A stretch of 64,000 nt of DNA. Source: Thermoanaerobaculia bacterium. GTDB taxonomy: Bacteria; Acidobacteriota; Thermoanaerobaculia; Multivoradales; JAHEKO01. Below the pieces are notes generated by a model. The model saw only the letters and a list, made by a program, of their open reading frames with translations. It was not told the DNA's origin and made no database searches. Shown one piece after another: positions 1 through 64,000 of the stretch (positions are counted from its first letter, which is position 1; each line of letters starts with the position of its first letter). The stretch is from assembly GCA_947259925.1 (NCBI GenBank), contig CAMYOG010000006.1, positions 1-64,000 on the forward strand, in the 5' to 3' direction. Position numbers and translations under genes: made by a program.

Positions 1-2
1 GT

Positions 3-49
3 GTTACCCATGTACCCGGTCTGATCTGTAACCCATGTACCCGGTCTGT
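3..49. repeat. Two tandem copies of a ~21-nt unit (gt[t/a]acccatgtacccggtctg), period 25
   Basis: Read directly: gttacccatgtacccggtctgat then gtaacccatgtacccggtctgt; first copy abuts the window edge. Confidence 0.8.
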
Positions 50-177
50 ACCCCCCTCACCCTCCACACCCGCCCAGTACCCAGATCCCTCTCCCACCCC
101 GCACGGGGGGAGAGGGACGCCCCCACCCGGCGCCCGTGCTGCGGAGGCTCCCAGTGAGGTGCCCCGCCAGTGAGGTG

Positions 178-245
178 CCACCCTTTTCGGAGAAGCGATG
201 AGGTCCCCCGTGAGGGCCACCCTCTTCGGAGAAGCGATGAGGTCC
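178..245. repeat. Direct repeat ccaccctYttcggagaagcgatgaggtcc, two copies (178-206, 217-245)
   Basis: 29-nt units with one mismatch, 39-nt period, just upstream of the CDS at 302. Confidence 0.85.
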
Positions 246-301
246 GATAAAAGTGGCGCATTCAACAGCCCCCCACCGCGCCTGCCCATAGGCTAGTCGC
301 G

Positions 302-994
302 ATGCGTCGGGCTCGCGCAGTCTGCACATTGATTGTCTGCCTCATCTTGGCGGTCACGGCTCCGGTCGTGGCCGCCAAGAAGTTCTCCATCGACACCACT
401 CCGGTCAAGAACGGTCGGGTCTTCGTCGACGGCCGGTTCGTCGGCGTCGCCCCGGTGACCGTCGAGCTCAAGCTGAAGAAGCACGAGACGGCGGTGGTCA
501 CCGCCGAGAAGGAAGGGGCGCTCGGCCTCTGGGAGCGGGACCTCTCCAAGGACGAGAAGGGGACAGTCTACGTCCGGCTGGAGGAGAACGCCGCGCTCAC
601 CGAGACCCTGGAGTCGGACGTCGCCAACACCTGGCTGACCATCACCCCCAAGCGGACCCGCGGCCGCGACAACTCGGTCGACGAGGACGCGGTCTGGCAG
701 CGGATCGTCAGCGTCGTCACCGACAACTTCGCCGACCTCGAGCAGCTCGATCGGTCGAGCTTCTATCTGCGCACCGCCTGGCGCGTCCGCCGCTACCCGC
801 ACTCGATCATGCGCAACCGCGTGGTGGTCAAGCGGGGTGTGACCGATCAGCTTTCGATCCGAGTGCAGCTCGAGAGCTTCCAGATGGTGAGCGCCGACAC
901 CGACGCCCAGATCGACGACGACCTCTTTGTCGAGAGCTCGCGGATCTTCGAGGACGACAAAGAGACGATCGATTATCTGAGAGATCAGCTGTAG
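302..994 (+). CDS. Secreted PEGA-domain-like protein
   Basis: Signal peptide MRRARAVCTLIVCLILAVTAPVVAA; PEGA-like segment NGRVFVDGRFVGVAPVTVELKLKKHE. Confidence 0.7.
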   Translation: MRRARAVCTLIVCLILAVTAPVVAAKKFSIDTTPVKNGRVFVDGRFVGVAPVTVELKLKKHETAVVTAEKEGALGLWERDLSKDEKGTVYVRLEENAALTETLESDVANTWLTITPKRTRGRDNSVDEDAVWQRIVSVVTDNFADLEQLDRSSFYLRTAWRVRRYPHSIMRNRVVVKRGVTDQLSIRVQLESFQMVSADTDAQIDDDLFVESSRIFEDDKETIDYLRDQL

Positions 995-1045
995 GCCGCT
1001 GCCAATTCCCCGATTCCAACGGTCTCGACAGATTGACGTCGACCG

Positions 1046-2167
1046 CTACTTGAGAGCGAACGCCACGGCAATTCCGGCGTAGGTGCCGAGCGCGTAGCCG
1101 AGCAGGCCGACCATCGCACCGGGCAGCGCCAGCTCCGGCCGCTTGCGCGCGACCGCGAGAGCGATTGCGGTCGACGGTCCGCCGATCGATGCCTGCGAGG
1201 CGATCGCGGTCGTCTCGACGTCCAATCGAACGAAGCGGGCAACGACGAACAGCAGCAGCCCATGTACCGCCACCACGATCGCGGTGAAGTAGAAGACCTG
1301 GATCCCGACCTCGAGGATCTGATCGACCCGCGAGCCGATGCCGATGACGGCGAAGAAGAGGTGGAGTGCGAGCGTGCCGAGCTGGAGCGCCCCGGGGAGC
1401 GCCCGGACCGGCGGCAGCTGGGCGACGATCAGGGCGTAGGTCGTGAGCCAGATGACCGACGGCACCGCCGGCGTGAGCGCCGCCGTCCGCTCGGCCGCCA
1501 GCACCACCAGTAGCGCCAGCCCACCGAGCGCCAGCATGTCGAGCACCCGGAAACCCACCGAGGCCTGCATCGGGTCCCCGACGTGGACCTCTTCCCCGTT
1601 CTCCCGATCGACTCGCGGCGGCGCGACATAGAAGCGCCCGAGCCAGACCGGCAGCAGCAGGGTCGCTCCGACCCAGATCCCGGTCACCAGGTTGTCGGCG
1701 GCGGTCGCCGCGGCGAAGAGTGTGCCCGACAGTCCGACCGCCCGGCCGACCGAGACGAAGTTGAGACTGCCGCCCGAGTAGGTTCCGGTCATCACGCCGG
1801 CGAGCTGCCAGCCGTGCTCGGGGAAGAAGTGGCCGAGCAGGGCAAACGCGGTCAGGGCTCCGAGGGCGGTCGCCGCGACCGCGATCAGGAACGCGCCGAG
1901 CATCCGCGGTCCCGCGACCTTCAGGTCACGGAGATCGACCGCGAACAGCAGCCAGACGATCGCCACCGAGGTGATCGGTCCACCGATCAGCGAGTAGACG
2001 CTCGACGACACCGGCACCAGGTCAAGGTTCGCGAGCACCGCGCCGAACATGATCACGAGAAGGCTGGCACCCAGCTTCGCGGCCCAGCCGAAGGCGCGGG
2101 CGAGCCAGAACGAAAGCGCCGTGATGCCGACGATCACGGTGGCGAGCGCGAGCGGGTCCTCGATCAC
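1046..2167 (-). CDS. DUF819 family multi-pass membrane protein
   Basis: 373 aa, many TM segments; MIEDPLALATVIVGITALSFWLARAFGW and GTYSGGSLNFVSVGRAVGL resemble the DUF819 family. Confidence 0.75.
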   Translation of the reverse strand: MIEDPLALATVIVGITALSFWLARAFGWAAKLGASLLVIMFGAVLANLDLVPVSSSVYSLIGGPITSVAIVWLLFAVDLRDLKVAGPRMLGAFLIAVAATALGALTAFALLGHFFPEHGWQLAGVMTGTYSGGSLNFVSVGRAVGLSGTLFAAATAADNLVTGIWVGATLLLPVWLGRFYVAPPRVDRENGEEVHVGDPMQASVGFRVLDMLALGGLALLVVLAAERTAALTPAVPSVIWLTTYALIVAQLPPVRALPGALQLGTLALHLFFAVIGIGSRVDQILEVGIQVFYFTAIVVAVHGLLLFVVARFVRLDVETTAIASQASIGGPSTAIALAVARKRPELALPGAMVGLLGYALGTYAGIAVAFALK

Positions 2168-2278
2168 GGAAGCCCGACTCTCTCACAGGGCATGTCGAGG
2201 CTCCTGAGTAGAATGGCCCCTGGCGCAGCCAAGACCCGGGCGGCGGTGCGCGGAGGGGCGGCTGACCGAGGAGCAAGG

Positions 2279-4081
2279 ATGTCGATCACGCGAGCAGTCG
2301 CCGTCGTCGTGCTCACGCTCCTCGTGGCGACGCCGGCTGGAGCCGACAAGTCGTACTCGATCCTCGGTCTCCAGATCGATGCCTGGGTCCAGGACGACGG
2401 CACGCTGCGGGTCGAGGAGGAGATCTCCTACCGCTTCTCGGGCTCGTTCAGCTTCGCCTACCGCGAGATCCGCACCGAGCAGGGTGAGAGACTCCGCGAC
2501 TTCACCGTCTCGGACGCGACCAGCGGCGACTACCGGCAGTCGAGCGAGCGCCGGGCGGGCAACTTCACGGTCGAGGCCCGGTCACGCAAGACCAAGGTCA
2601 CCTGGCACTACAGTGCCTACAACGAGACGCGCGCGTTCAAGTTCGGCTACACGGTCGACGGTGTGGTCAAGCGCTATCTCGACGTGGTCGAGCTCTACTA
2701 CAAGTTCGTCGGCGCCGACTGGGACCGGCAGATCGGCTCGGTCAAGGTGCGGATCCATCCGATCAGCGGGGTGGACGGCTCGGCGGTGCGGGCCTGGGCG
2801 CACGGTCCGCTGCACGGATACGTCACGGTCCCGGGCGACGGCTCGGCCGCGCTGACTGTCGCGCCGCTCCCCGCCAAGCGGTTCTGGGAGGGTCGCGTCG
2901 TCTATCCCGAGTCGGCGCTCCCCGACGTTGCCTACGCCGCGAACGAATCACGGCTCGAGCGGATCCTGGACGAAGAGGGGCGGTGGGCCGAGGAGGCGAA
3001 CGCCAAGCGCCTGGCCGCCGACCGCCGGTCCGCGAGCCGGGGAACCTGGGCCAGGCTCGCCGCCGCTCTGGGCCTGGCGGGACTGATCTTCTGGGGGCTC
3101 CTGTTCCGCAAGCACTCGTGGCCGCACCGCCCGGCGCCGACCGTCGCGCCGGGCGAGATTCCCGATGAGACACCCCCGGCACTAGTCGCGATGCTCGTGC
3201 GTCCCCAGGATGTCGGCGGCATGCTGACCAGCACCCTCCTCGACCTGGCCCGGCGCGGCTACTTCGAGATCAGCGAGGAAGAAGAAACCTACAAGCTGCT
3301 CTTCTTCGGCCCGAGGACCCGCCCCGACTACCTCTTCCGGCGGCTCGACCAGGAGGCCGGAGATCTCGAGCCGTTCGAGGCCGAGCTGCTGGCGTTCTTC
3401 GACCAGCTCTCCGAACGGGCCGACGGCTTCCGCATGTCGGAGTTCAAGAAGACCGCTCGCAAGAACCGATACGCGGTCTCGAGCTTCCTCCGCGACTGGA
3501 GGAAGACCCTCCGCGAGCGCGTCGACGTGCTCGGCTGGCGTGAGATCCCACCCACTCGCGTTCTGCTCACGAACGCCATCTGCGGCGTCGGCATCGCCGT
3601 GGTCGGCATCGGCATCTGCTTCTGGAACCGCTCCGAGGTAGGCGTGCCAGCGATCGTCCTGGGCTTCCTTCAGGCGATGCTGACCGCGGCGCTGCGCAGA
3701 CTGTCGCCCGACGGCAAGCGTCAGTATCTGCACTGGCAGGGGTTCCGGAAACACCTCGCTTCGCTCTCCAAGATGATGGGCCCGCCGTCGCTCACCTCCG
3801 ACGACTGGGAGCGCTACCTGATCTACGCGGTCGCGCTCGGCCTGCACCGCAAGGTCGTGCCGGTGCTCGGAGAGCTGGCGCCGGAGCACCATTACCGGCC
3901 GGTCTGGTACACCTCGCACGCCGACGGCCTGGCGTCGAGCGACCTCGGTCAGCTCGGCCAGGGCATCTCGAGCATGGTCAGCTCGGTCTCGACGTCGCTC
4001 AGCTCGGCGACCGGCTCGAGCGGCGGTGCGAGTGGTGGAGGTGGGGGCGGGGGTGGGGGCGGGGGTGGGGGGGCCGGCTAG
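2279..4081 (+). CDS. DUF2207 domain-containing membrane protein with poly-Gly C-terminus
   Basis: In-frame ATG at 2279 with signal peptide; N-terminal DUF2207-like region, TM segments, SSGGASGGGGGGGGGGGGGAG tail typical of the family. Confidence 0.8.
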   Translation: MSITRAVAVVVLTLLVATPAGADKSYSILGLQIDAWVQDDGTLRVEEEISYRFSGSFSFAYREIRTEQGERLRDFTVSDATSGDYRQSSERRAGNFTVEARSRKTKVTWHYSAYNETRAFKFGYTVDGVVKRYLDVVELYYKFVGADWDRQIGSVKVRIHPISGVDGSAVRAWAHGPLHGYVTVPGDGSAALTVAPLPAKRFWEGRVVYPESALPDVAYAANESRLERILDEEGRWAEEANAKRLAADRRSASRGTWARLAAALGLAGLIFWGLLFRKHSWPHRPAPTVAPGEIPDETPPALVAMLVRPQDVGGMLTSTLLDLARRGYFEISEEEETYKLLFFGPRTRPDYLFRRLDQEAGDLEPFEAELLAFFDQLSERADGFRMSEFKKTARKNRYAVSSFLRDWRKTLRERVDVLGWREIPPTRVLLTNAICGVGIAVVGIGICFWNRSEVGVPAIVLGFLQAMLTAALRRLSPDGKRQYLHWQGFRKHLASLSKMMGPPSLTSDDWERYLIYAVALGLHRKVVPVLGELAPEHHYRPVWYTSHADGLASSDLGQLGQGISSMVSSVSTSLSSATGSSGGASGGGGGGGGGGGGGAG

Positions 4082-4273
4082 CCCGCCAAGGAGGGCCCGC
4101 CCAAGAAGGGTCAGGCTTTTCGGAGAGGGATCACGTCCTTGACCGTGCGGCCCGACTCGACCTCTTGAAGCACGCGGATGATCTGCTCCTCGCTGTAGCG
4201 CGTCTTGCGCAACGGCTCTGACCCATCCCCGGCGGCAACCTGGCAGTTGCACTGGACCCTTCGCTCGCCGGAT

Positions 4274-5383
4274 CTACCCCTGATCCCCGTACGTGTAGCC
4301 GCTCCGCACCCGCACCCGGAACTCCGGATTCGCCACCTTCACCTTGACGCGCTGGAACCCCGACTTGCCGGCCGGGTGGGCGCTCCGGTAGGCGATCAGG
4401 TAGTAGCCGCTGGTCGTGCGCGCGATGCGCTCGAGCGGCGAGCCGAAGCGGATGAAGGTGAAGTAGAAGTCCCCGCCGGTCGCCATCGCCAGGTTGTTGA
4501 GCGAGGCGCGCAGGGAGTGGTCGGTGTGGGTCGGGACGATGTCGATGGTGTAGGCGGCCACGTTGGCGTCGTTGAGCGCCCTAATGGTCGGAAACATCAG
4601 CCGGTAGTCGGTGCTCCGGATGTGGTCGAAGCCGACGCCGACGAAGACCAGGTTCTTGCGTCCCGGCACGGTGGCCGACGCCTTCGCCAGTAGCTGCAGG
4701 CCCTGGTAGATGTTCTTCGACTGCTTGCGCAGCTCCTTGCCGGTCGGCAAGGCGCGGAGCAAGGGACCCATCTCCTCCTCCGGCGGTCGCCGCGATGGCC
4801 ACTGCGAGGCGGGGTCGACGCCGCGCAAGCCGTTGGAGATCCCCTGAAGGATCGCCTGGCGATCCCGGGTGAAGTCCTGGTGCACCTTGAGCCGGTACCC
4901 GTAGGAGACCACCGCGACGAAGTCGGCCGGGTCGAGGCTCGACACCACCCACTCCTCCATCGCCCTGGCCGCCTGGTGCTGGCGGGCGAACAGGTTGTTG
5001 ATACCGCGACCGCCCGCGCGCAGCTCCTGGAAGAAAAGGATGAAGTGGCGGTCCTCGGGGATGTCGCTCAGATCGAAACCGGGCAGGTCGACCGTCGACG
5101 ACTCCACTCGCTCCTGGCTGCTGTAGAAGCTGACGCCGGCGATCTCCACCGGCCGGCCACTCTCCTCGATGACGAAGTCGTCCTTGCCCAGACCCAGGAT
5201 CACCCGCCCGTCCTTGTCGGTCACCAGAGCGTCCAGCAGGACCTCCGAGACCACCATCTCCTCTTCGAAGACCTCGAGCTCATCGTCTTGTGCGGCTACC
5301 GGGTGTGCTAGCGAGAGGACGATCCCCAGGGTGAGCGCCCACACTGCGGCGGTCCCGAATCGTGTCGTTTCGATGCTGATCAC
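4274..5383 (-). CDS. VWFA-related domain protein (acidobacterial type)
   Basis: LLDALVTDKDGRVILGLGKDDFVIEESGRPVEIAGVSFY and C-terminal TSGYYLIAYRSAHPAGKSGFQRVKVKVANPEFRVRVRSGY; start taken as GTG at 5383. Confidence 0.8.
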   Translation of the reverse strand: MISIETTRFGTAAVWALTLGIVLSLAHPVAAQDDELEVFEEEMVVSEVLLDALVTDKDGRVILGLGKDDFVIEESGRPVEIAGVSFYSSQERVESSTVDLPGFDLSDIPEDRHFILFFQELRAGGRGINNLFARQHQAARAMEEWVVSSLDPADFVAVVSYGYRLKVHQDFTRDRQAILQGISNGLRGVDPASQWPSRRPPEEEMGPLLRALPTGKELRKQSKNIYQGLQLLAKASATVPGRKNLVFVGVGFDHIRSTDYRLMFPTIRALNDANVAAYTIDIVPTHTDHSLRASLNNLAMATGGDFYFTFIRFGSPLERIARTTSGYYLIAYRSAHPAGKSGFQRVKVKVANPEFRVRVRSGYTYGDQG

Positions 5384-5508
5384 TGCTTGCCTCCCTGTTC
5401 TGCGCCCGCCCCCGGCACCGGATGGAGCAACCAGCATGCCATACCGCAGGCCGTCATATGATGCGGCCTTCCACGACCCGTTCGACTCAACCGCCCGAGG
5501 AGGTTTCC

Positions 5509-7566
5509 ATGAAGCCGCGAAACTGCCTGGTCCTCGCCCTCACCCTGCTCACCCCGTCGCTCGCCGTCGCCGACGGCGACGCCCACTTCGAGCCGATCGA
5601 CGTCTTCGAGCTCGAATGGGCCGCCGATCCGCAGATCTCGCCCGACGGCAGCCGCATCGCCTACGTGCGCAATTTCTTCGACGTCATGACCGACAGCCGG
5701 CGCGCCAACATCTGGATCGTCGACTTCGACGGATCGAGCCACCGGCCGCTCACCTCGGGCAACAACAACAACACCTCGCCGCGCTGGTCGCCGAGCGGAG
5801 ATCGGCTGCTCTACGTGTCGAACGAGGAGGGGTCCGCACAGCTCCACATGCGCTGGATGGACAGCGGCCAGACCGCCAAGATCACCAACCTGACCAGTGG
5901 TCCGGGCGGCCTCGCCTGGTCGCCCAACGGCCAGTGGATCGCGCTGTCGATGCACGTGCCGAGCCGGCCCGAGCCGATGGCCGAGATGCCGCCCAGGCCG
6001 GACGGCGCCGAGTGGGCGGATCCGCCGCGGGTGATCGAGAACCTCGTCTACCGTGCCGACGGCGCCGGCTACCTGGAGCCGGGCTACTCACACCTCTTCG
6101 TGGTGCCGGCCGAGGGAGGCTCTCCTCGGCAGATCACCAGCGGCGACTTCGACCACGACGGGACGCCAGAGTGGACGCCGGATGGCAAGCACCTGATCAT
6201 CTCCGCCAACCGCCACGACGAGTGGGAGTACGAGCCGCTCGACTCGGAAATCTACGAGGTTTCGGTTCGAGACGGCGCGATGCGGGCGCTGACCGACCGC
6301 CGGGGTCCGGACAACGCGCCGGCGCTCTCGCCCGACGGCGGCAAGATCGCCTACCTCGGCTTCGACGATCACCGCCAGGGCTATACGGTCACCCGGCTCT
6401 ACGTCATGAACCGCGATGGCAGCGGCTCGCGGGTCGTCACCGGCGATTTCGATCGGAGCGTGCAGGACCCCCAGTGGTCCGCGGACGGCGAGGGGCTCTT
6501 CTTTCGGTACAACACCGAGGGCAACGGCAAGGTCGGCTACGTCTCGCTCGCCGGCAAGGTCGAGACGCTCGCGGACGACGTCGGCGATTCGATCGGCCGC
6601 CCCTACTCGGGCGGCTGGTTGAGCGTATCGGACAGCGGTCGTTTCGCGTTTACGACGGCGCCACCCGAGCGTCCGGCGGACCTCGCGGTCGGCAGCCGGA
6701 GCGGCGGCGCGGCGACGCGGATCACCGACCTGAACGGCGACCTCCTGGCCCACAAGGAGCTGGCGGAAGTCGAAGAGATCTGGTGGGAATCGTCGCACGA
6801 CGGGCGCCGGATCCAGGGCTGGATCGCGAAGCCTCCGGGCTTCGATCCCGGGCAGAAGTACCCGCTCGTCCTCGAGATCCACGGCGGGCCGTTCGCCAAC
6901 TACGGCGATCGGTTCTCGTCCGAGGTGCAGCTGTTCGCTGCCGCCGGCTACGTCGTCCTCTACGCCAACCCGCGCGGCTCGACCAGCTACGGCCAGGAGT
7001 TCGGCAACCTGATCCACCACAACTACCCCGGCCAGGACTTCGACGATCTGATGTCGGGCATCGACGCGATGATCGCCGAGGGATACGTCGACGAAGACCA
7101 GCTGTTCGTGACCGGCGGCAGCGGCGGCGGCGTGCTGACCGCCTGGATCGTCGGCCATACCGATCGCTTCGCCGCCGCGGTCTCGGCCAAGCCGGTCATC
7201 AACTGGTACAGCTTCGTCCTCACCGCGGACTTCTACGCGTTCTTCTACAAGTACTGGTTCTCGGGCTTCCCCTGGGACGTGCCCGAGGAGTACCTGCAGC
7301 GCTCGCCGCTGCACCACGTCGGCAAGGTCACCACGCCGACCATGCTGCTCACCGGCGAGGTCGACTACCGGACGCCGATGTCGGAGTCCGAGCAGTTCTA
7401 CCAGGCGCTCAAGCTGCGCAAGATCGACACGGCGCTGGTGCGGATACCTGACGCCTCGCACGGCATCGCCCGGCGTCCGAGCCAGCTGATCGCCAAGGTC
7501 GCCCACGTGCTGGCCTGGTTCGAGCGTTACCAGACGGACGACGGAGCGACCCCGGAGGCGCCCTAG
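5509..7566 (+). CDS. S9 family peptidase (prolyl oligopeptidase / acylaminoacyl peptidase type)
   Basis: Signal peptide, TolB-like propeller repeats, LEIHGGPFANYGDRFSSEVQLFAAAGYVVLYANPRGSTSYGQEF, GGSGGG nucleophile region; RBS gaggagg before ATG 5509. Confidence 0.9.
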   Translation: MKPRNCLVLALTLLTPSLAVADGDAHFEPIDVFELEWAADPQISPDGSRIAYVRNFFDVMTDSRRANIWIVDFDGSSHRPLTSGNNNNTSPRWSPSGDRLLYVSNEEGSAQLHMRWMDSGQTAKITNLTSGPGGLAWSPNGQWIALSMHVPSRPEPMAEMPPRPDGAEWADPPRVIENLVYRADGAGYLEPGYSHLFVVPAEGGSPRQITSGDFDHDGTPEWTPDGKHLIISANRHDEWEYEPLDSEIYEVSVRDGAMRALTDRRGPDNAPALSPDGGKIAYLGFDDHRQGYTVTRLYVMNRDGSGSRVVTGDFDRSVQDPQWSADGEGLFFRYNTEGNGKVGYVSLAGKVETLADDVGDSIGRPYSGGWLSVSDSGRFAFTTAPPERPADLAVGSRSGGAATRITDLNGDLLAHKELAEVEEIWWESSHDGRRIQGWIAKPPGFDPGQKYPLVLEIHGGPFANYGDRFSSEVQLFAAAGYVVLYANPRGSTSYGQEFGNLIHHNYPGQDFDDLMSGIDAMIAEGYVDEDQLFVTGGSGGGVLTAWIVGHTDRFAAAVSAKPVINWYSFVLTADFYAFFYKYWFSGFPWDVPEEYLQRSPLHHVGKVTTPTMLLTGEVDYRTPMSESEQFYQALKLRKIDTALVRIPDASHGIARRPSQLIAKVAHVLAWFERYQTDDGATPEAP

Positions 7567-7615
7567 CGGTGTGGCAGCTCCTCGACGCCGCCTGCGCGCG
7601 GCCCTGGCCCGGCGA

Positions 7616-8509
7616 CTAGAAAATCGACTTACCCAGTCCCGACAGCACCAGGTCGATCGCCAGGTGGGCGGTGCGGTTGCGCTCGTCGAGAATCGGATTG
7701 ATCTCGACCACGTCGATCGAGCCGACCCGCACCGAATCGGCGATCGTCTCCATCAGCAGGTGCGCCTCGCGGTAGCTGAACCCCCCGGGCACCGGGGTTC
7801 CCACCCCCGGCGCTTCGCGCGGATCGAGGCTGTCCATGTCGAGGCTGACGTGCACGCGCGGCAGGTGGCTCAGCCGGCCGACCGCCTCCTCCGCCACCTC
7901 GCCGATGCCGCGCCGGTCGATCTCGCGCATGGTGTAGACCGCCACCCGGCTGTCCTTGAGCGCCTCGCGCTCGAGCGGATCGAGATCGCGGATGCCGATC
8001 AGGACCACGTCCTCGTCGGCGACCTTCCGGCCAGGCCGAATCAGGTCGGTCAACGCGGGCGCGCCCCGGCCGGTGAGCGCCGCCAGCGGCATGCCGTGGA
8101 GGTTGCCGCTGGGCGAGGTCTCTGAGGTGTTGAAGTCGCCGTGCGCGTCGATCCAGATGACCCCGGTCGGCTCGCCGGTCGTAGCCGCCGCCGCGACCGT
8201 GCCGAGCGCGATCGAATGATCGCCGCCCAGGAAGAGCGGCACGTCGCCGTCCTCGACCGCTCGCGCGCCGGCCGCGTAGACCCGCTCACACGCCTCGACG
8301 ACGGCCGGCATGTACGCCAGGCCGCCCTCCTCGGGGAGGGTGTCGCGCACCGGTATCTCGATGTTGCCGCAGTCGCGAATCGCGCAGCCGAGCCGCTCCA
8401 GACGGTGGTCGAGACCGGCGTAGCGGACGGCCGCGGGCCCCATGTCGACCCCACGGCGCGATTGGCCCAGGTCGAGCGGCACGCCGATGATGCAGATCGA
8501 CCGCGACAT
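7616..8509 (-). CDS. rocF: Arginase
   Basis: [91 protein letters not shown]. Confidence 0.92.
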
Positions 8510-8591
8510 GCGCGGATCTTAGCCCGCCCGGAGCAAAGCGCCGCTGGATGTAGTAGGATCGTAATGTCATTCTTTATCTTGGTAGGAGGCA

Positions 8592-8813
8592 ATGATGACG
8601 GAATCTCATTTCGACTTCGGGGATGAGGAGCGCGAGGACACCGCTCCGGACACAGGCGACGAGGAATCGACCGAGGAGGAAGTCCGCCACAGAATCGCGA
8701 ACCGAGGCGTCGACGGTGGGGGCGTAGGGGGTGGCGGCGGTGACGCCGGTGGCGTCGGCGGTGGCGGCGGCGACCTCTCGAAGGACATCGGCGACGGCGG
8801 CGGCGACAGCTGA
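8592..8813 (+). CDS. Small acidic Gly/Asp-rich protein of unknown function (73 aa)
   Basis: RBS taggagg 5 nt upstream of ATG; MMTESHFDFGDEEREDTAPDTGDEESTEEEVRHRIANRGVDGGGVGGGGGDAGGVGGGGGDLSKDIGDGGGDS. Confidence 0.55.
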   Translation: MMTESHFDFGDEEREDTAPDTGDEESTEEEVRHRIANRGVDGGGVGGGGGDAGGVGGGGGDLSKDIGDGGGDS

Positions 8814-8853
8814 TCGCCGCGGCTCCGCCGCGCGCGCTGCGGGCGACGACCGC

Positions 8854-11800
8854 TCAGGCGCCTGAGGAGAGGAAGGCCTCGGCCTCCTCGACCCAGTCGC
8901 GATGCAGGTCGCCGTCGTTCCAGAGCTCGACGAAGCGGGCGAAGTAGGACTTCGCCTCGGCGGGCCGGCCGAGCTCGGCGTGCGCCCGGCCGAGGAAGAA
9001 GAGGCTGGAGACGTACGCGATCGGCGCGTCGATCCGCTCCGACTCGCCTTCGACCAGCTTCAGGAGCCACTCGACCGCCGCCGCCGCGTCTCCTCCGGCA
9101 AGCTCGGCGCGCCCCAGCTCGAGCCAGATCGCTGGATGGTCGGGAGTCGAGTAGGTGTGCCAGGCGACCCCCCGCGGCGGCAGGAGCGCCGCGGCCGATC
9201 CGAGCAGGGCAAGCGCCCCTTCCGAGTCCCCGTGCAAGCGCGCCAACCGCGCCTCGAGCAGCGCGAGCTGGCGCTCCTCGGGCAGATTCGGGTAGACCGC
9301 GTGGCGCCGCTCGAGCTCGAGCATCAGCTGATCCGCTTGAGCGATGTTGCCGAGCATCCCTTCGGCGAGCGCCGCCTGGTAGATCGCCTTGCGCTCGGGC
9401 CAGCGCCGGTCCCCTTCCAGGCGCGCGGCGACGGTCTCTTCCAACGCGCGCTCCGGCTCGTCGAGGGCGAGCCAGATCTCGGCCGCCACGTTGTGGGCGG
9501 CGGCGCGATCGGCGCCCGGCTCGACGACCGCTCGCGCTTGCTCGAGCGCGGCGAGGGCGTCGTGCGCCTGCCCGCGGAAGAGCAGGTTGAGCGCCCGGGC
9601 GTAGTGTCCCCGGTACTGCAGGAGCGGGTCCGACTTCGAGACCCAGTCGTCGGCCACGCGATCGGCGGCCGCGAAGTCCTCCTTCGCGAGCGCCAGCAGC
9701 CGGCGTGCCCACGGCAGGTAGAACTCGTCGCGGTGCAGCGCCCCGGCCCGGGTCAGAGCCGCGTCCGACTCCTGCAGCCGGCCGGCCAGCAGCAGCTGCC
9801 AGCCGAGTGCCCAGTGTCCGAGCCAGTTGTCCGGATAGCTCTCGACGAAGCTCTCGAGCACCTCCACCCCGTCCTGCCAACGACCCTCGGCGGTGTGGGC
9901 CAGGGCGAGCGGATAATGGGTGAAGGCGAACGGGTCGTTCATCCGACGGAGCGTTTCGTACTGCTCGATCGCCTCCGGATAGCGCTCCAGGTTCATCAGA
10001 TGCATGCCGAGCAGGTTGCGGGCCGACTTGCGTTGGGGATCGGCTTCGATGGCACGGCGGTAGGCCTCGATCGCCTGACCGTAGGTCTCCCATTCGCTGC
10101 CGTAGTACTGGGCTTCGACGTAGTGCCGGTAGCGCGGCGGTAGCCGGTCGGCTCCCTCCAGAGCCCGCTGGGTGTAGCGCCGAGCGCGCTCACGGTAGCC
10201 CAGATTGGAGCTCACCGTCGCCAGCCGCACCAACGCCATCGAGAAGCCGGGATCCGCCTCGATCGCCGCTTCGAAGAGCGGGATCGCCTCGCGGTCCTTG
10301 CTCTCGAGGTGCAGCCGCAGGCCTTCCGAGTAGTAGCGGAATGCCTCGACCGAGGACGTCAACACCTGTTCCACCGGCCGGTCGGACTCCGCCCCGGCGA
10401 CCGCGCGCAGCTTGAGGTTGGTTCGTAGCTCGCGGCTCAGCTGGTCGATCAGCTCGAACACGCGCGGCTCCCCGGCAGCGCTCACCGTGCTGCTGTCGAG
10501 GATCTCCCCGGTGGCCGCGTCCTGCAGCCGGGCGCTGATCCGTAGCTCGTCGCCGACGCGGGCGAAGCTGCCGCTGAGGACGTTGTCGACCTCGGCTCTC
10601 TCCGCCAGCTCCCTGACCGTCTCGGCGTCGAGCGTCTCGGCCTCCAGCACTCCGAGCTCCTTCAGGATCGAATGGAGCTTCTCCGTGCCGAGCAGCTTGA
10701 GCTCGGGCAGCTGCGAGAGATCGGTCACCAGCATCTCGGTCAGCCCGCGGCTCAGCCAGTCCGACTCGGGGTCACCGCTCAGGTTGCGGAAGTAGAGCAC
10801 CGCGAGAGAGTCGGCGCTGGCCGGCGCTCCGATCGGCGCCGCGGGCTCGCCCCGCGGCCGGAGCACCAGCCAGCCCACGGCCAGGAGCGCCGTCACCGCG
10901 ACCGCGGCCACCGCGGCTACAGCAGCGCGCGGCAGGCGGCGGCCACGCTTCGGAGCAGCGGTGTCGGTGCGCTCGATCACCGCCGAGATCCGGCTGGTCT
11001 CGACCTCCGTCCTGAGCGCCGAGAGCTGGTTGCGCAGGTCCTTGGCCGTCTGCAGGCGCGTCTCGATGTCCTTTTCTAGGCAGCTCGTCAGGATGCGGCC
11101 GAGCTGCCGCGGCAGTCCCTCGCGAACGTCGGTGACGCTGGGCGGGTCCTCGTGCAGGATTGCCGCCGCCTGCTCGATCGCCGAATCGCCGTGAAACGCG
11201 CGCCGGCCGCTCAGCATCTCGAAGAAGAGCAGTCCGACCGAGAAGATGTCGGAGCGCTCGTCGGCCGGCCGGCCGCCGATCTGCTCGGGCGACATGTAAG
11301 GCACCGTGCCGACCAGGGCGCCATCGACGGTTGCCGTCATGGTGGCGAGCTCGGTATCGGCGTCGCTCTGTGGGTCGCCACCGACCTTGGCCAGGCCGAA
11401 GTCGAGGATCTTCACCCGGCCCCGAGGGGTCAGCATGACGTTCGCCGGCTTCAGATCGCGGTGGATCACACCGCTCTCGTGCGCCGCGGCGAGCGCGTCC
11501 GAGATCTGGACCGCCAGCGCCAGGAACTTGTCCAGGTTGAAGCCGTCCGGGGGCACCGCAGACTCGAAGCTCTGTCCCTCCACCATCTCCATGGTGATGA
11601 AGTAGATGCCGTCCGCTTCCTCGGTCGAGTAGACCGTGACGATGTTCGGGTGATTGAGCCGCGCGATCGATTCCGCCTCGCGCCGGAACCGGCTTCGCCG
11701 CCGCTCGTTCTCGGCGAACTCGGGCGGCAGGACCTTGAGCGCCACCTGACGCTTGAGCTTCAGGTCCTCCGCCAGATAGACCTCGCCCATGCCGCCGCGG

Positions 11801-11868
11801 CCGAGTTGCCGGACGATGCGGTAGTGGCTGAGCTGCCTGCCGATCAGATCTTCCCCGGGCCGAGTCAC
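8854..11868 (-). CDS. Ser/Thr protein kinase with TM, TolB/FlgO-like segment and TPR repeats
   Basis: LGRGGMGEVYLAEDLKLKRQVALKVL, HRDLKPANVM, DFGLAKVGG, TM AAVAAVAAVAVTALLAVGWLVL, LAVLYFRNLSGDPESDWLSRGLTEML, C-terminal TPRs. Confidence 0.92.
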   Translation of the reverse strand: MTRPGEDLIGRQLSHYRIVRQLGRGGMGEVYLAEDLKLKRQVALKVLPPEFAENERRRSRFRREAESIARLNHPNIVTVYSTEEADGIYFITMEMVEGQSFESAVPPDGFNLDKFLALAVQISDALAAAHESGVIHRDLKPANVMLTPRGRVKILDFGLAKVGGDPQSDADTELATMTATVDGALVGTVPYMSPEQIGGRPADERSDIFSVGLLFFEMLSGRRAFHGDSAIEQAAAILHEDPPSVTDVREGLPRQLGRILTSCLEKDIETRLQTAKDLRNQLSALRTEVETSRISAVIERTDTAAPKRGRRLPRAAVAAVAAVAVTALLAVGWLVLRPRGEPAAPIGAPASADSLAVLYFRNLSGDPESDWLSRGLTEMLVTDLSQLPELKLLGTEKLHSILKELGVLEAETLDAETVRELAERAEVDNVLSGSFARVGDELRISARLQDAATGEILDSSTVSAAGEPRVFELIDQLSRELRTNLKLRAVAGAESDRPVEQVLTSSVEAFRYYSEGLRLHLESKDREAIPLFEAAIEADPGFSMALVRLATVSSNLGYRERARRYTQRALEGADRLPPRYRHYVEAQYYGSEWETYGQAIEAYRRAIEADPQRKSARNLLGMHLMNLERYPEAIEQYETLRRMNDPFAFTHYPLALAHTAEGRWQDGVEVLESFVESYPDNWLGHWALGWQLLLAGRLQESDAALTRAGALHRDEFYLPWARRLLALAKEDFAAADRVADDWVSKSDPLLQYRGHYARALNLLFRGQAHDALAALEQARAVVEPGADRAAAHNVAAEIWLALDEPERALEETVAARLEGDRRWPERKAIYQAALAEGMLGNIAQADQLMLELERRHAVYPNLPEERQLALLEARLARLHGDSEGALALLGSAAALLPPRGVAWHTYSTPDHPAIWLELGRAELAGGDAAAAVEWLLKLVEGESERIDAPIAYVSSLFFLGRAHAELGRPAEAKSYFARFVELWNDGDLHRDWVEEAEAFLSSGA

Positions 11869-11936
11869 GAAGCGAGAATAGGATACCCCCTGCGCATCCT
11901 TCTGCTCGAACCTGCGTACTACCCTTGTCGTTGCCG

Positions 11937-14063
11937 ATGAGCTCCGAAAGTGGCCACTACATCCACGGCTCGGATCCGGCCGAGCAGAGCCGGCTGTCGC
12001 TGCTCAACAGCCTGCTCAACGAATCCTCGCTCGGCGCGCTCCGGCCTCGCAGGGGCGAGCGGGTACTGGACGTCGGCAGCGGACTCGGCCAGCTCTCACG
12101 CGCGATCGCCCGGGTGGTCGGCGCGGGTCGGGTCGTGGGGGTCGAGCGCGATCCGGATCAGCTCGCCGAGGCCGAGCGCCAGGCGGCCGAGGACGGCGAG
12201 GGCGACCTGATCGATTTCCGGCAGGGTGCGGCGGCCGATCTGCCGCTGACCGAAGACGAATGGGGCACGTTCGACGTCGCACACGCTCGATTCCTGCTCG
12301 AGCACGTGCCCGAGCCCGAGCGGGTGGTCGAAGCGATGACCCGGGCGCTCCGGCCGGGTGGACGCATCGTCCTCGAGGACGACGACCACGACCTGTTGCG
12401 TCTCTGGCCCGAGGTGCCAGACTTCGGACGCCTCTGGAACGCCTACCTGCGGACCTACGATCGACTCGGAAACGATCCCTACGTCGGCCGGCGGCTGATC
12501 TCCATGATCCGGGCGGCCGGGGCTCGGCCGGTACGCAACGACCTGCTCTTCTTCGGCAGCTGCGCGGGCAATCCGTCCTTCCAGGCGTTCGTGGAGAACT
12601 TCGCGGGTCTGATCGAGGGCGCGCCCGAGAAGATCGTCGAGAACTCGACGCTCGGCCGGAGCGAGCTCGAGGCGACGATCGCGGCGTTCCGCGCCTGGGG
12701 CAGCCGCGACGACGCTGCGATGTGGTACGCCACCTGCTGGGCCGAGGGCCGCAAGCCCGACTCCCGGCGGCCCGAGGCCGCCGCGGTCGACGCGCGCGCC
12801 GCGGTCGCTCCCCGCGCTCGCCAGACGGTCTCCTCGATGGCGTTCCTGGCCGAGTCGGCGGCCGACCTGACCTCGAGCCTCAGGCTCGAGGAGGTGTTCA
12901 AGAAGATCGCCGAGCGTGTCCAGCAGCTGGTCGACTGCCACCTCTTTTGCGTCATGCTCTGGAACGAGCCCCTGCAGCTGCTCGAGCACAGCTATTCGGT
13001 CCGGTTCGGCGAGCCGGTCGAGCAGAGCGGCGGCTTCCCACTCGGCTACGGCATCTCCGGGTCGGCCGCCGCCGATCGCCAGGCGATCCGGGTACCCGAC
13101 GTCCGTGAAGATCCGCGCTATGTCCGCTTCCGGCACGCCGAGGTCGAGATCCGCTCCGAGCTCGCGGTGCCGCTCGTGCTCCGCGATCGACTGATCGGGG
13201 TGCTCGACCTCGAAAGCCAGCAGCCCGATGCCTTCAGCGAGGAGCACGAGCAGATCATCGGCGCCCTGGCCTCGCACATCGCCACGGCGCTCGACAACGC
13301 ACGGCTCTACGAGGAGTTGACCCGGAGGGAGGACCGGCTCGAGCGTGACCTGGCCACCGCGCGCGAGGTCCAGAAAGGGTTGATGCCGGCCGAGCCACCC
13401 ACCGTGGACGGGCTCGAGATCGGCGCCGCCTTTGCCCCCGCGCGCGAGCTATCCGGTGACTTCTACGACTTCCTGCGCTATCCGGACGGCCGCGTCGCCT
13501 TCGTGGTCGGCGACGTCGCCGGCAAATCGACCGCCGCCGCGCTCTACGGCTCGATGGCGGTGGGCATCTTGCGCGGCCACGCCCTCGAGCACGTCTCCGG
13601 TCCCGGCGAGCTGCTCGAGCACCTCAACAACTACCTGCATTCGCTCAACGTGGAGCGACGCTTCGTCGCCCTGACGTTCGCGCTCTGGGATCCGCGGAGC
13701 TCGACGCTCGAGATCGGCAACGCCGGCTGTCCGCATCCCTACCTGGTCCGGGGCGGCTCGGTGGAGACGATCGAGGTCGGCGGCGTGCCGGCCGGCGGTC
13801 TGGCTCGGTCGTCGTACGAAGTGCGGCGCCTGACGCTCGAGCCCGGCGATCTGATCCTGTTCTGCTCCGACGGCATCGAGGAGTGCGAGGACGATCGCGG
13901 ACACAGCCTGGCCGAGCGCCGGCTGCCGGAGTTCCTGGCCACCGTCGCCGCTCTGCCCGCCCAGGAGATCAGCGACCACCTGATCGCGCTCACCGTGCTC
14001 CACGCCGGGCTCGACAGCGAGTTCGCGGACGATCGGACGGTGGTCGCCGTCCGTCGCGTCTAG
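11937..14063 (+). CDS. Methyltransferase - GAF - SpoIIE/PP2C-type phosphatase fusion
   Basis: SAM motif VLDVGSGLGQLSRAIARVVGAGRVVGVERDPDQL; GAF region ~310-480; RsbU-like GAAFAPARELSGDFYDFLRYPDGRVAFVVGDVAGKSTAAALYGS. Confidence 0.88.
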   Translation: MSSESGHYIHGSDPAEQSRLSLLNSLLNESSLGALRPRRGERVLDVGSGLGQLSRAIARVVGAGRVVGVERDPDQLAEAERQAAEDGEGDLIDFRQGAAADLPLTEDEWGTFDVAHARFLLEHVPEPERVVEAMTRALRPGGRIVLEDDDHDLLRLWPEVPDFGRLWNAYLRTYDRLGNDPYVGRRLISMIRAAGARPVRNDLLFFGSCAGNPSFQAFVENFAGLIEGAPEKIVENSTLGRSELEATIAAFRAWGSRDDAAMWYATCWAEGRKPDSRRPEAAAVDARAAVAPRARQTVSSMAFLAESAADLTSSLRLEEVFKKIAERVQQLVDCHLFCVMLWNEPLQLLEHSYSVRFGEPVEQSGGFPLGYGISGSAAADRQAIRVPDVREDPRYVRFRHAEVEIRSELAVPLVLRDRLIGVLDLESQQPDAFSEEHEQIIGALASHIATALDNARLYEELTRREDRLERDLATAREVQKGLMPAEPPTVDGLEIGAAFAPARELSGDFYDFLRYPDGRVAFVVGDVAGKSTAAALYGSMAVGILRGHALEHVSGPGELLEHLNNYLHSLNVERRFVALTFALWDPRSSTLEIGNAGCPHPYLVRGGSVETIEVGGVPAGGLARSSYEVRRLTLEPGDLILFCSDGIEECEDDRGHSLAERRLPEFLATVAALPAQEISDHLIALTVLHAGLDSEFADDRTVVAVRRV

Positions 14064-14079
14064 ATCGCGACCCGGCGAC

Positions 14080-14463
14080 TCAGTTGACCGCCTCGGCCTC
14101 TTCGCTCCGCAGGACCTGTACCTGCCGAATGCGCGAGGTCATCACCCGGTTGCCGAACTCCAGGCAGAGACCCGGAGCGGCGACGATGTCCTGCTTGATC
14201 GCGCTCCCACCCCAGGTGCAGCCGTTCACGGTCACCGGGTGCGGCGACAGCTCCTGCTCGTCGAACCAGCCGCCCGAGACCGAGAACTGCTCGTCGTCGA
14301 GCATCCGCAGCGTGTAGATCGAGTTGCGCGTGCGGACCACGATCCAGTCACCCCAGCACAGGTCGGATTTGCGAATCTGGTCCACCCGGCCCGCCTCGAG
14401 GGTGATCGTCTCGAGCGTCGGGGCGGCCAATGGGGACCCACTGCTAGCTGAACCGCCGGCCAT
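14080..14463 (-). CDS. Hypothetical protein, or C-terminal domain fused to the upstream YkgJ-type protein
   Basis: Compact coding segment MAGGSASSGSPLAAPTLETITLEAGRVDQIRKSDLCWGDWIVVRTRN...; gagagaga upstream of ATG 14463, but in frame with the upstream gene without an intervening stop. Confidence 0.5.
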   Translation of the reverse strand: MAGGSASSGSPLAAPTLETITLEAGRVDQIRKSDLCWGDWIVVRTRNSIYTLRMLDDEQFSVSGGWFDEQELSPHPVTVNGCTWGGSAIKQDIVAAPGLCLEFGNRVMTSRIRQVQVLRSEEAEAVN

Positions 14464-14982
14464 CGGATTCTCTCTCGGGCGAGCCTCGAACATCCTAGGC
14501 CGGGTCTCGACCTGAGTCAAACTTCGGCCTTCAAGCCTTGCGTTTCGGGCCGATCGCTCGACCGGCGTGTCACCGACCGCCTCTCCACGCCCCTCGATCA
14601 GCTCGTCGATCTCCCGGCGCCGGTAGAGCCTCCCTTCGCCGATCCCTTCGCACTCCTGCGCCGTTTCGCGCCAGGCTTCGTCGGAAGCCAGATTCTCCTT
14701 CCAGAACGGAAAGGTCCGACATTGACCCGGCCGGACCGGGTAGACCGTGCAGCCTTCGTCCCAGAAGACGCAGGCGCCGTCGGACCGGTCGGTCAGGGCC
14801 CAGCGCCGGTCGACGGTGCGCAGGTGGCGCTTGGCGAACTGCTCGAGAGTCAGGCCCAGATGGTCGGCGAGCCGCTCGGCCTCCCGGCGGTCGACCCAGA
14901 CGTAGCCTTCGGTCGTGCAGCAGTGCCCACACTGGGTGCAGGCGAAGCGCAGGCCGTCGCGGTACCAGGCGTCGCCGGTCAT
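14080..14982 (-). CDS. YkgJ family zinc/iron-chelating Cys-cluster protein (single open frame through 14080)
   Basis: FACTQCGHCCTTEGYVWVDRREAERLADHLGL...GACVFWDEGCTVYPVRPGQCRTFPFW; ATGA overlap with the upstream RluA stop. Confidence 0.8.
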   Translation of the reverse strand: MTGDAWYRDGLRFACTQCGHCCTTEGYVWVDRREAERLADHLGLTLEQFAKRHLRTVDRRWALTDRSDGACVFWDEGCTVYPVRPGQCRTFPFWKENLASDEAWRETAQECEGIGEGRLYRRREIDELIEGRGEAVGDTPVERSARNARLEGRSLTQVETRPRMFEARPRENPMAGGSASSGSPLAAPTLETITLEAGRVDQIRKSDLCWGDWIVVRTRNSIYTLRMLDDEQFSVSGGWFDEQELSPHPVTVNGCTWGGSAIKQDIVAAPGLCLEFGNRVMTSRIRQVQVLRSEEAEAVN

Positions 14983-15998
14983 GCCTCGAGCAGGGCGGCG
15001 ATGTCGGGCCAGAGCGGCGCCTCGAGCCTGAGGGCCTCGCCGGTCCGGGGATGGACGAAGCGCAGGCTCCACGCGTGTAGTGCCTGACGGTAGAGGCCGA
15101 GCGCTTCGAGGTCGGCCGCCGGCAGCTCGCCCTCGAGCGAGCGCAGGAAGAGCTCGTCGCCGCCCAGGTAGAGCTTGTCGCCGACGATCGGATGGCCGAG
15201 CGCCGCCATATGGACCCGCAGCTGGTGCTGCCGGCCGGTCTCCGGTCGCAGCTCCACCAGGGTCTTGCCGTCGAGCCGCTGCCGCACGCGCCAACGGGTG
15301 ACCGCTCGCTTGCCGGCTCCGCCCTCGCGGGCGCGAGCCCGGATCTCGACCGCCGACTCCGGGTCCCGCTCGATCGGCAGCTCGATCCGACCCCGGTCGC
15401 CGGCGACCGCGCCGACGACCACGGCGAGGTAGCTCTTCTCCACCGTGCGCGTCTCGAACTGCTGTTGCAGATGATCCCGCGCCTGGCGACCGTTGGCGAA
15501 CAGGAGGAGTCCGCTGGTCTCCCGGTCGAGCCGGTGACACGGGGTCGGCGGCACGCCACGCTCCGCTTTGCGGCCAGCGGGCCCGAGCCGCCGGCGCTCG
15601 TGGATCAGCTCGATCAGCGACCCGGCGCGATGACGCCGAGTCGGGTAGACGTTGAGGAGTGGCGGCTTGCTCACCCCGACCAGTTGGTCGTCTTCGTGAA
15701 GGACCGGGATCTGCCGCGGCTCGTAGGTGCGCTCACCCGCACCCGCTTCGGCCTGGGGCGACGCCAGCCGCACGATCACCTCCTGGCCGGACCTCAACCT
15801 GAGGCTTGGGCGTACCCGTCCGACTGGCGCTCGCTGGGGGTCTCGCGACGCCCGTACCTCGACCCGCCCGTCGTCGATCGCAGTGCGCAGGCGCGACCGC
15901 GAGCGCCAGCTGAGCCGAGCTCGCAGGAACCCGTCGAGGCGCTCACCGTGATCGGCGCGGCCGACTTCGAACCGCCACTCGTGCAGCGGCAGGCTCAT
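14979..15998 (-). CDS. RluA family pseudouridine synthase
   Basis: S4-like N-terminus; CHRLDRETSGLLLFA motif; KSYLAVVVG; GRQHQLRVHMAALGHPIVGDKLYLGG. Confidence 0.92.
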   Translation of the reverse strand: MSLPLHEWRFEVGRADHGERLDGFLRARLSWRSRSRLRTAIDDGRVEVRASRDPQRAPVGRVRPSLRLRSGQEVIVRLASPQAEAGAGERTYEPRQIPVLHEDDQLVGVSKPPLLNVYPTRRHRAGSLIELIHERRRLGPAGRKAERGVPPTPCHRLDRETSGLLLFANGRQARDHLQQQFETRTVEKSYLAVVVGAVAGDRGRIELPIERDPESAVEIRARAREGGAGKRAVTRWRVRQRLDGKTLVELRPETGRQHQLRVHMAALGHPIVGDKLYLGGDELFLRSLEGELPAADLEALGLYRQALHAWSLRFVHPRTGEALRLEAPLWPDIAALLEA

Positions 15999-16077
15999 GT
16001 CGCGCTGCTCGCGACGGGCCTTCCTCGGAAACGTGCCTTCGATAGTCATCGGCAACTGCAGGGGACAGGTTGGCTCT

Positions 16078-17418
16078 TCACGCCTCGAGTGGACGCCGCA
16101 CCTTCCACGCCCCACGCGTGAAGTCCGGAAACTCGACCGGCCGGCTCCCCGCGGCCACCGAGATCTCGCTCAGCTCGCAGATGACGCTCCAGTCGGCGGC
16201 GTCGTAGACATCCATGTCGGTCGCCGTGCCGGCGCGCAGGCACTCGACGAGGCGATAGTCCTCGAGGTAGTCCATGCCGCCGTGACCGGCGCCCTCGGCG
16301 TCGCGCTCCAGCTCGGTCCAGAGCGGATGCTCGAACTCGTCACGATAGTCGTCGAGCTGCTGCCAGTCGTGCCCCTCGCTCCGACCCTCGACATAGATCC
16401 GATCCGGATAGCCGGTAACGGTGCCGCCGGTCCCCTGGATCAGGTTGATCCGGCTGTATGGCCGCGGGCTGGTCGTGTCGTGCTGCAGAACGATGGTCCG
16501 GCCGTTGGCGGTCCGGATCAGGCTGGTGTTCATGTCGCCGAGGGCGTAGTCACGGATGCGCGGGTCGCCCGGCGCCAGGTTGCGCTCGGCGTAGAGCTTC
16601 AGGCCGCGCGCGTTCGAGCTCATCGAGACCAGGCTCTCGAAGCGGTCGCCCCGGCCGATATCGAGGCACTGCGCGAGCGGCCCGATGCCGTGCGTCGGAT
16701 AGAGGTTGCCGTTGCGCCCGATCGAGTGGTCGAGGCGCCAGAGACCCTCGTTCTGGTCGCTGAACTTGATCGCCCTCAGGTCGTGGATGTAGGCACCCTC
16801 GGCGTGCAGGATCTCGCCGAGCAGGCCGGCCCGGACCATGCGCAGGATCATCATCTCGCGGCGGCCGTAGCAGCAGTTCTCCATCATCACGCAGTGTCGG
16901 CGGTTCCGCTCGGCGGCCTCGACCAGCTGCCAGCAGCCGTCCACCGTGTAGGCGGCCGGCACCTCGACCGCCACGTGCTTGTCACTCGCCATCGCCTCGA
17001 CACAGACTGGCACGTGCCATTTCCAGGGTGTCGAGTTGAACACCAGGTCGATGTCGTCGCGCGCGCAGAGACGTTTGAAGTCGGTCTCGCCCCGGGTGTA
17101 GAGCTCCGGCGCCGGACGATCCGCCGCGGCCACCCAACTGGCGACCTCGCGCGCGCGACTCTCGTCGATGTCGCAGATCGCCGCGATCTCGACCCCAGGA
17201 ATCCGCAGGAGATTCTGGACATGACTCCCGCCCTGGAGACCCACGCCGACGAACCCGATGCGCACCCGCTCGATCGCGGGCGCAGCGAAGCCCGCCGCGT
17301 ACTCGGGTGCCGGCGGCGGGGGTACGGCCGCGGCCGTGAGCCGCGGCCCGAACGCCAGGCCGACGCCGGCGACGGCCGAGCGACGCAAGAAATCCCGTCG
17401 ATTGCTAGTGCGGCTCAC
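16078..17418 (-). CDS. Gfo/Idh/MocA family oxidoreductase with Tat signal
   Basis: NRRDFLRRSAVAG Tat-type signal; VRIGFVGVGLQGGSHVQNLLRIPGVEIAAICDID Rossmann start. Confidence 0.88.
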   Translation of the reverse strand: MSRTSNRRDFLRRSAVAGVGLAFGPRLTAAAVPPPPAPEYAAGFAAPAIERVRIGFVGVGLQGGSHVQNLLRIPGVEIAAICDIDESRAREVASWVAAADRPAPELYTRGETDFKRLCARDDIDLVFNSTPWKWHVPVCVEAMASDKHVAVEVPAAYTVDGCWQLVEAAERNRRHCVMMENCCYGRREMMILRMVRAGLLGEILHAEGAYIHDLRAIKFSDQNEGLWRLDHSIGRNGNLYPTHGIGPLAQCLDIGRGDRFESLVSMSSNARGLKLYAERNLAPGDPRIRDYALGDMNTSLIRTANGRTIVLQHDTTSPRPYSRINLIQGTGGTVTGYPDRIYVEGRSEGHDWQQLDDYRDEFEHPLWTELERDAEGAGHGGMDYLEDYRLVECLRAGTATDMDVYDAADWSVICELSEISVAAGSRPVEFPDFTRGAWKVRRPLEA

Positions 17419-17535
17419 GATCCACCTCCTGTCGGAACAGCGGCACCCTACCGCATCCGTCCGGTCGCTCGGCGCTCGCTATACTCACCCGAAAGACAAG
17501 CGTCCCGCGTGGCGCAACGCGGAAGGGGGCTGACG

Positions 17536-17919
17536 GTGCTCAAGAGGATCGGTGCCTGCTGTTTGATGGTCTCACTGGCGGCACTCGCCGCCGCGCAATC
17601 CGATCTCCCCGCGAGCGGGTCGCACCACGCTGTCCCCGATCTGTCTACGAAGCTGCTCCGACTCCAGGAGAGCGCCGCCCGGCATCCGGACGGCCGGCTC
17701 CTGCCCGAGCGGGTCGCCGAGCTCCTGCCCGAGCTGGTCCGCTTCGATTCCACCGGGGCTCCGCGATCGATCCGACATCGCCAGCTCAATTCGCTGCTGC
17801 TCGACGAGGTACGGCGGCTCTCGGAACGGGTCGCGGCGCTCGAGGCGACCGAGGGAGCGGGACTCGACGACCCGAGTACCGAGCCGCTCGTCCGGATCCG
17901 GGTCACCCGGCATGAGTAG
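17536..17919 (+). CDS. Small secreted hypothetical protein
   Basis: GTG start; signal peptide LKRIGACCLMVSLAALAAAQ; stop overlaps the next CDS by 8 nt. Confidence 0.6.
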   Translation: MLKRIGACCLMVSLAALAAAQSDLPASGSHHAVPDLSTKLLRLQESAARHPDGRLLPERVAELLPELVRFDSTGAPRSIRHRQLNSLLLDEVRRLSERVAALEATEGAGLDDPSTEPLVRIRVTRHE

Positions 17920-18976
17920 CCCGGACGGCCGATCGTCGGTACTGATCTTCGGCATCGGTGAGGTCGGTCGCTACCTGCTCGAGTTCCTGGCCCGCGACGA
18001 GTCGGAGCTCGACCTGGTGGCAGCGGACGTCAGCCTGTCCGCGGTCGAAGCACAGGTAGACAACGCGCTCTTCGGCGCCACGATGCACGGCCGCCACCCG
18101 AGCATCACCGCGCGGGAAGCCGATCTCCTCGACCTCGACCGGACCGCCGAGCTGCTGGCGGAGGTCCGCCCAGACGTGGTGGTCAACTGCGCGGTACTGC
18201 AGACGTGGCACGTCATCCGGCGCCTGCCGAGCGACGTCTACGCCCGGCTGAGCTCCGCGGGTCTCGGAGCCTGGCTGCCGGTCCAGCTGGCGCTGGCGAT
18301 GAAGGTCGCGCAGGCGATCGACCGCTCAGGCGTCTCCTGCCACTACGTCAACACGTCGCTCTCTGACCTGACCAACCCGGTGCTCGGCGCCATGGGGATC
18401 CCACCCACCATCGGTATCGGCAACGTCGCGCTGATCGAAGCCGCGATACGCACCCTGGTCGGTCGCACCCTCGGCCGCCCGCGCACCGATCTCACCGTCA
18501 AGCTGGTGGCGCACCACATCCACTGGGTGCTCTGGCGGGAAGCGGGCTACCGGGAGGGCGCGCCCTTCTACCTCAAAATCGTCGCCGACGGCGAGGAGAT
18601 CACGTCGCGCTTCGAGCCGCTCGATCTGATGAAGCGGGCGATCCTTCTCTATCCCTCCGGTACTTCGTTCTCGGCCGTCAGCGCGTCTTCGGCGATCCAG
18701 AACCTGAAGGCGCTCCTGTCGCCCGAGCGACTCGGCACCCACTCGCCGGGACCGAACGGGCTGCCCGGCGGCTACCCCGTCCGACTCAGCCGCGCCGGGT
18801 GCGAGCTCGACCTGCCTCCCGAGCTCACTCTCGACCAAGCGGTCGCTCTCAATCTGGAAGCCCAGACCTACGACGGCGTCCGCGCGATCGACGCCGACGC
18901 TCGGGTCCATTTCGTCGACCGCGCCCGTGAGCAGATGCGTCGCTTCGGCGAGCTGGAGCAGCGCTACCAGGCCTGA
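17912..18976 (+). CDS. NAD(P)-binding Rossmann-fold protein (saccharopine dehydrogenase/SDR-like)
   Basis: SSVLIFGIGEVGRYLLEFLARDESELDLVAADVS N-terminal dinucleotide fold. Confidence 0.65.
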   Translation: MSSPDGRSSVLIFGIGEVGRYLLEFLARDESELDLVAADVSLSAVEAQVDNALFGATMHGRHPSITAREADLLDLDRTAELLAEVRPDVVVNCAVLQTWHVIRRLPSDVYARLSSAGLGAWLPVQLALAMKVAQAIDRSGVSCHYVNTSLSDLTNPVLGAMGIPPTIGIGNVALIEAAIRTLVGRTLGRPRTDLTVKLVAHHIHWVLWREAGYREGAPFYLKIVADGEEITSRFEPLDLMKRAILLYPSGTSFSAVSASSAIQNLKALLSPERLGTHSPGPNGLPGGYPVRLSRAGCELDLPPELTLDQAVALNLEAQTYDGVRAIDADARVHFVDRAREQMRRFGELEQRYQA

Positions 18977-18997
18977 TCCGCGGACCCACCCAAAGAC

Positions 18998-19026
18998 AAA
19001 GCCGGCCGCGGATCGCGGCCGGCTTT
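18998..19026. terminator. Bidirectional intrinsic-terminator-like hairpin
   Basis: aaagccggccgcg-gat-cgcggccggcttt: perfect 13-bp stem, 3-nt loop, between convergent CDS ends (18976 + and 19047 -). Confidence 0.85.
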
Positions 19027-19046
19027 CGAAGGTTCGATCGACCCGC

Positions 19047-21485
19047 CTAGAACTTGAAACGGGTCCGCAGGTAGAACGAGCCGCCTTCGTAGTTGGCAGC
19101 GCTCCGGCGCGGGTACTGCAGGCCGACGCTCAACCGGTTGGAGAACGGCTCACCGATCTCCTCGACGAACTCGTCGAAGACGTTGACCGCGCCCAGGGCC
19201 AGCTGGACGTTCTCGTTCAGGTCGTATGCCAGCTCGAGGTCGACGAAGGTGGTCGCGCCGATCTCGAACGACGGAGCGACCGGGGCGCCGATGCGGCCGC
19301 GCTCGTCGAAGTGCTTGCCGTAGTAGTTGATCCGCAGGAGAGCCAACCAGTCCTCGGCGAAGCGGGTGTTCGTGGTCAGTACGAAGCGCTCGTTCGGATA
19401 GTTGTTCTCGATGTCCTCGACCAGGCCGTCGTTGACCGGGTTGACCCCCCCGATCGGCGTCTGGTTGACGACCTCGATCTCGTTGTAGCTCGCCGCCAGG
19501 GTGAGCTGGGTGTTGGCGTTCGACGAGCCCCAGTCCCAATCCGCGCTGTAGACCAGGTCGATGCCGCTGTGATCGACGTCGAGAGCGTTGGTGTAGAACG
19601 AGATCGTCTGGCCGGTGGTGCCCGGCACCGGGATATCGCCGGTCCGGTAGATGCGGTCCTCGACCTCGATGTTGTAGAAGTCGAGGGTCAGCAGCGAGCG
19701 CTTACCCAGCTCGGCGGTGAATCCGGCGCTCAGATTGAACGACGTCTCCTCCGTCAGCCCGGTGCCGCCGACCGCCCCCACCAGCGGGCTGGTCGAGGGG
19801 ACCAGGCCCTCTTCGACCTGCAGGCCGGTGCGACCGTCGAAGGTCGTGATCGTCGTCCGGACGTTGGCCTGACCCGGCGTCGGCGCGTGGAAGCCGGTCG
19901 ACGCCGCGGCGCGCAGGGTGAAGGTGTCGGTGGCGCGGTAGCGGGTGGCGAGCTTCCAGTTCAGGGTATCGCCGAAGTCCGAGAAGTCCTCGTAACGAAG
20001 CGCGTACTGCAGCAGGAAATCCTCGTTCACCTCCTGCTCCAGATCGACGTAGACGGCGAAGTTGTCGCGCGAGAAGTCGCCGGCGTCATCGGGCGAGATC
20101 CCCTTCAGGCCGTTCGACCCGGCGCCGATGTACGACGCCTCCTCGCCGGCGATGGCGATGTAGGTCTCCTCGCGCCACTCGCCGCCGTAGGCGAGATGGA
20201 ACTTGTCGTTGAGCTGCTTGCTGAAGTCGGCGTTGAAGTTGAGCTCCTCCTGCTTGTAGGCACCGACGTCGAAGCCCCGCTGCGCCGGTTGGCCGCCGAC
20301 CAGGCCCAGATCCTGGTTGATGGTGTTGTTCAGGAAGTAGTCGAGCTCGTTCTCTCCGTAGCCGATACTGAAGTCGTAGGTCGTGCCGTTACCGAACACT
20401 CCGTTCAGACCGGTCACCGCACTCAGATCGTCCTGGTCGCCATCCAGGAACGGCGTGTAGCCACCCGGCAGGCCGGTGAAGCCCTGCTCGCGCAATGGGA
20501 CCAGGCTCGGATGATTGGGAACGCGGTAGAAGAAACGGTAGCGGCCCTCCGCCTGGGCGTAGTTGCCGTGGAAGTACCACTGGGCGTTGTCGCCCACCAG
20601 CATGCCGGAGTTGACGAAGAACCGGATCGCCTCGGTCTGTGGCCGGCCCCAGGTCTGCACCAGCGGCGCGTCGCCGAACGGCGCATCCTGCCCGACACCG
20701 GGAACACCCGCATCGATCAGAGCCTGGGCGTCGGCACGCTGAATGCCACGCGAGAGCGCGTCGTTGTCGATGTACTCCAGGCTCAGATTGATGAAGCCGT
20801 TGCTCGGCAGCTCGAAGCCGGCGTTCACCCCCGCCTTGAGGCCGTTCTCGCCATCGAAGAACTCGCCCCACTGGAGTTGCACCTCACCTCCTTCGGAGTT
20901 GTCCTTCATCTCGAAGTTGATCACGCCGGCGATCGCGTCCGAGCCGTACTGGGCCGCGGCGCCGTCGCGCAGCACTTCGACCCGCTTGATGGCGATGCCC
21001 GGAATCATGCCGACGTCGACCCCGTGCGCGCCGTTGCCGGCGGCGGGAGCGAAGAACTGCACCAGCGCCGAGCGGTGCCGGCGCTTGCCATTCACCAAAA
21101 CGAGAGTCTGATCCGGAGCGGTCCCGCGCAGCGACGTCGGACGCACGAAGGCGCTGCCGTCACCTGTTGCGGGCGTCGCCGTGTAGGACGGCACCAGCGT
21201 TCGGAGGTTGTCGGTCAGGTCGGCTTCGTTGCCGATCGCGCTGAAGTCGTCGGCGGTGATGACGTCGACCGGCACCGGCGAGTCGGTGACCGAGCGCGGC
21301 TCTGTGCTGCGGGTGCCCAACACGACGATCTGCTCGCCGTAGACTTGCTCCTCGGGTTCGTCCGCGGCCTCCTCGGCCGCCTCCTCGGCCGCCTCTCCCT
21401 CCGGCTGCGCCATCGCTATCGGAACCAGCAGGAGCACACCGGCAAGAGTTGTCGCGAGGATCAGTTTCCACGGGTTCTTGTTCAT
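19047..21485 (-). CDS. TonB-dependent outer membrane receptor
   Basis: Signal peptide at ATG 21485; plug region ITADDFSAIGNEADLTDNLRTLVPSYT..., VEVLRDGAAAQYGSDAIAGVINFEMK; C-terminal ...YLRTRFKF. Confidence 0.93.
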   Translation of the reverse strand: MNKNPWKLILATTLAGVLLLVPIAMAQPEGEAAEEAAEEAADEPEEQVYGEQIVVLGTRSTEPRSVTDSPVPVDVITADDFSAIGNEADLTDNLRTLVPSYTATPATGDGSAFVRPTSLRGTAPDQTLVLVNGKRRHRSALVQFFAPAAGNGAHGVDVGMIPGIAIKRVEVLRDGAAAQYGSDAIAGVINFEMKDNSEGGEVQLQWGEFFDGENGLKAGVNAGFELPSNGFINLSLEYIDNDALSRGIQRADAQALIDAGVPGVGQDAPFGDAPLVQTWGRPQTEAIRFFVNSGMLVGDNAQWYFHGNYAQAEGRYRFFYRVPNHPSLVPLREQGFTGLPGGYTPFLDGDQDDLSAVTGLNGVFGNGTTYDFSIGYGENELDYFLNNTINQDLGLVGGQPAQRGFDVGAYKQEELNFNADFSKQLNDKFHLAYGGEWREETYIAIAGEEASYIGAGSNGLKGISPDDAGDFSRDNFAVYVDLEQEVNEDFLLQYALRYEDFSDFGDTLNWKLATRYRATDTFTLRAAASTGFHAPTPGQANVRTTITTFDGRTGLQVEEGLVPSTSPLVGAVGGTGLTEETSFNLSAGFTAELGKRSLLTLDFYNIEVEDRIYRTGDIPVPGTTGQTISFYTNALDVDHSGIDLVYSADWDWGSSNANTQLTLAASYNEIEVVNQTPIGGVNPVNDGLVEDIENNYPNERFVLTTNTRFAEDWLALLRINYYGKHFDERGRIGAPVAPSFEIGATTFVDLELAYDLNENVQLALGAVNVFDEFVEEIGEPFSNRLSVGLQYPRRSAANYEGGSFYLRTRFKF

Positions 21486-21771
21486 CGGCTCCTCCGTGCG
21501 CTCGTGGTTGGATAGCATCGACCTGTCAACAGGCCGGCGAGGTCGGAAACGAGGTGGGTCTCGCGCCGCGGCGCCCACGGTGCTGCGGGGACCCTGCGGG
21601 TCCGAAGGGCTCGGACCCGGGAACAATGACTTTCAGGCTCTGCAACTGCTTGTGGATGCTAGCACAGGGCTCTGAGACGACCCTCCCCGAACGAGCTCTC
21701 CGTCCCTACCTGGAGGAGTGTTTCGTGTCCACGGTTTCGGGCGGTACCCTGGGGTCAGAGGCGGCGGTTTC

Positions 21772-22971
21772 ATGCTAGCCCCCGATACCGACCTTCACGA
21801 CTGGCTGGTCGAGATCCGGCGCGACTTCCACCGCCATCCGGAGCTGAGCTGGAAGGAGCATCGGACCTCCCAACGGGTCCACCAGATTCTGGCCGAGTTC
21901 GGCCTCGAGCCGCGGCCTGTGCTCGAGACCGGCGTGGTAGCGGATCTGCCCGGGCCGCCGGGCCTACCGGTGGTCGCGTTGCGCTCGGACCTCGACGCAC
22001 TGCCGATCCAGGAGGAGACCGACCTGCCGTTCGCGTCGGTGAACGACGGCATCATGCACGCCTGCGGACACGACGGCCACGCCAGCATGCTTCTCGGCGC
22101 CGCCAGCCTGTTGAGCCGGGAGAGCGAGTTGCCGGCACCGGTGAGGCTCATCTTCCAGCCGGCGGAGGAGATCGGATCGGGCGCCCGGGCGATGATCGGG
22201 GAAGGGGTCCTCGACGACGTGGCGCTGATCTTCGGCGGCCATCTGGATCGGCACTATCCGACCGGCACCTTGGTGGTCACCGACGGCGTCGTCAACGCTT
22301 CGACCGACTCGTTCAAGATCGTCGTCAACGGACGTGGCGGCCACGCTGCCAGGCCGCACGAGGCGGTCGACGCCGTGGTCGTCGGCAGCCTGATGGTGAT
22401 GGCGATCCAGACGATCGTCTCGCGCGAAGTGAATCCGGCCTTCCCCTCGGTCGTATCGGTGGGTCGGTTCGAGGCCGGCTCGGCCTACAACGTCATCGCG
22501 GCGAGCGCGGTCCTGCAGGGAACCATCCGCGCCCAGCACCCCGCGGTCCGCAGTCATCTCAAGGAATCGATCCACCGGATCGCCGACTCGGTAGCCACGT
22601 TGCACGGCGCGGAGCTGGAGATCGAACTTAGCGAAGGCTCGCCGCCGCTCGAGAACCGGCCAGAGCCGACCGGCCTCGCGCGTGAAGCGGCGCGGCGGGT
22701 GGTCGGCCCGGAGAACGTCATCCGGCTCGAGCACGCCAACCTGGGCGCCGAGGACTTCAGCAACTTCGTCGAGCGGGTGCCCGGCTGCTACATCCGCTAC
22801 GGCGCGCAGGTAGCGGGGCGCGAGGGCTTCCCGGCCCACTCCAGCAAGTTCGACTTCGACGAGGACGCCTTGGCCACCGGGGCCACCTGGCTGGCCGAGG
22901 TGGCCAAGGTGGCCGGACGTGCGGTGGCGGCCCGGTCGACAGATCTCACGGGTGATGGAGCGAGCCGATGA
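21772..22971 (+). CDS. M20 family amidohydrolase (N-acyl-amino-acid/hippurate type)
   Basis: RRDFHRHPELSWKEHRTSQ, MHACGHDGHASMLLGAA, FQPAEEIGSGARAMI, GGHAARPHEAVDAV. Confidence 0.92.
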   Translation: MLAPDTDLHDWLVEIRRDFHRHPELSWKEHRTSQRVHQILAEFGLEPRPVLETGVVADLPGPPGLPVVALRSDLDALPIQEETDLPFASVNDGIMHACGHDGHASMLLGAASLLSRESELPAPVRLIFQPAEEIGSGARAMIGEGVLDDVALIFGGHLDRHYPTGTLVVTDGVVNASTDSFKIVVNGRGGHAARPHEAVDAVVVGSLMVMAIQTIVSREVNPAFPSVVSVGRFEAGSAYNVIAASAVLQGTIRAQHPAVRSHLKESIHRIADSVATLHGAELEIELSEGSPPLENRPEPTGLAREAARRVVGPENVIRLEHANLGAEDFSNFVERVPGCYIRYGAQVAGREGFPAHSSKFDFDEDALATGATWLAEVAKVAGRAVAARSTDLTGDGASR

Positions 22972-24581
22972 TCGAGATCCGCGAAGCCCACGAGGCCGAT
23001 ACCGGCGCGATCCGTGAAATCTTCCTGGCCTGCTACGACCAGGAATACACCTACCGAAGCTTCTACGACGAGCACGGGCTCAAGAAGCTCATCTTCGGCG
23101 ACGACACTCTGGTCTTGGTCGCAGCCAGCTCCGAGAGCGGCCGTATCCTGGGCACCGCTTCGGTGGTGCTGGAGAGCGGTGCATTCACCGACCTGGTCGG
23201 CGAGTTCGGCCGGCTCGCGGTTCACCCCGAGGCGCGTCAGCGCGGCATCGCTGGCCGGCTGCTCGAAGAGCGGATCAAACGGGTCAGCGATCGACTCCAC
23301 GTCGGTTTCATGGAGTCCCGGGTTGCGCACGGCTACTCGGTGGGCAACGCGCTCAGTCACGGCTTCAAGTCGGTCGGTCACGTGCCGCTCAAGGATCTCT
23401 ACGGCGAGCGGCGGGAGAGCTCCGCCTACCTGGTGCGCTACTTCGGCGGTGCGCTGGAGCTGAGGCGCAACCATCCGCGCCTGATCCCGGAAGGCTATCC
23501 ACTGGCGGGCGCCGTGATGGAGTCGGCCGGCCTCGAGAACGACGTCATCGTCGACGAGTCGGCGGCACCCTACGTCGCGGAGGTGGAGTACGAGGTGCAG
23601 CACCTGACGGCGGCGGGCTACTCGTCGCTCCTCAGGATCGAGCGCGGGCGCCTCCGGCGTCGGGAGATCTTCGGCCCGCTGCGCCTGCACTACGGTTTCT
23701 TCAAGCTCAAGTCGGCGGACTCGAACTACCTGATCGCCCGCCGCAAGGGCCACATCGTCGCTGCGGTCGGCTACACCTTCGATCAGCTCTCGCACTGCGT
23801 GCGGGTCTTCGAGCTGATCGCACTCGGCGACGAAGCGATCCGCTTCCTGCTCCTCGAGCTGGTCCGCAGGTGCCAGGAGATCGCCAAGATCGCGCTGATC
23901 GAGATCGACGTCAGCGCCTACGCGCCGCGCATGCAGCGCACCCTCTACGAGCTCGGCTTCCTGCCGGTGGCCTACGTCCCGGCCCTCGCTTTCCATCGGG
24001 TGGAGCGACTCGACATCCTCAAGATGGCGAAGCTGCTGATCCCGTTCAGACACGACGGGGTGGAGCTCGCACCTGCGACCCAGCGCATCGCCGACCTCGT
24101 CCTGAGCGGCTTCGAGCAGGGAGAGATCCAGCCTCGCCTGCGCGAGACGTTCGCCAGCCTCGAGCTCCTGCAGGGGCTCACCGACGAGCAGCTCCGGCGC
24201 CTGGCGAGCGCCTGCGGGCTGGCCAGCTTCGAGCCCAACGACGTCCTCTTCTCCGCCAACACGCCCAGCAACGAGCTTTACATCCTGCTCGAGGGCCGGG
24301 TCGCCATCGAGAGCCCGGGCTGTGACGAGCCGCTGGGGGTCGTCGAAGCTGGAGAGGGCCTGGGTGAGATCGCGGCGCTCGCCGGAACCCCCCACGCCGC
24401 ACGCGCACGGGCGCTCGAGCGGATTGTCGCCGGGGTCCTGCCGCGACCGGCGCTGACGCAGCTGGTGCGACAGCGTCCCGACATCGGAGTCGTCCTCTAC
24501 CGAAACATGGCACGCGGTCTGGGCAGCAAGCTACGACGCCTCGATCAAGCGGTCTCGACCCCGGTCGGGGGCGGCAGGTAG
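22968..24581 (+). CDS. GNAT acetyltransferase (apparently two GNAT-like segments) fused to a C-terminal cyclic-nucleotide-binding domain
   Basis: GEFGRLAVHPEARQRGIAGRLLEERIKRV (GNAT motif A); second GNAT-like region around LIARRKGHIVAAVGYTF...; cNMP-like LASFEPNDVLFSANTPSNELYILLEGRVAI...GEGLGEIAALAG. ATGA overlap with the M20 gene. Confidence 0.82.
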   Translation: MIEIREAHEADTGAIREIFLACYDQEYTYRSFYDEHGLKKLIFGDDTLVLVAASSESGRILGTASVVLESGAFTDLVGEFGRLAVHPEARQRGIAGRLLEERIKRVSDRLHVGFMESRVAHGYSVGNALSHGFKSVGHVPLKDLYGERRESSAYLVRYFGGALELRRNHPRLIPEGYPLAGAVMESAGLENDVIVDESAAPYVAEVEYEVQHLTAAGYSSLLRIERGRLRRREIFGPLRLHYGFFKLKSADSNYLIARRKGHIVAAVGYTFDQLSHCVRVFELIALGDEAIRFLLLELVRRCQEIAKIALIEIDVSAYAPRMQRTLYELGFLPVAYVPALAFHRVERLDILKMAKLLIPFRHDGVELAPATQRIADLVLSGFEQGEIQPRLRETFASLELLQGLTDEQLRRLASACGLASFEPNDVLFSANTPSNELYILLEGRVAIESPGCDEPLGVVEAGEGLGEIAALAGTPHAARARALERIVAGVLPRPALTQLVRQRPDIGVVLYRNMARGLGSKLRRLDQAVSTPVGGGR

Positions 24582-24596
24582 AAGATCGGAGGAGAG

Positions 24597-25055
24597 ATGA
24601 AACGAATCCCGGTCAGAGAGTTCATGCAGCGGGAGCCGGTCTCGGCCCACCCCGAGATGCCCCTCCCCGAGCTGGTGACGCTCCTGCGCGACGGTGGATA
24701 CCGGGCCCTGCCGGTGACCGACGCCGACGGCAAGGTCGTCGGCGTGATCAGCGAGACCGATCTGTTCCTCAAGGAGCACGCCCTGCCGTTCTCGACCCAG
24801 AAGGTCCCGTCGCTGCTCGGAGAGATGATCGGCAAGGATCAGATCAACCAGGTCGCGGGCTGTCGGGAGATGACGGTCGACGAGGTCATGCATCCGAGCG
24901 CGGTCACCATCGGCGAGGACATCACCCTGGAGGATCTGTCACTCCTCATGTGCGAGCGTCATCTCTCCATGGTGCCGGTGGTGCGCGACGACCTTCTGGT
25001 GGGTGTCGTCCGCCGTGGCGACATCCTGGCGATCCTCTACGGCGAAGCCGCCTGA
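24597..25055 (+). CDS. CBS domain pair protein
   Basis: MKRIPVREFMQREPVSAHPEMPLPELVTLLRDGGYRALPVTDADGKVVGVISETDLF ... VDEVMHPSAVTIGEDITLEDLSLLMCERHLSMVPVV. Confidence 0.92.
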   Translation: MKRIPVREFMQREPVSAHPEMPLPELVTLLRDGGYRALPVTDADGKVVGVISETDLFLKEHALPFSTQKVPSLLGEMIGKDQINQVAGCREMTVDEVMHPSAVTIGEDITLEDLSLLMCERHLSMVPVVRDDLLVGVVRRGDILAILYGEAA

Positions 25056-26851
25056 TCCGGGCTCGGCGACGACGCCGACGCCGACGCCGGCGGCCGCCAG
25101 ACTCGGACGAGGACCAGGGCCGCGGCCGCTGACACCCCGGTCGCCGCCAGCGCCGCCGGCAGACGGGCGTAGAGCCAGTAGCCGGTCGCGAACAGGGCAC
25201 CGTAGACCGCGACGCTGGCGAGCAGCATGCAAAGGAGCCCGCGCGGCACCTGCCAGGCGCGGGCGTCACCCTCGACCCGTCCGAGCGCGTCCGGAGCTCG
25301 GTCCCTGACTGCGCGCCAGCCGGGGCCTCCGGGTCGAGTCAAGCGATAGAACTCGACCAGGGTCTCGGGCTCGGCCGGTGCCGTCGCCAGGGTCACCGAG
25401 ACCCAACCGATCGTCGTCACGCCGACGCCGACCAAGAGCTCCTGCCAGCTGGCCAGGCCGCTCGGCGTCAGGAAGAAGCCGAGCGCCACCGCGAACGAGA
25501 TCACCATCGCGGTCAGCTCGCTCCAGGCGTTGATGCGCCACCAGAACCAGCGCAAGAGGAAGAGCAGGCCGGTCCCGGCACCGATCTGGAGCAGGATCTG
25601 GAACGCCTGAAGCGCGTTCTCGAGCCGCAGGGCCAGAAGCGCCGCGACCAGCATCAGGCCGATCGTCGACAGGCGCCCCACCAGCACCAGCTCGCGCTCG
25701 CTCGCCGAAGGCCGGACGAATCGCCGGTAGAAGTCGTTGACGATGTACGACGAGCCCCAGTTGAGATGGGTCGAGATGGTCGACATGTAGGCGGCCGCCA
25801 GCGAGGCAACCACCAGGCCGAGCAGACCGTGCGGCAGGAAGGTGAGCATTGCCGGATAGGCGAGGTCATCGCGCACGACCTGCGGGTCGAGATGGGGAAA
25901 CGCCGACCGGAGCGAGTCCAGGTCGGGGAAGACGACCAGCGAGGCGAGAGCGACCAGGATCCACGGCCAGGGCCGCAGGGCGTAGTGGGCGACGTTGAAC
26001 AGCAGCGTCGCGCCCACCGCGTGCCGCTCGTTCCTGGCCGCCAGCATCCGTTGCGCGACGTAGCCGCCGCCCCCCGGCTCGGCGCCCGGGTACCAGGCCG
26101 CCCACCATTGGACGGCGAGCGGTATCAGGAGGAACGGCACCGCCACCCCGGGATCGCCCAGGTCGGGGATCAGCGCGATCCGCTCGGTCACCGCGGCGTT
26201 GCTCAGCAGGCCGTCCAGACCACCCACCGCCGGATGCCCCAGGGCGACGACGGCGGCGGCGATCGAGCCGAACATCGCGACCACGAACAGCAGCGCATCG
26301 GTGAGCAGGACTCCGCGAAGGCCGCCGGCGGTGCTGAAGATCATCGTGACGATCGAAGCCAGCGCGATCGTCTCGAGCGGCGAGAGCTGGAACATCACTC
26401 CACCGATCTTGATCGCCGCCAGCGTGACCGCGGCCATGATCATGATGTTGAAGAAGACACCCAGGTAGAGCGCTCGAAACCCACGCAGGAACGCCGCCGG
26501 CCGGCCGCTGTAGCGGACCTCGTAGAACTCGATGTCGGTCAGCACCCCCGAGCGCCGCCAGAGCGCCGCATAGACGAACACGGTCAGCATGCCGGTGAGC
26601 AGGAACGCCCACCAGATCCAGTTGCCCGACACGCCGCCGGTGCGGGTGATATCGGTGACCAGGTTCGGAGTGTCGGTCGAGAAGGTCGTCGCCACCATCG
26701 ACAGCCCGAGCAACCACCAGGGCATCGCGCGACCGGAGAGGAAAAACTCCGACGAGTCACGTCCGGCCCGGCGCGCGACCCACAACCCGACCGCCAGGCT
26801 GAGCGCGAAGTAGCCACCGATGACAGCGAGATCGATCGTCTCCAGGATCAA
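25037..26851 (-). CDS. Sodium:solute symporter (SSS) family transporter
   Basis: YFALSLAVGLWVARRAGRDSSEFFLSGRAMPWWLLGLSMVATTFSTDTPNLVTD; many TM helices. Confidence 0.9.
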   Translation of the reverse strand: MILETIDLAVIGGYFALSLAVGLWVARRAGRDSSEFFLSGRAMPWWLLGLSMVATTFSTDTPNLVTDITRTGGVSGNWIWWAFLLTGMLTVFVYAALWRRSGVLTDIEFYEVRYSGRPAAFLRGFRALYLGVFFNIMIMAAVTLAAIKIGGVMFQLSPLETIALASIVTMIFSTAGGLRGVLLTDALLFVVAMFGSIAAAVVALGHPAVGGLDGLLSNAAVTERIALIPDLGDPGVAVPFLLIPLAVQWWAAWYPGAEPGGGGYVAQRMLAARNERHAVGATLLFNVAHYALRPWPWILVALASLVVFPDLDSLRSAFPHLDPQVVRDDLAYPAMLTFLPHGLLGLVVASLAAAYMSTISTHLNWGSSYIVNDFYRRFVRPSASERELVLVGRLSTIGLMLVAALLALRLENALQAFQILLQIGAGTGLLFLLRWFWWRINAWSELTAMVISFAVALGFFLTPSGLASWQELLVGVGVTTIGWVSVTLATAPAEPETLVEFYRLTRPGGPGWRAVRDRAPDALGRVEGDARAWQVPRGLLCMLLASVAVYGALFATGYWLYARLPAALAATGVSAAAALVLVRVWRPPASASASSPSPDQAASP

Positions 26852-28212
26852 CCTTCGAACTCCCGCGCCGGCGGACCCGCGTCGGTGATCACCGCGACCG
26901 CCTCCTCTGCACGCTCGGGGTGCGCCTCGAGGTAGTGGTCGAGCCAGCTGGCCGCGAACTCGTCGGCGTCGCTACGCTCGACCAGCGCCCAGACCGCGCC
27001 GCCGAAGCCGGCACCGAAGGCGGACGCGGCCACCGCGCCGAGCTGCCGCGCCTGCTCCGCCAGCTCTACCGTCTCGGGGATCTGATTGCCAAGCAGCTTG
27101 CCGGCCAGGTACTGCGAGCGGTCCGCCACCAGGCCGAGGACCGACAGGTCGCCCTGCTTCAGGGCGTCACCGGCCTGCCGGACGAGCACCTCGCTCTCCT
27201 GATGGAAGTGCTCGAGTCGATCGATCAGCTCGTGCGGAGTGAAGTCCTCCCGAGCACTCCGGGCCGTCGCAGCGCGCAGGCTCTCTAGCGCCTCCGGCTC
27301 GGCGGCGAGGGCTGCACCCAGGTGCGGCTCGCTGCCCGCGGTCGCGCGGCGCCAGATCTCGGCGAGGGCGGCCGCGGCTCGGGCTCCGCGGTTGTAGGAC
27401 TCGCGCGCCGCACCCGTCTTCCTGGCGCGGACACCGGAGGAGGCGACGACGAACGTATGCTCGTCCGGGCTCTGCAACGTGCGCTCGGACCGCACCGGAG
27501 CGTAGCTGAACTGGCCGATCCCGCCAGCGGTCGCGCAGAGGATCGCCACGTGATCCTGGGAGCCGCCGAGGGTGCCGACCCCACGGTCATCCGGGAAGCT
27601 GTCGTGTGCACGGCCGCTTTCGATCGCTCCGAGGTAGGCGGCCAGCTCCTCGGATCCTCGGATTCGCTCGCGGTAGCCGGGCTGATCTTCCAGGCGACTG
27701 ATCGCCGAGAGGGCCAGGTAGAGACCGACCACCAGGGCGCTCGAGCTGCTCATTCCAGCAGCCGCCGGCAGGTCGCTGGTCAGTACGATGTCGGCGCCGC
27801 TCAGATCGCACTCCGCCCCGAAGTCGCGTGCCACCCGACGCACCACGGTCTTCGCGTAACGCCGCCAGTCGGGATCGTCGGCCACGAGGTCCTCGACCAG
27901 CGCCACCTCGACGCTGACCGAGCGACCCAGATCGTCGACCGTCACCTGCCGGTCGGCCCGCTCGACCGCCACCAGACAGATCCCCTGCTCGGTCGCACAG
28001 GTCAGGCTCCGCCCGCCGGCGTAGTCGGTGTGCTTGCCGAGAATCTCGATCCGACCGGGAACGAAGAACGCCCGGGCACTGGCCTCCGGAGCGTGACCGC
28101 GCTCGATCAGGCGCGCCGCCAGCACCGCCAACGAGTCAGCCTGCCCCGCGGCCAGATCGCCCGAGCGCCGCGCCAGCCGCTCGGGATCCGCCAGCTCCAC
28201 CAGCCTCGACAT
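26848..28212 (-). CDS. Galactokinase-like GHMP kinase
   Basis: FFVPGRIEILGKHTDYAGGRSLTCATEQGI, LPAAAGMSSSSALVVGLYLAL, SAFGAGFGGAVWALV; ATGA overlap with the symporter gene. Confidence 0.85.
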   Translation of the reverse strand: MSRLVELADPERLARRSGDLAAGQADSLAVLAARLIERGHAPEASARAFFVPGRIEILGKHTDYAGGRSLTCATEQGICLVAVERADRQVTVDDLGRSVSVEVALVEDLVADDPDWRRYAKTVVRRVARDFGAECDLSGADIVLTSDLPAAAGMSSSSALVVGLYLALSAISRLEDQPGYRERIRGSEELAAYLGAIESGRAHDSFPDDRGVGTLGGSQDHVAILCATAGGIGQFSYAPVRSERTLQSPDEHTFVVASSGVRARKTGAARESYNRGARAAAALAEIWRRATAGSEPHLGAALAAEPEALESLRAATARSAREDFTPHELIDRLEHFHQESEVLVRQAGDALKQGDLSVLGLVADRSQYLAGKLLGNQIPETVELAEQARQLGAVAASAFGAGFGGAVWALVERSDADEFAASWLDHYLEAHPERAEEAVAVITDAGPPAREFEG

Positions 28213-28260
28213 CCGGCGGCAGGATAGCTCACCCGACTCGGGCTAAACTCGCCCTTCCCC

Positions 28261-29226
28261 ATGCCGCGCAAATTCCTGATCGATACCGACACGGCGTCGG
28301 ACGACGCGGTCGCCCTGATCATGGCCCTCCGCCATCCCGACGCCGATGTGCTCGGCATCACGACGGTCTCGGGCAACGTCCCGGTCGAGCAGTGCGTCAG
28401 CAACGCTCTTTATACCGTCGAGCTGTGCGGAGCCGAGGTGCCGGTCTACGCGGGCGCCGATCGCCCGCTGCTGCGGGAGGCGACCCACGCCTTCTGGTTC
28501 CACGGTGAGGACGGTCTCGGCGATGTCGGCTACCAGCCGAGCGGCAGCGCCGCCGAGGGCAACGCGGTCGACTTCCTGGTCGAGACGCTGCGGGCTCACC
28601 GCGACATCACCCTGGTCACCCTCGGGCCGTTGACCAACATCGCCCTGGCGATCGCCTGCGCCCCCGATATCGTAGCCAGGGTCGAGCGCTGCGTGATCAT
28701 GGGCGGGGCCGCCTGCACGGTCGGCAATGTCACGCCCGCGGCCGAGTTCAACGTCTGGGCCGATCCCGACGCTGCGCGCCAGGTCTTCCATTCCGGTCTA
28801 CCGATCGAGATGGTCGGCTGGGAGCTCTGCCGTGGACCCGCGACACTCGACGACGACGACCTGTCCTATGTCCGGAGCTTCGGAACCGAACTCGCCACCT
28901 TCACGATCGACTGCAACCGCAGGGCCCTGCTCGCCAGCCGACAACAGTCGGGTGAGCCGGGGCTCGACCTGCCCGATCCGGTGGCGATGTCGATCGCCCT
29001 CGACCCGAAGATCGCCACCCGGGTCAGTGCCTGCTACGTCGACATCGAGACGGTCAGCAGTCTGACCCGCGGGATGACGGTCGTCGACCAGTTCGACGTC
29101 ACCTTCGACGAGCGCAACATCGACGTCTGGGGCGAGCTGCGGTCGCGCCCCGCGAACGTGAAGGTCTGCTGGGAGATCGACGTCCTCGCCTGGAAAGAAT
29201 CGCTCTACCGGTCGCTGCGGACGTGA
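28261..29226 (+). CDS. Nucleoside hydrolase (IUNH family)
   Basis: KFLIDTDTASDDAVALIMAL, GPLTNIALAIA, MGGAACTVGNVTPAAEFNVWADPDAA. Confidence 0.92.
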   Translation: MPRKFLIDTDTASDDAVALIMALRHPDADVLGITTVSGNVPVEQCVSNALYTVELCGAEVPVYAGADRPLLREATHAFWFHGEDGLGDVGYQPSGSAAEGNAVDFLVETLRAHRDITLVTLGPLTNIALAIACAPDIVARVERCVIMGGAACTVGNVTPAAEFNVWADPDAARQVFHSGLPIEMVGWELCRGPATLDDDDLSYVRSFGTELATFTIDCNRRALLASRQQSGEPGLDLPDPVAMSIALDPKIATRVSACYVDIETVSSLTRGMTVVDQFDVTFDERNIDVWGELRSRPANVKVCWEIDVLAWKESLYRSLRT

Positions 29227-30128
29227 GCGACCGGAGGCGGGTCGTCGTCGTCGGCAGCGCCAACACCGACATGGTGGTCGGCAGCGATCGCCTCCCGGCC
29301 GCGGGCGAGACGGTCCTCGGCGGCACCTTCCTGATGGCCGCCGGCGGCAAGGGAGCGAATCAGGCGGTGGCGGCGGCCCGTCTGGGGGCGGAGGTTTCAC
29401 TGGTCGCCAGGCTCGGCAGCGATATCTTCGGCGACCAGTCCCTGGCCGGCTTCGAACGCGAGCGGATCGACACCCGCTTCGTCGTGCGCGATCCGAACGC
29501 ACCCTCCGGTGTCGCCCTGATCCTGGTCGATGCCGGAGGTGAGAATCTGATCTCGGTGGCACCGGGCGCCAACGCCCGGCTGAGCGTGGCCGATGTCGAA
29601 TCGGCGCGAGCCGTGATCGAGGGCGCCGCGATCGTGCTCCTGCAACTCGAGGTGCCGCTGGATGCGGTCGGCAGAACCGCGGAGATCGCGGCCGACGCCG
29701 GAGTGCCGGTGATCCTCGATCCGGCGCCGGCGCAGGAGCTCGACGCTGGGCTGCTGGCTACCGTCTCCATCCTGACGCCCAACGAGAGCGAAGCGGAGCG
29801 GCTGACCGGGATCCCGGTCGGCGACCGCAGCTCGGCGCACCGAGCCGCCACCGAGCTGCGAGCGCGAGGTGTCGAGAGCGTCGTCCTGACGCTCGGCGCA
29901 CGCGGCTGCTATCTACTCTCCGCGACCCACGAAGAGCTGGTGCCGGCGCCGACGGTCGAGGCAGTGGATACGACCGCCGCCGGCGACACGTTCAACGGCG
30001 CCCTCGCCTGGCAGCTCGCCAACGGGGTCTCGCTGCGAACCGCGGCCGAGGTCGCGTCGCGCGCCGCCGCGCTATCGGTCACCCGTCGGGGTGCTCAGCC
30101 ATCGATGCCGACGGCCGACGAGATCTAG
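29223..30128 (+). CDS. rbsK: Ribokinase
   Basis: VVVVGSANTDMVVGSDRLPAAGETVLGGTFLMAAGGKGANQAVAAARLGAEVSLVARLGSDIFG; DTTAAGDTFNGALA. Confidence 0.88.
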   Translation: MSDRRRVVVVGSANTDMVVGSDRLPAAGETVLGGTFLMAAGGKGANQAVAAARLGAEVSLVARLGSDIFGDQSLAGFERERIDTRFVVRDPNAPSGVALILVDAGGENLISVAPGANARLSVADVESARAVIEGAAIVLLQLEVPLDAVGRTAEIAADAGVPVILDPAPAQELDAGLLATVSILTPNESEAERLTGIPVGDRSSAHRAATELRARGVESVVLTLGARGCYLLSATHEELVPAPTVEAVDTTAAGDTFNGALAWQLANGVSLRTAAEVASRAAALSVTRRGAQPSMPTADEI

Positions 30129-32407
30129 AGCTCGGGCAGCCGGCCGCGCGCGGACCCGAGGAGCTCGAGGACACTCGATCCGGGCATCGGGCGGTTGAAC
30201 AGGAAGCCCTGCATCCGATGGCATCCCTCGGCGAGCAGAGCGTGCAGCTGCTCCGGTCGCTCGACGCCTTCGGCTACGACTTCGACCCCGAGCTTGCTGC
30301 CGAGGGTGGCGATCGCATTGACGATCACCCGGCTCTGCTCGTTCGACGGCACCTCGCGAACGAACGACGAATCTATCTTGAGCTTGTCGAGCGGGAAGTG
30401 GATGAGATAGCTCAGCGACGAGTACCCCTTGCCGAAGTCGTCGAGCGAGAAACGGACCCCGCGCTCGCGCAGGCGTCGCAGCATCGCCTCGACCGAGTCC
30501 GACGCCTGCATCAGCAGGCCTTCGGTCAGCTCGAGCTCGAGCAGGCTGGGAGGTAGCCCCGAGCTGTCGAGCGCCTCGCCCACCGCCCGGTGCAGATCGG
30601 GATCCTTGAACTGGACCGGAGACAGGTTGACCGCGATCGGGATGTCGATGCCACTCGCCACCCGCCACTCCTGGGCTTCAGCGCAGGCGCGTCGCAGCAC
30701 CCAGTTGCCGATCGGAACGATCAGGCCGCTCGCCTCGGCGATCGGCACGAAATCCGCCGGCGGCACCAGACCCTGCTCCGGATGGTGCCAGCGAAGGAGC
30801 CCCTCGATCGCCACGATCCTGCGGCTGCGCGCGTCCACCTGCGCCTGATACTCGAGCTCGAGCTCCCGGCGCTCGATCGCCCGGTGTAGCTGCTGCCCGT
30901 AACGCATGCGCTGTCTGACGTGGAGATCCATGCCGTCGAGGTAGAGGCGGAAGGTGGAGCCCCCTTCGTTCTTGGCCTTGTAGAGCGCGAGATCGGCGTT
31001 CTTGACCAGCTCCCTGGGATCCACGGACTCGGAGCGATGAATCGCGATGCCGATGCTGACGCTCAAGTGGACCTCGCGGTCGTCGACCTCGACCGGCCGG
31101 GTGAACGCGTGAATCAACCGCTGGGCCAGCTCCGTAGCTCCCCCGGTGTCGCTCAGGTCGGGCTGCAGGACGGCGAACTCGTCACCGCCGAAGCGGGCGA
31201 GCGTGCAGCCGTTCTGCAGGACCTCGGCCAGTCGCTCGGAGACGGCGATCAGGAAATCGTCGCCGACCGCATGACCGAACGTGTCGTTGATGTCCTTGAA
31301 CTGGTCGATGTCGAGCAGCAGCATCGCCAGCGAGCGGCCGTTCCGGATCGAGCGCTCGACCTCGAGCTTGAGCCGCTTGTTGAAGTTGTAGCGATTCGGC
31401 AGATCGGTGAGGAAGTCGTGCCCGGCCAGGTATCTCAACCGCTGCTCCGCCTCGAGCCGCGAGGTGATGTCCTGCTGGACGATGACGAAGTGTTGGCGCC
31501 GGTCCGCCGGATCGGAGAGACGGGTCACGGTCTGGTCGACCGTATAGAGGTGGCCGGCCTTGTGCCGCTGAACGGCGTGACCGCGCCAGAGATCGCCGAC
31601 CTCGAGCGAGCGCAGGTTCTCCCAGGCGAAGATCCGTGAGTCCTCGTCGGCCGCCAGCAGATCCGGACTGCGGCCCAACACCTCGTCTTCGCGGTAGCCG
31701 CTCAGCCGGCAGAAGGCGGGGTTGACCCACTCGATCTTCCCCTCGGTGTCGGTGATCAGAATCGAGCTGGCGGCCGCGTTCATCGCCGCCCCTTGCAGAC
31801 GCAGCCGCCGCTCGGCGGTCTTGCGGAACGAGATGTCGCTGTAGATCCCGAACAACCCCATCAGGCGCTCGCCGTCGAAGATCGGATAGCCGACGATGCG
31901 CACCTCGACCGTCGAGCCGTCCTTCCGGCGGCGCCGGCGCTCCGAGTTGATCACCTCGCCGCGCACGACGGCACCGGTCAGGTCGAGAGCCTCTTCGGCC
32001 GATCCCTCCGGGACGATCAGCTGGGTGAGCACCCGTCCCTGGACCTCCGCCAGCGAGTAGCCGAACATCTCTTCGAAGGCGCGGTTGGCGTCGATGACCC
32101 GGTCGTCGACCCCGAGCAGCACCATACCGTCGGGCGAGTTGTCGAACAGCTGCCGAAAGAAGACGTTGTCGAGCCTGGTGCTCGGAGCCGACGCGTCCGA
32201 GGATCGCGCCGCGCCCGCGGCCAGCATCCGCTCGAGATGCCTGATGCGCGCCAGCAGCGGCTCCACTTCCGACGGGCGCAGCTGCCCGGCCGAGGACTTG
32301 CGCTCGGGGAGCCGGGCGAGGCTGTCTTGGTCCACCGGCACTTTCCGCTTCCCGCCTGTGGTCGAGAACAGAGATTCTCCGGGTGCTACCCCGAAACGGC
32401 TAGGCAA
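30125..32407 (-). CDS. PAS-PAS-GGDEF-EAL cyclic-di-GMP signalling protein
   Basis: Two PAS regions, CTLARFGGDEFAVLQ intact GGDEF, EAL domain with IEGLLRWHHPEQGL (EGL variant) and later YSSLSYLIHFPLDKLKIDSSFV. Exact start uncertain. Confidence 0.92.
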   Translation of the reverse strand: MPSRFGVAPGESLFSTTGGKRKVPVDQDSLARLPERKSSAGQLRPSEVEPLLARIRHLERMLAAGAARSSDASAPSTRLDNVFFRQLFDNSPDGMVLLGVDDRVIDANRAFEEMFGYSLAEVQGRVLTQLIVPEGSAEEALDLTGAVVRGEVINSERRRRRKDGSTVEVRIVGYPIFDGERLMGLFGIYSDISFRKTAERRLRLQGAAMNAAASSILITDTEGKIEWVNPAFCRLSGYREDEVLGRSPDLLAADEDSRIFAWENLRSLEVGDLWRGHAVQRHKAGHLYTVDQTVTRLSDPADRRQHFVIVQQDITSRLEAEQRLRYLAGHDFLTDLPNRYNFNKRLKLEVERSIRNGRSLAMLLLDIDQFKDINDTFGHAVGDDFLIAVSERLAEVLQNGCTLARFGGDEFAVLQPDLSDTGGATELAQRLIHAFTRPVEVDDREVHLSVSIGIAIHRSESVDPRELVKNADLALYKAKNEGGSTFRLYLDGMDLHVRQRMRYGQQLHRAIERRELELEYQAQVDARSRRIVAIEGLLRWHHPEQGLVPPADFVPIAEASGLIVPIGNWVLRRACAEAQEWRVASGIDIPIAVNLSPVQFKDPDLHRAVGEALDSSGLPPSLLELELTEGLLMQASDSVEAMLRRLRERGVRFSLDDFGKGYSSLSYLIHFPLDKLKIDSSFVREVPSNEQSRVIVNAIATLGSKLGVEVVAEGVERPEQLHALLAEGCHRMQGFLFNRPMPGSSVLELLGSARGRLPEL

Positions 32408-32421
32408 TCCTCCACAGTCGG

Positions 32422-32775
32422 CTACTCGCCGAAGCTGAGCTCGCGCTGCCGTGCGCGCTCGGCTGCGCGCATCGCGCGGCGCAGGTTGACGCGCGATTTG
32501 TTGCCGATCGCCCAGGCTCTCATCTTGGGGATGTAGATGTGGAAGCCGGGCTCACCCTGGATCTCGGCAAAGCGCAGCGTGAGCGAGCCGAGCAGGGCGT
32601 TGAGGCCGTTCTGATGGGTCTCGAACTCCTCGAGCAGGTCCTCGAGCACCAGCACCTGGTGACGGGCAAAGAGCTCGAGCAGGCGTCGCCCCTTCTCGGT
32701 CGGCTCTTCTAACAGCTTCCGAGCGGTCTCGTACGAAATGGTCGACGCGGGATCGTCGTGTCCTGAGATCGGCAT
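32422..32775 (-). CDS. Hypothetical protein (117 aa)
   Basis: Coding-like composition, ATG, compact helical sequence; no family recognised. Confidence 0.5.
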   Translation of the reverse strand: MPISGHDDPASTISYETARKLLEEPTEKGRRLLELFARHQVLVLEDLLEEFETHQNGLNALLGSLTLRFAEIQGEPGFHIYIPKMRAWAIGNKSRVNLRRAMRAAERARQRELSFGE

Positions 32776-32923
32776 GGGCCCAGACCAAGCTAGAGGAAGA
32801 CCCTGATCCTACCGTCAAACCGTGTCGATTCAACCTGTTGCGTATGGTAGAGGCTGCGGATGCCGGGTGGCTGGCCGGGTGGCATGGAAGGGCTCTCTCC
32901 TCCGGTACGGTGTTCCAGGGCGT

Positions 32924-33108
32924 GCCGATCGAGTCCTAGGGGCCGAGAGTCTCCCTCCGCCGGTACGGCGCCCTTCAGTCGGACTTTGGCGGCTAGCGGG
33001 CGCCTCATCTGCGGCTGCGCTGCCACCCTCCGCAGACTCCTTCGGTCGTACCGGCGCTTGCCTGGACGCCCTTGGAGCAAGACTCTCGGCCCCTAGGACT
33101 CGATCGGC
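32924..33108. repeat. MITE-like inverted-repeat element copy 1 (29-bp perfect arms)
   Basis: Arms 32924-32952 gccgatcgagtcctaggggccgagagtct and 33080-33108 exact reverse complement; 127-nt interior shared in inverted orientation with copy 2. Confidence 0.85.
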
Positions 33109-33176
33109 CTCCATCTGAGCATTTGCGAACGAGAAGCTCTGCGAGAAACCGCCCTCACGCTACCGAGAGTGCGAAA

Positions 33177-33361
33177 GGTTGTCTGCTTTGGGGCCGAAGG
33201 GCCTCTCTCCAGAGGGCGTCCAGGCAAGCGCCGAGTGGGCCCACGCAGGGCACTCATGGATCCCAGCGCAGCCGCAGATGAGGCGCCCGCTCTCCTCCGC
33301 AGGTAGAGTGCAGGGCGCCGTACCGGAGGAGAGAGGCCCTTCGGCCCCAAAGCAGACAACC
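33177..33361. repeat. MITE-like inverted-repeat element copy 2 (34-bp perfect arms)
   Basis: Arms 33177-33210 ggttgtctgctttggggccgaagggcctctctcc and 33328-33361 exact reverse complement; interior contains reverse complements of copy-1 interior blocks (33264-33290 vs 32996-33022, 27/27). Confidence 0.85.
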
Positions 33362-33416
33362 GGCTCCAGCCTCGTACTTACCAGCCGCCCCCATCCGTGG
33401 TATGACTCCGCGGGCG

Positions 33417-34604
33417 ATGAGCGGCGACTCGGTAGGCAGGGCACCGGTGAAGATCGGCAGGGCGATCCTGCTGCCGTGCCTGCTGCTCTTCGCTGCCATG
33501 TTCAACCTGACCCTGGTGGTCGCCGGGCTCAAGGAGCTGATGATCGAGGAGTTGGGCGGCACGATCGCCGACGCGACCCTCTTCTTCTCGGTCGAGACCT
33601 TCGCCTACATCCTCTTCGCGCCCCTCTGGGGCGTGGTCAGCGATCGCCTGGGCAGACGCAAGGCGCTGATCGTCATCGGTTTCCTGGTCTCGGCGGCGAT
33701 CTACGCCTACTACGGCGTGGTCGATTCGATCAACCTGCTGCTCGCTCTCCGGTTCGTCCAGGGCGCCTTCACCGTCATGGGCTGGTCGCTGGTGATGGCC
33801 CACGTGATGGATCAGCCGGAGATCGGCTCCCGGGGGCGCTACATGGGTCTGATGGGCGCCTCGCTGATCTTCGGCGTCGCCCTCGGCGCACCGGTCGGCG
33901 GCTACGTCACCCGCTGGCTCGGCGCGCGCGCGCCGCTCACCGTCGCCGCGGTATTGTTCGGGCTGCTCACCCTCGCCGCTCTGCTGTTGCGCGAATCCCG
34001 CCAGACCCGCGAGGGAGCCCGCCTGTACGAGATCGCCGCGGCGCTCCGCTCGGAGCCCCGGTTGTTGCTGCCCTACGGAGTCCACTTCATCGACCGGCTG
34101 GCGGTCGGTCTGTTCGTGGTCATCTTCCCGCTCTATCTCGACTTCCAGGGTGCGGCCGACGCTGCCGTGCGCGGCCGCTACCTGTCCGGGTTCCTGGTGC
34201 CGTTCGCACTCCTGCAGTTCTTCACCGGCCGGTGGACCGAGCGGATCGGGCCGGCCAAGCCGCTGATCTGGGGCTCGTTCTTCTACGGTCTGCTGCTCGC
34301 CACGGTCGGCATCACGCCGCTCCGTTACCTCGGCTTCCTGATGGTCGGTCTCGGCGTGCTGGCGTCGGTGATGTTCCCGCCCGCGATCGTGCTCACCTCG
34401 CAGCTGAGCGACCAGCGAACCCGTGGCAGCGCGGTCGGGGGGTTCAACCTAGCCGGCTCGCTCGGCTTCGCCATCGGACCGATCCTGGGCGCCTTGGCGT
34501 ACGCGAAGGGCGGCTTCGCCTTCGCCTTCGCGCTGTGCGGAGCGGCCGAGGTTCTGCTGGCGATCGGCGCCTGGCTCTGGCTCCGCAACTGGGAGCAGGG
34601 TTGA
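33417..34604 (+). CDS. MFS transporter
   Basis: ~12 TM segments; APLWGVVSDRLGRRKALIVIGFLVSA motif A. Confidence 0.88.
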   Translation: MSGDSVGRAPVKIGRAILLPCLLLFAAMFNLTLVVAGLKELMIEELGGTIADATLFFSVETFAYILFAPLWGVVSDRLGRRKALIVIGFLVSAAIYAYYGVVDSINLLLALRFVQGAFTVMGWSLVMAHVMDQPEIGSRGRYMGLMGASLIFGVALGAPVGGYVTRWLGARAPLTVAAVLFGLLTLAALLLRESRQTREGARLYEIAAALRSEPRLLLPYGVHFIDRLAVGLFVVIFPLYLDFQGAADAAVRGRYLSGFLVPFALLQFFTGRWTERIGPAKPLIWGSFFYGLLLATVGITPLRYLGFLMVGLGVLASVMFPPAIVLTSQLSDQRTRGSAVGGFNLAGSLGFAIGPILGALAYAKGGFAFAFALCGAAEVLLAIGAWLWLRNWEQG

Positions 34605-35470
34605 GCCACGCGCCCTGGCACACCCGGGGCGCCCAACTGGAGGTCTCCGGCCGCCAGGTCTTCGTCGTCGACTGCGGACCGCGGGACGCCGAGCCGCTGC
34701 TCGTCCTGCACGGCTTCCCCTCGTCGTCGAACGATTTCCATCGGGTCGTGAATCGGCTGGCGGAGCGCCACCGCGTCGTCCTCCACGATCACCTCGGTTT
34801 CGGCCTGTCGGAGAAGCCCGCGGACTATTCCTACTCCCTGCTCGAGCAGACCGACATCGCCCTCGGCGTCTGGCGGCAGCTCGGCATCGAGAGCGGTCAC
34901 GTCCTGGGCCACGACTACGGCACCAGCATCGCGACCGAACTCGTCGCCCGCCGCGAGCGCGGACTGTCGCCGGTCGGGATCCGGAGCCTGACCCTCTGCA
35001 ATGGCAGCGTCCTGATCGAGCTCGCACGCTTGCGGCTGTCTCAGCGGATCGCCCGCTCCCGGCTGCTCGGTCCGGCCTTTGGCCGTCTGATCTCGGCGGG
35101 CTACTTCAAGCGGGTCCTCCGCCGGCTGTGGGGTGACCCGAGCCGGGTCGACGAGTCCGACCTCGACGCGATCTGGGCAGGGATCGTCCACGCCGACGGC
35201 AGACTCCGGATGCACGCGATCTCCGGCTACATCGCCGAGCGCTACCGCTTCCGCGAGCGCTGGGTCGGCGCGCTGGCGCGCTTCGATCGTCCGGCGCTCG
35301 TCTTGTGGGCGCGGCGCGATCCGGTCGCGGTATCCGAGATCGGTCAGGGTCTCGCCGACACGATTCCGCGGGCGAGGCTGGTGTGGCTCGACGAGCTCGG
35401 CCACTATCCGATGCTCGAGGACCCCGAGGGCTGGGTCGAGCCGCTGCTGGATTTCCTGGACTCGAGCTAG
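34601..35470 (+). CDS. Alpha/beta hydrolase (haloalkane dehalogenase/epoxide hydrolase-like)
   Basis: LLVLHGFPSSSNDFHRV, VLGHDYGTSIATELVAR, GLADTIPRARLVWLDELGHYPMLEDPEGW; TTG start in a TTGA overlap with the MFS stop. Confidence 0.82.
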   Translation: MSHAPWHTRGAQLEVSGRQVFVVDCGPRDAEPLLVLHGFPSSSNDFHRVVNRLAERHRVVLHDHLGFGLSEKPADYSYSLLEQTDIALGVWRQLGIESGHVLGHDYGTSIATELVARRERGLSPVGIRSLTLCNGSVLIELARLRLSQRIARSRLLGPAFGRLISAGYFKRVLRRLWGDPSRVDESDLDAIWAGIVHADGRLRMHAISGYIAERYRFRERWVGALARFDRPALVLWARRDPVAVSEIGQGLADTIPRARLVWLDELGHYPMLEDPEGWVEPLLDFLDSS

Positions 35471-35489
35471 AGCCGCGTCGGGATCGCAC

Positions 35490-35735
35490 TCACTGCGTGC
35501 GATGGTCCTCGAGTCGGAAGACGCCCGCTCCCTCATCGGGACCCGGCATCACGAGCGCGAGGCACGCGTAGGCCAGCACGCCCGGCGCGATGCCGGTCAA
35601 GAACGTCCCTCCCAGCCAGAGCACGCGCACGCTTCTCGGCTGCCAGCCCAGGAACTCCGCGATGCCGCCACAGACGCCCGCCAATACCGGGCTCGGCGAC
35701 TTGGTGAGTCGCGGTTTCTGTGGTGCCGGGCTCAT
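35490..35735 (-). CDS. PspC domain-containing protein
   Basis: [52 protein letters not shown]. Confidence 0.85.
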
Positions 35736-35832
35736 GAGCGGTGCGCACACGAAACCCTATCAGAGCGCTTCGGCCAGCGCCGCGCGGCGGCGCCCGATAC
35801 GAGCTAGAATCCCGCCTGCGCCGAGGCAGCCG

Positions 35833-37464
35833 ATGACCGCCCGCAAGACGAAGAAACGCAAGTCGACGCGCTCCTCGCCGCGCACCAAGAAGACCACCGC
35901 GGCGCCGCGCAAGCGCGCTACCGCCAAGAGCATGGCGGCCCAGCAGCGGGAGATCTCGGTCAGCGAGTTCTTCACCAAGAACCGGCATCTGCTCGGTTTC
36001 GACAGCCCGACCAAAGCGCTGCTCACGACCATCAAGGAGGCGGTCGACAACTCGCTCGACGCCTGCGAGGAGGCTGGCATCCTGCCCGACCTGGTGGTCG
36101 AGATCGAAGCCGTCGCCGAAGGCCGCTTCCGGATCATCGTCACCGACAACGGCCCGGGCATCGTCAAGAAGCAGGTGCCGAAGATCTTCGGCAAGCTGCT
36201 CTATGGCTCGAAGTTCCATCGTCTGCGCCAGAGCCGCGGCCAGCAGGGGATCGGCATCAGCGCCGCGGGCATGTACGGCCAGCTCACCACCGGCAAGCCG
36301 ATCGTCATCGAGAGCCGCGTCAGCCGCAGGTACCCGGCTCACCGCTATGAGCTGGTGATCGACACGCTCCGCAACCAGCCGGTGATCAAGAAAGAGGCCG
36401 AGGTCGAGTGGGAGGCGGCCCACGGCACCCGCGTGATGATCGAGCTCGAGGGCACCTACAAACGCGGACGGCACGGTGTCGGCACCTATCTACGGCAGAC
36501 CGCTCTCGCCAATCCGCACGTCCAGATCACCTTCGTCGGGCCCAACGAGGAAGAGCCCGAGGTCTACCAGCGGGCCAGCAAGGAGCTGCCGGTCGAAGCG
36601 CTCGAGATCAAGCCCCATCCGTACGGGGTCGAGGTCGGTCTGCTGATGAGAATGCTCAAGGAGACCAAGGCTCGACGCCTGCGATCGTTCTTCCAGACCG
36701 AGTTTAGCCGAGTCGGCCCGACGGTGGCGACGCGCATCGTCGAAGGCGCAGGAATGAACGTGACGACGTCTCCCCGCCGAGTCAGCACGGACCGCGCCGA
36801 ACAGCTCGTAGCGCAGATCCGCGAGACGCGGATCCCGGCGCCGCCGACCAACTGCCTGTCGCCGATCGGCGAGGAACGGATCCTCGCCAGCTTGAAGGAG
36901 CAGCTGGAGGCCAACTACTTCGCCGCCCTCTCCCGGCCGCCGGCGGTCTACCGAGGCAACCCGTTCCAGATCGAGGTCGGCGTGGCGTTCGGCGGCGAGA
37001 TGCCGGCCGACGAGCTGGTCAGTCTCTACCGCTTCGCCAACCGGGTGCCACTCCTCTACCAGCAGGGAGCGTGCGCGCTCACCAAGAGTGTGTTGAGCAC
37101 CAACTGGAAAGCGTACGGACTCCAGCAGAGCCGGGGCGCGCTGCCGACCGGTCCGATGATCCTGATGGTCCACATCGCCAGCGTCTGGGTACCGTTCACC
37201 AGCGAGTCGAAAGAGGCAGTGGCCGGCTACGACGAGATCCTGCGCGAGCTCCGGCTGGCGCTGCAGGGGGTCGGCCGCAAGCTGGGGACGCATATCCGGA
37301 AGGACCGCAAGCGCCTCGACGCCGAACGCAAGCACGCCTATATCGAGAAGTACATCCCGCACATCGGCATCGCGCTCAAAGAGATCCTCGACCTCAGCGA
37401 CCGGCAGGAGAAGAAGGTCGTGACCACGCTCAGCGGCACCCTGGCTCGCAGCCGCAAGATGTAG
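35833..37464 (+). CDS. top6B: DNA topoisomerase VI subunit B
   Basis: GHKL motifs [79 protein letters not shown]; Lys/Arg-rich N-terminal tail. Confidence 0.93.
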
Positions 37465-37494
37465 CTCATAGCCAGCTGTGAAAGAGGTCATTGG

Positions 37495-40400
37495 GTGAAA
37501 ACCGCCCAGGGCCTAGGCTCAGCCGGGGTGAGAGAGGATCGGCGTAAGCACCCGCGGCTGAAGATCCCCCTCGAGGTCGAATACCAGCTCGAGGGCGATC
37601 GCCTGTGTCAACAGGCGACCCTGATCGACCTGAGCGCCGGCGGCGTGGCGATAATCACCGACGACCCCCTGCCGACCGGCGGCAATCTGGCCTTCGTGCG
37701 CTTCAAGCTGGCGGCCGATGGCGACGCCGCGGCGCACATCATCGAGGCCGAGACCGAGGTAGTGCGCTGCATCCGCCGGGAGGGCATCGGCCGGCGATCC
37801 GAGTATCTGGTCGGCGCCAAGTTCCACAACCTCGACGAGGAGGTCTTCGCGCACCTCCAGACCTTCGTCGACGAGCAGCTGGCCAAGTCGGGAGACGGCA
37901 GCATGCCGGCTCCGCGGGTCAAGGTCGAGCAGCCGATCACCATCCAGTACGGGCGCTTCGACGAGTTCGTGAACGAGGTCGCCACCAACCTCTCGATGAC
38001 CGGCATGTTCATCCGGGCGAAAAAGCCCCGGCCACCCGGCTCGATGCTCGACTTCTCGTTTCAGCTCGGTGACGACTTCGACCTGGTGCACGGCAAGGCG
38101 GAGGTGGTCTGGACCCGGCCGCTGCCCGAAGGGCGCGATCGGCCGGCGGGCATGGGCATCAGGTTCACCGAGCTCGACCATGTCAGCCGCAAGGTGCTCG
38201 AGCAGATCCTGGAGAAGCGCCTGGGGCAGCCGGACGAGGGCCAGGGCCAGGGTCAGGGCCAACGCGAGGGCGAGGACAGCGCCCCGGCCGGCGACTCGCG
38301 CACCTCGGAGCTCGATGCCGAGCTCGAGAAGGTCCGCCAGGAGCTCGAAGGGGAGCTCGAGAGTGCCCGGAGCGAGTTGGCCCAGACCAAGAGCAAGCTA
38401 CAGCTCGCCGCCTCGGCGCTCGACGAGGCGATGCGCCAGCAGACCGCAGCCGAAGACGAAGCCCGGCGCCTGGGGACCGAGGCCGGGCCGCGCGAGGACG
38501 AGATCAACCGCCTCACCGGCGCCGCCGAAGGCGCCCTCGGAGAGGTGGAGCGACTGACCGCCGAGGTCGCGGGCAAGGAGTCGGAGCTTGCGTCGGCGTC
38601 GACGCGGATAGGTGACCTGGAGCGCAAGCTCAACACCGCCAATACCCGGGCCGCCGACCTCGATCGCCAGCTGGCGACCACCCTCGATCGGGTGACGGAG
38701 CTGGAAGCAGATCTCGGCGCCGCGAGCGAGCAGGACGGTCGACTCGAAGAGCTCCGAGGCAACCTGGAGGGTCGCCTGACGGAGGCCCGCCAGACGCGAG
38801 AGGAGCTCGAGGGCCGACTGGCCGAGACCGAGGAGGCGCGTGCCGAGCTCGAGCGTCAATTTGCCGAGCGCGACGAGGCCCGGGGTCAGCTCGAGGGCCG
38901 ACTGGCTGAGACCGAGGAGGCGCGCGCCGAGCTCGAGCGTCGATTGGCCGAGAGCGACGAGACCCGTGGGCAGCTCGAGGGCCGGTTGGCCGAGACGGAG
39001 GGGGCGCACGCCGAGCTCGAGCGTCGATTGGCCGAGAGCGACGAGACCCGTGGGCAGCTCGAGAGCCGGTTGGCCGAAAGCGACGAGGAGCGCCAGCGAT
39101 TCCGCGGTGAGCTCGCCGAGGTCGAGTCGGAGCGCGTCGAGCTCGGCCGCAGGTTCGACGAGCTGACCTCAGAGGTCCAGATGCTGCGCGAGGAGCGCGA
39201 GACCCTGGCGAGCCTCAACCGCGAGGTCGAGCAGGCGCGAGGCGAGCTGGCAGAGGAGCTCGAGCGTGCGCGGCACGCCACAACCGAGCAGGTGGAGAAC
39301 GCGCGCAATGAAACGGTCGAGCAGCTCCGCGAGCTCAGCCATGGTCTCGAAGTCGCCGGCAATGAGCTGGACGCACGCGAGCGGCGGATCGTGGAGCTCG
39401 ACCAGGCGCTAGCTGGCTCCGTACCCCGCGAGGAGCTGGACAAGGCGAACGCCGCCCGCGAGGAGGCCGCCCGCCAACGCGACAGCCTGCGGGCAAGTAT
39501 GAGCGAGCTCCAGGACGAGGCCGAAGCCCGGACTCGCCAGCTGCAGGACCGCATCGTCGTGCTCGAGGCTGACGGCGAGCACCTGCGGCAGCAGCTCGAA
39601 GGGGCGTCGACCGAGACCAAAACGATGCGGGAGGAGTTCGAGCGCTCCGAGCACGATCGGCGCGAGAGCGCGGCCCGAGCCGAGAACCTCAACTACCAGG
39701 TGCAGGAGCTCGAGCGCGAGACCGAGGCTCTCAGGAGCGGCCACGCCGACGAGTTGACCAGCCTGCGCGAGCGAGCCGAGCAGGAGAGGCGGGACGGAGA
39801 AGCCGCGGTGCTCGAGCTGGAGCACCGGCTGGAGCTGGCGAAGCAGACTGAGCACGAGCTGCGCACCGGGCTCGAGCAGACGACCAACGCCCGCGATGAG
39901 CTCTCGAACCGGACCGAGAACCTGGTCCAGGAGGCGGAGGACCTCCGTCAGGAAGCGGCCGCTCGCGACCGCGAGCTGACCGACGAGATCGGCGGTCTGG
40001 AGGCCCAGATCCGGCGGCTGGACGACGCGACCGGCGGCCTGCGCGAGGAGCTAGCTGCTCGCCACGTCGCCGCCGACGAGCAGCGTGTCGAGCTCGAGCA
40101 GGCTTTCCGTGCCTCGTCGAGACTGGAGGTGCGGCTCGCCGAGGCGGCGGCGGTCGAGCAGGGCGTCCGGCAGCAGGTCGAGTCCCTCCACGGCGAGCTC
40201 CAGGAGTCCAGGGCGCACGGCGACAGCCTCGAGGCCGGGCTCGCCCAGGCGGCCGAGCTGGAGAGCGGACTCCGCCAGGAGATCGAGGACCTCAAGAGTG
40301 CGCTCGCATCGGCCGAAGACCGTCGTGTGGCGCTCGAATCCGAGCTGGCCGAGACCGCGGCCACGGCCGAGCGGACCGCAAAGGAGAACCGCGAGCTCGA

Positions 40401-41133
40401 GATCATGAGGCGAAGCCTGATCGGCAACCAGGAGCGCCTGGAGGACAAGCTGGCGTCGACCAGCGCCGAGCTCTCCACCGTGCCCTCGATCGCGGATCAC
40501 GCGCCCGCCAAGCGGTCGTCCGCTCGCCGTAGCCTGCGAGCGGCGGCGCTGGTCGGTTTCGGTCTGATCCTCGGCTTCATCGCCTCCTACCCGTTCGAGA
40601 CGCTGCTGGTATCGGCCGATCCGATGGCGATCCCGATCTCGCCGCCGGCGGTCACCGAGTCGATCTCGAATGCCGCGCCCGAGAGCGCACTCGAAGTCGA
40701 GCCGTCCGATAGGGTCGAGGCGGCGGCATCGCTCTCCGAACCGGCCGCCGCGTCGGAGCCTCCGGCCGAGCCCGAGCCCGTCCGGCCGTCGCCAGAGGGA
40801 GCGATCGAGCGCTGGGCAGCCGCCTGGTCCAACCAGAGGGCCGCCGACTACCTCGCCTCGTACGCCACCTCGTTCGAGGTGCCCGAAGGCTTCGACCGGA
40901 GCAGCTGGGAGCTCTATCGGACCGAGCGCATCGAGAGTCCGAGCTCGATCGAGGTGACGCTGGGCGAGATCACCATCGAGATCTCCGGGCCCGATTCGGC
41001 CACCGCCACGTTCGAGCAGAGCTATGCCGCCGGAGCGCACTGGGACCGGGTACGCAAGACCCTCGACCTGGTCTGGGAAGGCGACGCCTGGCGCATTGCT
41101 CGCGAGAGCTCGGTCGAGCTCGAGCGGAGCTAG
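37495..41133 (+). CDS. Dual PilZ domain + long coiled-coil + TM + NTF2-like C-terminal domain protein
   Basis: RRKHPRLK...DLSAGG (PilZ motifs), second PilZ NLSMTGMFI...DRPAGMGIRF; ~700-aa coiled coil; TM AALVGFGLILGFIASYPF; C-terminal IERWAAAWSNQRAADYLASYATSFEVP...WDRVRKTLDLVWEGDAWRIARE. Confidence 0.85.
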   Translation: MKTAQGLGSAGVREDRRKHPRLKIPLEVEYQLEGDRLCQQATLIDLSAGGVAIITDDPLPTGGNLAFVRFKLAADGDAAAHIIEAETEVVRCIRREGIGRRSEYLVGAKFHNLDEEVFAHLQTFVDEQLAKSGDGSMPAPRVKVEQPITIQYGRFDEFVNEVATNLSMTGMFIRAKKPRPPGSMLDFSFQLGDDFDLVHGKAEVVWTRPLPEGRDRPAGMGIRFTELDHVSRKVLEQILEKRLGQPDEGQGQGQGQREGEDSAPAGDSRTSELDAELEKVRQELEGELESARSELAQTKSKLQLAASALDEAMRQQTAAEDEARRLGTEAGPREDEINRLTGAAEGALGEVERLTAEVAGKESELASASTRIGDLERKLNTANTRAADLDRQLATTLDRVTELEADLGAASEQDGRLEELRGNLEGRLTEARQTREELEGRLAETEEARAELERQFAERDEARGQLEGRLAETEEARAELERRLAESDETRGQLEGRLAETEGAHAELERRLAESDETRGQLESRLAESDEERQRFRGELAEVESERVELGRRFDELTSEVQMLREERETLASLNREVEQARGELAEELERARHATTEQVENARNETVEQLRELSHGLEVAGNELDARERRIVELDQALAGSVPREELDKANAAREEAARQRDSLRASMSELQDEAEARTRQLQDRIVVLEADGEHLRQQLEGASTETKTMREEFERSEHDRRESAARAENLNYQVQELERETEALRSGHADELTSLRERAEQERRDGEAAVLELEHRLELAKQTEHELRTGLEQTTNARDELSNRTENLVQEAEDLRQEAAARDRELTDEIGGLEAQIRRLDDATGGLREELAARHVAADEQRVELEQAFRASSRLEVRLAEAAAVEQGVRQQVESLHGELQESRAHGDSLEAGLAQAAELESGLRQEIEDLKSALASAEDRRVALESELAETAATAERTAKENRELEIMRRSLIGNQERLEDKLASTSAELSTVPSIADHAPAKRSSARRSLRAAALVGFGLILGFIASYPFETLLVSADPMAIPISPPAVTESISNAAPESALEVEPSDRVEAAASLSEPAAASEPPAEPEPVRPSPEGAIERWAAAWSNQRAADYLASYATSFEVPEGFDRSSWELYRTERIESPSSIEVTLGEITIEISGPDSATATFEQSYAAGAHWDRVRKTLDLVWEGDAWRIARESSVELERS
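38806..39100 (+). repeat. 84-bp in-frame tandem repeat encoding a 28-aa (4-heptad) coiled-coil unit
   Basis: ctcgagRgccg at 38806, 38890, 38974, 39058 (exact 84-nt spacing); unit approx LEGRLAETEEARAELERRLAESDETRGQ. Confidence 0.88.
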
Positions 41134-41142
41134 CCTGGCCTG

Positions 41143-41817
41143 CTAGCGCTTCTTGCGGCGGCTCTTGGCGCGCCGAATGTAGTCGATCGCGTCCGGCGTC
41201 TTGCAGCTGGTCTGACCGTGATCGACTTCCACCGGCCCGATCCGGCGCGCCGCGGCGATCGCCTTCCTCTCGAGCTTCGGACCGCGCATGCCGATCGCGA
41301 TCAGGGCGTTGTTCATCGCATGGCGGGTGCGGTTCTTGGCACTGCCGATCTCGCGCTCGATCGTGCCGAGCAGCTCCTCGAACGCCGCGTCGGTTAGCGA
41401 GTCGCTGCGCATCGCGCTGATCGCCACCAGGTTCCAGCCCGCCTGACCAAGGAAGTCGTTGCGCGAGGCGATCCAGCGCTTCAACTTGCTCTGGAGAAAC
41501 CTGGTCTTGGCGACCATCCCGGCGAAAGCGTCGGTGAGCGGGTAGTTTTCGAGGTCTCGAGCCCACCCGTCCAGGGTCTTGCTCCGGATGGCGCCAGGAT
41601 CGGCGATCATGGTGGCGAGCAGCCGTGCATCGTGGTTGCCGCTCGCCCACAGCTGCTCAGCCAGCGCCTGCTCCACCTTGATCTTCTTGGCCAGTTTGCC
41701 GAGGTGAGCGTAGCTGACGCCGAACATCTCGCCGCGCACCCCGTGGCGACCGTAGATCTTCCTATTCTGGGCGGTTCCGGCCGCCTTCAACTCCCTCATC
41801 ACCGCGCGATAGCTCAT
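41143..41817 (-). CDS. DNA alkylation repair (AlkD-like HEAT) protein
   Basis: MSYRAVMRELKAAGTAQNRKIYGRHGVRGEMFGVSYAHLGKLAKKI, WASGNHDARLLATMIADP, GWARDLENYPLTDAFAGMVAKT; basic C-terminus RRAKSRRKKR. Confidence 0.82.
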   Translation of the reverse strand: MSYRAVMRELKAAGTAQNRKIYGRHGVRGEMFGVSYAHLGKLAKKIKVEQALAEQLWASGNHDARLLATMIADPGAIRSKTLDGWARDLENYPLTDAFAGMVAKTRFLQSKLKRWIASRNDFLGQAGWNLVAISAMRSDSLTDAAFEELLGTIEREIGSAKNRTRHAMNNALIAIGMRGPKLERKAIAAARRIGPVEVDHGQTSCKTPDAIDYIRRAKSRRKKR

Positions 41818-41920
41818 CGGTCCTCCCGTGGTAGAGCCCCGCATTGTACGCGTCGCGGCGGCGGCCGGGGCTGACGAGACCGGATAGAGTCGGCCGCGAC
41901 CCAGAGGAGCGCGATCGTAG

Positions 41921-43108
41921 ATGGCCAAGAAGAAACCCAAGACCGCCGCCAGGAGCCGCTCGAAGCGGGTCGGACGGAAGCGGACCACGACCTCGCGGAA
42001 GAAGTCCGCCGCCAAGACTCCGAGTCGCATCGACGTCGTGCGGCGCATTCGCGGTGAGGCCCGAGGCGTTCACAGCAAGATCCTCAAGCGCCGCACGCCG
42101 TCGATGAAGTTCCCGCTGCGCAGTCTGGCCAATGTGGTCTACCGCCCCGCCAAGGGGTATTTCCAGATCAAGGGCAAGAAAAAGGAGCGCACCCTGACGG
42201 TCGGCACGGTCAAGACGTTCGCCCAGACCCTGCGAATGATGGCGTTCTCCAAGGAGCTGGTGGAGACCGACGACATCGCCACCAAGCGGGAGGCCTACTA
42301 CGTCAGCAAGAACTGGGACGAGGCGCGGTTCAGCGAGCAGCCGGAGAGCGATGCGGTCATGGAGGACGTCGAAGCGCTGTTCGGCGTCAATCGGGAACAG
42401 CTCGGCTTCATCCCCGAGGAGAAGGGGGGCGACGTCGCTGGCCGCCTGGTAGTGATCGACAGCGATCGTGAGACCGGCGAGGAGCTGCGCATCGACTGCA
42501 CCAGGTTCGGCAGCGGCGCCTATTCGATTCCGATCTCGGTCGAGGACCTTCAGTTCGAGACCGACGCCACGTTCATTCTCGCCATCGAGACCGCCGGCAT
42601 GTTCCAGCGGCTGGTCAAGCACTCCTACTGGCGCCAGGCGGACTGCATTCTGGTCTCCCTCGGCGGCGTGCCGACGCGGGCGTGTCGGCGCTTCATCCGC
42701 CGGCTCTCGGACGCCCGTAACCTGCCGGTCTACGTCTTCGTCGACGGTGATCCGTACGGCTACTCGAACATCTACCGGACGCTCAAGGTCGGTAGCGGCA
42801 ACGCCGCGCACCTGAATGAGTTCTTCTGCGTCCCCCAGGCCCGGTTCCTGGGCGTGACGCCCGATGACATCACCGAGTACGACCTGCCGACACACCCGCT
42901 CAAGGAGGTCGATGTGAAGCGCGCCAAGGACGCGCTCAAGAACGATCCGTTCATCCGTCATCACCGCCAGTGGCAGCAGGCACTGGAACAGCAGATCAGG
43001 ATGGGCGTGCGGGTCGAGCAGCAGGCGCTGGCCAAGCACGGCCTCAACTACGTCATCGACGAGTACCTGCCGCGCAAGATGTCCGACACCGCCGCGTTTC
43101 TGCCCTGA
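41921..43108 (+). CDS. top6A: DNA topoisomerase VI subunit A
   Basis: Catalytic-Tyr region DIATKREAYYVSKNW; Toprim elements FILAIETAGMFQRL and VYVFVDGDPYGYSNIYRTLKVGSGNAAHLNEFFCVPQARFLGVTPDDI; Lys/Arg-rich N-terminal tail. Confidence 0.93.
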   Translation: MAKKKPKTAARSRSKRVGRKRTTTSRKKSAAKTPSRIDVVRRIRGEARGVHSKILKRRTPSMKFPLRSLANVVYRPAKGYFQIKGKKKERTLTVGTVKTFAQTLRMMAFSKELVETDDIATKREAYYVSKNWDEARFSEQPESDAVMEDVEALFGVNREQLGFIPEEKGGDVAGRLVVIDSDRETGEELRIDCTRFGSGAYSIPISVEDLQFETDATFILAIETAGMFQRLVKHSYWRQADCILVSLGGVPTRACRRFIRRLSDARNLPVYVFVDGDPYGYSNIYRTLKVGSGNAAHLNEFFCVPQARFLGVTPDDITEYDLPTHPLKEVDVKRAKDALKNDPFIRHHRQWQQALEQQIRMGVRVEQQALAKHGLNYVIDEYLPRKMSDTAAFLP

Positions 43109-43185
43109 GCCATGGGCGAATCCATCGACTTGTGTACTGATCCATTGGCGCCGGACGGGCGACTCTCTACCTTTAATACAGGGAG

Positions 43186-43962
43186 ATGGCAGATCGGCGC
43201 AAGTTCCCGCGGTTGGTCGTGCCGCTGGCCGCCAGCTATCGGGTCGAGGGCTCGGTTCTCGGTCGACGCACGAGCCTGGCCAGCTTGAGTGCGACCGGTG
43301 CGTCGTTCATCGCCGAAGAACAGATCGATCCGGACAGCCGGATCGATTTCCTCAAGTTCACGCTCGGTGAGGGGCCGGAGACCCAGACCTTCGACCTAGC
43401 CGCGCGAGTCGTGTCATGCGAACACCGCGAAGGCATCGGGCGCGGCGATGAGTACCTGGTCGCGGTCGAGTTCATCGGCCAGAGTTTTGACCAGGTCCGG
43501 CAGATCAACGAGCTCGTGCTGGCCCAGCTGAAGAGCGACCCGACGCCCCGCGACCCACGCGTCGACATCGAGCGCCAGGTCGCGGTCCGTTTCGACCGCT
43601 TCGACCACTTCGTCGAGGAGGTGTCGAAGAACCTCTCGTGCACCGGGATGTTCCTGAGCAGCGAGCGACCTCGCCCGATCGGGACCCAGTTCGACTTCGT
43701 CCTGCAGCTGGGAGAGGACTTCAATCTGGTACAGGGGAGGGCCGAGGTCGTCTGGACTCGCCTGACCAGCGAAGGCGTCGATCGCCCCGCCGGTATGGGG
43801 ATCCGGTTTCTGCAGCTCGATGCCACCAGCGAGAACGTGCTGCAACGCCTGATCGAGGCGCACGCCGAGGCGAGCTACGCCCGCCAGATCGATCCGACCG
43901 ACGGGACCCCCGACCCACTCGAAGCGACTGACGGCGAGATCGACGAGCAGCAGGTCCAATAG
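43186..43962 (+). CDS. Dual PilZ domain protein, homologous to the N-terminus of the 37495-41133 product
   Basis: DRRKFPRLVVPL; PRVDIERQVAVRFDRFDHFVEEVSKNLSCTGMFLSSERPRPIGTQFDFVLQLGEDFNLVQGRAEVVWTRLTSEGVDRPAGMGIRFLQLD aligns residue by residue with the other PilZ gene. Confidence 0.85.
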   Translation: MADRRKFPRLVVPLAASYRVEGSVLGRRTSLASLSATGASFIAEEQIDPDSRIDFLKFTLGEGPETQTFDLAARVVSCEHREGIGRGDEYLVAVEFIGQSFDQVRQINELVLAQLKSDPTPRDPRVDIERQVAVRFDRFDHFVEEVSKNLSCTGMFLSSERPRPIGTQFDFVLQLGEDFNLVQGRAEVVWTRLTSEGVDRPAGMGIRFLQLDATSENVLQRLIEAHAEASYARQIDPTDGTPDPLEATDGEIDEQQVQ

Positions 43963-44020
43963 CCTAGAATCCCCGTTTGGGCTCGCCGGTTCGGGAGACC
44001 GGCGCGGCCGGGTCAGATCG

Positions 44021-45034
44021 ATGGACACGCGACTGGTAGTTCAGGACAACCTCTGGTTCACCGGTAGGCCGTGGCTCGGCAACTACTACCTGAACGGTCG
44101 GCCTATGGTGCCGGTCACCCCGAAGCTCGGATTCACCAGCAGCAGCGACGTCGACGCCAAGCGGCGGGAGCTGCGCTGGCTGAATCGCTACACCGGGCGG
44201 AAGGGTCGGGGGGTGGTGATCGCCCTGCAGTGGCACAAGCCGGGCAACCGGATCGACCGCAACCTGCCGAGCTCTTGGCTGCCGACGTTCGAGCGGATAT
44301 CTCCGCTCGGCAAGTGGTGCATCTTCTACGATCCGATCCTCGCCACCCGACAGCGCGGCCTGGTCAAGCCGGGGCAGCCGGTCGACTACGCGCGCCCCAA
44401 GCTGTTCCGGCAGTGGAAGCGCGATCTGGAATACCTCCGGCCATACTTTGACCACCCTCAGTACTGGCGCATCGGCGGCGAGCCGGTGCTCTACGTCTGG
44501 GCCTCGTTCGCGCTTCGGGGAATCGAGAGGGTGTTCGCCCACGCCCGCGAGCGGGGTTTCTACGTCCTGGCCGACGTGCTCGGCACCGACGTGCTTCCCC
44601 CGTTCGCGAACGGTATTACCGGCTTCACCGTCGCCATCCCGACCCTGGAGCGGCGACGCTATCGCCTGCCCGACCTGCTGCGGAGCTTTCGGCGCTTCTA
44701 CAAGGCCGCATCGCGCACGAGCCATGACCACATCCCCGCCGGCAGCTGCCAGTACGACGACGTCGCGTTCATGACCGCGCGCGGCCTCGGGGAGCCACCG
44801 CTTCAGATCCTGGCGGCCAACCGGCGCGAGGTCGAGACCTTCCTGGCCCTGGCGCTGTCGTTTGCCAAACCGATCGACGGCACCCGCTACATCTTCTGGG
44901 GCACGCTCAACAATTGGGCCGAAGGGACGAGCCTGCTACCGACCCGGAGGTTCGGACCGACCTTCGGAACGCGCCAGATCGGCCACTATCACTTCGAGCA
45001 CCTCCAGGCCGTTCGCAACGTCCTGTTCTCCTGA
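44021..45034 (+). CDS. Glycoside hydrolase family 99/WbsX-like protein
   Basis: VVIALQWHKPG, FYDPIL, GEPVLYVWASFAL, IFWGTLNNWAEGTSLLPT (GH99-like C-terminal NEWAEG-type motif); no signal peptide. Confidence 0.6.
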   Translation: MDTRLVVQDNLWFTGRPWLGNYYLNGRPMVPVTPKLGFTSSSDVDAKRRELRWLNRYTGRKGRGVVIALQWHKPGNRIDRNLPSSWLPTFERISPLGKWCIFYDPILATRQRGLVKPGQPVDYARPKLFRQWKRDLEYLRPYFDHPQYWRIGGEPVLYVWASFALRGIERVFAHARERGFYVLADVLGTDVLPPFANGITGFTVAIPTLERRRYRLPDLLRSFRRFYKAASRTSHDHIPAGSCQYDDVAFMTARGLGEPPLQILAANRREVETFLALALSFAKPIDGTRYIFWGTLNNWAEGTSLLPTRRFGPTFGTRQIGHYHFEHLQAVRNVLFS

Positions 45035-45109
45035 CGCCGCGCCTGAGTGCCCGGCGGTACAATATGCCCAACCGGGCTGATGAGCTCAGGCTGTCTTGTG
45101 GGGGGACTG

Positions 45110-46390
45110 ATGAAGTCCGTCTTGTTGTTTGGAGTTCTTGTGGTTCTGGAGTTCGTCGGGCCGAGCGCAGTGCTCGGACAGGCTGAACCGGCGGTCGAGC
45201 CCCGTCTCGAGGCCGCCGTGTTCGACGTCGCCGCCGAGACCCGCGCCTACCTCGACCGCCTGACGCCCGAGCAGAAGGAGCGCTCGGACGCGTATTTCGA
45301 GGGTGGCTACTGGCTCCAGCTCTGGGGCCTGCTCTACACCCTGGGGGTCTCCTGGCTGCTGCTCGGCACCGGGCTGTCGGCGCGTCTGCGCGACATAGCC
45401 GTCCGCTTCGGCCGCTGGAAACCGTTGCAGACGGTGCTCTATCTGGTGCAGTACCTGGTGATCGCGACGGCTCTCTTCTTTCCGCTCACCTACTACCAGG
45501 GCTTCGTCCGCGAGCACGAGTACGGGCTCGCGACCCAGTCCTTCGGACCCTGGTTCTCGGAGCAGATGCTGGCTCTGGCGGTCAGTATGGTCCTGCTGTC
45601 GATCCTGCTCATCCCGCTCTATGCGGTCCTGCGGCGCGCGCCACGTACCTGGTGGATCTGGGGCTCGCTGATCGGCGTCCTGTTCCTGATCTTCGGCATC
45701 CTGATCGCGCCGGTGTACGTCGACCCGCTCTTCAACACCTACGTGCTGCTCGAAGACCCCGAGGTGAAGGAGCCGATCCTCTCCATGGCCCGGGCCAGCG
45801 GCATCGAGACCGACCGGGTCTATCAGTTCGACGCCTCGCGGCAGACCCATCGGATCAGCGCCAACGTCAGCGGCTTCGCCGGGACGATGGCCATCCGTCT
45901 GAACGACAACCTGCTCGAGCGCTGCTCGCTGCCCGAGATCGAGGCGGTCATGGCCCATGAGATCGGCCACTACGCCCTCAATCACATCTACGAGTCGATC
46001 CTCTTCCTGGCGGTCGTTCTGGTGATCGGGTTCCTGTTCATCCACCTCACGTTCGATCGGGTGGTCCGTCGCTGGGGCGAGCGGTGGCGGGTGTCCGGAA
46101 TCGGCGACCTCGCCGGCCTGCCGTTGCTGACCGCCCTCCTGTCGCTCTACTTCTTCGTCGCCACGCCGTTCCTGAACACCTACATCCGCGTCAACGAGGC
46201 CGAGGCCGATCTCTTCGGCCTGCACGCCGCCGGTCAGCCCGACGGCTTCGCCGAGGTCGCGCTCAAGCTGGGCGAATACCGCAAGCTCGACCCGGGACCG
46301 ATCGAGGAGTGGATCTTCTACGACCACCCGAGCGGCAGAGCGCGGATCGAAATGGCCATGCAATGGAAGGCCGAGCATCTCGACGAGTGA
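45110..46390 (+). CDS. M48 family metallopeptidase (Ste24/CAAX protease-like)
   Basis: AVMAHEIGHYALNHIYES HExxH; multiple TM segments; NEAEADLFGLHAAGQPDGFAEVALKLGEYRKLDPGPIEEWIFYDHPSGRARIEMAMQWK. Confidence 0.9.
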   Translation: MKSVLLFGVLVVLEFVGPSAVLGQAEPAVEPRLEAAVFDVAAETRAYLDRLTPEQKERSDAYFEGGYWLQLWGLLYTLGVSWLLLGTGLSARLRDIAVRFGRWKPLQTVLYLVQYLVIATALFFPLTYYQGFVREHEYGLATQSFGPWFSEQMLALAVSMVLLSILLIPLYAVLRRAPRTWWIWGSLIGVLFLIFGILIAPVYVDPLFNTYVLLEDPEVKEPILSMARASGIETDRVYQFDASRQTHRISANVSGFAGTMAIRLNDNLLERCSLPEIEAVMAHEIGHYALNHIYESILFLAVVLVIGFLFIHLTFDRVVRRWGERWRVSGIGDLAGLPLLTALLSLYFFVATPFLNTYIRVNEAEADLFGLHAAGQPDGFAEVALKLGEYRKLDPGPIEEWIFYDHPSGRARIEMAMQWKAEHLDE

Positions 46391-46457
46391 TCGGTGTAGT
46401 GGATCACTGCCCCGATTCCTGATCTCTTTTATCGTTTGTTTTGACTGGGGGACTCGC

Positions 46458-47267
46458 ATGAGACGCAAACTGCCAGCCGCAGCACCACTATTAGCTGCCC
46501 TGCTCCTACTGCCGACCGGTGCCCGGGCCGCCAAGTCCCGGGTCCACTTCCTGTCGAATCCACCGGGGGTGACCGTCACCGACGCCAACCTCGGCGAGCT
46601 CGGAACGACCCCGTTCCGACTCGATCTGAAGCGCAAGACTGCCCTGGTATGTACCTTCTCGAAGCCGGGATACGAGAGCAAGACCGTTTCGCAGGTCGTC
46701 GGCTCGCTGCGGACCGAGGTACGAGCGGATCTCGTGCCGCTGCCGATGGCTACCGTCCGTCTCGACGTGGTGCCGCGCGGCGCCTCGGTCAAGCTGAGCG
46801 CACCCGACGGCACCGAGATCTACGCCGGTGAGTCGGGACGGGTCCACACGCTGCCCGGCCAGTTCTGGGACACCAGCGAGACCGCGACCTTCCGCCTGGA
46901 AGCCTGGGCACCCGGCTATCGACCGATCGACCAGGAGATCGTGCTGACCAACCACCAGTCTCACGATCTCTCGTTGCCGCTGGCCGAGGTCACGACCCTG
47001 CTGAGCGTCAGCTCCGAGCCCGAGGGCGTGCTGGTCTCGAGCCACTTCCTGGGCAGCCTCGGCCGGACCCCACTGGAGAGCCGCGTGTCGCTGGTCGATC
47101 TGCTGCGGGCGCGCTCGCGGCAGAACGCCGCGGCGGGCGACCCGAGCCGGATCGTGGTCACCTTCTCCAAGCCCGGCTACCGGACCCGTGCCAGCCAGAT
47201 CGCCCTCGACTTCGAGCGCGAGGAGAACCCGGTCACCGTCTCTCTCGAGCCGCTCGGCGGCGACTAG
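46458..47267 (+). CDS. Secreted protein with repeated PEGA-like segments
   Basis: Signal peptide; SRVHFLSNPPGVTVTDANLGELGTTPFRLDLKRKTALVCTFSKPGYESKTV and SVSSEPEGVLVSSHFLGSLGRTPLESRVSLVDLL. Confidence 0.72.
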   Translation: MRRKLPAAAPLLAALLLLPTGARAAKSRVHFLSNPPGVTVTDANLGELGTTPFRLDLKRKTALVCTFSKPGYESKTVSQVVGSLRTEVRADLVPLPMATVRLDVVPRGASVKLSAPDGTEIYAGESGRVHTLPGQFWDTSETATFRLEAWAPGYRPIDQEIVLTNHQSHDLSLPLAEVTTLLSVSSEPEGVLVSSHFLGSLGRTPLESRVSLVDLLRARSRQNAAAGDPSRIVVTFSKPGYRTRASQIALDFEREENPVTVSLEPLGGD

Positions 47268-47384
47268 GATCGGCGCGGCTCGAGACCGTGGCCGCCGGCG
47301 GGAACCCTAGCGAGGGTCGCGCGTTGGCAGGGATGAACCATACGCGAGGTGTCGACCTCGCCTGCCAAGAGGAGCGATACGAAC

Positions 47385-48176
47385 ATGCGACTGAACTCAA
47401 CGACGGCACCGGCGCTGGCCGCCGTACTGGTACTGCTGATCGGACCGGCTCTCGTCGCCCAGACGGGTTGGGCTGACGACGAGAAGCGGCGGATCGTCAA
47501 GAAGATCCACATCGATTGCGACGGCGACGATTGCGAAGAGAGCGAGCATCTCCAGAAGCTGATCGAGGCTCACGCCGGCGACGGCCATGTCGTCGCCTGG
47601 TCGTCCGGTGACGGACCGCACAACTTCCGGCTCAGGGCGCACCTGGGCGGGGGCTTCCTGGGGGTCCTGCTGGCCGAGCTCACCCCGGAGCTCCGAGCCC
47701 ACTTCGGGGTCGACGAGGACGCCGGAGTCATGATCTCCAGGGTGGTCGACGACAGCCCGGCGGCCAGAGCCGGCCTGAAGGTTGGCGACATCATCACCGC
47801 CGTCGACGGCGAGACGGTGGCCTCGGGCGGCCGGCTGGCTCGATCGATCCGGTCTGCCGAGGACGGCGAGGCCGTCCTGCTGGAGGTCTGGCGTGACGGC
47901 GCGGTCCAGAACATCTCAGCGACCATCGAGGAGCGCGAGCGACAGCCGCTCGGCCTCGAGCACGCCTTCGTCCTCAAGTGCGACGACGACGCGGAAGACT
48001 GTTCCTTCGCCCGCGCCCACGAGCTGGGCGACCACTCACACTGGCACGCGGACGTCGACTGCCCGGGCGGCGGCCCGTGCGAGGTCAAGGTGCAGTGCGA
48101 CGAGGGCGGCGAGTGCGACTGCACCCTCAACGGCGAAGAGACCGACTGCTCCGAGCTGCCCGGTTTCGACGACTAA
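47385..48176 (+). CDS. Secreted PDZ domain protein with Cys/Asp-rich flanking regions
   Basis: Signal peptide; PDZ GGGFLGVLLAELTPELRAHFGVDEDAGVMISRVVDDSPAARAGLKVGDIITAVDGETVASGGRLARSIRS; flanks HIDCDGDDCEES and LKCDDDAEDCSFARAHELGDHSHWHADVDCPGGGPCEVKVQCDEGGECDCTLNGEETDCSEL. Confidence 0.8.
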   Translation: MRLNSTTAPALAAVLVLLIGPALVAQTGWADDEKRRIVKKIHIDCDGDDCEESEHLQKLIEAHAGDGHVVAWSSGDGPHNFRLRAHLGGGFLGVLLAELTPELRAHFGVDEDAGVMISRVVDDSPAARAGLKVGDIITAVDGETVASGGRLARSIRSAEDGEAVLLEVWRDGAVQNISATIEERERQPLGLEHAFVLKCDDDAEDCSFARAHELGDHSHWHADVDCPGGGPCEVKVQCDEGGECDCTLNGEETDCSELPGFDD

Positions 48177-48239
48177 CCGGAATCAGCGGGCGACCCGCTC
48201 GATCGGTGTTCGAGCCGGTGAGCGGATCGCCATCGACGG

Positions 48240-48797
48240 CTACTGGATCAGGCCGCCGAGGGTCGTCGACACCTCGACGTGCACGAGATCGACCTTCTTG
48301 CCGTTCTTGCCTCTCACGCCGATGCGTAGAGCGGTCACCTCGCCGTTCTCGATCTCCTTCCGGCTCTCGCCGTTGAGCACGTCCCTCATCGGCACCCGGA
48401 ACCTGCCGTCCGCGTCGGTCGCCACTTTCGACCGACCGGTCTTGACCACCACCTGCTTGGTCGGATCGCCGCCGACGCTCTTGATCTTGAAGACCTCCAC
48501 GATCAGCTTCGCCTTCTCGACCGGATCGTCGTCGTTGGCAACTCGTCCTTCGACCGCGCCGCTGAAATCGACCCCAACCCGCTCCAGGAACTCGTCCTCG
48601 AGGGTCAGGAAGCGAACCTCTACCGTCACCTGGACGGCGTTCACCCGCTTCGCGTCGCGCAGCAGCACCGCCGACTCGGCGTCGCGGCTGACGACGTCCT
48701 GGGCTGCGACCGATGCCGGAAGCAGAACCGATAGGACCAGGGCCAGAGCGACCAGCGCAGGGGCGGCCGCCCGAGGGATTCCGAAAGACTTCGTCAT
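48240..48797 (-). CDS. Secreted hypothetical protein
   Basis: Signal peptide MTKSFGIPRAAAPALVALALVLSVLLPASVAAQ; no recognised domain. Confidence 0.55.
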   Translation of the reverse strand: MTKSFGIPRAAAPALVALALVLSVLLPASVAAQDVVSRDAESAVLLRDAKRVNAVQVTVEVRFLTLEDEFLERVGVDFSGAVEGRVANDDDPVEKAKLIVEVFKIKSVGGDPTKQVVVKTGRSKVATDADGRFRVPMRDVLNGESRKEIENGEVTALRIGVRGKNGKKVDLVHVEVSTTLGGLIQ

Positions 48798-48928
48798 AGA
48801 CCGACTCCTCTCTGTCCTCCCCCCGACAGGCCGAGGCGTCGCGCGCCAGCGGCGTATCGGCAGGAGGGTAGCAGACTAGTCGGCTACCCGGGGAGTGGCT
48901 GTGACCTGCGTAACTCGGCCGCTTTCGA

Positions 48929-49468
48929 TCAGCCGCCCAGGCTGGCGCCGAAGCCGCCCGGGTCGTCGGCGATCAGCTCGGCGAGCGCCTGATCGAGCCG
49001 GCCGCTCACCCGGACGATCACCATCTCGGCGCCGTCGACCGTCACCACGAACAGGTCTCGGATCTCGCCGGCGCTGTTCTCGCGATGGAAGACCCAGGTG
49101 ATCTCGTCCGCCTCTCGCGAGCGGACCGCGCGATTCCAGCCCTTCCGGTGCAGGCGCCGCTCCACCGCGGCCAGATCGTGGCCATCGATCGAGTCCGGGA
49201 ACGAGATCACTTCGTAGACCGCGACGTCGACGCGCCGGATCTTGCGCACGAAGTCGAGCTCCTCGGTCTCGTCGCCGAGCGCCCAGAGCGCCACCGGCTT
49301 GAGCAGGGCGGTAGAGATCCTGCCCAGATGGATCGCGTGCTCACGATCGAAGCTGGCGCCCGGAATCCCGTCCTCGAGCTCCATCCGGGTGCGCGCCACC
49401 ATCGACGACTCGACGCACCCTCCGAGGGGCAGCATCGACAGCAGAAGCACCGGCAGGAGGCGTCTCAC
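48929..49468 (-). CDS. DUF4252-like lipoprotein
   Basis: Lipobox-like LLSMLPLGGCVES; VDVAVYEVISFPDSIDGHDLAAVERRLHRKGWNRAVRSREADEITWVFHRE; ATGA overlap with upstream gene. Confidence 0.62.
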   Translation of the reverse strand: MRRLLPVLLLSMLPLGGCVESSMVARTRMELEDGIPGASFDREHAIHLGRISTALLKPVALWALGDETEELDFVRKIRRVDVAVYEVISFPDSIDGHDLAAVERRLHRKGWNRAVRSREADEITWVFHRENSAGEIRDLFVVTVDGAEMVIVRVSGRLDQALAELIADDPGGFGASLGG

Positions 49469-50058
49469 CGCTCCTCCTCGGCGTCCGCGGCGGCCCCGGG
49501 GGTCTCCGCGAGCGCTTCCTCGAGGGTGGGCACGTCGAACGCCTGGCTGAGCGCGCCGAGCAGGTCGACGTCGATACGGCCGGCGATGTTGATCAACGTC
49601 ATCTCGTCCTCCGGCTCGAAAACGAACAGCGTCAGCCCCTCGATTTGGCCGTCGACCTCTTTCAGGTAGACGTGGACCTGCTCGCCCTCCTCGCGCACTC
49701 GAACGACCCTCTGCCAGCCTTTCTCCTCGAGGGTTGCGACGCCCTTCGCGATGGCGGCGGTCGCCGCCACCGGGTCGATCTCGTCGATCGGAGCCACCAG
49801 CACGCGCATCGACGCCATCTGCGAGACCAGCTCAGCCAGCTCGGGCTCCTCCTGGAGCACGGCGGCGCCGACCAATCGCAGCATAGCTCCCTGCAGACTG
49901 ATGTCGACGCTCGAACCATTCGGGTCGATGATCTCGAGATCGTCGAGCGAGAAATACCCAGGATGACTCTCGAGAGACTCCTCGGCGGTCGCCACGGCGG
50001 TCCAGCCGAGGAACATCAGGAGAACTATCGTCCAGCGCCTGTCACGTCTCCATCGCAC
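49465..50058 (-). CDS. DUF4252-like secreted protein
   Basis: Similar layout to neighbour: LEEKGWQRVVRVREEGEQVHVYLKEVDGQIEGLTLFVFEPEDEMTLINIAGRID. Confidence 0.65.
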   Translation of the reverse strand: MRWRRDRRWTIVLLMFLGWTAVATAEESLESHPGYFSLDDLEIIDPNGSSVDISLQGAMLRLVGAAVLQEEPELAELVSQMASMRVLVAPIDEIDPVAATAAIAKGVATLEEKGWQRVVRVREEGEQVHVYLKEVDGQIEGLTLFVFEPEDEMTLINIAGRIDVDLLGALSQAFDVPTLEEALAETPGAAADAEEER

Positions 50059-50062
50059 GGTC

Positions 50063-50638
50063 TCAACCTCTCTCCTCGATCGCCAGTCCGGGCGCCGCCG
50101 GCGCCTCGATCAGCTTGCGGACCGCGGGGCGGACGACCCGCTCACGCAGCAGGTCTTCGCTCAGGCCACGGCCGACCCGGCGGTTGGCGCGCGCGAAGTG
50201 TGCGAGCGCCAGTTTCGTTTCGAGCGTGGCACGCATGACTTCCGGATCGCTCGACGCTACTACGCCGGACGGCTCACGGGTCCGATCGAGGCTCGTGACC
50301 AGTGCGATCGCCAGGAGCACGACGGCAGCGACCACGGCCAGCGCCGGACGCGCTCGCAACGGACCGAGCCAACCCGCGCGCCGGCGCCCGCGGGTCTCGG
50401 CCTCCGAGCGGGCCGACTCGAGGACTGCGGCGACCACCGGCCGCGGAGCGTCGAGCCGCGGCAACGCCCGGAGGTGGTCTCGGAGCCGGCTCGCCCGGGC
50501 CAGCTCTTCTGCGCATGCCGCGCACTTCGTGAGGTGGGCTTCGAAGGCGGCGAAGCGCGCCGGCTCGAGATCGCCGTCGAGAGACGCCTCGATCGCGCTC
50601 TCGCACGGCTCACAGACGGAGGTGTCACGCTCGGTCAT
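50063..50638 (-). CDS. Anti-sigma factor with zinc-finger (zf-HC2) N-terminus and TM segment
   Basis: CEPCESAIEASLDGDLEPARFAAFEAHLTKCAACAEEL; TM ALAVVAAVVLLAIALVTSL; ATGA overlap with the sigma gene. Confidence 0.82.
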   Translation of the reverse strand: MTERDTSVCEPCESAIEASLDGDLEPARFAAFEAHLTKCAACAEELARASRLRDHLRALPRLDAPRPVVAAVLESARSEAETRGRRRAGWLGPLRARPALAVVAAVVLLAIALVTSLDRTREPSGVVASSDPEVMRATLETKLALAHFARANRRVGRGLSEDLLRERVVRPAVRKLIEAPAAPGLAIEERG

Positions 50639-51153
50639 TTCCCCAACTCCTCACGTAGCCGCTCGCGCAGCCGACGCCGCCCACGGTGCAGGTAGACCCG
50701 TACGCTGTTCAGCGGCAGTCCGAGGACCTCGCTGATCTCGCGGTACTTGAGTTCCTGGATCTCGCGCAGGATCAGAACGCTCTTGAACGGTTCCGGCATC
50801 GCCGACAGCTCGGCGTGGATTCGACGGAGCAGCTCGGCCGAAGTCGCGCGCTGCTCCGGATCGGGTCCCGAGCCCGCGGCTCGCTCGAGCTCCGAGGCCT
50901 CGACCGGGATGATCGCATCGCGGCCGGCCGAGCCGAGCCGCCGCAGCCGGTCGTAGCAGGCGTTGCGGGTCACTCGCGCCAGCCACGCCCCCATTCGCCG
51001 GGGCTTGACCTTGCGCCGATGGCGCCAGAGCCGCAGAAGGACCTCCTGCAGAATCTCCTCGGCGTCCTCTCGCCGGCCGAGGATGTAGAAGGCGAGAGTG
51101 AACACACGACCCTCGTGTGCCGCCACGGCCTCCTCGAACTCGGCCAATCGCAT
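50635..51153 (-). CDS. ECF-type RNA polymerase sigma factor
   Basis: LAFYILGRREDAEEILQEVLLRLWRHRRKV...ARVTRNACYDRLRR; region 4 ILREIQELKYREISEVLGLPLNSVRVYLHRGRRRLRERL. Confidence 0.92.
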   Translation of the reverse strand: MRLAEFEEAVAAHEGRVFTLAFYILGRREDAEEILQEVLLRLWRHRRKVKPRRMGAWLARVTRNACYDRLRRLGSAGRDAIIPVEASELERAAGSGPDPEQRATSAELLRRIHAELSAMPEPFKSVLILREIQELKYREISEVLGLPLNSVRVYLHRGRRRLRERLREELGK

Positions 51154-51263
51154 TCTTCCCCAGCAAACGAGTCTGACTCATCGAAAGTTACACCTCACGG
51201 CTGGCGACCGCCTCTGCATTCCTGAACGCATCCCGAGGCCCGAGAGTTACAGGGAGGGCAGAC

Positions 51264-53018
51264 ATGCGGCTGCTAGCATGCGGCGATCCGATGCTCGAAA
51301 GGTTGCCAGCTTCCCTGCTGTCGGTCTGGCTGCTGGCGGCCGCGCCCGGCGCCGCCGCCGACCTGATCCTCACCGGGGGTCGTATCTGGACCGGCGATAC
51401 GGAGCGGCCGTGGGCCGAGGCGGTGGCGGTCGAGGGCGACCGGATCGTCGCCGTCGGAGCGGCCGCGCACGTTGCCACACTGGCCGGGCCTGATAGCCGA
51501 GTCCTCGAGCTCGACGGCAGCTTCGTCGCTCCCGGCTTCATCGACAACCACACCCACTTCGACCGCGCGGGAGCGCTGATCCTGGGGGTCAACCTGCTCG
51601 ACGTCGCCGGCGGCGAGTCGTTGACGCGCCGGGTGGGCGAGGCGAGCGCCCGCGTACCCGCGGGTACCTGGCTGGTCGGCGGCGATTGGGGCGCCTACGA
51701 GGCGTGGGGCCAGGGATCGACCGGTGCCGGCACGGCGGCAACGACGTTCGAGCCCGACCGTTCCCTGGTCGACCCACCGGCGGTGCGCAACCCGGTGCTG
51801 CTGTCGAAATGGGACCGCTCGCTCTACCTCGCCAACGCCCCGGCGCTCGAGCACGCCGCCCTCTCCTGTGACGACGCCGGGGTCGAGTGCGATGCGGAGG
51901 ACAGGACGACCGGCCGGCTGACACCCGCCGCGGCCGAGCGGGTGCGGGCCGTGATCCCCGAGAAGTCGATGGAGCTGCGCCTGGCGGAGGCGGCGGCAGC
52001 GCTCGAGCGCCTGCGCCGGTTCGGCGTCACCACGATTCACGACATCACCAGGCCGGCGCAGATGGCGGTCTTCCAGGAGCTCCTCCGGCGGGGCGAGCTG
52101 ACCGTGCGCGTCTATGCGCGGCCGACGCTCGACCGCTGGCAGGAGCTCGCCGCGCTCGGCATCCGCCACGGCTTCGGCAACGAGTGGCTGAAGATCGGCG
52201 GGCTGAAGGGCTTCGTCGACGGCATCATGGGGAACTCGTCGGCGCGCTTCTACGAGCCCTACCTGACCAGCGGAGAGCGCGGCTCCTGGCGCACGATGAT
52301 GCAGCCGTGGGGCAACATGGAGACGCTGCTCGTGGGCGCCGACGCCGCCGGCCACTGGCCGCAGGTCCACGCGATCGGCGACGAAGCGATCGATCACCTG
52401 CTCGATCTCTACGAGCGGGTCATTCGCACCAACGGCGAGCGCGACCGTCGCCTGCGGATCATCCACACCCAGGTGATCCGGGGGCCAGAGGTCGCCGAGC
52501 GGATGGCGTCGATGGGGATCGTCGCCGAGGTCCAGCCCTACCATTGCATCGACGACATGCGCTGGATGGAGGAGCGGATCGGCGCGCGAGCGCGCTGGGC
52601 GTACGCCTTCAAGACCCTAGAGGACGCCGGCGTTCGGCTCTCTTTCGGCAGCGACTGGCCGGGAACCAACGCCTCCTGGTACCCGGCCAATCCGGTGCTC
52701 GGGATCTACGCCGCCGTCACCCGCCAGACCCTCGGCGGCGAGCCCGCGGGGGGCTGGTTCCCCGAGGAGCGGGTGAGCGTCGACACGGCCCTGCGCGCCT
52801 ACACGGTCCACAACGCCTGGGCGGCAGGAGAGGAGGCGATCAAGGGCTCGCTCGAGCCCGGCAAGCTGGCCGACCTGGTAGTCCTCGACCGGAGCCCATT
52901 CGAGGTCGAGCCGGCGGAGCTGCGGCATCTCCGCGTCCTGCTCACGATGGTCGGTGGCGAGATCGTGCACCGCGCCGCCGAGCCGGACACCGCACCCGAC
53001 GATTCACAGACCAGGTAG
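51264..53018 (+). CDS. Secreted amidohydrolase (YtcJ-like)
   Basis: LILTGGRIWTGDTERPWAEAVAVEGDRIVAVG, VAPGFIDNHTHFDRAGALILGVNLLD, ...LEPGKLADLVVLDRSPFEVEP. Confidence 0.9.
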   Translation: MRLLACGDPMLERLPASLLSVWLLAAAPGAAADLILTGGRIWTGDTERPWAEAVAVEGDRIVAVGAAAHVATLAGPDSRVLELDGSFVAPGFIDNHTHFDRAGALILGVNLLDVAGGESLTRRVGEASARVPAGTWLVGGDWGAYEAWGQGSTGAGTAATTFEPDRSLVDPPAVRNPVLLSKWDRSLYLANAPALEHAALSCDDAGVECDAEDRTTGRLTPAAAERVRAVIPEKSMELRLAEAAAALERLRRFGVTTIHDITRPAQMAVFQELLRRGELTVRVYARPTLDRWQELAALGIRHGFGNEWLKIGGLKGFVDGIMGNSSARFYEPYLTSGERGSWRTMMQPWGNMETLLVGADAAGHWPQVHAIGDEAIDHLLDLYERVIRTNGERDRRLRIIHTQVIRGPEVAERMASMGIVAEVQPYHCIDDMRWMEERIGARARWAYAFKTLEDAGVRLSFGSDWPGTNASWYPANPVLGIYAAVTRQTLGGEPAGGWFPEERVSVDTALRAYTVHNAWAAGEEAIKGSLEPGKLADLVVLDRSPFEVEPAELRHLRVLLTMVGGEIVHRAAEPDTAPDDSQTR

Positions 53019-53020
53019 AG

Positions 53021-54487
53021 ATGCGGTTCCCTCTCTGGGCTGGGCTCCTGCTGCTGGTGGAGGCCCCAGCCCTCGCCGGCGCGTCAGCGGCACCCGAGAT
53101 CGGGATCGAGGTCGCCGAAGCGCCGGCTGAAGACGCTTGGCGTGTCACCTATCGCTTCGCCGACCCGGTGGCCGGCATGGTCTTCCAGCGCGGCCGGAGC
53201 GCGTACCGCGGCGAGGAGTGGGAGCTTCTTTCCGAAGGGCTGGAGTGGGCCGAGGAGCACCAGCCGGCGAGCGGCGAGATACGCGACGTCGTTGCCGTCA
53301 CCGGGCCGCCGGTGCGCGAGATCGCCCTGCGCTTCACCTCCGATTTCCGAACCCGGGTCAAGGCCTACCAGCTGACCGTCCCCTACACCGACGGCGGCCG
53401 GCTCCTCTATACCGGAGACCTGAGCGTCCGCGTCGCGGGGAGCGCCGGTGCCCTCGATCACCGCTGGCGGCTGCGCACTTCGGCGGGACGCAACGTCGTC
53501 CTGCTCGACCACCACGGCGAGGGCGAGCTGGAGTGGCTCGAATCCGCTGAGAGTACCGGCGACGGTACGTATGTCTACTTCGGCCCCGGCAGGCCGGAGG
53601 TGCGCGAGCGGATGAGCTTTTTGATCGATCCCGGCCTGCCGGCCTGGCTGCGTCGCGAGATCGAGCCGCTATTACCACGCCTCTTCGACCGCTACGCCCA
53701 GATCACCGGAGTGGAGCTCGCTTTCCGGCCGCTGGTGCTGCTCTCGTACCGACCGACCGACATCAGCGGTCTCACCTTCAAGGGCGGAACGCTGGACGGA
53801 CTGGTTCAGATGGCCGCGGAGGGTCGCGCCTGGGAGCAGGAGACTCGCGACGCGCGACTCATGTGGCTCGACCGCAGCGCTCACGAGGCCTTCCACTTCT
53901 GGACCGGCCAGATGTTCGTCGCCGCCTTCGACGGCGCCGAGCAGTGGATCACCGAAGGCGCCGCCGACCACTACGCTCTGGCCACGATGCTGGAGATGGG
54001 CCTCGTGGACTCGACGGCACACCGCCGACAACTCGTCGAGCGAGCCAACGAGTGCCTGATCGGACTCCGCGGTCGCCCGCTCCTGCGCTCGACCGAGACC
54101 GGTGACTTCCACAACCTCTACGTCTGCGGTTCGACTCTCTGGTTGGCCGCCTCGACGGCCGCCCGCCGGAGCGACGAGGCAGACGAAGAGCACGCATTCG
54201 TCCGTGCGCTGCTCGCGGCGGCGGAGCGGAGCGAGCGCAAGCTGACCAGCTATCGCATCCTCGAGACCCTGCACTCGCTGACCGGCGGGCCCTGGGCGGG
54301 AGCACCGCTGGCGCGGCTCCTCTTCCAGGGAGTGCCCGAGGAAGCCGACGAGCTCTTCGCCTCGCTGATGGCGGCGGCGGGGATAGAGGTCGAGCTGGTC
54401 GCCCCGGAGGAGGCGACCCTCCACCGAGGCTACCGCCTTCCCGAGGAGCCGGACGGCTCCTGGTCGAGGCTGTTGCGCCTCCGCTAG
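53021..54487 (+). CDS. Secreted putative gluzincin metallopeptidase (M1/M61-like)
   Basis: Signal peptide; HEAFHFWTGQMFVAAFDGAEQWITEGAADHYAL gives HExxH plus downstream E; start 2 nt after the previous stop. Confidence 0.62.
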   Translation: MRFPLWAGLLLLVEAPALAGASAAPEIGIEVAEAPAEDAWRVTYRFADPVAGMVFQRGRSAYRGEEWELLSEGLEWAEEHQPASGEIRDVVAVTGPPVREIALRFTSDFRTRVKAYQLTVPYTDGGRLLYTGDLSVRVAGSAGALDHRWRLRTSAGRNVVLLDHHGEGELEWLESAESTGDGTYVYFGPGRPEVRERMSFLIDPGLPAWLRREIEPLLPRLFDRYAQITGVELAFRPLVLLSYRPTDISGLTFKGGTLDGLVQMAAEGRAWEQETRDARLMWLDRSAHEAFHFWTGQMFVAAFDGAEQWITEGAADHYALATMLEMGLVDSTAHRRQLVERANECLIGLRGRPLLRSTETGDFHNLYVCGSTLWLAASTAARRSDEADEEHAFVRALLAAAERSERKLTSYRILETLHSLTGGPWAGAPLARLLFQGVPEEADELFASLMAAAGIEVELVAPEEATLHRGYRLPEEPDGSWSRLLRLR

Positions 54488-54552
54488 ACGGCGACCGTTG
54501 GGCGGAGCGAAGTCTGAGATACTTCGCCTCTGCTACGGACTGGAGGTAGTGC

Positions 54553-57500
54553 ATGAGTTGGCTCGACATTCCCGCTCGCCTGGTCAGGCTCGGCTTCATC
54601 ATCGCCCTCGCGCTCGCCCTGGGCGCGCTCGCGCCGGTCTCCGCTCTCGAGGAGAACGAGACGGAAACGGACGAAGAGACCTGGGACGTGAACGACCCGG
54701 TGGGCGAGTTCGACACCATCACCATCGACACCACCGAGACCACCTGGTCGAACGTCGACGTCAGCCCCGACGGCGGCACGCTGATCTTCGACATGCTGGG
54801 AGACCTGTACACCGTGCCGATCGGCGGCGGCGAAGCGACCGCGCTGACCGACGACATCGCCTGGAACTACCAGCCTCGCTATAGCCCGGACGGCAGCAAG
54901 ATCGCCTTCATCAGCGATCGCGCCGGCGGCGACAACCTCTGGATCATGGGCGCCGACGGCACCAACCCACGGGCGATCACCGAGGAGAAGGACAACCTGA
55001 TCCACACGCCGGCCTGGAGCCCTGACGGCAACTATCTCGCCGCGATGAAGGGCTTTACCTCGACGCGGAGCATCGCTGCCGGTGAGATCTGGATGTACCA
55101 CGTCGGCGGCGGCGACGGCCTGCAGCTGACCGAGCGGCCGCACGGCAAGCGCGATCAGAAGAACATGGCCGAGCCGGCATTCTCGGCCGACGGCCGCTAC
55201 GTCTTCTACAGCAAGGACGCCACGCCGGGCAGGGTCTGGCAGTACAACAAGGACTCGACCGGATCGATCTTCGCCATCCAGCGCTTCGACCGCGAGACCG
55301 GCGAGTCCGAGACGTTCGTCAGAGGGCCGGGTGGAGCGATCCGACCGACCCCGTCACCCGATGGACGCTACCTGGCGTTCGTCAAGCGTCTGCACGGACT
55401 GGTGAGCGCCATCTACCTCAAGGACCTCGAGTCGGGGAACGAGTGGGTAGTCTACGACCGCTTCGAGCGCGACCTCCAGGAATCGAGCGGTACCGAAGGG
55501 AACGCCCCGGCGATCGCCTGGACGCCCGACGGTGGGTCGATCGTCTTCTGGAGCGGCGGCGGCTTCCATCGGCTGGACGTGGAGAGCCGCGAGGTGACTC
55601 CGATCCCCGTGCGGATACGGACCGAGAAGAGAGTCCAGAAGACGCTGCGTTTTCCGGTCGAAGTGGCGCCCGACCGCTTCGAGGTCAAGATGCCGCGCTG
55701 GGCGCAGTACGCCGGCGACGGCCGGGTCGTCCACCAGGCGCTCGGCCACCTCTACGTCAAGGACCTCTCGAGCGGCCGGCAGCGTCGCCTGACCCGCCAG
55801 ACCGACCACTTCGAGTTCCATCCGTCGGTGTCGCGGGACGGCCGCTTTGTCGTCTACACCACCTGGGACGATCAGGAGCTGGGCAGCGTCCGGGTGGCGC
55901 CGATCGGGGGTGGCGAGGGACGCGTCCTGACCACCGAGCCCGGTCACTATGTCGAGCCCCGCTTCTCGCCCGACGGTGAGAGTGTCGTCTTCCGCAAGAT
56001 CTCGGGAGGCTTCCTGCTGTCGCCGTTCTGGTCGATGGAGCCGGGTATCTACCTGGTGCCGGTGGCCGGAGGCGAAGCGACCCGGATCTCCGATTCCGGC
56101 TCCGACCCCCATTTCGGCGCCGACGGCGAGCGGGTCTTCTTCTCGGAGTCGGTCGATTTCACCGAGCTGGCGCTCAAGAGCATCGGTATCGACGGCGAGG
56201 AAGAGCGCACCCATCTTCAGGGCGCCAAGGCGACCGAGTTCTCGGTCTCGCCGGACGGTCGCTGGGTCGCCTTCACCGAGCAGTTCAACGCCTATGTAGC
56301 GCCCTTTTTGCGCACCGGCACGAAGGTCTCTATCGGCAGCTCCACCGGCGCCTACCCGGTCAAGCAGGTCTCGAGCCGATCGGGCGAGTTCCTCCACTGG
56401 TCGGCCGACAGCGATCGCCTGCACTGGGCGCACGGCGCTGCCCTCTTCTCGCGCAAGCTGAGCGACGCCTTCGGTTTTCTCGAGGGTGCTCCGGAGGAGC
56501 TCCCGGAGCCGGTCGCGGAGGGCATCGACCTGCGATTCGAGATCGCCGCCGACAAGCCCGCGGGAACGATCGCCATCACCGGCGCCCGCATCGTCACCAT
56601 GCGCGGCGCTCGCGACGGCGAGCAGGAGGTGATCGAGGACGGCACCCTGGTCGTCGAGGGCAACCGGATCGCGGCGGTCGGGCCGGCCGACGAGGTCGAC
56701 GTACCTGCCGGCGCCGTCGTCGTCGACGGCACCGGCAGAACGGTCATCCCCGGCCTGATCGACGTCCACGCCCACGGCGCCATGGCCCGGAGCGAGATCA
56801 CGCCCGAGCAGAACTGGGCGCAGTACTCCAATCTCGCCTTCGGCGTGACCACGGTGCACGATCCGTCGAACGACACCTCGAGCATCTTCTCCGCCGCCGA
56901 GATGCAGCGCGCGGGCACGATCGTCGGTCCGCGCATCTTCTCCACCGGTACGATCCTCTACGGAGCCCACTCGCCCGGCGCCACCGCGAAGATCGACGGC
57001 TACGACGACGCTCTCTTCCACGTCCGGCGCCTGCAGGAAGTCGGCGCGATCTCGGTCAAGAGCTACCAGCAGCCGCGCCGCGACCAGCGTCAGCAGATCA
57101 TCGCCGCCGGCCGCGAACTGGGGGTCATGGTGGTACCCGAGGGCGGCATGAAGTTCCAGCACAACATGTCCGAGATCGTCGACGGTCATACCGGGATCGA
57201 GCACTCGATGTCGATCAAGACCGGCTACGACGACGTCGTGCAGCTCTGGTCACAGAGCGGCACCGGCTACTCGCCGACCTTTGTCGTCTCGTTCGGCGGC
57301 ATGTCGGGCGAGAACTACTGGTACGAGCACACCAACGTCTGGGAGAACGAGCGTCTGCTGCGCTACACACCCCGCTCCCGGATCGAGCCGCGGGCGATCC
57401 GCCGCACCAAGGCGCCCGACAGTCACTACAACCACATCCACGTCGCGGAGTTCGCCAAGCGGCTCCGCGACGCCGGTGTGCCGGTGCTGATCGGCGCTCA

Positions 57501-57891
57501 CGGCCAGCGCGAGGGACTGGGTGCCCACTGGGAGATGTGGATCATGCACCAAGGCGGCTTCACGCCCTGGGAGGCGCTGCGCGGAGGGACGATCGACGCC
57601 GCCTGGTACGTCGGGCTCGACGGTGACGTCGGCTCGCTCGAAGTCGGCAAGCTCGCCGACCTGGCGATCATCGACGGCAATCCGCTCGAGGATCTGCGAC
57701 GCTCGGAGTACGTCACCCACACGATGATCAACGGCCGGCTCTACGAGGCGAGCACCATGAACCAGCTCGCCCCGGATCGGGTCGAGCGCCAGGAGTTCTT
57801 CTTCGAGCAGGTCGGCGGCGACACCGTACATCCGTCGACCGAGAGCTGGCTACGGGAGCTCGAGCTCAAGCACGGCTGGGTGCATCCGTAG
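54553..57891 (+). CDS. TolB-like beta-propeller fused to amidohydrolase
   Basis: PD40 repeats (YSPDGSKIAFISDRAGGDNLWIMGADGTNPRAIT); amidohydrolase GTVIPGLIDVHAHGAMARSE..., VGSLEVGKLADLAIIDGNPLEDLRRSEYVTHTMINGRLYE. Confidence 0.9.
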   Translation: MSWLDIPARLVRLGFIIALALALGALAPVSALEENETETDEETWDVNDPVGEFDTITIDTTETTWSNVDVSPDGGTLIFDMLGDLYTVPIGGGEATALTDDIAWNYQPRYSPDGSKIAFISDRAGGDNLWIMGADGTNPRAITEEKDNLIHTPAWSPDGNYLAAMKGFTSTRSIAAGEIWMYHVGGGDGLQLTERPHGKRDQKNMAEPAFSADGRYVFYSKDATPGRVWQYNKDSTGSIFAIQRFDRETGESETFVRGPGGAIRPTPSPDGRYLAFVKRLHGLVSAIYLKDLESGNEWVVYDRFERDLQESSGTEGNAPAIAWTPDGGSIVFWSGGGFHRLDVESREVTPIPVRIRTEKRVQKTLRFPVEVAPDRFEVKMPRWAQYAGDGRVVHQALGHLYVKDLSSGRQRRLTRQTDHFEFHPSVSRDGRFVVYTTWDDQELGSVRVAPIGGGEGRVLTTEPGHYVEPRFSPDGESVVFRKISGGFLLSPFWSMEPGIYLVPVAGGEATRISDSGSDPHFGADGERVFFSESVDFTELALKSIGIDGEEERTHLQGAKATEFSVSPDGRWVAFTEQFNAYVAPFLRTGTKVSIGSSTGAYPVKQVSSRSGEFLHWSADSDRLHWAHGAALFSRKLSDAFGFLEGAPEELPEPVAEGIDLRFEIAADKPAGTIAITGARIVTMRGARDGEQEVIEDGTLVVEGNRIAAVGPADEVDVPAGAVVVDGTGRTVIPGLIDVHAHGAMARSEITPEQNWAQYSNLAFGVTTVHDPSNDTSSIFSAAEMQRAGTIVGPRIFSTGTILYGAHSPGATAKIDGYDDALFHVRRLQEVGAISVKSYQQPRRDQRQQIIAAGRELGVMVVPEGGMKFQHNMSEIVDGHTGIEHSMSIKTGYDDVVQLWSQSGTGYSPTFVVSFGGMSGENYWYEHTNVWENERLLRYTPRSRIEPRAIRRTKAPDSHYNHIHVAEFAKRLRDAGVPVLIGAHGQREGLGAHWEMWIMHQGGFTPWEALRGGTIDAAWYVGLDGDVGSLEVGKLADLAIIDGNPLEDLRRSEYVTHTMINGRLYEASTMNQLAPDRVERQEFFFEQVGGDTVHPSTESWLRELELKHGWVHP

Positions 57892-57893
57892 TG

Positions 57894-57968
57894 AGGGTGC
57901 CAGGCCTGCAAGATGCAAGTTGAAGCCGAGAGCTGAGTGCAACCTGCATCTTGCAGGCCTGGCACCCT
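57894..57968. terminator. Long inverted repeat between convergent genes (terminator-like or repeat element)
   Basis: agggtgccaggcctgcaagatgca (57894-57917) and tgcatcttgcaggcctggcaccct (57945-57968): perfect 24-bp arms, 27-nt spacer. Confidence 0.8.
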
Positions 57969-58521
57969 AGGGCGACGCCGCGCCGTAGAGCGCCCGGACC
58001 ACTGTCGCCGGCCCATCGGCCGGGATGGTCACCACGAACAGGTGATCGTACTCGGGATCGGGAAGCATGCAGCCGTACTCCGGGTGGACCTCGAACGGTG
58101 GACAGGGCGACGGAGCGCCGAGCGCCGCGACGATCTGCGGCACGGTGTCGCTGTGACCGGCGACCAGGACCGTCTTGCCGCGCTGATTCTCGAGGATCTC
58201 GCTCGCGACCTCTTCGACCTCGGTGCGCTCGAGCACCCGCTCGGTCGGCAGTCCGAGTGCCTCGACCGCCGGCGCGACCGTCATCTGGGTGCGCCGGTAC
58301 TTCGAGGCGATGGCGACGGAGACGCCGGCGTTCTCGACTACGGCGACCAGGTCTCTGGCGCGGTCGGTCCCCTCGGGCTCCTTGAGCGGCACGTCGCCGC
58401 CGGTCAGGAGTTTCTCCGCATGCCGGACCAGGATCACCGTCGTGGCACCGCCGCCGTCGGCCGCCGCCCAGCCGCTCATGGTGACGGCCAGAGCGAGGAT
58501 CGTCGTCGTCATCCGTCTCAT
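57967..58521 (-). CDS. Secreted histidine phosphatase superfamily protein
   Basis: Signal peptide; TTVILVRHAEKLLTGGDVPLKEPEGTDRARDL; TVLVAGHSDTVPQIVAAL. Confidence 0.88.
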   Translation of the reverse strand: MRRMTTTILALAVTMSGWAAADGGGATTVILVRHAEKLLTGGDVPLKEPEGTDRARDLVAVVENAGVSVAIASKYRRTQMTVAPAVEALGLPTERVLERTEVEEVASEILENQRGKTVLVAGHSDTVPQIVAALGAPSPCPPFEVHPEYGCMLPDPEYDHLFVVTIPADGPATVVRALYGAASP

Positions 58522-58721
58522 TCGCGCTCTCCTGGGAACTTCCCGGCCTCTCGGACTGTCCATACTAGTGCGCCTCGGCGGCTCACACTCCTCCAGATCC
58601 GAGACGATCTGGCCGCCAGGGGCGCACTCTACTCCGTCGGGATACTAAACTCTCACCGCTCGGTGGCCGTACCAGACACCGAGTCTCGAACCATCCGATC
58701 GCGCCTTATAGGAGTCTGAAG

Positions 58722-59819
58722 ATGAAGTCCAGCGCCCATCTCGTCGCCCTCGCCCTCTTGCTCGTCGCCAGCAGCCCATCGCTCCAGGCCGCCGAGCTGC
58801 AATCGGTCGGTGCCCTGGAGTTCGGCCCCGAAGACACCCTCTTCGTGGCCGATTCACGCGGTGCCGCGATCCACGCCATCGAGACCGGCCTGCCGAGCGA
58901 GGCCTCGTCCGGGGAGATGGAAGGCGTTCGCGACCTGGACGCCAAGCTGGCGGCGATGCTCGGCGTCGACGTCCGCGAGGTCTTCATCAAGGATCTCGCA
59001 GTCCACCAGCCGTCCGGAACGACCGTGCTGTCGATCATGCGCGGCTCGGGCGAGAGTACGTCTCCGGTCCTGATGACCGTGTCGGGCTCGGGCGATTTGG
59101 GCGAGTTGAAGCTCGACGGCCTCGAGGTGACCCGGCTCGACATCGCCAACGCTCCCGACCCCGAGGCGATGATGGGCCGCCGCCGCAAGGCGCGCAGCTA
59201 TACGGTCACCGATCTGGAGTTCATCGACGGCAAGCTCTATATCGCCGGTCTCTCCAACGAGGAGTTCGCCTCGACCCTGCGCCGCGCCGCCTTTCCGTTC
59301 GACGGCGAGGTCGAGACCACCGGACTCGAGATCTACCACGGCGCGCACGGCAAGTGGGAGACCCACGCGCCGATCTTCACCTTCATGCAGTACGAGTTGA
59401 ACGGCAAGCCCCACGTCGTCGCTAGCTATCTCTGCACACCGTTGGTCACCTTCCCGGTCGAGCGGCTCGAGAACGGCACCAAGCTGCGGGGCAAGACGAT
59501 CGCCGAGCTCGGCTTCGGCAACATCCCGGTCGACATGATCTCGTACGAGCACGAAGGCGAGCGCTACATTCTGCTCTCCAACACCAACCGCGGCACCATG
59601 AAGTTCAAGGCGAGCGACCTCGAGGCGGCAAACGCCAGCGAGGGGATCTCGTCCGAGGTCGGCAAGGACGAGATCGTCAAAGGCGCGCCGTACATCGGCT
59701 CGCCGCTCGGCCACGTGGTGCAGATGGCGACGTTCGACGACGACAACATCCTGGTCCTGTTCCGGGCGGCCGAGAACGGCGCCCTGATGCTCGGTCCGCG
59801 CAGCAAGCAGTGGCTCTAG
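58722..59819 (+). CDS. Secreted hypothetical protein (possible propeller-like)
   Basis: Signal peptide MKSSAHLVALALLLVASSPSLQA; RBS-like taggagtctgaag; no family recognised. Confidence 0.65.
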   Translation: MKSSAHLVALALLLVASSPSLQAAELQSVGALEFGPEDTLFVADSRGAAIHAIETGLPSEASSGEMEGVRDLDAKLAAMLGVDVREVFIKDLAVHQPSGTTVLSIMRGSGESTSPVLMTVSGSGDLGELKLDGLEVTRLDIANAPDPEAMMGRRRKARSYTVTDLEFIDGKLYIAGLSNEEFASTLRRAAFPFDGEVETTGLEIYHGAHGKWETHAPIFTFMQYELNGKPHVVASYLCTPLVTFPVERLENGTKLRGKTIAELGFGNIPVDMISYEHEGERYILLSNTNRGTMKFKASDLEAANASEGISSEVGKDEIVKGAPYIGSPLGHVVQMATFDDDNILVLFRAAENGALMLGPRSKQWL

Positions 59820-60973
59820 CCGCCGGCCGCGCCGCGCCGCGGCTGCCAGCGCTGCTGTCCGTGGCGCTGGCGGCGGCCGCTCTGGTCGCGGCGGCGGAGC
59901 GTCCACCGACGATCCACTTCGTGACCGCGGCCGATAGGGCGACCGTCGAGATCCGCGGACTCGACCCGGTCCTGCTCGCCGAGCTGGCTGACCTCCCCCC
60001 CACCGACTGGACGGCGTGGTTCGCGGTGCATACCCGGGAGGCGAGTCTCCCCGGCGCCGAGCTGCCACCCCTGCTCGGCTCGTACGAGATCGAAGGCTGG
60101 GGACTCCGGTTCACTCCGCGCTTTCCACTGGCCGCCGGACAGACCTACGTCGCGCGCTTCAGGCGCCCGTCCGCGCCGGAGGGTGAGATCCGGGAGACGT
60201 TCTCGATGCCGGCGGTCGACCTGCCGCCCTCGACGGCGCTCACCGGCGTCTACCCGAGCATCTCGCAGGTGCCGGAGAACCTCCTGCGGGTCTATCTACA
60301 GTTCTCGGCGGCGATGAGCAGCGGCAACGCCCGTCACCACATCCGGCTGCTGGACGCCGACGGCCAGCCGGTCTCGGGGCCGTTCGTCGCCCCGGAACGG
60401 GAGCTCTGGAGCCCCGACCGCACGCGACTCACGCTGTTCTTCGATCCCGGCCGCATCAAGCGCGGCGTCGGTCCGAACGTCGAGGTCGGGCCGCCGCTGC
60501 GTGCCGGTCGACGCTACCGGCTGGAGATCGACCACGAGCTGCTCGACGCCCGCGGCGTGCCGCTGGTGCGCGACTACTTCAAGGAGTTCGACGTCCGTGC
60601 CCCGGACCGCGACCAGCCCCGTACCGCCGATTGGGTCCTGGACCCACCCGCGGGCTCCGACCAGCCGGTGCGACTGACGTTTCCGGAGCCACTCGACCGC
60701 GGCCTGCTCGAGGGGCTGATCGAAGTGATCGACGGCGACGGCACTCCGGTGCGCGGGCGGGTGAAGGTCGAGATCGGTGAGACCCGCTGGAGCTTCCGAC
60801 CGGAGCGCGGTTGGAGCGATGGCGTCTATCGGATCCGGGTCGGTACCCTGCTCGAGGACCTGGCGGGCAACAGCCTGCGCCGGCCGTTCGAAGCCGCGCT
60901 GGGGGGGAGCGGCGGCGATACGCGCACGCCGTACGTCGATCTGCCGTTCCAGGTAGCGGCGCGTAGCGACTAA
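59810..60973 (+). CDS. Secreted protein with Ig-like (SbsA-type) segments
   Basis: Signal peptide; ALTGVYPSISQVPENLLRVYLQFSAAMSSGNARHHIRLLDADG and PVRLTFPEPLDRGLLEGLIEVIDGDG; overlaps previous CDS by 10 nt. Confidence 0.65.
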   Translation: MALAAGRAAPRLPALLSVALAAAALVAAAERPPTIHFVTAADRATVEIRGLDPVLLAELADLPPTDWTAWFAVHTREASLPGAELPPLLGSYEIEGWGLRFTPRFPLAAGQTYVARFRRPSAPEGEIRETFSMPAVDLPPSTALTGVYPSISQVPENLLRVYLQFSAAMSSGNARHHIRLLDADGQPVSGPFVAPERELWSPDRTRLTLFFDPGRIKRGVGPNVEVGPPLRAGRRYRLEIDHELLDARGVPLVRDYFKEFDVRAPDRDQPRTADWVLDPPAGSDQPVRLTFPEPLDRGLLEGLIEVIDGDGTPVRGRVKVEIGETRWSFRPERGWSDGVYRIRVGTLLEDLAGNSLRRPFEAALGGSGGDTRTPYVDLPFQVAARSD

Positions 60974-61620
60974 CCGTTCGCCTCGAGCAGGCGGACGATC
61001 TCGTGGCAGCGCTTGAGCCGCGCGAGTCTCAGGGGCCACGAGCCCTCTTCCAGCCGTAGATCGGGCGTTGCCTCGACCAGGACGCGGACGGTGTCGGTCT
61101 GGCAGTCTCCGATCGTCATGTAGTCGAGCTCGGCGACACCGACCAGCGCGTTCCCGAGCGCCACGTCGCCGCTCGGACCGGTGGCCCGCGGATTCGCGCC
61201 CCGCTCGAGCAGCAGCCGGGTGATGCGTGGGAAGCCGTAGCCGGCGGCCATCATCAGCGGCGTCCGCCCGCTCTCCGACGCCACGTTCGGATCCGCGCCG
61301 GCGTTGAGCAGCGCCCGCACCGCGTCCATCCCCTTGACGTGGACCGCGTGCAGGAGCGGCGTCCAGCCTCTGGCGGCGCCGCGCAGATTCGGATCGGCAC
61401 CTTCGGCGACCAGGATCCCGACGAGCTGGAAGTGACCGGCGCGCACGGCGCGAGCGAGCGCGCTCCGACCGCTCCCGTCGAGCTGATCCGGGTCGGCTCC
61501 GTCGGCCAGCAGCCGTACCACGGCCGCGCGATCGCCGGCCGCCGCGGCCTCGGTCAGCGGCGTGTCGCCGCCCGAGCAGCCGGCGAGGAGAGTGATCGCG
61601 AGCACGAGCGAGCGCCTCAT
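60970..61620 (-). CDS. Ankyrin-repeat lipoprotein
   Basis: Lipobox LAITLLAGCSGG; ankyrin units LLNAGADPNVASESGRTPLMMAAGYGFPRITRLLLERGANP. Confidence 0.88.
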   Translation of the reverse strand: MRRSLVLAITLLAGCSGGDTPLTEAAAAGDRAAVVRLLADGADPDQLDGSGRSALARAVRAGHFQLVGILVAEGADPNLRGAARGWTPLLHAVHVKGMDAVRALLNAGADPNVASESGRTPLMMAAGYGFPRITRLLLERGANPRATGPSGDVALGNALVGVAELDYMTIGDCQTDTVRVLVEATPDLRLEEGSWPLRLARLKRCHEIVRLLEANG

Positions 61621-61634
61621 CGCGCCTACTTCTA

Positions 61635-62822
61635 TCACTCCTCGGAGGCGCCGGTGCCGACCTTCCGCCCCCGCCAGAGAACCCCGCGCCCGGAGTGGTG
61701 CGCCCATGCCGACGACACGGTCATGGCGCCGAACAGCAGACTCGAGACCGGCAGCACCCCGGACCATGGCCAGCCGAGACCGTGGTGTCGCACCGCCGGC
61801 CGTAGGGCCAGCGCCTGGAGCAGGAGGGTGATCGACGCCCAGAGTGTCGTCCAGCCCGAGCCTGGCTGCCCGTGGGCGAGGGCGACGCCGCCCGCGGCCA
61901 GCAGGATCGCTGGCGCCACGAAGAAGACGCCCACACCGACCACGACCACGAACAGTAGATCGAGCCGGTACGAGAGCTGGTCGTAGGCGCTGCGCGACAC
62001 CATCCGCCAGAGGTCGGCGAGCCGCGGGTAGGGCCGGAGCGAGCGGATACCGCGGTCGAACCCCAGCCAGAGCCGACCGCCCGCCGCCGCGATCCGCCTG
62101 GCCAGCGCGACGTCGTCGATCACCGCACCCGCGATCTCCGCGTAGCCGCCAGCCGCCGCCAGCGACTCACGCCGCACCAGCACACACCCTCCGGCCGCCG
62201 CCGCTACTTCCGAGTCCGTCCGGACTACCTTTCGAAACGGGTAGAGCAGCTGGAAGAAGTAGACGAACGTCGGGATCAGCAGGCGCTCCCAGAACGACCG
62301 CGTTCGCAGCCGAGCCATCACCGACACCAGATCGAAGCGGTCGGCCGCCTGCTCCAGAAGCGATCGGACCGAGTCCGGACGGTGCTCGATGTCGGCGTCG
62401 CTCAGGAGCAGCCAGGGACAGGCATCGAGCCGGGGATCGTCGTCGAGCGCCCCGATGCCCTCCGACAGCGCCCAGACCTTCCCGGCCCAGCCGGTCGGCG
62501 CCGGCCGAGCCGGCACCAGCCGGAAGGAGTCGTCTCTCCCGCTGGCCGCCACCAACTCCCGAGCGACCTCGGCGGTGCCGTCGTCCGACGCATCGTCGAC
62601 CAGGACGATCCCCGCGAGCTCCTCCTGGGCCAGAAGCGACGGCAGAGATCGCCTCAGCGCCTGGGCCTCGTTGCGCGCCGGGACCACCGCCACAACCCCG
62701 TCGAGCGCTCGCCCCTCGGCGCCGCGCGAGGAGGTCAGACGCAGCTCGTGCGGCCAGGCGCGCGACCGGTCGAAGATCAGAACGACCCAGAACAGACAGA
62801 CGACGAGAGCGAAGAGCTCCAT
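61635..62822 (-). CDS. Family 2 glycosyltransferase, HpnB-like
   Basis: VVAVVPARNEAQALRRSLPSLLAQEELAGIVLVDDASDDGTAEVAREL, GWAGKVWALSEGI, WLLLSDADIEHRPDSVRSLL, C-terminal TM helices. Confidence 0.75.
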   Translation of the reverse strand: MELFALVVCLFWVVLIFDRSRAWPHELRLTSSRGAEGRALDGVVAVVPARNEAQALRRSLPSLLAQEELAGIVLVDDASDDGTAEVARELVAASGRDDSFRLVPARPAPTGWAGKVWALSEGIGALDDDPRLDACPWLLLSDADIEHRPDSVRSLLEQAADRFDLVSVMARLRTRSFWERLLIPTFVYFFQLLYPFRKVVRTDSEVAAAAGGCVLVRRESLAAAGGYAEIAGAVIDDVALARRIAAAGGRLWLGFDRGIRSLRPYPRLADLWRMVSRSAYDQLSYRLDLLFVVVVGVGVFFVAPAILLAAGGVALAHGQPGSGWTTLWASITLLLQALALRPAVRHHGLGWPWSGVLPVSSLLFGAMTVSSAWAHHSGRGVLWRGRKVGTGASEE

Positions 62823-62849
62823 ACCCGTCACGGCTCCGTCCGCTCTACC

Positions 62850-63107
62850 ATGATCCGCACCACGACCCACAAGCCATCGATCGACAATATCCGCAAGACC
62901 GCTTCCGCGATCGCCTTCGTTACCGCGGTGATGGCCGGGGCGCTCTTTTTCAAGCTGATCAGCATCGCGGATCTGGCGGAGCCTCTCCACGTGATGCTGC
63001 TCCTGGCGACCTCGATCATGTTCGGCACGGTCGGCTTCGGCCTGCTCGCTCTCGGCGCCTACTGCCGCGCCTGGATTCTGCAGACCGTCGACGCCCGAGC
63101 GCGCTAG
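62850..63107 (+). CDS. Small membrane protein of unknown function (85 aa)
   Basis: Two hydrophobic segments: AIAFVTAVMAGALFFKLISIA and VMLLLATSIMFGTVGFGLLALGAYC. Confidence 0.5.
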   Translation: MIRTTTHKPSIDNIRKTASAIAFVTAVMAGALFFKLISIADLAEPLHVMLLLATSIMFGTVGFGLLALGAYCRAWILQTVDARAR

Positions 63108-63197
63108 CCGTCACCGTCCGGAGCCGTTCGGCTCCACCCCACCGGGGCTGGTCGCTCGATCTCCGATCGGGTATCTTGCTGCGCGATTGGAGGCATC

Positions 63198-63965
63198 ATG
63201 GAGACTGCAGGCAAGACGTTCCTGATCACCGGTGGAGCCTCGGGGCTGGGGGAAGCGACCGCGAGGGCGCTCGCCGCGGGCGGCGCCAATCTGGTGCTCG
63301 CCGATCTGAATCGTGAGCGCGGCGAAGCGGTGGCCGCCGACCTCGGCGACTCTGCCCGATTCGCCCCGACCGACGTCACCGACGAGGTGGCGGTCGGCAA
63401 GGCGATCGCGCTCGCCCGAGACGACTTCGGTGCGCTCCACGGCGCGATCAGCTGCGCCGGTATCGGCGATCCGGCCAAGGTGCTCGGCAAGCACGGTCCA
63501 CACCCGCTCGATCTGTTCGAGAAGGTGATCCGGGTCAATCTGATTGGCACCTTCAACGTCCTCCGCCTGGCGGCCGAGGAGATCGCGGTCAACGACCCGA
63601 ACGACCAAGGGGAGCGCGGCGTGATCATCAACACGGCGTCGGTCGCCGCCTACGAGGGTCAGATCGGACAAGCGGCCTACGCCGCCTCCAAGGGAGGCGT
63701 GCTCGGCCTGACGCTGCCGGCGGCCCGTGAGCTCGCGCGCCACGGCATTCGGGTGGTGACCATCGCGCCGGGACTGTTCGACACGCCGTTGATGGCGGGG
63801 CTGCCGGAGGCTGCCCGTGAGTCGCTTGGCCAGCAGGTACCGTTCCCGCCGCGCCTGGGCCGACCGGCCGAGTACGCCGATCTGGTGCTGCACGTCCTCG
63901 CCAACCCGATGCTCAACGGCGAGGTGATCCGGCTCGACGGCGCGATCCGGATGGCGCCGCGGTAA
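63198..63965 (+). CDS. SDR family oxidoreductase (3-hydroxyacyl-CoA dehydrogenase type II-like)
   Basis: [101 protein letters not shown]. Confidence 0.92.
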
Positions 63966-63970
63966 CAGAA

Positions 63971-63990
63971 AAGGGGAGGGCCCTCCCCTT
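63971..63990. terminator. Perfect 20-nt palindrome after the SDR gene (possible terminator)
   Basis: aaggggagggccctcccctt, 6 nt after the stop. Confidence 0.5.
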
Positions 63991-64000
63991 GGACCCCTCC

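Follow-up and report, generated by a model that had tools for sequence, protein, structure and literature searches.

The gene described here occupies positions 37495..41133 (+) of the window, by which we mean the whole stretch of 64,000 nucleotides analysed, taken from a 4.72 Mb metagenome-assembled genome of a member of the Acidobacteriota, and it encodes a protein of 1212 amino acids from a GTG start with AGAGG 7 bases upstream. The nearest named relatives of this genome are Acidobacteriota MAGs, a number of which carry the label Thermoanaerobaculia. It begins 30 bp downstream of the gene for topoisomerase VI subunit B (35590..37464, +), an order that recurs in the other two members of the genus, and it is followed by an AlkD-type DNA alkylation repair gene on the opposite strand (41143..41817, -; ORF open to 42048), by the gene for topoisomerase VI subunit A (41921..43108, +) and by a stand-alone PilZ-PilZ paralogue of 258 amino acids (43186..43962, +) that shares 43% identity with the head of the long protein. 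A PAS-GGDEF-EAL-like protein with a GGDEF match is encoded approximately 5 kb away on the opposite strand (30125-32407, -). Pfam and NCBIfam matches, together with periodicity and hydropathy, bear out the domain order given in the original prediction, namely two PilZ domains, a coiled coil, a single transmembrane (TM) helix and an NTF2-like tail. These parts and their order are supported by sequence and structure comparison, while ligand binding, dimerisation and partner recruitment are what we infer from them.

Two stretches at the N-terminus match PF07238 (whole-protein E 1.7e-27, 96.2 bits against a Pfam cut-off of 22.5) and the NCBIfam model TIGR02266 also scores above its cut-off (89.6 bits against 68.7, E 1.1e-25), confirming the pair of PilZ regions expected there. 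The motifs cited for them, RKHPR (residues 17-21) and DLSAGG (residues 45-50), are present but both lie in PilZ1 (37537..37872, +; PF07238), where alignment finds the c-di-GMP motif pair of RxxxR and D/NxSxxG complete; PilZ2 (37912..38214, +; TIGR02266 type) has NLSMTG but carries MPAPR instead of RxxxR, and its pair is incomplete. An AlphaFold2 model of the head (pLDDT 82.8) has structural matches to PlzA, c-di-GMP-bound Alg44, YcgR, MotI and MrkH, although the relative orientation of PilZ1 and PilZ2 in it is not trusted, the linker block having a pLDDT of 56. PilZ1 by itself resembles c-di-GMP-bound Alg44, YcgR and PlzA, and also MotI, with Foldseek matches to the PilZ domains of Alg44, YcgR and MotI. 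Because both motifs are present and the model matches c-di-GMP-bound PilZ structures, PilZ1 probably binds c-di-GMP, a messenger in use in the source genome, which has 22 GGDEF matches. A complete motif is not sufficient for binding, since M. xanthus PlpA has complete PilZ motifs and yet is reported as a non-binder of c-di-GMP; PixB of the same organism, with altered motifs in both PilZ domains, still binds it (PMC8316039). PixB, which consists of two PilZ domains and an acetyltransferase, is like the present protein in its tandem PilZ arrangement with incomplete motifs, but as described it has neither rod nor NTF2 end (PMC8316039). The PlpA precedent (PMC8316039), and the degeneration of the motifs both in PilZ2 and in the PilZ1 domain of the L060 paralogue, would suit a constitutive wall or shape scaffold whose PilZ domains serve a structural purpose without binding nucleotide. 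However, RxxxR is retained in PilZ1 of 10 out of 10 aligned heads and D/NxSxxG in most, and we regard such a constitutive role as highly improbable.

The coiled-coil rod that follows (residues approximately 265-996; 38287..40482, +) contains two prolines only and few aromatic residues. The periodicity of its Leu, Ile, Val and Met residues has its peak at 3.51 residues, where the power of 35-37 is far above the shuffle maximum of 7.0-9.4, and its length of about 730-766 residues agrees with the ~700 first proposed; it would span up to ~110 nm if it formed one continuous helix. Comparison with the protein of a sister species (G001), which is split over two contigs and was joined at an exact protein overlap beforehand, gave a rod identity of 34%, against 26-33% for shuffled sequence and 62-75% for the protein ends. 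The two rods have 766 and 676 residues, respectively, and strong heptads in both. An 84-bp tandem repeat within the rod (38804..39093, +; 3.5 copies, 89% matches) has a unit of 28 amino acids, or four heptads, and duplication of this unit therefore changes the length of the rod without breaking the heptad register. Rod length is variable among the relatives, and the rod is sometimes absent. Since heptads are kept when sequence is not, length varies and the rod can be missing altogether, the rod looks to have been selected as a coiled coil, and not for a specific surface, which would make it a spacer and dimeriser. Membership of the SMC/Rad50 group was rejected (SMC 75.7 bits against a cut-off of 567), the matches being confined to the coiled coil and a head ATPase being absent. 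The rod gene of another genome, G006, has one in-frame TAG between PilZ head and rod (L066 5328-5330, -), which may reflect an assembly error, a pseudogene or a split gene.

One hydrophobic helix is found at about residue 1016 (KD 1.86), with a net charge of +4 before it and -2 after it. The basic segment (AKRSSARRSLR) and the helix (residues ~1016-1034) together occupy 40507..40596 (+), as foreseen in the original prediction, and the acidic, proline-containing linker expected beyond them corresponds to a Pro/Ala/Glu-rich stretch (40630..40779, +) that is predicted to be periplasmic. As the flanking charges are positive on the N side and negative on the C side, an N-in/C-out topology is predicted, which would make the PilZ head and the rod cytoplasmic and the NTF2 domain periplasmic. 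The N side is also the more positive in most relatives, with a weak or reversed bias in a few (L081, L166).

The tail (40780..41130, +) matches PF24125, Cds6_C, in Pfam (residues 1103-1204, E 4.4e-9, 37.1 bits against a cut-off of 27) and its model is very confident (pLDDT 96.9). The NTF2-like assignment thus stands, and can be narrowed to the peptidoglycan-linked type of Csd6, Pgp2 and Bd1075. A profile of the domain searched against the PDB returned, in order, Bd1075 (7o21, 2.6e-16), Csd6 (4xzz), Pgp2 (6xj6, 6xj7) and then a marginal SnoaL-like protein, and the top fold match of the model is likewise Bd1075 (TM 0.81, rmsd 1.8), with Pgp2 at TM 0.73-0.76. These L,D-carboxypeptidases, from H. 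pylori (Csd6), C. jejuni (Pgp2) and Bdellovibrio (Bd1075), have the same C-terminal domain and carry a YkuD catalytic domain, whereas a Pfam search found no YkuD domain in the 1212-residue protein, where the NTF2 domain forms the end of a TM protein bearing a PilZ head and rod. A generic NTF2 enzyme was considered and rejected: many such folds match structurally, but the sequence and the pocket are of the Csd6 type.

NMR shows the NTF2 domain of Pgp2 binding fragments of peptidoglycan; pull-down with sacculi is lost in K307A, and mutations of Y233, F242, K257, K307 and E324 harm helical shape in Campylobacter (PMC8038945). Numbered by the printed alignment, the equivalents of these five pocket residues are here Y, F, R, K and E, the replacement of K257 by R being conservative. 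The pocket is fully or nearly kept in 25 of 27 distinct relatives, a count that allows F/Y, K/R and one sequence ending before the last position; the exceptions are L035 and L060, the latter being the only paralogue that lacks a TM helix. Conservation in 25 of the 27, and the coincidence in L060 of an altered pocket with a missing TM helix, supports a peptidoglycan-facing role for the domain, although part of the conservation of the pocket residues may serve the fold. Both domains of Pgp2 are required for strong peptidoglycan binding, a point against the wall-anchored scaffold proposed below. Bd1075 owes its targeting to one side of the cell to its NTF2 domain (PMC8938487). With a tail of this peptidoglycan-pocket type, the protein is predicted to be tethered to the wall, and not to the membrane only.

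Relatives of the protein assemble the same parts in several ways. PilZ-TM-NTF2 proteins of 340-470 amino acids are found in at least three families (f1, f4, f6) of the same taxonomic order; these short proteins (L004, L016, L018, L025, L165 and others) share the order of second-type PilZ, TM helix and NTF2 domain with the window protein but have one PilZ domain and no rod. A PilZ-PilZ-TM-NTF2 protein of 563 amino acids also lacks the rod (L013), the complete PilZ-PilZ-rod-TM-NTF2 arrangement is that of the window protein and of G001, over two contigs, and L060 is PilZ-PilZ-rod-NTF2. No paper describing a PilZ-coiled coil-TM-NTF2 architecture was found in the literature searched, and searches for PilZ with NTF2, for PilZ with Thermoanaerobaculia and for TIGR02266 returned nothing in that literature, the coverage of which falls short of most subscription journals. 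As such, the architecture may be called unusual, as first claimed, against the literature searched, but the recurrence of the short forms in the same order tempers the claim. A search of 396 genomes sampled from the phylum matched the full tandem PilZ head only in the window's own genome, others matching the second PilZ only; among close relatives, several genera of the family have the full head. In the L060 paralogue (3927-6947, +; 1007 amino acids) the PilZ1 motif has degraded to TLGAGG and the basic residues of the pocket are changed; this paralogue is possibly a derived cytoplasmic form. In a contig of G002, PilZ-PilZ-spacer-PilZ-PilZ-rod lies in one frame (L010 3-2105, -), representing a duplicated head or a mis-assembly.

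The NTF2 end is also attached to other proteins. Cds6_C has 11 matches in the source genome, whereas only 2 of 148 further genomes sampled from the phylum, and none of 14 controls, have any; its partners in the source genome include EAL, YkuD, SH3, NHL and TPR, and one paralogue in the genome is a YkuD-Cds6_C enzyme. EAL-coiled coil-TM-NTF2 relatives occur in all three genus members, the G001 match covering residues 1-435 of the 564-residue query, so that two kinds of c-di-GMP protein, a PilZ sensor and an EAL eraser, share a TM-NTF2 end. One such EAL protein lies at L148 3706-5607 (-) in G000:C26, with its EAL residues intact by eye. Since these EAL and PilZ proteins are co-encoded with the 22 GGDEF matches, writers, eraser and sensors of c-di-GMP coexist in this genome. 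The presence of the same NTF2 end on PilZ, EAL, L,D-transpeptidase-type, SH3 and NHL proteins suggests that a module for wall targeting has been put to repeated use as a docking tag.

Two roles for the protein draw on its wider context. In the first, which takes up the polarity scaffold of the original prediction, a rod localised to a pole or other site would recruit pilus or gliding machinery in response to c-di-GMP, much as PlpA and PixA influence polarity in M. xanthus. Myxococcota have related single PilZ domains in abundance, polarity in M. xanthus is regulated by PilZ proteins (PMC8316039) and the source genome encodes T2SSE-family ATPases; these ATPases are however near universal, motility genes were absent among the neighbours examined, and the NTF2 end was in none of the myxobacterial relatives fetched. 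We therefore consider a polarity or motility scaffold unlikely. In the second, put forward in the original prediction as an envelope-to-nucleoid tether, the wall-anchored rod would place its PilZ head on the chromosome or topoisomerase VI and couple decatenation or segregation to c-di-GMP. The position of the rod gene between topVIB and topVIA, with the PilZ-PilZ gene after the latter, invites this reading, as does the adjacency of topVIB and rod gene in three of three genus members. Bacterial topoisomerase VI is sporadic and was gained at least twice from archaea, according to a survey (PMC11302465); its A subunit is found in 9 of 18 genomes of the family, that of the source organism included. 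Because the source genome has a single GyrA/ParC-family gene, topoisomerase VI may be the decatenase of this organism. Nucleoid proteins linked to c-di-GMP, CdbA and CdbS, are reported from M. xanthus. However, other genera of the family have topoisomerase VI without an adjoining rod gene, the rod genes of relatives neighbour Band_7, GSDH, His_Phos, Lactamase_B, ACR_tran or XdhC, and the opposite-strand gene separates the rod gene from topVIA. Pfam and NCBIfam found no DNA-binding domain in the 1212-residue protein, and the resemblance to SMC/Rad50 is one of coiled coils, far below cut-offs. As the adjacency fails outside the genus, we rejected the topoisomerase VI operon as strong functional evidence. 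The nucleoid tether thus found no direct support, its sole hint being the topoisomerase VI flanks, kept in the genus and not across the family; because the linkage is only genus-level we hold the tether to be possible but unsupported, and quite unlikely. The further proposal, that a c-di-GMP-gated wall-anchored rod and topoisomerase VI form a physical wall-chromosome link by which envelope growth is coordinated with decatenation or segregation, we judge very unlikely.

The other part of the original prediction, that of a long rod tethered to the membrane and headed by PilZ, is backed by the domain matches, the models, the predicted topology and the relatives. The protein is a real, well-formed, lineage-restricted PilZ effector with an informative, predicted wall-binding end, and the combination of c-di-GMP sensor, rod and wall-binding end appears to be new with respect to the papers searched and to form a small family in these bacteria. 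Judging from sequence and models, we think it fairly probable that the protein forms dimers in the inner membrane and serves there as a scaffold, responsive to c-di-GMP and anchored to the peptidoglycan wall. In such a scaffold the periplasmic NTF2 domain would bind peptidoglycan through a pocket of the Pgp2/Csd6 kind, as its homology and residue identities suggest, and the single TM helix would connect this domain with a coiled coil in the cytoplasm, which would dimerise the protein and hold the tandem PilZ head off the membrane, at a distance of as much as about 100 nm at full extension. Binding of c-di-GMP by PilZ1 would shift the arrangement of PilZ1 and PilZ2, and this shift may in turn recruit or release a cytoplasmic partner at wall sites set by the NTF2 domain. 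The scaffold is favoured by the PilZ1 motifs and model, the Csd6-type pocket, the N-in charges and the existence of other c-di-GMP-domain-TM-NTF2 proteins; it is weakened by the incomplete motif of PilZ2, the PlpA precedent, the charge bias of L081 and L166, and L060, which has coiled coil and NTF2 but no TM helix.

Alg44 of P. aeruginosa and other membrane PilZ effectors combine a PilZ head with a periplasmic part in a single-pass membrane protein. The likeness of the window protein to Alg44 lies in the fold match of PilZ1 and in this membrane PilZ layout; it differs in its tandem PilZ, its very long coiled coil and its NTF2 peptidoglycan-pocket domain, and alginate genes were absent among the rod-gene neighbours examined. 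The usual targets of c-di-GMP effectors are motors, polymerases or transcription. If the scaffold is correct, one polypeptide would join c-di-GMP to a peptidoglycan-recognition domain, providing a direct link from second messenger to wall. A further protein among the loci (L141 2455-3780, -) has a PilZ-like domain, a TM-like segment and a C-terminal region that has no Pfam match and is AMIN-like by eye.
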